In this document: in pieces, positions 1 to 22,397 of the stretch
How positions within the stretch are numbered: the stretch's first letter is position 1
Layout: every line of letters begins with the position of its first letter
From: a virus
Length of the DNA stretch: 22,397 nucleotides
IMG/VR virus record: IMGVR_UViG_3300021963_000717
Location: 1-22,397 of that record
Reading direction: 5' to 3' (one strand)
The notes under the pieces: model-generated
What the model saw: the letters and a program-made list of their open reading frames with translations, nothing else
The model's database searches: none
What the model was told of the DNA's origin: nothing
Made by a program: the position numbers and the translations under genes

Positions 1-188
1 GCCACGCCGTTGATCTTGGTGCATGGGTAGACAATCAAGTTGATTGGTCTTGGCCTTTGTACCATAAGATCGCCAACGCCATGAAAGCCGCAGCGAATGA
101 GTTAGGCGTCGCTATCGTGTGGGGCGGCGATTGGCGCACGTTCAAGGACGGCCCGCACTTCGAGTTAGACCGCAGGTACTACCCGTAA
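1..188 (+). CDS. Endolysin, M15-type peptidase (C-terminal part, 5' end outside window)
   Basis: This is the C-terminal 61 residues of a zinc peptidase that would cut the peptide cross-links of peptidoglycan (L-alanyl-D-glutamate or D,D-type activity) for lysis. The visible part opens with HAVDLGAW, which matches the M15 segment carrying the aspartate zinc ligand, and ends with WGGDWRTFKDGPHFEL, where the histidine of DGPHFEL is the usual last zinc ligand. This WGGDW...D.PHFE signature is typical of the Peptidase_M15_4 endolysins. The reading frame is open from base 3 to TAA at 186-188. The stop overlaps the next start (TAATG), so endolysin and holin are translationally coupled. The first zinc histidine and the start codon lie upstream of the window. 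Confidence 0.88.
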   Translation, partial: HAVDLGAWVDNQVDWSWPLYHKIANAMKAAANELGVAIVWGGDWRTFKDGPHFELDRRYYP

Positions 189-553
189 TGGACCCGCTAA
201 CGATCCTCGCCGCGTTTGGCCCACTGGCAGTCGATCTTGGTAAATCCTTGATCGGTCGGTTTATACAGACAGACGGTTACAAACCCACCAACATCGCCGA
301 GTACGTGCGGATGCGCGAACTAGACCTTAACATGTTCAAGGCGATGAACGACGCAGGTGGTGCTAATCCATCCTACCCGTGGGTCGAGGCGATTGTGCGG
401 CTGATGCGACCAGGCGTTGCGCTTATCGTGCTCACGACGTGGGCGACGCTTAAGCTCAACGGTCAGTCATCAGAGTCGGTTGATAACTTCGCAGCCGCCG
501 TAGGGTTCTATCTCTTTGGCGACCGGACGCTGTTCTACTCAAAGAAACGCTAG
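188..553 (+). CDS. Probable holin, 3TM type
   Basis: A 121-aa protein starting at ATG 188, which shares its A with the endolysin stop codon. I chose this start over an upstream in-frame one because the upstream one runs inside the endolysin. It has three hydrophobic stretches: about residues 4-22 (LTILAAFGPLAVDLGKSLI), about 81-95 (PGVALIVLTTWATLK) and about 103-114 (FAAAVGFYLFGD). The ending FYLFGDRTLFYSKKR, with a basic tail, resembles the GTA_holin_3TM family (PF11351), though this is from memory. Its expected role is to form the membrane lesion that releases the endolysin. The position directly after an endolysin supports the call. The middle hydrophobic segments are weak as membrane spans, so a scaffold-type membrane protein cannot be excluded. 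Confidence 0.6.
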   Translation: MDPLTILAAFGPLAVDLGKSLIGRFIQTDGYKPTNIAEYVRMRELDLNMFKAMNDAGGANPSYPWVEAIVRLMRPGVALIVLTTWATLKLNGQSSESVDNFAAAVGFYLFGDRTLFYSKKR

Positions 554-699
554 AGCGCCCTTGCTTCTCTCAGCAACTCCATCCGCTCGCGTGCCGTACG
601 CAGCGCCGTGTAGCGCTGGTGCAGCCGCTCTAGTATCGAGATGCGCCTGGCGCCTGCTCGCTCCTCATTAAGCAAACTCAACACCTGATCCTCGGTCAT
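550..699 (-). CDS. Small hypothetical phage protein, helical
   Basis: A 49-aa product from ATG 699 (MTEDQVLSLLNEERAGARRI...). An alternative in-frame ATG at 735 would give 61 aa. I prefer 699 because it keeps the overlap with the upstream gene shorter (32 bp) and begins at what looks like the conserved part. The sequence is charged and predicted helical, with no membrane segment and no recognised domain. It is the last gene of the leftward operon. Its TAG stop shares the palindrome CTAG (550-553) with the TAG stop of the convergent holin gene, so no spacer or terminator separates the two operons here. Confidence 0.55.
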   Translation of the reverse strand: MTEDQVLSLLNEERAGARRISILERLHQRYTALRTARERMELLREARAL

Positions 700-880
700 A
701 AGCGCCAGTTCTTTGTTGAGCTTTCGCCAGTTCATACTCAATTTTGTTCTCCAGTTCGGTAATCTGCTTTTGTATGCGCTCAAGTGCGCGGTACTGCTGC
801 CGCAACATCTTCTCGTGCTGATGCTGCTCGGCTTTAGCGGCTTTAAGTTTAGTCTGCCATAAACTAAGTCGGGAGGTCAT
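668..880 (-). CDS. Small coiled-coil protein, unknown function
   Basis: A 70-aa protein beginning MTSRLSLWQTKLKAAKAEQ. Residues 10-60 are rich in K, E, Q, R and L with heptad-like spacing, which suggests one long helix or coiled coil. It has no membrane segment or lipobox, so despite sitting near the lysis genes it does not look like a spanin. The start has a fair ribosome-binding site (AAGGA about 6 bases upstream). It overlaps the end of the upstream gene by 17 bp and the downstream gene by 32 bp, as expected in this compressed operon. Function not recognised. Confidence 0.6.
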   Translation of the reverse strand: MTSRLSLWQTKLKAAKAEQHQHEKMLRQQYRALERIQKQITELENKIEYELAKAQQRTGAYDRGSGVEFA

Positions 881-1064
881 AGCGGTCCTTAATCACTCGC
901 ATGATGTCTTTAGGCGTCATGTTGGGTATGGCGGCGATCAGTAAGCAATCCATCGCCACCTTTTGCGCGAACTGGCGCATCTCCTTGACGGTCATCACGG
1001 CGATCGGCAACTGCTCGGTAGCGGCGTTGCGGATCATGCCAATTAATTCATCGTCGCTAATCAT
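864..1064 (-). CDS. Small hypothetical protein
   Basis: A 66-aa protein (MISDDELIGMIRNAATEQLPIA...). I take ATG 1064 as the start because it overlaps the stop of the upstream winged-helix gene as ATGA, the coupling style used throughout this operon. A TTG at 1085 in the same frame would add seven residues. The sequence is mostly helical, contains TVKEMRQFAQKVAMD, and has no transmembrane segment or cysteine motif. No family recognised. Expression probably depends on translational coupling, since no good Shine-Dalgarno precedes the ATG. Confidence 0.6.
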   Translation of the reverse strand: MISDDELIGMIRNAATEQLPIAVMTVKEMRQFAQKVAMDCLLIAAIPNMTPKDIMRVIKDRYDLPT

Positions 1065-1372
1065 AACGAGAAGGGGTTGTGCCAAGAGATTTTCTTATTG
1101 CGCGTAGGCGGCGTTATCTCGGTCGCGGTGTAGCCATAGGCCCAGCCTGATCGCTTTGATACAGATGACTGCCGTTTGACGCGCTTGCGTATGATCTTGC
1201 CTTCATCCAGCAAAGGCCACAGTGAATTATGGATGGTCTTTGATGACATCTTAAGTTTAGAGGCTAACTCAATCGCCGTGATCGGTGTTGAGCGTTGCTG
1301 CAAATACTTTAGACATGCTTGTTTCCGATCAACGGCTGATTCTTTTCTCAGCCGCACTATACCTATAGCCAT
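1061..1372 (-). CDS. Winged-helix DNA-binding protein, putative regulator
   Basis: A 103-aa protein starting at ATG 1372, which has a clear GGAG eight bases upstream; a longer in-frame reading runs back into the neighbouring gene. Residues about 14-62 (KQACLKYLQQRSTPITAIELASKLKMSSKTIHNSLWPLL...) fit a winged helix-turn-helix: ITAIELASKL and MSSKTIHNSLWPLLDEG are the two core helices, followed by a basic wing (KIIRKRVKRQ). It most likely binds DNA as a transcription factor. It is the only recognisable HTH regulator in the window, so it is the first candidate for the operator at 4104-4122, but nothing in the sequence proves that link. Confidence 0.65.
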   Translation of the reverse strand: MAIGIVRLRKESAVDRKQACLKYLQQRSTPITAIELASKLKMSSKTIHNSLWPLLDEGKIIRKRVKRQSSVSKRSGWAYGYTATEITPPTRNKKISWHNPFSL

Positions 1373-1596
1373 GTGCTTTTCTCCAATAAAATTTGTTTGA
1401 TATGCGCGGGTACCTTGGGCAACGGCGCCCAGGCCACCGCCCAATCGTCCCAAGTCCCGATGACGCAGACACCACTAGGGTTTAGCAGTAGCATTTTTAC
1501 GCCAAGCGGCGGCTCCTGATCTTCAGCGGTGCGCCAAAAAGTTTCGCCAGATAGATAGGACGTGGCTTTTTGAAACATGTTGTGATCACCGCTCAC
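1363..1596 (-). CDS. Small hypothetical protein (DUF551-like ending)
   Basis: A 77-aa protein. The start codon is GTG 1596, overlapping the upstream stop as GTGA, with AGGGGTGAG just upstream. An ATG at 1578 is a possible alternative. The C-terminal part (GVKMLLLNPSGVCVIGTWDD...AVAWAPLPKVP) resembles the short phage proteins that end in a W.P.P-type motif such as DUF551, which are predicted beta-rich and have no known role. The match is by eye only. It overlaps the winged-helix gene by 10 bp and carries that gene's ribosome-binding site in its coding sequence. Confidence 0.55.
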   Translation of the reverse strand: MSGDHNMFQKATSYLSGETFWRTAEDQEPPLGVKMLLLNPSGVCVIGTWDDWAVAWAPLPKVPAHIKQILLEKSTWL

Positions 1597-1808
1597 TTCT
1601 CACCCCTTGCTCTGATGGCGGCGGCGCACAACTGCCCATCAAGACTTGGTGCTTCTTCAAGGCACACCTTCGCACACTCCTCACGCTCATGCTTGGAAAC
1701 AAGGGCGGCGAAGCGTTCAAGTTCTTTCAGATACAACACGCGATAGGTGTCGTATTCGTACGGCAATTTAGCCTCCTTCGCCATCTTGATAATGTCGTCT
1801 CTATCCAC
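1593..1808 (-). CDS. Small hypothetical protein (MDRDDI.. / AAAIRARGEK type)
   Basis: A 71-aa protein starting at GTG 1808. The start lies in an 8-base overlap with the end of the upstream gene (GTGGATAG), and its Shine-Dalgarno AAGGAG is encoded by that gene's last codons. The pattern, an N-terminal MDRDDIIKMAKEA, a central LERFAALVSKHEREECAKVC, and a C-terminal AAAIRARGEK, is common in short orphan ORFs of proteobacterial phages; I know no function for them. It is helical with three cysteines and no membrane segment. Confidence 0.65.
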   Translation of the reverse strand: MDRDDIIKMAKEAKLPYEYDTYRVLYLKELERFAALVSKHEREECAKVCLEEAPSLDGQLCAAAIRARGEK

Positions 1809-2025
1809 CGTTCTTCTCCTTTAGTTTGGCTTCGACGGCTTCAATCAAATAAACACCCCAATCCCTAGTCCTTAATAATTCCTCATAATCATCATCCGTC
1901 AGCCCAACCCATTCCTTCTTTTGTGGTTTGCTTGAAATACAGGTAACCGTATAAGGCCTGCCACACTGGCAACTCCATGCCACAGGCCCGTCTGCTGGTG
2001 TCTTTGCGTTTTTGTTTTCAGCCAT
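1801..2025 (-). CDS. Small hypothetical protein with WVGLT module and repeated C-tail
   Basis: A 74-aa protein starting at ATG 2025 with AAGGAG seven bases upstream. The N-terminal half has two cysteines in CQCGRPY and one in CISSK. The C-terminal half has the WVGLTDDDYEELL element, followed by a tail VEAKLKEKNGG that is almost the same as the tails of the two genes upstream of it in the operon. The N-terminal cysteines could bind a metal, but only three are present. Function unknown. The tail also encodes the next gene's ribosome-binding site. Confidence 0.6.
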   Translation of the reverse strand: MAENKNAKTPADGPVAWSCQCGRPYTVTCISSKPQKKEWVGLTDDDYEELLRTRDWGVYLIEAVEAKLKEKNGG

Positions 2026-2317
2026 GATTCTTCTCCTTTAGCTTGGCTTCAATGGCTTGAACAGTGTAGGTCTGTACTGCACTGTCCTTGCTTCGTTGCC
2101 CCCTATAAACCGTTCCATCCCCGTAGCAATTACCGTCATCTTTTTGCGATGTGATGTAAACGCAAGGCAACGCCACTGGCTCTTGCTCTGTCTTTAGTGC
2201 TTGTCGCAGGACGGCGATAGCTTCGCCGTAATAGTTTTCTTCGCCCGTCTCCATTAACATTTCTGCGCCTGCATCCTCCAGCACTTCTATCGCTTCTTCA
2301 ATAGCTTCTCTATCCAT
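2018..2317 (-). CDS. Small hypothetical protein with repeated C-tail
   Basis: A 99-aa protein from ATG 2317, preceded at the standard distance by AAGGAGAAGAATC, which is encoded in the end of the upstream gene. It begins with an acidic helical segment (MDREAIEEAIEVLEDAGAE) similar to many short phage ORFs. The middle is variable (YITSQKDDGNCYGDGTVY), and it closes with IEAKLKEKNHG, identical to the tail of the preceding gene. It overlaps both neighbours by 8 bases. No known domain or function. Confidence 0.6.
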   Translation of the reverse strand: MDREAIEEAIEVLEDAGAEMLMETGEENYYGEAIAVLRQALKTEQEPVALPCVYITSQKDDGNCYGDGTVYRGQRSKDSAVQTYTVQAIEAKLKEKNHG

Positions 2318-2540
2318 GATTCTTCTCCTTTAGCTTGGCTTCGATGGCGCAAGCAAAATCACCCCAGTGCTGATTTCCTGAATGGATCTCTTGTATTTCA
2401 TAAGCCGTCAGCCCAACCCATTGCTTCAGCGCCAATCGGCGCAGTTCGACGGCTGATTCCCTGCCCGTGCTATTGCTTATTCGTCCTTGCACAAACTCAG
2501 CGTCCAGCGCATCAGCCAGCCGCAGGGCTTCTTTGCTCAT
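2310..2540 (-). CDS. Small hypothetical protein with WVGLT module and repeated C-tail
   Basis: A 76-aa protein. ATG 2540 is the start because it overlaps the helicase stop as ATGA; a longer in-frame reading extends into the helicase gene. The first half (MSKEALRLADALDAEF...GRESAVELRRL) is a helical pattern frequent in short phage ORFs. The second half has the WVGLTAYEIQEIH element, also present in the gene at 1801-2025, and the shared tail IEAKLKEKNHG. No function recognised. It is the first of three consecutive genes with the same ending. Confidence 0.65.
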   Translation of the reverse strand: MSKEALRLADALDAEFVQGRISNSTGRESAVELRRLALKQWVGLTAYEIQEIHSGNQHWGDFACAIEAKLKEKNHG

Positions 2541-3847
2541 TTCAGTGCCTCCATCGCAATATCGCTTAGTTTGCGTTTGTCGTGCAGCGCGGTCCATATG
2601 CGCTCATCGACGGTATCTTTAGTCATCATGGCGTAGACCCACACGTCGCGCTGCTGGCCGGATCGATGCAATCTTCCAACGGTCTGTTCGTAAAGCTCAA
2701 GTGACCACGGCAGGGACAGAAAGACCATGTGGCAGCCGCCGAACTGCAAGTTAAGGCCATGACCGGCGGATTTTGGATGCACCGCCATAAGCGGAATGTT
2801 GCCAGCGTTCCATCGTTCAATGGCGTCAGGGTCGTCCAAAACGGTAAGATTTCGGTATCGTCGTTTGAGTTCATCAAGCTCCTCTTTGTATTGGTAAACA
2901 AGGATCGTGTTAGCGCGTTGATTCTCAGACAGCAAATCATCTAACGCGTCAAACTTGTGCGGGCTAAACCAGACAGGCTCAGGCGAGTAAACAAACCCTG
3001 ACGACATCTGCTGTAGCTTCTGCGTGACAACCGCAGCGTTCTGAGCGATAGCCTGAGCGTCGGGGAACTGCACCACGAAGTCACGCTTCATCGCCTCGTA
3101 TGGCTCACGGTCGTTCAATTGCACGTCTATTTGCACCACATGACAGGGCGGCAGTTTGTCCTTGTACTCGCCTGGCTCTAATACAAAAGTAGCAGGTTTG
3201 ATGCGCTGCATGACGCGCTCTAGCGCACCAGGTAGTGGCGTCCAATCGTCAAACCCAGCGTAAGTATTAAGACTAAAGTATTGCTGCATAAACGCGCCCT
3301 TCGAGCGTCCGAGCAACTTTTGATCGATGATCTTGCACTGACCGAAGACGTCCTCAAGACCGTTGCTTGTGAACGAGCCGGTCAGACCCCAACGGATGTT
3401 GAACTGATCAATGACCTTGTGCAGCGCTTTGAATCGCGCGCCACTGGGGTTCTTAAGTTTGGTTAGCTCATCGAACACGATGCCATCAAAACTGCTTAAG
3501 TCTTGCTCGGCAAGCCATTGGATGTTGTCGTAGTTGATCACAACGATCTTGGCGTCGCTCTCTAGCGCCTGCTTACGCTGCGCGGGGGTGCCCACGGCCA
3601 CGGCAACGGTATGGTACTCGGCCCACTTAGGTGCCTCGATGGGCCAGACGTCGGTACAGACGCGCTTAGGCGCGAGCACTAAGAATCGACGAACATGAAG
3701 TCCGTACAACATATCATCAATGGCCGTGAGCGTGATCGCAGTCTTGCCTGCACCTACGGGCGCGAGCACCATCGCACGGTCGCGCTCGTACAAGAAGTCA
3801 GCGGCCTGTACTTGATAAGGTCTAAGTTTTTTCCCACGCATCAACAT
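2537..3847 (-). CDS. SNF2-family (SF2) DNA helicase/translocase
   Basis: A 436-aa ATP-dependent dsDNA translocase of the compact phage SNF2 type. It starts LRPYQVQAADFL (Q-motif-like). Motif I is APVGAGKTAIT with K35, motif II is DELT at 126-129, motif III is GLTGSFTSN near 154-162, and motif VI is QTVGRLHRSGQQRDVWVY near 385-403, whose arginines complete the ATPase. The length is right for a bare two-RecA-lobe core. ATG 3847 and ATG 3841 are both possible; AAGGAAG sits six bases before the second and GGAG eight bases before the first. It overlaps the VRR-NUC gene by about 25 bp, a pairing common in phages, and probably works with that nuclease on phage replication or recombination intermediates. 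Confidence 0.9.
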   Translation of the reverse strand: MLMRGKKLRPYQVQAADFLYERDRAMVLAPVGAGKTAITLTAIDDMLYGLHVRRFLVLAPKRVCTDVWPIEAPKWAEYHTVAVAVGTPAQRKQALESDAKIVVINYDNIQWLAEQDLSSFDGIVFDELTKLKNPSGARFKALHKVIDQFNIRWGLTGSFTSNGLEDVFGQCKIIDQKLLGRSKGAFMQQYFSLNTYAGFDDWTPLPGALERVMQRIKPATFVLEPGEYKDKLPPCHVVQIDVQLNDREPYEAMKRDFVVQFPDAQAIAQNAAVVTQKLQQMSSGFVYSPEPVWFSPHKFDALDDLLSENQRANTILVYQYKEELDELKRRYRNLTVLDDPDAIERWNAGNIPLMAVHPKSAGHGLNLQFGGCHMVFLSLPWSLELYEQTVGRLHRSGQQRDVWVYAMMTKDTVDERIWTALHDKRKLSDIAMEALK

Positions 3848-4088
3848 CTTCCTTGCTCCATAAACAAGCGTACCGTTGCCCTAGCCGTGCCATGTCGTCA
3901 GCAAACACCTTCTGTAGCGGCGACAGACGGCCACCAGGCGCCTTAAGTTCAATGAACCACACCACACCATCAGGCAGCACGACGATGCGGTCTGCGACGC
4001 CACGGTGGGCGGGGCTAACGAACTTGTAGGCAATGCCGCCCATCGCTTTAACGCGCTTAACGAGATACGCTTCAATGTGTTTTTCCAT
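3822..4088 (-). CDS. VRR-NUC domain nuclease
   Basis: An 88-aa single-domain PD-(D/E)XK nuclease. Motifs: an N-terminal MEKHIEAYLVKRVKAMGG with the conserved E, then GVADRIVVLPDG with D33, then FIELKAPGGRLSPLQ with E47 and K49 forming the E-x-K pair and Q59 of the SPLQ motif. This is the full length of stand-alone phage VRR-NUC proteins, which resemble the FAN1 nuclease domain and act on structured DNA such as junctions. I take ATG 4088 rather than the TTG at 4109. No Shine-Dalgarno precedes ATG 4088, but a good -10 box ends only six bases upstream, so the transcript may be leaderless. It is the first gene of the leftward operon. Confidence 0.9.
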   Translation of the reverse strand: MEKHIEAYLVKRVKAMGGIAYKFVSPAHRGVADRIVVLPDGVVWFIELKAPGGRLSPLQKVFADDMARLGQRYACLWSKEDVDAWEKT

Positions 4089-4094
4089 GACTGC

Positions 4095-4123
4095 ATCATA
4101 GCCTGTCAAAAACTATTTGACAA
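4095..4123 (-). promoter_or_regulatory. Leftward sigma70-like promoter for the VRR-NUC/SNF2 operon
   Basis: On the - strand: TTGTCA (4118-4123), a 17-base spacer, then TATGAT (4095-4100); each box matches the consensus at five of six positions. The expected start point is about the A of the VRR-NUC ATG at 4088, leaving no room for a ribosome-binding site. Confidence 0.6.
4104..4122. promoter_or_regulatory. Candidate operator, perfect inverted repeat over both -35 boxes
   Basis: TGTCAAA-N5-TTTGACA: seven-base arms at 4104-4110 and 4116-4122. The right arm contains the -35 boxes of both divergent promoters and the left arm lies in the leftward spacer. A dimeric repressor bound here would shut both operons. 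The binding protein is unknown; the winged-helix protein at 1061-1372 is one candidate. Confidence 0.55.
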
Positions 4124-4144
4124 GTTATTTATTTATGCTACAGT
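4117..4144 (+). promoter_or_regulatory. Rightward sigma70-like promoter for the replication operon
   Basis: TTGACA (4117-4122) is a perfect -35 box; TACAGT (4139-4144) is a fair -10 box (four of six) at a 16-base spacing. Transcription would start near 4151, giving a short leader with AAAGGA before the ATG at 4174. The -35 box overlaps the leftward promoter's -35 box by five bases, so RNA polymerase should not occupy both at once. Confidence 0.55.
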
Positions 4145-4173
4145 GAAGTCTCAATCAACTAAAGGACAGTCAA

Positions 4174-4356
4174 ATGGATGATGACTACATTTCAATCGAT
4201 GCCCGCCAGGGCGACACCATCAACCTCAGCCTGCACAGCGACGGCATCTGGGTATCGATGTTCAAAAGCTCCTGCTACGCCTCTACGATGCTGACCATGA
4301 AGCAAGCCATCGAGTTGCGCGACGCTATCAATAAACTGTTAGAGGTGGACGCATGA
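4174..4356 (+). CDS. Small hypothetical protein, first gene of the replication operon
   Basis: A 60-aa acidic protein (MDDDYISIDARQGDTINLSLHSDGIWVSMF...). The ribosome-binding site is strong (AAAGGA about seven bases before the ATG) and sits in a leader sequence shared with genes in the other leftward operon. Residues 6-32 look like short beta strands and 40-57 like a helix (MKQAIELRDAINKLLEV). It ends in an ATGA overlap with the nuclease gene, so it may serve to load ribosomes for that gene. No family recognised. Confidence 0.7.
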   Translation: MDDDYISIDARQGDTINLSLHSDGIWVSMFKSSCYASTMLTMKQAIELRDAINKLLEVDA

Positions 4357-5468
4357 TTCACTCGAAGATCGTTGGCGGTTCGACCGCCAAGCGTGTGATC
4401 AACTGCCCTGGCTCGGTGGCGCTTGTGCAGCAAATGCCACCACAGGTCGAGAGCAAGTACGCAGCAGAGGGTACGCTTTTGCACGCGTGCATGGAAGACC
4501 TACTCGGCACGTTAACACTGCCTGAGGTTGCATCTAAGCACAACCTGACCGATGAGCAGATCGAGAAGCTCGCCTTTTGCGTCCAGGCGCTTGAGGATAT
4601 TGATCCTGATCAGACGATGGAGTTCGCGCAAGAGGTGCAGGTCGAGTTTGAAAACGTCAAAGGTCTTGAAGGCGTCTTCGGTAACGTCGATCTGATCGGT
4701 CGCATCGGTCGCACAGCCGTGGTCCTTGATTGGAAGTTTGGCGACGGTGTGATCGTTGACGCCGAAGAAAACTACCAAGGTCTCTTTTACGCTGCCGCTG
4801 CGATGGCAACCAACAAGCTCTCGTGGGTGTTCTATGGCGCAGACGAGATAGAAATCATTATCGTGCAGCCGCCTGCCGTGCGGCGCTGGGTGACGACTTT
4901 TGAGCGTGTTGCTGCCTTCCAAGCAGAACTGCAAACCGCTGTAACGCTCGCTACCAAACCCAACGCACCGCTTGAGATCGGCGATTGGTGCCGCTGGTGT
5001 ACTGGTAAGCCTGTCTGTCCTAAGATGACCGGCGAGATCGATCGCGTGGTGCATCTAAAGCTAGAAGCACTTGCGCCTGATCAATTAGCGTCGGCGCTCG
5101 ACATGGCTGATAAGCTAGAGTCCTTCATCGCAGAGGCGCGCAAGCTAGCGTATAACCGGCTTGAGAAAAACATGCCCGTGCCGGGGTATAAACTTGTATC
5201 GAAGCGCGCAACGCGTCAGTGGGCCGATGAGTCTAAGGCGTCTGCTGCGCTTGCGGGTCTTGGCGTCAGTCAGAATGAGTTGTATAAGAAGGAATTAATT
5301 AGCCCTGCTCAAGCTGAGAAGGTGCTAAAAAAGAGCAAGCTAGCACTGCCCGATGATCTTGTCGTGGCTGTGTCGAGCGGCAGCACGTTAGCGCCGGAGA
5401 GCGATCCTCGGCCTGCCGTGCTTAACGTGGGTATGCACTTAACCGCTGCCCTATCTAAACTCCAGTAA
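4353..5468 (+). CDS. DUF2800-type PD-(D/E)XK nuclease with Cas4/AddB-like Fe-S cysteines
   Basis: A 371-aa protein matching the phage DUF2800 family (PF10926) in length and opening (STAKRVINCPGS). The nuclease signature is complete: GTLLHACMED (40-49, the RecB-type histidine motif), GNVDLIGRI with D113, VVLDWKFG with D126 and K128, and Q142GLFY146 as the Q-x3-Y motif. Four cysteines are placed as in Cas4 and AddB: C18 near the N-terminus and C213-x2-C216-x5-C222 after the nuclease core, which would bind one 4Fe-4S cluster. The expected activity is exonuclease on DNA ends, perhaps making single-stranded tails for recombination or replication. It starts in an ATGA overlap with the 60-aa gene and sits just before the probable ssDNA-binding protein. 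Confidence 0.82.
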   Translation: MIHSKIVGGSTAKRVINCPGSVALVQQMPPQVESKYAAEGTLLHACMEDLLGTLTLPEVASKHNLTDEQIEKLAFCVQALEDIDPDQTMEFAQEVQVEFENVKGLEGVFGNVDLIGRIGRTAVVLDWKFGDGVIVDAEENYQGLFYAAAAMATNKLSWVFYGADEIEIIIVQPPAVRRWVTTFERVAAFQAELQTAVTLATKPNAPLEIGDWCRWCTGKPVCPKMTGEIDRVVHLKLEALAPDQLASALDMADKLESFIAEARKLAYNRLEKNMPVPGYKLVSKRATRQWADESKASAALAGLGVSQNELYKKELISPAQAEKVLKKSKLALPDDLVVAVSSGSTLAPESDPRPAVLNVGMHLTAALSKLQ

Positions 5469-5479
5469 AGGAAATCGTG

Positions 5480-6130
5480 ATGTCTAATTTAGTAACGTTC
5501 AGTACAGCAAATCTTCCCTCCGTGACAAGTCTTACGACCGCACTGCGTGCGCTTGAGAAGGACGTCGGTGCAGCAGGCGTCGTCATCCTTAAGATGGATA
5601 AGACCGGCCATTGGGTGTTCGGCGCTGACCAGACTGAAGTCGAGGATGGTTCAACGTGGGCAGTCAATCCTTTCTCGTTCGTCCACGGCTACATTGCGTG
5701 GGGTGACGGTGAGGTGTTAGCCGAGAAGATGGTATCCGTATCGCAACCACTGCCTGAAACCAACGTCGCCCCACCAGGCGCCAAGAAGGGCTGGGAAGCT
5801 CAAGTTGGTATGTCGCTCAAATGTCTTACGGGCGACGATGAGGGGATGGAAGCGCGCTACACCACCACGTCAGTCGGTGGTAAGCGCAGCGTACAGACGC
5901 TCGCGCTAGCGATTGCCGCGCAGGTCGAGAAGGATCAATCAAAGCCTGTGCCGGTCGTGCGGCTGAAGAAGGACCACTACACACACAAGTCTTATGGCAA
6001 GATATTCACGCCAGTATTTGAGGTTGTGGAGTGGGCAAGCATGGACGGTAAGACCGAGGAAGTGGATGCACCTGAGGAGGCCAACCCCGCCGCCGAAGAT
6101 GCGCCGCGTCGTCGTCGTCGCACAGCCTAA
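5480..6130 (+). CDS. Probable phage ssDNA-binding protein (uncharacterised family)
   Basis: A 216-aa protein. I start at ATG 5480 (MSNLVTFSTANLPSVTSL), eight bases after AAGGAA, rather than the GTG three bases before. The body is predicted beta-rich (VVILKMDKTGHWVFGADQ; WAVNPFSFVHGYIAWG; GWEAQVGMSLKCLTG), with aromatic and basic residues as in OB-fold proteins, and ends with an acidic stretch then RRRRRTA. Similar proteins occur between DUF2800 and polymerase genes in other phages; to my knowledge they are unnamed, and this is not DUF2815. The ssDNA-binding role is inferred from position and composition only. An intrinsic terminator follows 12 bases after the stop. Confidence 0.6.
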   Translation: MSNLVTFSTANLPSVTSLTTALRALEKDVGAAGVVILKMDKTGHWVFGADQTEVEDGSTWAVNPFSFVHGYIAWGDGEVLAEKMVSVSQPLPETNVAPPGAKKGWEAQVGMSLKCLTGDDEGMEARYTTTSVGGKRSVQTLALAIAAQVEKDQSKPVPVVRLKKDHYTHKSYGKIFTPVFEVVEWASMDGKTEEVDAPEEANPAAEDAPRRRRRTA

Positions 6131-6142
6131 TTAGCTTGGGAG

Positions 6143-6172
6143 GCCACGGTGTAACAGCCGTGGCTTTTTTTT
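6143..6172 (+). terminator. Intrinsic terminator inside the replication operon
   Basis: GCCACGG (6143-6149), an 8-base loop, CCGTGGC (6158-6164), then eight T. All seven stem pairs are perfect. It lies between the probable ssDNA-binding gene and the polymerase block, so it should lower transcription of the downstream genes. Confidence 0.85.
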
Positions 6173-6188
6173 CTTTCTGGAGAGATAA

Positions 6189-6356
6189 ATGGATCATCCC
6201 TATGAAACGATTGCACACCTTATCAAGGAATATAAGAATCTATGCGACATGTGTGATTCGGTTGGTGCGCTTGAGTGCGCGATGCGCATCAGGCGTGCCG
6301 CTTCGGAGCTTGTTGTGCTGGCTGCACAAAATGCTGAACCGACGCTGGGTCAGTAG
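6189..6356 (+). CDS. Small hypothetical protein upstream of the polymerase
   Basis: A 55-aa ORF from ATG 6189 (MDHPYETIAHLIKEYKNLCD...), with GGAG six bases before the start. It reads to TAG at 6354-6356, immediately followed by the polymerase ATG. The protein is helical with three cysteines (LCDMCDSVGALECAMRI; C-x2-C plus one). No family recognised. The good ribosome-binding site, its place after the terminator and the abutting stop/start suggest it is real and couples translation of the polymerase, which has no Shine-Dalgarno of its own. Confidence 0.65.
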   Translation: MDHPYETIAHLIKEYKNLCDMCDSVGALECAMRIRRAASELVVLAAQNAEPTLGQ

Positions 6357-8303
6357 ATGAGCGTCCTATGGGTGGATTTCGAGACACTCAGCCGCTGTGA
6401 CCTGACGACCAAAGGCGTTTACAACTACGCGCAAGACGCAAGCACGGACGTGCTGTGCATGTCCTACGCGTTTGATGATGAGGACGTTGTGACGTGGACG
6501 CCTGAGCTACCGTTTCCTAAGCGCGTGCGCCAGCACACCGGCCAGATACGCGCGCATAACGCAGCGTTTGAGCGTCTGATCTTTTGGTATGTGCTGCACA
6601 TCAACTACGACCTTGAGCAGTTTTACTGCACGGCTACCCAAGCACGGGCTAACTGTGCGCCTGGCTCGCTTGAGGACGTGGGGCGGTTTGCAAGCGCTGA
6701 CATGCGTAAAGACTACCGTGGCTCGCAACTGATCAGGCGCCTATGCTTGCCGCAGGCAGACGGCAATTTTTACCGCGACGAGGCGTTGTTTGCTGAGTTA
6801 GTGGCTTATTGCGAGCAAGACGTCCGCGCCATGCGCGCTATCTCTAAGGCCATGCGTGATTTGTCGGCTGAGGAGCTTGCCGACTATCACGTCAACGAGC
6901 GCATCAACGATCGTGGCGTGTTGGTCGATGTGGCGCTGTGCAAGGCAGCGGTGCAGTATGCAAGCGATGAACTCATCGAAATCGAGCAGATCGTTGCCGA
7001 CGTGACGCAGGGCGCCATTGCGAGCGTGCGCAGTCCTAAGATGAAGCAGTGGGTCATGGACCGCGTAGGACCGCAGGCGTTGGCGCTCATGGCGTCGCAT
7101 AAGGACGGCGAGAAGAAGTATTCGATCGATAAGACCGTGCGGGCTAACTTGCTTGCGATGGATGATCCTGAGCAAGTGCCGCCTGATGTGGCCGAAGTCA
7201 TCCAGTGCGCTGACGACCTATGGGCGTCGAGCGTGGCGAAGTTCAGCCGCTTGGCTGCGCTTGCTGACGATGAGGATCATCGGGTGCGCGGTGCGTTTGT
7301 GTTTGCCGGTGGGTCGGCCACGGGCCGAGCGTCGTCCTACGGCGCTCAGGTGCATAACTTTACGCGTAAGTGTGCTGACGATCCTGAGGCTGTGCGTACT
7401 GCGATGGTGCGCGGTCATAAGATCGTGCCGACCTACGGGCGTCGCGTCACGGACGTGCTTAAGGGGATGCTACGCCCTGCGCTGACGCCTGCGCCTGAGC
7501 ATGTGCTGATCGTCGCTGATTGGGCGGCGATCGAGGCGCGGATGAACCCGTGGCTGTCAGCGCACGCTACGTCTGAGGCTAAGTTGGACTTGTTTCGCAC
7601 GGGCGCAGACATCTACAAACACAACGCCAGCCGGACGTTTAATGTGCCGGTGGATGCGATCGATAAAGAGCAACGCCAGATTGGCAAGGTCCAAGAGTTG
7701 GCGTGCGGGTACGGTGGCGGCGTGGGGGCGTTTGCTTCGATGGGGCGCATCTATGGTGTTAACTTACCGGAGGCTGACAGCAGGCGCATGGTGGAGGCGT
7801 GGCGACGCGCTAACCCGTGGGCTGTGCATTACTGGCAGGCGCTTGAGACGTCGTACATGCGCGCGATGAGGAACCCAAAGTCTGAGTTTAAGGCTGGCCG
7901 TGTGACGTACTATTTTGACGGTCAGCATCTCTGGTACGCGCTGCCGTCAGGGCGCATCCTATGCTACCCCTACGCGCGGCTAGAAGATGATGGCGTGTCC
8001 TATGCCAAGGCGTCATGGAAGCCTGCTGCGGACGCTAAGGAATGGCCCAGAGCGCGGTTATGGAAGGGCTTAGCTGCTGAGAATATCTGCCAGGCCGCAG
8101 CGGCTGACATCTTGCGCGCGTCGCTGCGTCAGCTTGATGGCGTAGTCTTGCATGTGCATGATGAGATTGTGTTAGAGGTGCCAGCGTCTGACGCTGACGC
8201 TGCGGTGGCGATGCTGCATAGCGTCATGTGTACGTCGCCCGCATGGGCAAGCGGTCTGCCCTTAGAGGCCGAAATTAACGTTATGACAAGGTATGGGAAA
8301 TGA
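6357..8303 (+). CDS. Family A DNA polymerase with 3'-5' exonuclease
   Basis: A 648-aa replicative polymerase. The N-terminal DnaQ-like proofreading domain is intact: WVDFETLS (D7, E9), HNAAFE (67-72) and YCEQDVRA (D155). The polymerase domain has motif A VADWAAIEARM (D388), motif B IGKVQELACGYGGG (near 441-454, with the lysine and the YG pair) and motif C HVHDEIVLEV (H601, D602, E603). The typical DYSQIELR of motif A is here DWAAIEAR, as in a known branch of phage polymerases. No 5' nuclease domain is present, as usual in phages. The ATG directly follows the TAG of the 55-aa gene, and its TGA overlaps the primase start as ATGA. Confidence 0.95.
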   Translation: MSVLWVDFETLSRCDLTTKGVYNYAQDASTDVLCMSYAFDDEDVVTWTPELPFPKRVRQHTGQIRAHNAAFERLIFWYVLHINYDLEQFYCTATQARANCAPGSLEDVGRFASADMRKDYRGSQLIRRLCLPQADGNFYRDEALFAELVAYCEQDVRAMRAISKAMRDLSAEELADYHVNERINDRGVLVDVALCKAAVQYASDELIEIEQIVADVTQGAIASVRSPKMKQWVMDRVGPQALALMASHKDGEKKYSIDKTVRANLLAMDDPEQVPPDVAEVIQCADDLWASSVAKFSRLAALADDEDHRVRGAFVFAGGSATGRASSYGAQVHNFTRKCADDPEAVRTAMVRGHKIVPTYGRRVTDVLKGMLRPALTPAPEHVLIVADWAAIEARMNPWLSAHATSEAKLDLFRTGADIYKHNASRTFNVPVDAIDKEQRQIGKVQELACGYGGGVGAFASMGRIYGVNLPEADSRRMVEAWRRANPWAVHYWQALETSYMRAMRNPKSEFKAGRVTYYFDGQHLWYALPSGRILCYPYARLEDDGVSYAKASWKPAADAKEWPRARLWKGLAAENICQAAAADILRASLRQLDGVVLHVHDEIVLEVPASDADAAVAMLHSVMCTSPAWASGLPLEAEINVMTRYGK

Positions 8304-10606
8304 TAAAAAATTTTTTGGAGTTCCTAATCTCTCTTGCGCCTGAGGGCGAGACGCCGCTTATCGTGCGGCAAAAGCCGCAGCTTAAGGACGGTCAGTTGCA
8401 ATTTCACGCTGATGGCGCGATCAAGTGCACATGGCCTGCCCATCTGCCCGACATTAAAAAGATCAAGCCCGATCAGGCGTGGTATGGCAACACGGCGAGT
8501 TTTATCTTAGATCGCTTTGGCGATCACGTGTCGGCATCGGCGGCTAACTGCGAGTACTGTCTGGTGCTCGTGCTCGATGACGTTGGCACCAAGAGCAAGA
8601 CGCCTCCGCTTGCGCCGACCTGGGTCATGGAAACCTCGCCTAATTCGTTTCAGTGGGGTTATGCCTTTGCTGAACAGCCGACCAAGGGTGAGTTTGCTGC
8701 GGCCATGCGCGCGATCGCTGACGCAGGCTACACCGACCCTGGGGCGCTTAACGCGGTGCGTAACTTTCGCTTGCCTGGCTCAGTTAATCTTAAGCCTGGT
8801 CGCAACAGTTTTGCATCGCGTCTGGTCGAGTTTCACCCCGATCGTGACTTTTCGCTCGCTCAGATATGCGAGGCGCTGGGCGTAACGCCTGCTGAGGCCG
8901 ATAGCAGCGGTCCGCAGCCGATCAAGATCGTTGACACAGGTAACGATGACGTGTTCGCGTGGCTCGCCTTGCAGGGTATGGTCGTATCTAAGCCTAACGG
9001 CGAGGGCTGGGCTGGCGTTATCTGCCCGAACCATGCCCAACACACCGACGGTAACCCTGAGGGGCGCTATAAGCCTTCTATGCGCGCGTACTGCTGTTTG
9101 CACTCGCACTGCGTCGATCTTGACACTAAGGCGTTTCTAGCGTGGGTCGCTGAGAATGGTGGCCCTGCTCACGCGCTGGGGCTGCGCGATGATTTGCTTG
9201 CAAGCACCATGCAGACAACGCTTGACAAGCTAGAGCCTAGTAATTTTTTTAGTGATGACGCCAAGAAGGTGATCGAGGAGGTCGAGCGTAAGGAGCTTGG
9301 GCGTGTTGAGATGAAGGGCTGGTTTCAACGCTTTGCTTACATCCAGAGTGATGATTCGTTTTTTGACATGCAAGACAGGCGCGAGGTGCCGCGCTGGGTT
9401 TTCAACGCGCTGTACCGCCATGTGAATTGCACATCGATTAACAGCAAGCGCAAGATCGAAGCGGCGACGTGTTTCGATGAACAGCGTCAGGCCATGGGCG
9501 CACGCACCTTGGTCGGTGTGACCTACGCTGCTGGCGAGTCGATGCTTGTGTCGCGTGACGGTGATGTGTTCGGCAATCGCTGGCGCGATGCGCGACCCGT
9601 GGTTGATAAGACCCTTGTGCGCGATATATCGCCATGGCTTGAGCACTGCGAGCGCCTTGTGCCTGAGCCTAGCGAGCGTGAGCACTTGTTTAACATCATG
9701 GCCTATAAGCTCCAGCATCCTGAGGTCAAGATCAATCACGCGGTGCTGCATGGTGGCGACCAAGGGTCGGGCAAAGATACCATGTGGGCGCCGTTCTTGT
9801 GGGCCGTATGCGGTCCAGGGCTGAAGAATCGCGGATTGCTTGATAACGATACGCTGAACCTCCAGTGGGGGTACCAGCTTGAGTGTGAGATTCTCGTCAT
9901 CAATGAGTTGAAAGAGCCTGAAGCGGCAGCGCGTCGTGCGCTGGCGAACAGACTCAAGCCGATCATCGCTGCACCTCCAGAGATGCTGCCGATTAACCGC
10001 AAGGGTCTGCATCCCTATGACATGCTCAATAGGATGTTCGTGTTGTCGTTTACCAATGACCCGCTCCCCATATCGCTTGACTCGCAAGATCGACGCTGGT
10101 TTTGTATATGGTCGCGCGCGCCTAGAATGGTTGATCGCCAGGCGCAATTGCTTTGGGATTGGTACAAAGCCGAAGGTTTCGTTTCCATAGCGGCATGGCT
10201 CTATCAGCGCGACGTAAGCGCGTTTAATCCTGCTGCAACGCCTGCTTGGACCGAGTTTAAATTTAACTTGATCGAGCACTCCATGAGTACATCCGAATCG
10301 TTCTTGGTTGAGCTTATGCGTAACCGCCAAGGTGAGTTCGCGCGCGGTGTGGTGGGGTCGCCCTTCCATCTGCTGATTGATAGATTGTCCGGTGGCTTGC
10401 CTGCTGGCGTGAAGATTCATCAGGCAGCACTGCTACACGCGCTGAAGGAAGCTAACTGGGTCGATGTGGGCCGATTAGCGTCGTCGGAATATCAGACCAA
10501 GAAGCACATTTTCGCCGTGCCTGAGCTTGCGTCGAAGTTAAGCAAGTCCGAGCTTAGGCGCATGGTGGAGGAAACTGCACCTACCAAGATGGCATTAGTT
10601 AGATAG
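8300..10606 (+). CDS. Primase-helicase fusion (RepB-like primase, zinc site, SF3-like helicase)
   Basis: A 768-aa protein. Residues about 60-180 resemble the RepB-type archaeo-eukaryotic primase: LVLDDVG with D93-D94, TSPNSFQWGY from 112, and RLPGSVNLKPG at 157-167. A zinc site follows: C242-x2-H245, then Y-C265-C266-L-H-S-H-C271. The helicase domain (DUF5906/VapE-like) has Walker A GGDQGSGKDT with K492, Walker B ILVINE (531-536), and VLSFTNDPLPISLDSQDRRW with the conserved arginines near 598. One chain could therefore unwind and prime for the polymerase it overlaps. The acidic primase pair is seen, but I could not fix the third catalytic residue, so primase activity is less certain than ATPase activity. 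Confidence 0.85.
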   Translation: MIKNFLEFLISLAPEGETPLIVRQKPQLKDGQLQFHADGAIKCTWPAHLPDIKKIKPDQAWYGNTASFILDRFGDHVSASAANCEYCLVLVLDDVGTKSKTPPLAPTWVMETSPNSFQWGYAFAEQPTKGEFAAAMRAIADAGYTDPGALNAVRNFRLPGSVNLKPGRNSFASRLVEFHPDRDFSLAQICEALGVTPAEADSSGPQPIKIVDTGNDDVFAWLALQGMVVSKPNGEGWAGVICPNHAQHTDGNPEGRYKPSMRAYCCLHSHCVDLDTKAFLAWVAENGGPAHALGLRDDLLASTMQTTLDKLEPSNFFSDDAKKVIEEVERKELGRVEMKGWFQRFAYIQSDDSFFDMQDRREVPRWVFNALYRHVNCTSINSKRKIEAATCFDEQRQAMGARTLVGVTYAAGESMLVSRDGDVFGNRWRDARPVVDKTLVRDISPWLEHCERLVPEPSEREHLFNIMAYKLQHPEVKINHAVLHGGDQGSGKDTMWAPFLWAVCGPGLKNRGLLDNDTLNLQWGYQLECEILVINELKEPEAAARRALANRLKPIIAAPPEMLPINRKGLHPYDMLNRMFVLSFTNDPLPISLDSQDRRWFCIWSRAPRMVDRQAQLLWDWYKAEGFVSIAAWLYQRDVSAFNPAATPAWTEFKFNLIEHSMSTSESFLVELMRNRQGEFARGVVGSPFHLLIDRLSGGLPAGVKIHQAALLHALKEANWVDVGRLASSEYQTKKHIFAVPELASKLSKSELRRMVEETAPTKMALVR

Positions 10607-10608
10607 AC

Positions 10609-10634
10609 AAAAAAAAGCCCGTCAATTGACGGGC
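10609..10634 (-). terminator. Intrinsic terminator of the second leftward operon
   Basis: The inverted repeat GCCCGTC-AATT-GACGGGC (10617-10634) is followed, on the - strand only, by eight T (plus-strand A run 10609-10616). It ends transcripts coming from the right. The + strand has no T run after the stem, so it should stop rightward transcripts from the primase gene poorly. Confidence 0.88.
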
Positions 10635-10676
10635 AAACTAGCGTGGGGTGCTAGCACAGGAGGAGAAGTTCCAACG

Positions 10677-10739
10677 TCACAAGTCTAGCATTTCGCTGAT
10701 GATCCACGCAATAAGCGCGCCCAAGATTAGCATCAGCAT
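10677..10739 (-). CDS. Tiny putative single-span membrane peptide
   Basis: A 20-aa ORF (MLMLILGALIAWIISEMLDL) made almost entirely of hydrophobic residues with an acidic end. It starts within the last codons of the 61-aa gene: ATG 10739, or ATG 10733 in a TGATG overlap. No Shine-Dalgarno is visible, so it would rely on coupling. A second tiny membrane peptide lies 190 bases upstream in the same operon, which makes this one more believable, but a chance ORF of this length is possible. Confidence 0.35.
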   Translation of the reverse strand: MLMLILGALIAWIISEMLDL

Positions 10740-10918
10740 AGCGGCATGGTCCAAGTTCTAAAGGCTTGTTGTTTGGCCATCGTATCGGGACATTCCTTCG
10801 AGGGCGGTATCCAACCATGACGACGCCAGACTTGCTCGACAGGTATGCACCAATCGCGCGGGTCGATCTGGCAATTCATCAACGTGAGCCATAGTGGGGG
10901 CTTGTTTTCATCTTCCAT
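10733..10918 (-). CDS. Small hypothetical protein
   Basis: A 61-aa protein (MEDENKPPLWLTLMNCQIDPRDWCIPVEQVWRRHGW...) with AGGA eight bases before ATG 10918. It is rich in tryptophan (five) with three cysteines and has the look of a small folded phage protein, WCIPVEQVWRRHGWIPP being the most structured part. No family or function recognised. It is the penultimate gene before the terminator at 10609-10634. Confidence 0.55.
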   Translation of the reverse strand: MEDENKPPLWLTLMNCQIDPRDWCIPVEQVWRRHGWIPPSKECPDTMAKQQAFRTWTMPLC

Positions 10919-10928
10919 GCTGTTAATC

Positions 10929-11009
10929 CTATAGGTTAAAAAACACGGCAGCGCCGAGCGCGACGCCGAATATCAGCGCGACGGCCCAATCAAGTAAAAA
11001 GTCGATCAT
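10929..11009 (-). CDS. Small single-span membrane peptide
   Basis: A 26-aa ORF (MIDFLLDWAVALIFGVALGA then AVFFNL). AAAAGGAC six bases before ATG 11009 is a good ribosome-binding site, placed right after the TAA of the upstream gene. Residues 4-26 form one hydrophobic helix with small residues (G-V-A-L-G-A-A) that often pack in membranes. An in-frame longer reading to 11168 is a shadow of the neighbouring gene. It might be a membrane-active accessory peptide. Function unknown. Confidence 0.55.
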   Translation of the reverse strand: MIDFLLDWAVALIFGVALGAAVFFNL

Positions 11010-11019
11010 GTTAGTCCTT

Positions 11020-11214
11020 TTAGTAAAGTGCTTCGCCGTACTGTTCAACGGTCCTTTTGTCGCGTAGCAGTTTGATTTCGCGTCGTTTGAATGTATGCAG
11101 CGCAGGAAACGGCCAACCATTGCGCGAAGGTATGCGCACAATGTATTGGCCGTCCTCCACGCGATCAATAACGCCGGCGCCCTTCGGCGTCGTAACGCGC
11201 GCGTCTGGTTTCAT
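11020..11214 (-). CDS. Small protein with SH3/KOW-like barrel pattern
   Basis: A 64-aa protein from ATG 11214, which overlaps the upstream stop as ATGA. MKPDARVTTPKGAGVIDRVEDGQYIVRIP has the turn-rich strand pattern of KOW or SH3-like beta barrels (a D.V.TP.G.G.I opening and a strand ending in Y.VRI), followed by FKRREIKLLRDKR. Such folds bind nucleic acid or protein. The assignment is from pattern only. It is coupled to genes on both sides. Confidence 0.55.
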   Translation of the reverse strand: MKPDARVTTPKGAGVIDRVEDGQYIVRIPSRNGWPFPALHTFKRREIKLLRDKRTVEQYGEALY

Positions 11215-11483
11215 GGTTGGATTTGAGGGTAAACGGTGAACACGTACCCAAGATTATCGAGTGTTGATCCAGCTATTGATAGCGTTTCGGTTAGTTGATC
11301 GGGCGCGTACTTTTGCAACAGTGCGCGGGCAGCTAGCGCGTGCCGTTCTTCGCAGTTAAGCGCATGATCAAAAGGCACTGTAACCGCCCAAAGGGTTTTG
11401 TTATCGCGTCTCATACTAGCTTTAACGCGTGCGCCTTTGGTGTTAGTGGCGCCGATATATTTAGTGTGGATTGCAATGGGCAT
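11211..11483 (-). CDS. Small conserved phage protein (TKYIGATNTKGARVKA family)
   Basis: A 90-aa protein. ATG 11483 is chosen because AGGA lies nine bases upstream in a leader shared with other genes of this operon; the longer reading to 11522 adds residues encoded by that leader. The opening IHTKYIGATNTKGARVKASMR followed by a strand and YDHALN-like segment (FDHALNCEERHALAARALLQK) is a pattern I know from many short proteins of proteobacterial phages, none with a known function. It ends with GYVFTVYP. Confidence 0.65.
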   Translation of the reverse strand: MPIAIHTKYIGATNTKGARVKASMRRDNKTLWAVTVPFDHALNCEERHALAARALLQKYAPDQLTETLSIAGSTLDNLGYVFTVYPQIQP

Positions 11484-11532
11484 GGTTGATTGTCCTATAG
11501 TTGATTGGATTAGCTGACGCAATGCGCGCCCC

Positions 11533-11558
11533 TATGCGCCCGCTCTCACGGGCGCATA
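11533..11558. other. Strong hairpin between the clamp gene and the next gene
   Basis: TATGCGCCCG (11533-11542) and CGGGCGCATA (11549-11558) form a perfect 10-base stem with a 6-base loop. Neither side has a T run, so it is not a classic terminator. It sits in the 50-85 bases between the stop of the clamp-like gene and the ribosome-binding site of the next gene. Confidence 0.7.
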
Positions 11559-11568
11559 AAGTCGAGCA

Positions 11569-12213
11569 TTAAGCCAGCTTCGCCCATGCAGGGATCATAG
11601 GCTTGTCGTCACTGTCGACGCGCATGGGCATGACGATCACGATCGATTCATTACCCAAGCCAGTAACTTGCGCTGCGCTGCGTCCGTTGTGATGAATGAC
11701 GACGTTGCGCCAATCGACGTTTAAGGCTTTGCGCGCGTCGTTTAGCCGAGCCATTAGCTCAAGATTGAAATGCGCAACTTCGCCCGATAACGTCGATGGG
11801 ATGACGCGCCGCCAATCCGGAAACTTGCCATCGACTAGCATATTGGTGACTGATGTTAGGCCCGTGATCTTGTACGTTGTATTGTGCTTGATCATGACAC
11901 CAGGCCGATCGGGATCGGGCGTCGGCGCGGGTTCGGTTATTTCGATCGTGATCGGCAGCGCGTGCTTGCCTGCTTTCATAGGTTTAACCGCCTCAAGATC
12001 AGCGCGGCTAATAATGTATTCGCCCGTCAATTTGTTGTCGACGTCGGACGCAGGCACGGCTATTGACATGAGCATATGCCCATCGGTAGCGACTAGCGCG
12101 ACGCGATCACGCGTCGCATCAATTGCGATGCTATTGAGGTAGTAGCGCAAATCGTTTTTAGTTGCGAAGACTAATAAGGCTTTGATGATCGAATGGTCGA
12201 TAGTGATTTTCAT
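11569..12213 (-). CDS. Truncated DNA polymerase III beta clamp (DnaN-like) homologue
   Basis: A 214-aa protein related to the bacterial sliding clamp, which is normally about 366 aa. It begins where DnaN domain 2 begins: DLRYYLNSIAID (21-32), then VATDGHMLM (41-49; E. coli VATDGHRLA), then MLVDGKFPDWRRVIP (125-139; E. coli KLVDGRFPDYRRVLP). Residues about 145-198 align with only the last half of domain 3 and end VIVMPMRV (E. coli YVVMPMRL), plus a 16-residue tail. Domain 1 and the first half of domain 3 are absent. The retained elements are the ones that form the partner-binding pocket in DnaN. It has a strong ribosome-binding site (AAAGGAC). It may tether the phage polymerase, or occupy host clamp-binding proteins. 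Confidence 0.85.
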   Translation of the reverse strand: MKITIDHSIIKALLVFATKNDLRYYLNSIAIDATRDRVALVATDGHMLMSIAVPASDVDNKLTGEYIISRADLEAVKPMKAGKHALPITIEITEPAPTPDPDRPGVMIKHNTTYKITGLTSVTNMLVDGKFPDWRRVIPSTLSGEVAHFNLELMARLNDARKALNVDWRNVVIHHNGRSAAQVTGLGNESIVIVMPMRVDSDDKPMIPAWAKLA

Positions 12214-12243
12214 GATTGATTGTCCTTTAGTTGATTGGATTGA

Positions 12244-12429
12244 TTAGCAGAGATGGTTGACGCCTAAACGCTTTGCCGCTTCATAGGCTTCGCGCGTTTT
12301 CGCTTCGATGAGCCGTTGACCGTGAGCATTAGCGAAAACGCTGCCCAAGTAACGATCTTCTTCGCGCAAGCATTGCTCATAACGCGCGACGGCAGCTTTT
12401 TGTTCCTTTGTGAGTCTAGCTTTTTTCAT
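12244..12429 (-). CDS. Small hypothetical protein, charged and helical
   Basis: A 61-aa basic protein (MKKARLTKEQKAAVARYEQCLREEDRYLG...) that reads as two helices without a membrane segment. AAAGGAAAG lies just before ATG 12429, within the leader shared with neighbouring genes. No domain recognised. It lies between the 46-aa gene and the clamp-like gene. Confidence 0.6.
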   Translation of the reverse strand: MKKARLTKEQKAAVARYEQCLREEDRYLGSVFANAHGQRLIEAKTREAYEAAKRLGVNHLC

Positions 12430-12461
12430 AACTTTCCTTTAGTTGATTGGATTGGATTGTT

Positions 12462-12479
12462 GACGCGCTTGCGCGCGTC
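12462..12479. other. Short GC hairpin in the second leftward operon
   Basis: GACGCGC (12462-12468), TTGC loop, GCGCGTC (12473-12479): a perfect 7-base stem between the 46-aa and 61-aa genes. On the - strand no T run follows it, so a pause or processing site is more likely than termination; on the + strand GGGTTTT follows. Confidence 0.45.
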
Positions 12480-12484
12480 GGGTT

Positions 12485-12625
12485 TTAAAACTCGGAATCT
12501 AACAGCGCGCAAAATAACGCGATGTCACGCGCATTGAAGGCTGCAAGTACAGCGTCATTCTCAAGCGCGACACAAAACGCGATGTCACGCGCAAGGCACT
12601 CATTAACGAAGTGTATTTTAGACAT
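12485..12625 (-). CDS. 46-aa protein with internal duplication, first gene of the operon
   Basis: A 46-aa ORF from ATG 12625 with AAAAGGGA six bases upstream, too short for most gene callers. It reads MSKIHFVNECLARDIAFCVA and then LENDAVLAAFNARDIALFCA, ending LLDSEF. The element ARDIA.F(C).AL occurs twice, 20 residues apart, and the DNA behind it is an exact 17-base direct repeat (12516-12532 and 12576-12592), so this is a recent in-frame duplication. A TTGGCAAT-type box overlaps its start codon. Function unknown; the helical amphipathic repeat suggests a small protein-binding module. Confidence 0.55.
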   Translation of the reverse strand: MSKIHFVNECLARDIAFCVALENDAVLAAFNARDIALFCALLDSEF

Positions 12626-12656
12626 TGGCAATCCCTTTTTGGTTGTTTGAGTGTTT

Positions 12657-12686
12657 AGTGTAAGGCATTGTTTTGCAGATTGTCAA
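12657..12686 (-). promoter_or_regulatory. Candidate promoter of the second leftward operon
   Basis: On the - strand: a perfect -35 TTGACA (plus-strand 12681-12686), an 18-base spacer, and TACACT (12657-12662, four of six). The start point would be near 12650, giving a leader of about 25 bases before ATG 12625 that contains AAAAGGGA and the TTGGCAAT box. Confidence 0.5.
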
Positions 12687-12794
12687 GTATGGGTCAAATT
12701 GGTAATGGTTTTGAAAGGGGTTAGGTAATAAAAATGGGGCAGATTGCCAATGATTCGGGATTGTAAACGCCTGATTCGACGAGGCTTTTTCGGC

Positions 12795-12888
12795 TATTGG
12801 CAAAATTGTCATGTTTTTCTGAAAAAAAAGTCGCAGATTATTTCTGTTACCTAGCAGCGACTTAAAACGGCTGACAATTTTGCCAATA
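12795..12888. repeat. 17-base inverted repeat with a nested stem
   Basis: TATTGGCAAAATTGTCA (12795-12811) and its exact reverse complement (12872-12888) enclose 60 bases. Inside is a second inverted pair, AAGTCGC (12828-12834) and GCGACTT (12857-12863). A further copy of the outer arm, TTGGTAAAATTGTCA, lies at 13334-13348, immediately before the terminase small subunit start. Confidence 0.8.
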
Positions 12889-12971
12889 TTGCCAAAGCCG
12901 AATCGAGGGCGCCACGTCACCGCGCCCCCTCTTTGCCGGTTTTCTCTCCAATCATTGGCATTTTTGGCTAT

Positions 12972-13057
12972 TCAAAACCAATTGCCAAGATTGCCAATGA
13001 GCAAAGGTCTATTGGCAATCTTGGCAATGTCAAAACCAATTGCCAAGATTGCCAATG
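12972..13057. repeat. Iteron array upstream of the terminase genes
   Basis: An exact 28-base direct repeat at 12972-12999 and 13030-13057 contains ATTGCCAAGATTGCCAAT. Between them, at 13011-13028, the same 18-base core lies in inverted orientation. Cores begin at 12981, 13011 and 13039, close to three helical turns apart. More single ATTGCCAAT or ATTGGCAAT boxes lie at 12624-12632, 12743-12751 and 12888-12895. Confidence 0.85.
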
Positions 13058-13349
13058 GCCCGACGCCCGCGCCGCCCGATCAACCGCGCCACCAGGCACG
13101 CGTCGCCAGGCATGGATCGTTATGCCGATTAGATCAATCAATCGTTCTGTTTGCTAGATCGTTTTTGCTTTTGGCTTTTTGCTGGCGAAGCCCCCCCCCA
13201 GGGCCGACGGCCTGGCCGGTCGGAGCCGGTGGGTCCACAAGAAATTTTTTTTATTTTTAACAGCCTAATAGCAAGCCTGTATACAAAAGTATTAGAATGT
13301 CTTACGCTCGCGTTGTAACGACGCTAGGTCATCTTGGTAAAATTGTCAC

Positions 13350-13841
13350 ATGTTTAAAAGTCTTCCTCTTACAACGCGTGAAATCAAAGCGACGGAAGCG
13401 GTACTGGAGCGCATATACGACGCTGCGTATCTAGGTTTAAAAGAAGATTCGTTGGCGTTAGCAGCAGGGTTGTTACCTGTAGAGTACCGGCTCTTGAAAC
13501 AGCATGACAAAATGGCCGAAATTGCCGAACTCAAGGGACGCGCTGATAGTGAGCGTGAGCACAGCCAGCACATGTTGAACGCTGCGCGTAATGGGGACGC
13601 TAAGGCGGCGCTAGAGATACTGAAGCACACTCACGGCTGGGTCGCCAAGCAAGCCGTTAGTATTGAGGTGGACCAGCGCATCAGCGTGATTGACGCGTTA
13701 AGAGCAGCAGAGACGAGAGTCGATGAAGGTAAAGTAATCGACGTAACGCCACCAAGTGAAAAGCTAACCCATGCAAAAGCCGATATACAGTCCGGAAGAC
13801 GAGCAACTGCTGATGACGCGGTTGTGGTCTCCCGCGATTAA
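13350..13841 (+). CDS. Terminase small subunit
   Basis: A 163-aa protein that would recognise the packaging site and recruit the large subunit. It has an N-terminal helical DNA-binding part (LTTREIKATEAVLERIYDAAYLGLKEDSLALAAGLLPVEYRLLKQ), in which DSLALAAGLLPVEYRLL fits a helix-turn-helix. A central helical oligomerisation part follows (GRADSEREHSQHMLNAARNGDAKAALEILKHTHGWV), then a C-terminal tail. This architecture and the large-subunit gene right after it, overlapping by 71 bases, support the call. The Shine-Dalgarno is weak. The repeat box at 13334-13348 touches the start region, so the gene may be regulated by whatever binds there, possibly by this protein itself. Confidence 0.82.
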   Translation: MFKSLPLTTREIKATEAVLERIYDAAYLGLKEDSLALAAGLLPVEYRLLKQHDKMAEIAELKGRADSEREHSQHMLNAARNGDAKAALEILKHTHGWVAKQAVSIEVDQRISVIDALRAAETRVDEGKVIDVTPPSEKLTHAKADIQSGRRATADDAVVVSRD

Positions 13842-15297
13842 AGACGACCCCGAAGCGTTTGTACTGTTTGCTTTCCCATGGGGGCAGGAAAACACGCCGC
13901 TAGTTAAGTACAGCGGACCGCGCATGTGGCAGCGTCAGGTGCTGCGCGACATCAAGGCGCACATACAAAAGAACAAAGGTCAGGTCGATATGGACACGCT
14001 GCGAGAGGCAGTCAGTTCAGGTCGAGGGATCGGTAAGTCGGCGCTGGTGAGTTGGTTGATTATGTGGATGCTATCGACACGGATAGGGTCGAGCGTCATT
14101 GTGAGCGCTAATAGTGAGGCGCAGCTACGCTCGGTGACCTGGGGCGAGCTAACGAAGTGGTCAACGATGATCATCAACGCGCACTGGTGGGAGATCAGCG
14201 CGACCAAGCTGCAACCGGCGAAGTGGTTATGTGACATCGTGGAGCGTGACCTTAGGAAAGGGACGCGCTACTGGGCGGCAGAGGGTAAGTTGTGGTCGGA
14301 AGAGAACCCTGACAGCTACGCGGGGGTGCACAACCACGATGGCATGATGTTGATCTTCGATGAGGCAAGCGGGATACCAGACCCGATATGGTCGGTGGGG
14401 GCGGGGTTCTTTACAGAGAACATATTAGATAGGTACTGGCTGGCGTTCAGTAACCCACGGCGCAACAGCGGGTACTTCTTTGAGTGCTTCCACGCCAAGC
14501 GTGACTTTTGGCGCACACGCCAGGTAGACGCAAGGACGGTAGAGGATACGGACAAGCAGGTCTATAAGCAGATCATTGATGAGTATGGTGAGGACTCAAG
14601 CCAAGCGCGGGTGGAGGTGTACGGTGAGTTTCCATCCAGTGGCGACGATCAGTTCATCTCATCCACGCACGTCGCAGACGCTGCGGCGCGGCCACGGTAC
14701 AAGGACGAAACGGCGCCGATCATTATTGGTGTGGACCCAGCACGAGGCGGCGCGGACTCGACAGTGATCGTGGTCAGGCAAGGACGTGACCTGACGGCGA
14801 TCCATCGCTACCATGGCGAGGATACGATGACAATCGTAGGGCGCGTGATCGATGCGATTGAGCAGTACAAGCCAACGCTCGTGGTGCTCGATGAGGGTGG
14901 GCTAGGGTACGGTATATTAGATAGGCTGCACGAGCAGCGCTACAAGGTCGTGCGAGGGGTGAACTTTGGTTGGAAGGCGAAGAACCCTATTATGTACGGC
15001 AACAAGCGCGCGGAACTATGGGGAGCGATGAAGGATTGGCTTAAGACGGCGTCGATACCTAACGATAGGGCGCTGAAGTCTGATCTAGTTGGGCCTATCA
15101 TAAAACCTAATTCGTCGGGTACAATTTTCCTCGAAGGCAAAAAGGAAATGAAAGCTAGAGGGTTAGCATCGCCAGACGCTGCCGACGCCTTAGCTGTAAC
15201 GTTTGCATTTCCGGTTGCTCACAGGCAGTATGTCGAGAAACAAACTAATCGTGCGTACAACGCCAACGGCGTAACGACATCTTGGATGGGTGCTTGA
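13771..15297 (+). CDS. Terminase large subunit (ATPase and nuclease)
   Basis: A 508-aa DNA packaging motor. The ATPase domain has Walker A SGRGIGKSA with K89 and Walker B MMLIFDEAS with D197 and E198. The RNase H-like nuclease domain has IIGVDPARGG with D322, VVLDEGG with D374 (and E375), and SPDAADALAV with the last aspartates near 469-472. All key residues are present and the length is normal, so it should be active. The start at 13771 lies inside the small-subunit gene; a later ATG (residue 14) is possible because no clear ribosome-binding site precedes either. Its TGA overlaps the next start as TGATG. Confidence 0.95.
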   Translation: MQKPIYSPEDEQLLMTRLWSPAIKDDPEAFVLFAFPWGQENTPLVKYSGPRMWQRQVLRDIKAHIQKNKGQVDMDTLREAVSSGRGIGKSALVSWLIMWMLSTRIGSSVIVSANSEAQLRSVTWGELTKWSTMIINAHWWEISATKLQPAKWLCDIVERDLRKGTRYWAAEGKLWSEENPDSYAGVHNHDGMMLIFDEASGIPDPIWSVGAGFFTENILDRYWLAFSNPRRNSGYFFECFHAKRDFWRTRQVDARTVEDTDKQVYKQIIDEYGEDSSQARVEVYGEFPSSGDDQFISSTHVADAAARPRYKDETAPIIIGVDPARGGADSTVIVVRQGRDLTAIHRYHGEDTMTIVGRVIDAIEQYKPTLVVLDEGGLGYGILDRLHEQRYKVVRGVNFGWKAKNPIMYGNKRAELWGAMKDWLKTASIPNDRALKSDLVGPIIKPNSSGTIFLEGKKEMKARGLASPDAADALAVTFAFPVAHRQYVEKQTNRAYNANGVTTSWMGA

Positions 15298-15557
15298 TGG
15301 CAAAGAAAGGTGTATCACTATCAGTTGGGCGTGGTGAGAAGCTACCCGTGTCTAAGGGCGCAGGGCTAACGGCTAAAGGTCGTGAGAAATACAACCGCGA
15401 AACAGGTAGTAATTTAAAAGCACCCGCGCCTAGTCCTAAGACTGAAGCTGACAAGGGGCGCAAGGCGTCTTTTTGTGCGCGCATGTCAGGTGTTGTTAAA
15501 AACGCTAAAGGCGACGCCGAGCGCGCTAAGGCATCCCTTAAACGATGGAAGTGTTAA
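15297..15557 (+). CDS. Small basic protein, DUF6321-like
   Basis: An 86-aa lysine-rich protein starting at ATG 15297 in a TGATG overlap with the terminase; a longer in-frame reading extends into the terminase gene. KGAGLTAKGREKYNRETGSNLKAPAPSP and RKASFCARMSGVVKN...SLKRWKC are the hallmarks of the phage family I know as DUF6321 (recalled, not searched). No enzymatic residues are evident; the composition fits a DNA- or capsid-associated protein. It is usually found among packaging and head genes, as here. Confidence 0.75.
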   Translation: MAKKGVSLSVGRGEKLPVSKGAGLTAKGREKYNRETGSNLKAPAPSPKTEADKGRKASFCARMSGVVKNAKGDAERAKASLKRWKC

Positions 15558-15559
15558 TC

Positions 15560-15724
15560 ATGGCTACAAAACCTGGCTTGTATGCTGCAATTCATGCAAA
15601 ACGCGAACGAATAGCTGCGGGTAGCGGTGAAACCATGCGGAAACCTGGCACTAAAGGCGCGCCAACAGCTAAAGATTTTCGTGAGTCGGCAAAGACTGCC
15701 AAAAAGCCAACGAAAGGAAAATGA
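15560..15724 (+). CDS. Small basic protein between terminase and portal
   Basis: A 54-aa protein (MATKPGLYAAIHAKRERIAA...) ending in a lysine-rich stretch (AKTAKKPTKGK). It starts two bases after the DUF6321-like stop and ends in a TGATG overlap with the next gene, so it belongs to the head operon. GLYAAIHAKRERIAAGSGE is a pattern seen in many short phage proteins beside portal genes. Function unknown. Its last codons (AAAGGAAAA) supply the next gene's ribosome-binding site. Confidence 0.7.
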   Translation: MATKPGLYAAIHAKRERIAAGSGETMRKPGTKGAPTAKDFRESAKTAKKPTKGK

Positions 15725-15888
15725 TGCCACTTGTTAAATCGACCAGCAAAGAAGCCTTTCGTAAAAACATTAAGGCTGAAGTTAACGCAGGCAAACCTGT
15801 CAAGCAGGCTGTTGCAATTGCTTACAATACCCAACGTGCTGCGGCGGCTAAAAGGCCGAGCACTAAACCTATGACGAAGAAAAAGTAA
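15724..15888 (+). CDS. Small basic protein (GKPVKQAVAIAY motif)
   Basis: A 54-aa protein (MPLVKSTSKEAFRKNIKAEV...). The start is ATG 15724, or ATG 15721 three bases earlier. The motif AEVNAGKPVKQAVAIAYNTQR is shared with many short proteins found beside phage head genes; they are helical and basic and have no known role. The C-terminus is lysine-rich. The stop overlaps the portal start as TAATG. Confidence 0.7.
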   Translation: MPLVKSTSKEAFRKNIKAEVNAGKPVKQAVAIAYNTQRAAAAKRPSTKPMTKKK

Positions 15889-18140
15889 TGGCAACGCTTA
15901 AGCAAGACCCTACAGGTATTGAAGGCGCGGGTAAAGTATCTGCGCGCGGAGGGCCGGACCAAAAGGACCACCGCGACACGCTACAACTGATGCGCGATCG
16001 GTTACGCCAAGCGATCGGCGCGTACTCGGAGAGCCGCGAAGATGAGCTTGACGACCTACGCTTTATGGCTGGCTCGCCCGACAATCAGTGGCAATGGCCG
16101 CAAGATGTGTTGGCAACGCGTGGGTCGGTGCAAGGCCAAACAGTCAATGCAAGACCTTGTTTGACGATAAACAAGCTACCGCAGCACGTTAGGCAAGTGA
16201 CTAACGAGCAGCGCCAGAACCGGCCAAGCGGCAAGGTCATACCTGTTAACGATCAAGCCGACGTCGAGGTCGCAGAGGTGCTCGACGGCATCGTGCGACA
16301 TATTGAGTACATGTCAGACGCTGACGTAGCGTACGACACCGCGTGCGAGAACCAAGTAACCTACGGTGAAGGCTATATACGCATTTTAACCGAGTATTGC
16401 TACGAAGATAGCTTCGATCAAGACATTAAGATCGCGCGCGTACGCAATAGTTTCAGTGTTTACATGGACCCGCTAATCCAAGACCCATGCGGCGCAGACG
16501 CTGAGTGGTGTTTTATTACGGAAGACATGCTCAAAGAAGACTACCAGCGTATGTACCCCAACGCTGCACCGCTGTCTTCGATCATGGCGCAAGGTATTGG
16601 TGACCAAGACATAAGCCAGTGGATCACGGAAGATACGATCCGTATCGCTGAATACTTCTATATTGCGCACAAACAAGACACGTTGTACCTCTACCCAGGT
16701 AATCAATCCGTGTTTAAAGGCTCCACGGAAGACCAGCAACTAAGGGACATGGGGCTTACGCCTATACGCGAGCGTCAAGTAGACCGTAAAAAAATCATGT
16801 GGATGAAAACCAATGGTTTTGAGGTGCTTGAGGAGCGTGAATGGGCGGGCAACTGGATACCTGTCGTACGCGTCGTAGGTAACGAGTTCCAAGTTGACGG
16901 GCGTATTTTTATATCAGGCATTGTGCGTAACGCCAAAGATGCCCAACGGATGTACAACTACTGGACAAGCCAAGAAGCCGAAATGCTTGCGCTTGCCCCT
17001 AAAGCCCCATTTATTGGCTACGGTGGTCAGTTTGAGGGTTATGAGTATCAGTGGAAGACGGCTAACACGCAAAATTGGCCGTATCTTGAGGTCAACCCTG
17101 ACGTTACCGACGGTGCGGGGTCCATACTGCCGCTGCCACAGCGTGCAGCACCACCACTGCCGCAAACAGGGCTTATTCAAGCCAAGATGGGCGCGTCAGA
17201 AGACATCAAATCAACAACCGGCCAGTACGACGCAAGCCTTGGTCAAGTGTCTAATGAGCGTTCTGGCCGTGCCATTTTGGCAAGGCAAAAAGAATCTGAT
17301 AATGGTACGTACCACTATGTAGATAATTTAGCCCGTGCTGTGCGGTATGTGACCCGTCAATTGGTTGATTTGATCCCAAAAATCTACGACACGCAACGGA
17401 TTGCTCGGATTGTTGGTATTGATGGCGAAACCAACATGGTCAAAATCGATCCAACCCAACAAGAGCCGGTCAAAAAGATTGTGGACCAGACGGGCGTGGT
17501 GATCGATAAGATTTACAACCCTTCCGTTGGCCGTTACGACGTGGTGGTGACCACTGGGCCAAGCTACATGACCAAGCGCCAAGAATCGATGGACGCTATG
17601 TCGCAGATTTTGCAGGGCAACCCCAATTTGTGGGCTGTTGCAGGCGATTTGTTTGTTAAAAACATGGATTGGCCTGGCGCTCAAGAAATGGCGGCACGTC
17701 TTCGCAAAACCATCGATCCTCAACTGCTGGCTGATCAAGACAACGATCCAGCGCTGCAAGCAGCTCAAAAGCAAATTGAAGCGATGGGCATGGAAATGCA
17801 GCAAATGCACGATATGCTAATGAATGTCAATCAATCGATTGAGGCTAGGGACGTACAAGTACGTGAATTTGAGGCTAAAATCAAGGCGTTTGATGCCGAA
17901 ACTAAGCGTATTTCAGCCACAATGCCTGGCATGACGATGGAGCAAATTCAAGATATTGTAATGGGTACGATTGCTGCGGCGCACGATGCTGGTGATTTAG
18001 TGCCGCCTCAGCAAATGCAAGGTCCAATCATGCCGGAATCAGATGAGATGGGCCGTGAAGAAGGTATTATGGCCCGTCAGGAAGAGGCTCAACAAGCTAG
18101 ACCCATGCCTAATGTCGTACCGCAGGAGGGCCAAGCATGA
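15888..18140 (+). CDS. Portal protein, P22 type
   Basis: A 750-aa protein forming the dodecameric ring through which DNA enters and leaves the head. Family features: N-terminal RLRQAIGAYSESREDELDDLRFMAG, then QWQWPQDV and RPCLTINKLPQHVRQVTNEQRQNRPS, then CENQVTYGEGYIRILTEY, then the clip/crown region, and the helical C-terminus with a Q- and M-rich segment after about residue 620. The length is close to P22 gp1 (725 aa). P22 portals have a long C-terminal barrel helix, and the coiled segment around 620-680 (QKQIEAMGMEMQQMHDMLM) may be its equivalent. This gene is the main reason for proposing a short-tailed virion. Confidence 0.93.
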   Translation: MATLKQDPTGIEGAGKVSARGGPDQKDHRDTLQLMRDRLRQAIGAYSESREDELDDLRFMAGSPDNQWQWPQDVLATRGSVQGQTVNARPCLTINKLPQHVRQVTNEQRQNRPSGKVIPVNDQADVEVAEVLDGIVRHIEYMSDADVAYDTACENQVTYGEGYIRILTEYCYEDSFDQDIKIARVRNSFSVYMDPLIQDPCGADAEWCFITEDMLKEDYQRMYPNAAPLSSIMAQGIGDQDISQWITEDTIRIAEYFYIAHKQDTLYLYPGNQSVFKGSTEDQQLRDMGLTPIRERQVDRKKIMWMKTNGFEVLEEREWAGNWIPVVRVVGNEFQVDGRIFISGIVRNAKDAQRMYNYWTSQEAEMLALAPKAPFIGYGGQFEGYEYQWKTANTQNWPYLEVNPDVTDGAGSILPLPQRAAPPLPQTGLIQAKMGASEDIKSTTGQYDASLGQVSNERSGRAILARQKESDNGTYHYVDNLARAVRYVTRQLVDLIPKIYDTQRIARIVGIDGETNMVKIDPTQQEPVKKIVDQTGVVIDKIYNPSVGRYDVVVTTGPSYMTKRQESMDAMSQILQGNPNLWAVAGDLFVKNMDWPGAQEMAARLRKTIDPQLLADQDNDPALQAAQKQIEAMGMEMQQMHDMLMNVNQSIEARDVQVREFEAKIKAFDAETKRISATMPGMTMEQIQDIVMGTIAAAHDAGDLVPPQQMQGPIMPESDEMGREEGIMARQEEAQQARPMPNVVPQEGQA

Positions 18141-18499
18141 AATGCGCTGATTTTGTAGGTATGTTGTTTTTGGCACGAGATGTTGCCCATTCTGTGCATC
18201 TAAACACTCGCAGTTTTAGTAAGCACATGGCGCTTAACACGTTTTATGACGAAATTATCGATTTAGCCGATAAATTTGCTGAGGCTTATCAAGGCCGACA
18301 CGGTTTAATTGGGCCTATTTCGTTGATGAGTGCAGGCAAAACATCTAATATTTTAGAGTTTATGCAGGATCAAGTTGATGAAATTGAAAAAATAAGGTAT
18401 GAAGTGTGTGATAAAGCAGAGACTGCGCTGCAAAACATTATTGATGAAATTGTAGGCTTGTATTTAAGTACAATCTACAAACTTAAATTTCTTGCTTAA
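18137..18499 (+). CDS. DUF5856-like, ferritin/Dps-like helical protein
   Basis: A 120-aa protein starting in an ATGA overlap with the portal gene. LARDVAHSVHLNTRSFSKHMALNTFYDEIIDLADKFAEAYQG resembles the first helices of Dps and ferritin-like folds (compare the H/N-rich helix followed by FYDE.ID..D) and matches the phage DUF5856 family as I remember it. The second half is helical (FMQDQVDEIEKIRYEVCDKAETALQNIIDEIVG). Whether it binds iron cannot be decided; the histidines are not in the exact ferroxidase pattern. It may be a virion component, given its neighbours. Confidence 0.65.
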   Translation: MKCADFVGMLFLARDVAHSVHLNTRSFSKHMALNTFYDEIIDLADKFAEAYQGRHGLIGPISLMSAGKTSNILEFMQDQVDEIEKIRYEVCDKAETALQNIIDEIVGLYLSTIYKLKFLA

Positions 18500-18508
18500 G
18501 GAACCAAG

Positions 18509-19072
18509 ATGGAACAAGCTAAAGCTAATGATGTTATGGCAAGCGGGTTGATTGCTCGCCCCGGTTCAGCAGAGTCTGCCCGTGCGATGGGCAAGTATTT
18601 CTTTGAGTGCTTCGACAAAGATGGCAAGCTCAAATGGACGGCGGAATCCAAGAATCTCGTAGTTAACGTCGGTCTTCAGTATATGGCTGGCACGGCACTT
18701 GATGGTGCTACGACGCGTATCACTGCTTGGTACATTGGGCTGTATGGTGCGGGAGCTAGTAATACGCCTGCTGCAACCGATACATTAGCTTCACATGCTG
18801 GCTGGACTGAAATTACGCCTTACTCGGGTAGCCGGCCTGCTGCTACATTTGCTGCGTCTACAAATGCTAACCCCTCGGTTGTTACGAACTCAGCAAGTAA
18901 GGCTTCGTACAGCATCACAAGTTCGGCTACGGTTGGCGGTGCGTTTTTAGCAAGTGCGGCGTCAGGTACGTCGGGTACGCTGTTTTCAGCCTCTGACTTT
19001 ACAGGCGGTGATCGCTCGGTTGTTAACGGCGATACCTTGCAAGTAACCTATACCTTCAGCTTGGCTGGATAA
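18509..19072 (+). CDS. Phage structural protein, unnamed family
   Basis: A 187-aa protein with AAGGA before ATG 18509. GKYFFECFDKDGKLKWTAESKNLVVNVGLQYMA opens a beta-rich domain, followed by AWYIGLYGAGASNTPAATDTLASHAGWTEITPYSGSRPAATF and a Ser/Thr/Ala-rich end (SGTLFSASDFTGGDRSVVNGDTLQVTYTF). I recognise this as a widespread phage protein, often near tail genes and often unnamed. The low-charge, small-residue composition suits a virion surface or tail component. Its stop overlaps the next start (TAATG). Confidence 0.7.
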   Translation: MEQAKANDVMASGLIARPGSAESARAMGKYFFECFDKDGKLKWTAESKNLVVNVGLQYMAGTALDGATTRITAWYIGLYGAGASNTPAATDTLASHAGWTEITPYSGSRPAATFAASTNANPSVVTNSASKASYSITSSATVGGAFLASAASGTSGTLFSASDFTGGDRSVVNGDTLQVTYTFSLAG

Positions 19073-19518
19073 TGGCTTTTGTCGTTGCAGATCGTGTACA
19101 GGAAACTTGGACCGGCACAGGTACGGGGACAATAACCTTAGAAGGTGCGGCAGTCGGGTTTCAGTCGTTTTCCGCAATAGGCAACGGAAACACGACCACT
19201 TACACCATCGCAGATGCTTCAGGTTCTAACTGGGAAGTTGGGATTGGAACCTACACATCTAGCGGCACGACGTTATCAAGAGACACGGTGCTGTCTTCCA
19301 GTAACTCTGGGAGTCTGGTGAATTTTGGTGCTGGTACAAAGAATGTATTTGTTAATTACCCATCATCAAACACGCTATACGCGCTTAACAATACCGTTAT
19401 AGCTTCAAGTGGCATTATACCTTCGGGTGTAAACGCAACTGCTTTAGGCCCAATTACGATTAACACAAGCAAGTCAGTCACGGTGTCTACAGGTCAGGCG
19501 TGGCTTATTTGGGGGTAG
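19072..19518 (+). CDS. Phage tail/virion-associated protein, beta-rich
   Basis: A 148-aa protein (MAFVVADRVQETWTGTGTGT...). The pattern GFQSFSAIGNGNTTTYTIAD, then WEVGIGTYTSSGTTLSRDTVLSSSNSGSLVNFGAGTKNVFVNYP, is a recurring domain in phage tail-fibre regions and also occurs inside longer fibre proteins. Here it stands alone. It is predicted all-beta and probably forms part of a tail fibre or its attachment. Coupled to the preceding gene by TAATG. Confidence 0.72.
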   Translation: MAFVVADRVQETWTGTGTGTITLEGAAVGFQSFSAIGNGNTTTYTIADASGSNWEVGIGTYTSSGTTLSRDTVLSSSNSGSLVNFGAGTKNVFVNYPSSNTLYALNNTVIASSGIIPSGVNATALGPITINTSKSVTVSTGQAWLIWG

Positions 19519-19521
19519 AGT

Positions 19522-19938
19522 ATGAGTAACATCAAAGTCCAAGGTAATGCTTCTGGCGCAGGAACAACGACCTTGCAAAGTGCAAATACATCAAGCAGTG
19601 TTACCGCAACGCTTCCTGACTTAGCGAGCAACTTTTCGCTAGGGTTTTTGAATACACCAATAAGCTCAACAACGACAACATTAGTTGCAGCAGATGTTGG
19701 CAAAGTTGTTTCGCTTGCTGCGGGTATTACAGTTCCTGCATCCATATTTGCAGCGGGCGATATTGTTTCGCTTTATAACAATACAACAGGAAGTTTGACG
19801 ATTACTTGCTCTGCGGTAACCACTAAATTAGCTGGCAGCAACACAACGGTAACGTCAGCGACATTAGCCACACGCGGTGTGGCAACGATACTTTTTATTG
19901 ATGCAACAAACTGCGTGATTACTGGAAATGTGACATGA
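19522..19938 (+). CDS. Phage tail-fibre-type protein, beta-rich
   Basis: A 138-aa protein. The opening MSNIKVQGNASGAGTTTLQS, followed by NTSSSVTATLPD, is the common phage fibre motif (QGNASG..T.TLQ.P...T.TLPD). The remainder, with VVSLAAGITVPASIFAAGDIVSLYNNTTGSLTIT, looks like a trimeric beta-structured knob. GGGGGTAG precedes the ATG. Its end overlaps the adhesin gene as ATGA, so the three small fibre genes and the adhesin form one translational unit. Confidence 0.7.
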   Translation: MSNIKVQGNASGAGTTTLQSANTSSSVTATLPDLASNFSLGFLNTPISSTTTTLVAADVGKVVSLAAGITVPASIFAAGDIVSLYNNTTGSLTITCSAVTTKLAGSNTTVTSATLATRGVATILFIDATNCVITGNVT

Positions 19939-21623
19939 CAGGGATATTTTTATCGTTGCTTGGTGCAAGGACTTCTGCTGCTACTTACACCGTCGTCCAA
20001 ACCTTCACAGCTACATCCACGTGGACCTGCCCTACTGGTGTTACAGAGGTTGAGTATTTGGTTGTTGCTGGTGGTGGTGGGGGTGGTGGCTCTATCGGCG
20101 GTGGTGGTGGGGCTGGTGGTTTTAGAACTGGAACTGGGTTAGCCGTAACTGCGGGAACTGATTACACGATTACTGTTGGTTCTGGCGGTGGAAGCGGATT
20201 GGGTGGCGCTAATACAGGATCAAGCTCTAACGGTACGGTTGGTGGTAATTCTTCTATTGGATCTCCGGCTTCCATAACGTCTGCTGGTGGTGGTTATGGG
20301 GCTGGCGGCGCTGGAACTGTTGCTGGTGGCTCAGGCGGTTCTGGTGGCGGCGGCGGCGGCTCAGGAGTAGCTCAAAATGCTGGTGGCTCTGGAAATACCC
20401 CATCTACATCACCGAGTCAAGGTAATAATGGGGGGGCGTCTGCCCCATCACCATTTGCTCCAAATTACACGGCTGGCGGTGGTGGCGGCGCTAGTGCAGT
20501 AGGTGTTACTGGAACTGGGTCTGTAGCCGGTAATGGTGGAGCGGGAACAGCGTCGTCTATTTCTGGAACTTCTACAACTTATGCTGGCGGTGGCGGTGGT
20601 GGCAGCGCGGATGGAGGAACGGCAGGAACTGGTGGCGCTGGTGGCGGCACAAATGGCACAACCTCAAGCACAAACGTAAGCCCTGCGACTGCTACGGCAA
20701 ATTTAGGCGGCGGTGGAGGTGGTGGCGGAAGAACGGGATCAACTGGCGGTGCTGGTGGAGCAGGCGGCTCCGGCATTGTTATCCTCAAGTACACCGTACC
20801 ATCACAAACGGTATTTACGTTCAAAGGCACTACCACTTGGACAGTGCCAACGGGTGTGACAAGTATTGATTACTTAGTCGTTGCTGGTGGTGGTGGCGGT
20901 GGTGGCGCTTCTACATCTTCTGCTGGTGGCGGAGGCGCTGGTGGTTATAGGATAGCTTCAAGCCAAACAGTTAACGCCGGTCAAGTGTTTACAATTACCC
21001 TAGGAGCTGGTGGGCCAGCCGGAGCATCCGCAGGAACAACAAACGCAACAAATGGAGACCCGTCTGTACTAAGCGCTCCTTCGTCAAGCCCTGCGCCGTC
21101 TTATTCTATTTCTTCCGCTGGTGGTGGCGGCGGGGCTGGTGGTAACACAGCTAACCCAAGGACAGGTAATAGCGGGGGGTCTGGCGGAGGTGGTGCTGGG
21201 AATGGTTCTCCTGGCGCTTCAAGTCCTGGCGGTGCTGGCAATACACCTTCTGTTTCTCCTTCTCAGGGAAATACAGGAGGAAATGGAGGGCTTACTGGCC
21301 CAAGTTTTGGTTCTGGTGGTGGCGGCGGAGCCGGAGCTGTTGGATCAAATGGTTCAGGTTCTGGTGGTGGTAACGGAGGCGCTGGAACGGCTTCGTCTAT
21401 AACTGGATCGTCTGTTACTTATGCTGGTGGAGGTGGTGGTGGCAGTTACACGGGCCCAGCCGGAACGGGCGGAGCTGGCGGCGGAGGGAACGGGTCTAGC
21501 ACTACGGCAGGAGCAGGGACGGCAAATACTGGGGGAGGTGGCGGTGGGTTTGGCAATCCAAGCACATCAGGAGCGGGAGGCGCAGGCGGCTCCGGCATCG
21601 TAATCATCAAAATCAATCAATAA
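19935..21623 (+). CDS. Glycine-rich tail adhesin with two tandem domains
   Basis: A 562-aa protein, roughly 40% glycine. Residues about 20-288 and 292-562 are two copies of one unit. Each opens with a short beta domain (TWTCPTGVTEVEYLVVAGGG / TWTVPTGVTSIDYLVVAGGG), continues through long GGGGG tracts broken by matching landmarks (NTPSTSPSQGN / NTPSVSPSQGN; AGTASSISG / AGTASSITG; TYAGGGGGGS in both), and closes with GGAGGAGGSGIVI. The glycine tracts should fold as a polyglycine-II sandwich, as in the adhesin of phage S16, displaying variable loops that bind the host receptor. The hydrophobic N-terminus (MTGIFLSLLGA) is probably an attachment segment. The repeats make it prone to recombination and to assembly error. 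Confidence 0.85.
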   Translation: MTGIFLSLLGARTSAATYTVVQTFTATSTWTCPTGVTEVEYLVVAGGGGGGGSIGGGGGAGGFRTGTGLAVTAGTDYTITVGSGGGSGLGGANTGSSSNGTVGGNSSIGSPASITSAGGGYGAGGAGTVAGGSGGSGGGGGGSGVAQNAGGSGNTPSTSPSQGNNGGASAPSPFAPNYTAGGGGGASAVGVTGTGSVAGNGGAGTASSISGTSTTYAGGGGGGSADGGTAGTGGAGGGTNGTTSSTNVSPATATANLGGGGGGGGRTGSTGGAGGAGGSGIVILKYTVPSQTVFTFKGTTTWTVPTGVTSIDYLVVAGGGGGGGASTSSAGGGGAGGYRIASSQTVNAGQVFTITLGAGGPAGASAGTTNATNGDPSVLSAPSSSPAPSYSISSAGGGGGAGGNTANPRTGNSGGSGGGGAGNGSPGASSPGGAGNTPSVSPSQGNTGGNGGLTGPSFGSGGGGGAGAVGSNGSGSGGGNGGAGTASSITGSSVTYAGGGGGGSYTGPAGTGGAGGGGNGSSTTAGAGTANTGGGGGGFGNPSTSGAGGAGGSGIVIIKINQ

Positions 21624-21624
21624 C

Positions 21625-21879
21625 ATGACTACAAAAATCTACAAGTTTCTTGGAATCGATACAGCCATGCACTTGCTTCGTCCAGGTGCTAAATGGGAAA
21701 TCAGTAACAACGTCTTTACGAGATGGGATGATCCACGGCCTTGTCCGAGTATTGAAGAGGTCTACTGGGTTATCGACAAGATCAGAGAGTTTGAGGACAG
21801 CATCCCTACGATCTACACCGACGAGCAACTCAAAGAGATGGGCATAGCCAAAGAGGAATTTGAACGTGCAGTTGCATAA
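21625..21879 (+). CDS. Conserved phage protein of unknown function
   Basis: An 84-aa protein starting one base after the adhesin stop. KFLGIDTAMHLLRPGAKWEISNN and TRWDDPRPCPSIEEVYWVIDKIREFEDSIPTIYTDEQLKEMG are conserved-looking segments that I recall next to tail-fibre genes in other phages; it has no named domain. Most of it would be a small alpha/beta fold. The end of the gene contains GAGGA, which acts as the ribosome-binding site of the overlapping oxygenase gene. Confidence 0.65.
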   Translation: MTTKIYKFLGIDTAMHLLRPGAKWEISNNVFTRWDDPRPCPSIEEVYWVIDKIREFEDSIPTIYTDEQLKEMGIAKEEFERAVA

Positions 21880-22397
21880 CTTATTCCCCATACCTGTAGG
21901 CTTTGCAGAGCTTGGTAGACCTCTGAGCGATGAGGAGCTGTTCTTCATCCGTGAGTTGCCAACAAGACCCAACATGGGTAACACGACATCTGCCAACAAC
22001 TTTGTGCTTCGTGATCCTGCGCTAACGTCTTTGCGTTCGTTCATTGAAGATAGCGTCTCGGATTACTTCAAAAGCACAGTCAATCCCAAGCACAACGTAA
22101 GCCTACGAGTGACGCAAAGCTGGTGTAATTACAGTGAGCCTGGGCAATACCATCACAAACATGCACATCCCAACAGTTACATCTCAGGCGTGTTTTATGT
22201 GCAGACCAATACCAACGACAGGATTTATTTCTACCGTGATGGCTGGCAGCAGATCAAGTTCCCGCCTGAGCAGTGGAACCCGTACAACTCAGAGTCATGG
22301 TGGTTTGAAGCAACTGTCGGCAAGTTAATTCTGTTTCCATCATCACTGACGCACATGGTTCCTGAAGTCAAAGGCGATGACACTCGGATTAGCTTAT
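21866..22397 (+). CDS. 2OG-Fe(II) oxygenase (3' end outside window)
   Basis: 177 codons are visible; the frame stays open to the window edge. The start is GTG 21866, eight bases after GAGGA, overlapping the previous gene by 14 bases. It opens NLFPIPVGFAEL, has SWCNYSEPGQYHHKHAHPNS with the putative iron-binding H99-A-H101, then YISGVFYV, and ends LFPSSLTHMVPEV with H163 and R174 (2-oxoglutarate contact). This is the TIGR02466/2OG-FeII_Oxy_5 pattern. The substrate is unknown; phage members are usually in structural regions and may hydroxylate a virion or host protein. In HxD-type enzymes the second ligand is Asp, so the HxH form is worth noting as normal for this family. Confidence 0.85.
   Translation, partial: MQLHNLFPIPVGFAELGRPLSDEELFFIRELPTRPNMGNTTSANNFVLRDPALTSLRSFIEDSVSDYFKSTVNPKHNVSLRVTQSWCNYSEPGQYHHKHAHPNSYISGVFYVQTNTNDRIYFYRDGWQQIKFPPEQWNPYNSESWWFEATVGKLILFPSSLTHMVPEVKGDDTRISL

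Follow-up and report, generated by a model that had tools for sequence, protein, structure and literature searches.

The 85-bp intergenic region at positions 4089-4173 of the freshwater phage analyzed here, whose virus record of 22,397 bases we refer to as the window, contains a predicted pair of sigma70-type promoters that point away from each other and whose -35 boxes overlap. Both the overlap and the gene order around it are conserved over many lineages of related phages, which bears out this part of the initial annotation. The best explanation, which we consider probable, is that the region would act as a compact promoter pair for two divergent replication operons, balancing their expression. 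The stronger feature of the region, however, is one absent from the initial annotation: the mRNA of the first leftward gene, encoding a VRR-NUC nuclease, is predicted to be leaderless.

The leftward operon, on the minus strand, starts with the VRR-NUC gene (3822-4088; phrog_93, 3.8e-28; VRR_NUC, 2.8e-4, below the Pfam cut-off), which is followed by a gene for an SNF2-type DNA helicase (2537-3847), by small genes, and by a gene for a small winged-HTH protein (1061-1372; HTH_11, 2e-5, just under the cut-off). On the plus strand, the first gene of the window is a 60-amino-acid ORF (4174-4356), and downstream of it are located the genes for a DUF2800/PD-(D/E)XK exonuclease (4353-5468; 2.6e-56; phrog_69), a conserved phage protein in the DUF2815 position (5477-6130; phrog_9528, no Pfam match), a family A DNA polymerase (6357-8303) and a primase/helicase-like replication protein (DUF5906; 8300-10606). 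The terminase and P22-like portal genes lie farther to the right of the replication genes, and no tRNA was found. Both arms code for replication or recombination genes, and this gene content suggests that both operons are expressed early. In several close relatives the 60-amino-acid ORF is swapped or absent while the promoter and the leader are retained, so that the first rightward slot appears to be exchangeable. Within the leftward arm, three neighboring small ORFs (1801-2597, minus strand) end in nearly the same terminal peptide, EAKLKEKN, and the ribosome site of the next gene falls within the repeated ORF end; they look like duplicated gene cassettes.

The putative rightward promoter consists of the -35 hexamer TTGACA (4117-4122, plus strand) and, after a 16-bp spacer, the extended -10 box TGC-TACAGT (4136-4144). 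The putative leftward promoter consists of the -35 hexamer TTGTCA (4123-4118, minus strand) and, after a 17-bp spacer, the -10 hexamer TATGAT (4100-4095). The two -35 boxes overlap by five bases, as the initial annotation reported. In a simple scan of the first 8 kb, these promoters were the best two promoter-like sites, with 10 of 12 matches each, and the total number of such sites was at chance level (6 found versus 4.5 expected). A weight-matrix scan of both strands ranked them first and third among all sites of the window, and identified four strong promoters, at 4117 (plus), 4123 (minus), 12686 (minus) and 13313 (plus), each near the head of one of four apparent transcription units.

In scans of viral contigs that used the VRR-NUC protein, a VRR-NUC alignment, the DUF2815-position protein and the HTH protein as queries, 212 loci had divergent VRR-NUC and DUF2800 genes, a number that includes repeated retrievals of one contig. 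Grouping on the 70 bp that precede the nuclease start (>20% difference) gave 63 lineages, whose counts are not independent because of shared ancestry. Most lineages that have the nuclease as first leftward gene follow a common plan: an extended -10 box (rightward), an A/T-rich spacer, TTGTCAA or TTGTGCAA, a T-tract spacer, a -10 box (leftward), 6-7 nt, and the ATG. When the best rightward -35 box of each lineage was scored against the leftward one, the two overlapped by at least 3 bp in 28 of the 36 lineages having a good leftward -10 box at 6-7 nt, compared with 15% when the upstream part was shuffled; about a quarter of the lineages with such a -10 box thus lack the overlap by this scoring. 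The mean promoter scores were 8.7 and 9.6, versus 5.4 and 4.8 in shuffles. The hexamers vary among lineages (TTGTCA/TTGACA, TTGTGC/TTGCAC, TTGCGC), indicating that it is the overlap itself that is kept and not a fixed word: it is retained where TTGTGC replaces TTGTCA, and also in lineage L259, where another gene sits under the leftward promoter. Among 29 distinct TTGTCA relatives (one of them with TTGTCC), columns 4117-4123 show 0-1 changes each, versus about 6 per column in unconstrained neighbors. In the L100 and L117 classes the geometry slides, and a -35 box overlaps the -10 box of the other promoter instead. Such an overlap of -35 on -10 is seen in L100, L117, L214 and similar relatives, and in L214 the outward-facing extended -10 boxes form TAGCACA-N11-TGTGCTA. 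The sole close named record with the divergent region is the complete genome MW202483 (uncultured Podoviridae sp.; 52-61% protein identity); in phage BcepC6B the same genes all point in one direction. Once the relatives are compared, the overlap of the two predicted promoters greatly exceeds chance expectation, and this comparison shows the promoter elements, their spacing, their overlap and the distance between the leftward -10 box and the ATG to be shared features of the group.

The leftward -10 box ends 6 nt ahead of the ATG of the VRR-NUC gene (4086-4088, minus strand), and the leftward mRNA should therefore be leaderless, with its predicted start exactly at the first codon. When gaps of 0-30 nt were examined, the best -10 box fell 6 or 7 nt before the VRR-NUC start codon in 35 of the 63 lineages. 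Counted by clusters, this spacing was present for VRR-NUC in 27 of 55, versus 2 of 163 for four control genes of the same loci (DUF2800, 0/57; DUF2815-position, 0/31; polA, 2/69; helicase, 0/6). A Shine-Dalgarno-like motif precedes VRR-NUC in 16% of cases, versus 82% for DUF2800. In L259, the gene that precedes the nuclease places its own ATG at the equivalent position relative to the -10 box. It could be argued that the leftward promoter is accidental, that VRR-NUC is expressed from another start or transcript, and that the rightward promoter alone is real, given that there is no normally spaced Shine-Dalgarno sequence before the VRR-NUC ATG and that position 4109, farther upstream, carries an in-frame TTG. 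However, this TTG is not conserved among relatives as a start, VRR-NUC protein conservation begins at the Met of the ATG at 4088, and the distance between the -10 box and the ATG is the same in many lineages and is not a feature of the control genes, all of which make an accidental leftward promoter very improbable. Elsewhere in the window, a second gene that looks leaderless from its sequence is that of the terminase small subunit (TTGTAA-19-extended TAAAAT, 6 nt, ATG 13350; 13313-13352, plus strand), and several relatives have a similar spacing between the -10 box and the ATG of this gene. Conserved, predicted leaderless starts in a group of uncultured phages whose transcription is apparently unstudied would aid the annotation of gene starts.

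The predicted rightward leader (4151-4173, plus strand) carries the Shine-Dalgarno sequence AAAGGA at 4161-4166. A near-identical leader, CAATCAACTAAAGGACA(A/G)TCAA, is present ahead of four genes (4152-4173, plus strand; 12216-12237, about 12430-12450 and about 11480-11510, minus strand), and is a repeated translation-initiation element. An RNA element or structured leader was rejected: there was no Rfam match, and positions 4151-4260 show no unusual folding (z -0.56). Another repeat, ATTGCCAA, has 9 of its 10 copies in the window within the largely non-coding stretch 12625-13060, where several are paired 9 bp apart and within an 18/18 perfect inverted repeat; these copies resemble replication-origin iterons or an array bound by a protein.

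The initial annotation also described a perfect palindrome, TGTCAAA-N5-TTTGACA, covering the -35 boxes, and this is indeed present at 4104-4122 (arms 4104-4110 and 4116-4122, separated by AACTA at 4111-4115). By itself it is not above chance: shuffling the 85-bp intergenic region yields a perfect 7+7 inverted repeat (spacer of at most 12) 7% of the time, a dinucleotide shuffle test gives p = 0.10, and the window contains 29 such repeats. A search allowing up to 3 mismatches gave a single match in the window, which is at chance level and argues against the operator of a regulon. As for its conservation, the palindrome is not lost in the closest clade, but it is not maintained across relatives with normal gene order; in its perfect form it is mostly confined to the clade near the window, and it is no more than a clade-specific extra. 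The idea that each lineage generally has a palindrome of its own was rejected as well, because the best inverted repeat of each lineage, compared with shuffles, was weak overall (mean z 0.86; p below 0.05 in 9%). In the TTGTCA relatives, conservation extends past the promoter boxes to the core GTCAA...TTTTTGAC, and not to the rest of the palindrome. Within the second arm, the core at 4105-4112 has 0.75 changes per column, versus about 6 in the flanks (29 relatives), indicating that something beyond sigma contacts is conserved in this block of the leftward spacer, which the promoter elements do not account for. Because of this core, the palindrome may possibly play an operator role, for which the case is weak.

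The idea that a dimeric HTH protein encoded at 1061-1372 uses the palindrome as its operator, silencing or tilting both promoters and so forming a genetic switch, has several observations in its favor: the arms of the palindrome cover both -35 boxes and are almost invariant in the near clade, the block 4105-4112 is conserved although the sigma factor should not read it, dyad symmetry is raised at the palindrome axis over lineages, and the HTH gene belongs to the leftward operon of the window clade. Homologs with about 50% identity are also present in L013 and L257, and L013 (53% identity) has a one-off palindrome. On the other hand, no HTH homolog was found in G026 or G027 (38 kb), whose promoters keep the core (GTCAAAAACTTTTTGAC or GTCAAGAACTTTTTGAC), and the palindrome is single-copy in the window. 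Furthermore, its partner positions change without compensation (4116 varies and 4110 is fixed; 4104 varies and 4122 is fixed), and the TTGTGC lineages have not gained a matching TTGCAC at the partner site. Control by this protein through the palindrome is thus not borne out by the relatives. The switch itself fares no better: replication and recombination genes are present in both operons, and searches for PF00589 (integrase) and PF01381 (HTH_3) gave no match in 25 IMG/VR records (G000 and 24 related ones, many of them fragments) or in the complete MW202483, while the integrase-bearing BcepC6B matches both. A lambda-type lysis/lysogeny switch, which would have divergent repressor genes, an integrase and lysogeny functions, was discarded on the basis of these records and of the gene content of the two arms. 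Altogether, we regard an operator-based switch as unlikely. A reading that deserves more credit, though somewhat less than even odds, concerns the palindrome only and is compatible with a balancing promoter pair: the conserved core may be a by-product, one arm being the shared -35 box and the other a conserved T-tract of the spacer, TTTTTGAC, that would act through DNA shape or sigma contacts on the strength of the promoter. T-tracts persist at this place in lineages lacking the palindrome (CTTTTTTTC, CTTTTTTAC), and the main symmetry axis of the region over lineages is the shared -35 box with A/T-tracts on both sides (z 7.7), the palindrome axis being secondary (z 5.4; both values overstate significance because the lineages share ancestry). 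However, the GAC past the T-tract is conserved too in many TTGTCA lineages, for which a T-tract gives no reason.

Returning to the promoter pair as a device for balancing the two operons, positions 4089-4173 would be their control region, and we infer that sigma70-type RNA polymerase of the host would read both promoters from opposite strands of one 7-bp sequence, TTGACAA. Leftward transcription would start at the A of the VRR-NUC ATG, generating a leaderless mRNA for the nuclease, the helicase and the small genes, and rightward transcription would start near 4151, generating an mRNA with a Shine-Dalgarno leader for the DUF2800 exonuclease, the polymerase and the primase. With one stretch of DNA serving as both -35 boxes, the polymerase would occupy the region in one direction at a time, and therefore the strength of the promoters would set the ratio between the operons. 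RNA polymerase has a footprint of about -55 to +20. The predicted footprints on the two promoters overlap by about 48 bp, which makes simultaneous binding unlikely and mutual exclusion of the two promoters plausible. Bidirectional promoters of low activity in Escherichia coli hardly competed unless one of the two directions was made stronger (PMC12825309), and hence the effect of exclusion on expression would depend on promoter strength. Since both operons serve replication, ratio setting seems likelier than switching.

The best matches in genome collections are metagenome-assembled contigs labeled Rhodoferax and other Betaproteobacteria; as these may be phage contigs binned there, a host among these bacteria is only suggested. 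A broader, and rather doubtful, proposal is that a wide clade of apparently non-lysogenic freshwater podoviruses uses the shared -35 box as a conserved ratio-setter, with mutually exclusive firing coupling the leaderless nuclease/helicase operon to the leadered exonuclease/polymerase operon, and with an adjacent regulator half-site that varies by lineage. In the relatives, the -35 boxes still overlap although the hexamer sequence has changed; these phages provide a deep, natural alignment of two such divergent promoters, and the effect of sharing a -35 box is therefore directly testable.

Hexamers with a spacer of 15-19 bp are present on both strands of 4089-4173 and the shared bases are conserved; judged by its sequence, the region is a further case of an already known type, divergent sigma70-type promoters with overlapping core elements. 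Like the immunity regions of the phages PY54 and lambda, it places two divergent promoters of a phage within a short stretch between genes, but those phages are temperate and the regions have divergent repressor genes, whereas here both arms are replication operons and the searches yielded neither an integrase nor a cI-like repressor. The PY54 mRNAs of cI and of cro both lack a leader and begin with the AUG (PMC4488713), whereas here the leftward arm alone looks leaderless. The promoters Pr and Pc of plasmid pLS20 are likewise two overlapping divergent promoters on one DNA stretch (PMC4207663); there, however, each -35 box probably coincides with the -10 box of the other promoter and the known regulator Rco loops the DNA, whereas here the -35 boxes overlap and the regulator is only a candidate. 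Bidirectional promoters that share a -10 box also offer one site to polymerase in two orientations, with steric competition possible (PMC12825309, PMC10268837), but their starts are 7-25 bp apart, usually 18, as against about 63 bp for the starts predicted here, and our region falls outside that class, as its -35 boxes overlap rather than its -10 boxes. Finally, leaderless genes of Deinococcus have been described as marked by a -10 box lying 6-7 bp before the ORF (PMC12340547). The VRR-NUC gene has this same signature, a -10 box ending 6-7 nt ahead of the start codon, and differs from the Deinococcus genes in that it belongs to a phage, has a near-consensus -35 box, and is accompanied by several other genes with Shine-Dalgarno leaders.

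Follow-up and report, generated by a model that had tools for sequence, protein, structure and literature searches.

Repeats that lie in a non-coding region just ahead of the terminase genes of a virus raise the question of which process, and which protein, they serve. The initial annotation had offered "origin or packaging site". The locus lies in a virus fragment of 22,397 bases (the window, i.e., the whole stretch of DNA that was analysed), which carries genes for PolA, an exonuclease, a helicase, a primase-helicase, a clamp-like protein and terminase. The primase-helicase gene (8300..10606, plus strand), whose product is the proposed initiator, gave RepB_primase-like and DUF5906 matches (0.0002, below its cut-off, and 8.6e-09, respectively), and its PHROG match was a primase. 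The nearest solved relative by sequence was the NrS-1 primase, in its helicase part (residues 462-602; 8.1e-07). An SF3/D5-type helicase, as in replicons of the SaPI Rep/Cch2 type, is thus present, in this case as a fusion with a primase. A cassette of leftward genes follows, including a DNA polymerase III beta clamp-like gene (11569..12213, minus strand) and a gene for 46 amino acids that borders the array (12485..12625, minus strand). The putative small subunit gene, TerS (13350..13841, plus strand), had no match in Pfam or PHROG and was assigned by position and by its annotation as terminase small subunit in one relative; the large subunit gene, TerL, is at 13771..15297 (plus strand).

Some further features were recorded. 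The 20-base leader TCCTTTAGTTGATTGGATTG, which is perhaps a common translation-initiation leader, stands ahead of genes of the leftward cassette, next to their starts, at 12223-12242 and 12435-12454, and a similar one is found near 11490-11510. The open reading frame at 1061-1453 on the minus strand weakly matched a winged helix-turn-helix model (HTH_11, 3.5e-5, slightly short of the cut-off) and may encode a regulator. Two Leptolyngbya phages have a cell-wall peptidase gene to which 123 bp at positions 50-172 were 80.5% identical. The Rfam search gave no match, and the tRNA search found none.

The repeats themselves were as the initial annotation had described them. The 28-mer TCAAAACCAATTGCCAAGATTGCCAATG occurs at 12972-12999 and 13030-13057, in both cases exactly and with a double iteron on the plus strand, and none of 100 dinucleotide shuffles contained such repeats. 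The inverted exact double iteron between them, the 18-bp core at 13011-13028 (minus strand), is 100% complementary, and the cores start at 12981, 13011 and 13039, which are 30 and 28 bp apart. These repeats are the densest portion of an array that spans 724 bp (12626-13349) and is built of 9-bp units, ATTGCCAAn, which are nearly palindromic and often stand in head-to-tail pairs. The double-unit pattern ATTGCCAANATTGCCAA with up to three mismatches gave 12 matches, some of them counted on both strands because the motif is nearly palindromic, against 0.20 expected, and 11 of the 12 were located at 12796-13056. Nine of the 10 exact copies of ATTGCCAA in the window were inside 1 kb at the array. 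The array extends from a copy of ATTGCCAA over the start codon of the 46-amino-acid gene (12625..12632, minus strand) to degenerate copies, TTGGTAAAATTGTCAC, directly 5' of the TerS start (13334..13349). Between these ends lie a single ATTGCCAA (12743..12750, plus strand), a degenerate double iteron with three mismatches to ATTGCCAANATTGCCAA (12796..12812, plus strand), an iteron cluster (12871..12895, plus strand) with a near-exact double unit at 12879-12895, and another degenerate double iteron with two mismatches (12955..12971, minus strand). An AT-rich tract at 13235..13274, between the array and TerS, is a candidate unwinding element. The non-coding region from the leftward cassette to TerS (12626..13349), to which the motif is confined, is the proposed replication origin.

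Two expectations attached to the repeats found no support. Phasing on one helical face had been suggested, but 28 and 30 bp correspond to about 2.7 and 2.9 turns and the dominant spacing in relatives is 9 bp head to tail; as 9, 18, 28, 30 and 36 bp are no whole turns, helical phasing is argued against. The suggested GC-skew check was also run. The cumulative-skew extremes of four long records miss the array, and the skew of the window climbs smoothly across it. In the window and in relatives the array is located about 2 to 2.7 kb downstream of the primase-helicase gene and not directly behind it.

Loci L003-L155 were obtained by searches with TerS and TerL; 128 upstream regions were compiled, of which 98 were left after dereplication. 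As EM motif finding per locus was too lax and left many loci without a result, enriched k-mers were used instead. The gene order primase, leftward cassette, non-coding region, TerS, TerL was retained in all loci long enough to show it. The place of the array, the head-to-tail spacing and the AT-rich tract were retained as well, while the repeat sequence varied. Close relatives had TTGSCAA in common, and others carried dense arrays of different motifs at the same place, e.g., TGACCTAA, TGCTGACA, TGCCTACA, TGACTACA and TGTCCACA; in some loci no clear array was found by repeat search or enriched k-mers. The dense array was confined to a single place, with 16 of 20 exact copies inside 1 kb in G002, 15 of 18 in G003 and 13 of 16 in MW202483. 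A same-orientation spacing of 9 bp was dominant in classes of differing repeat sequence (C1, 110 pairs; C3, 116; C6, 56), and classes C2 and C5 preferred a spacing of 8. An AT-rich 25-mer (at least 88%) was present no more than 450 bp from TerS in 86% of 106 loci and went beyond shuffles in 73% of loci. Iterons on both flanks of the AT-rich tract were found in just 10 of 81 loci. Since iteron sets flank the AT-rich tract on both sides in the SaPI origin, the site was therefore not filed as a SaPI-type origin proper.

Two side observations were made in these regions. GC-rich tandem arrays of variable copy number (e.g., CCGACCGC, CGACCGCTC and CGGTCGGTC) are located between the iterons and TerS in L007, L058, L020, L034, L099 and L113. 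Two of 40 records each encode a small protein with a strong DnaA C-terminal domain (MW202483, locus L157, 31423-31719; G004, locus L161, 16217-16408).

The primase-helicases of L121 and L123, two loci with different repeats, differ mainly at the C-terminus. When the protein from the window was aligned with eight relatives (L129 by its C-terminal part only), two positions perfectly separated three motif groups over two TerS clades. A winged helix was predicted by AlphaFold for the C-terminus (codons 664-756; 10289..10567, plus strand). The model of the C-terminal 140 residues (66 rows) had a mean pLDDT of 74.8, with about 87-93 over the wing, and that of the whole protein (39 rows) a mean of 67.6. 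Both models have strands at 721-726 and 735-739, and the octamer 726-733 (LASSEYQT; 10475..10498, plus strand) lies in the loop between them, at the tip of the predicted beta-hairpin wing. G724-R725 in front of it is invariant, and K734-K735-H736 behind it is nearly so. The octamer lies outside helix 708-717, which usually acts as the recognition helix in such folds and is conserved here. Because the variable octamer is at the wing tip and this helix is conserved, the repeat specificity seems to be located in the wing rather than in the recognition helix. RFX proteins are known to read bases through a wing. Foldseek found nothing in the PDB at E <= 0.001, and a second comparison with the PDB gave generic winged helices (best Z 6.3). 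P4, which has ori and crr, encodes the alpha protein, a primase-helicase with a C-terminal winged-helix origin-binding domain that may be a related case; neither P4 alpha nor SaPI Rep was among the fold matches listed.

For the covariation analysis, 229 loci were reduced to 154 that contained the end of the primase as well as the start of TerS or TerL, and to 106 after dereplication. Motif similarity was determined from enriched 7-mers in the 1100 bp immediately upstream of TerS. For pairs whose primases were otherwise at least 90% identical, it was 0.20 when 0-3 of the eight octamer residues matched (23 pairs) and 0.71 when all eight agreed (210 pairs). The partial rank correlation with the motif in the 106 loci was 0.376 for the octamer compared with 0.045 for the rest of the primase, and none of 300 within-clade octamer shuffles reached the observed value (largest, 0.140). 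A single-column scan was noisy (K763 was best, with A727 4th, L726 22nd, E730 23rd and Q732 25th of 436) and was superseded by an unbiased scan in which 761 windows of eight residues were compared over 79 full-length loci. The top seven windows were all at 720-733 and the next group was just downstream, at 738-751; the recognition-helix window 708-715 gave 0.168. In 63 of 82 loci with R729 and in 27 of 105 others, ACA or TGT was present in half or more of the five most enriched 8-mers, so that the pairing of R729 with ACA is a tendency and not a law. So far, 76 distinct wing octamers have been found. The wing loop and the repeats change together across related phages, and one therefore largely predicts the other. 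Judged by covariation alone, the specificity of the initiator matches the iteron sequence, as in SaPI Rep/Cch2-type replicons.

Rules for seven wing classes were fixed ahead of scoring and applied to new loci. Of 127 such loci, 31 were removed (8 short, 1 without a wing, 10 like training loci and 12 like each other); 82 of the remaining 96 reach TerS, and 54 of these have a classified wing. In this test, which is independent in sequence and not in ancestry because the held-out loci are relatives of training loci, the predicted motif was the clear winner in 43 of the 54, with one tie, seven loci without a motif and three with another motif (L246, L272 and L338). When loci without TerS were counted too, 50 of 67 were correct, including one tie. 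The motif TGTCCACA/GTGGACAA was found in 33 of 38 held-out loci with a K727+R729 wing and in none of 44 with other wings, and TGACTACA in 7 of 10 with M727+R729 compared with none of 72 others. Wings of the type LAS.[ED]YMN had the predicted motif in all four loci; it occurred in two of 78 others, both with LAS[AS]DYMS. The motif of class C6 was present in 11 of 81 loci with other wings, and the C6 rule as scored was broader than the one fixed beforehand, under which no held-out locus is C6. Counts in the training loci are descriptive, as the classes were drawn from them; the 25 training rows without a class consisted of 22 without any class motif, one with the C2 motif and two with the C3 motif. 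Sequence alone apparently suffices to match an initiator with its site and, in part, to predict the match in genomes not yet seen.

Locus L305 offers a natural contrast to the K727+R729 class: its wing, IKSSEYQS, has K727 without R729, and downstream of its primase are six copies of ATGACC[CTG]A and none of TGTCCACA/GTGGACAA. Relatives were also found in bacterial MAGs, labelled Rhodoferax and Betaproteobacteria among others. A distant one in a Rhodoferax MAG (62% identity) has the wing LKSRRHDS and 10 copies of TGTCCACA. Among the seven loci of this origin (L366-L372), L367 and L369 were cut off, L368, L370 and L371 were ambiguous, and L372 was consistent with class C3. L366, with the wing LASRDHTT and TGCTTACA, resembled L215, with IASRDYTT and TACTTACA.

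The primase genes of L121 and L123 are 91-98% identical until about 600-700 bp before their end, where the identity falls to 70%. Their leftward genes and arrays show no relation up to a point about 600 bp short of TerS; from there to TerS the identity is mostly 77-91%, apart from a single weak stretch, and it is 95-100% in TerS and beyond. L118 and L119 showed a similar exchange pattern. By these alignments, wing and array sit in one exchanged cassette in both pairs. The clamp-like gene was 29-97% identical or not found in relatives with a similar primase and is therefore taken to be exchanged with the cassette. Since wing and array sit in one exchanged cassette, linkage alone could carry another reader, and another cassette gene could recognize the repeats. 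No frame of class C3 was present beyond 25 of its 54 loci, and the most frequent ones were translations of the repeats themselves. Frames in class C6 were common to at most 10 of 20 loci. In the closer group of class C1 one small frame (window 11020-11214) was present in 36 of 36 loci.

A pac or cos packaging site with repeats bound by TerS would agree with their place directly before this gene and with the fact that TerS proteins often bind repeated sites. The partial rank correlation of TerS with the motif was 0.205 and the best eight-residue TerS window gave 0.339; in the plain correlation, TerS (0.48) and the primase C-terminus (0.56) were poorly separated. However, the TerS proteins of L121 and L123 are identical over their first 131 residues in one comparison and 100% identical over 134 amino acids in another, and the repeats are wholly different. 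Where two loci had TerS proteins at least 97% identical, the similarity of their motifs tracked the wing, being 0.21 with differing wings (24 pairs) and 0.70 with the same wing (130 pairs), and as many as tens of sites over 700 bp would be unusual for pac. By these comparisons the repeat sequence does not follow TerS, and a TerS-bound packaging site is highly unlikely; a pac or cos cut may lie at another spot of the same region. The origin half of the annotation is better supported, by the conserved AT-rich tract and the wing covariation. The same sites could instead form an operator array and no origin, with the two divergent operons, leftward and terminase, silenced there by a regulator or by the primase-helicase itself. 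Sites lie across the leftward gene's start codon and also directly before TerS, and two promoter-like matches were found on the minus strand, but this number is at chance level (1.6 expected), the covarying part belongs to a replication enzyme, and the conserved AT-rich tract fits an origin. We regard an array with regulation only as unlikely; regulation may occur alongside origin function.

The kinship with NrS-1, the nearest solved relative by sequence, suggests that the repeats could be template sites where the primase domain starts primers, like the NrS-1 polymerase at 5'-TTTGGTTA-3'. NrS-1 requires an 8-nt template site, but has just two copies of it (PMC7102993, PMC8718748). As the covariation is in the C-terminal wing and not in the N-terminal primase part, priming sites are a very improbable explanation of the array. 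CCPol-MP is described as priming at the Cch2 iterons in PMC7581432, and by analogy priming and initiator binding may both be functions of the repeats. A DnaA-type origin, with a host or phage DnaA-domain protein on DnaA-box-like 9-mers, would suit the 9-bp units and the small protein with a DnaA C-terminal domain of MW202483. Its chance is slight enough to be neglected, since Bac_DnaA_C is absent from the window (a fragment) and present in only two of 40 records, and the motifs differ among close relatives.

We therefore favour the reading that the region 12626-13349 is the phage replication origin and consider it quite probable that the C-terminal winged helix of the primase-helicase binds the units there, with the wing 726-733 reading their variable part. 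The array, its 9-bp register, the AT-rich tract, the covariation and the cassette exchange come from the comparison of loci; from these we infer binding, melting, ring loading and firing. The winged-helix domain of the protein encoded at 8300-10606 would bind the 9-bp units head to tail, and the wing-tip octamer would read the variable portion of each unit. Several subunits would then gather on the array and a ring would assemble, the AT-rich tract at 13235-13274 would open, and helicase and primase would start forks. Points against this reading are the skew extremes off the array, the held-out loci with no motif (7 of 54) or another motif (3 of 54), the noise in the single-column scan, the TerS partial correlation of 0.205, the linkage of wing and array in one cassette, and the low number of loci with flanking iterons (10 of 81).

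The site is best read as a replication origin like that of SaPI Rep/Cch2, with a variable, putatively readable wing-iteron code. In PMC7581432, SaPI Rep and SCCmec Cch2 have a D5/SF3-type helicase with or without a fused primase, and their C-terminal domain binds short iterons downstream of their genes; the C-terminal iteron binding proposed here, and the place of the array downstream of the initiator gene, would match them. In contrast to these elements, the present system belongs to a tailed phage, has a long array of 9-bp units behind a cassette of leftward genes, and comprises many natural classes with specificity placed in the wing. In the PLE satellites of Vibrio cholerae, the DNA-binding domain of RepA and the ori iterons likewise covary and are exchanged as a module, with cognate pairing reported, and the nuclease Odn of phage ICP1 targets the PLE ori iterons (PMC7145576, PMC8263062 for covariation; PMC8263062 for pairing and Odn). 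Unlike the protein studied here, RepA belongs to the RepA_N family, without helicase or primase, and has few alleles and another DNA-binding fold (PMC7145576, PMC8263062). NrS-1 (6k9c) shares its helicase part as nearest solved relative but uses its two copies of an 8-nt site for priming, and a winged-helix code is not described in the available portions of PMC7102993 and PMC8718748. Searches of an open-access library found no description of such a wing-iteron code for the primase-helicases of phages. The principle of initiator-iteron covariation is already known from PLE RepA, a protein of another family.

A further, more tentative idea is that the octamer at the wing tip forms a modular code that largely suffices for origin recognition. 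Conserved winged-helix residues would hold the constant half-unit, and residues such as 727 and 729 would choose the variable half; for example, K727+R729 would pair with CCACA, and Y or M727+R729 with CTACA. Wing and iterons would be switched together against satellites, rival phages or origin-directed nucleases. If this is true, the modular wing code would provide a single virus group with tens of natural replication systems that are orthogonal to one another. To our knowledge, the origins of uncultured phages have rarely been located. If binding holds, these phages would offer a large natural series for a protein-DNA code set by the wing and not by the recognition helix, and a set of likely orthogonal phage replicons. 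They would also provide a means to test conflict with satellites or rival phages as a driver of origin diversification, as PMC8263062 reports for PLE and ICP1.
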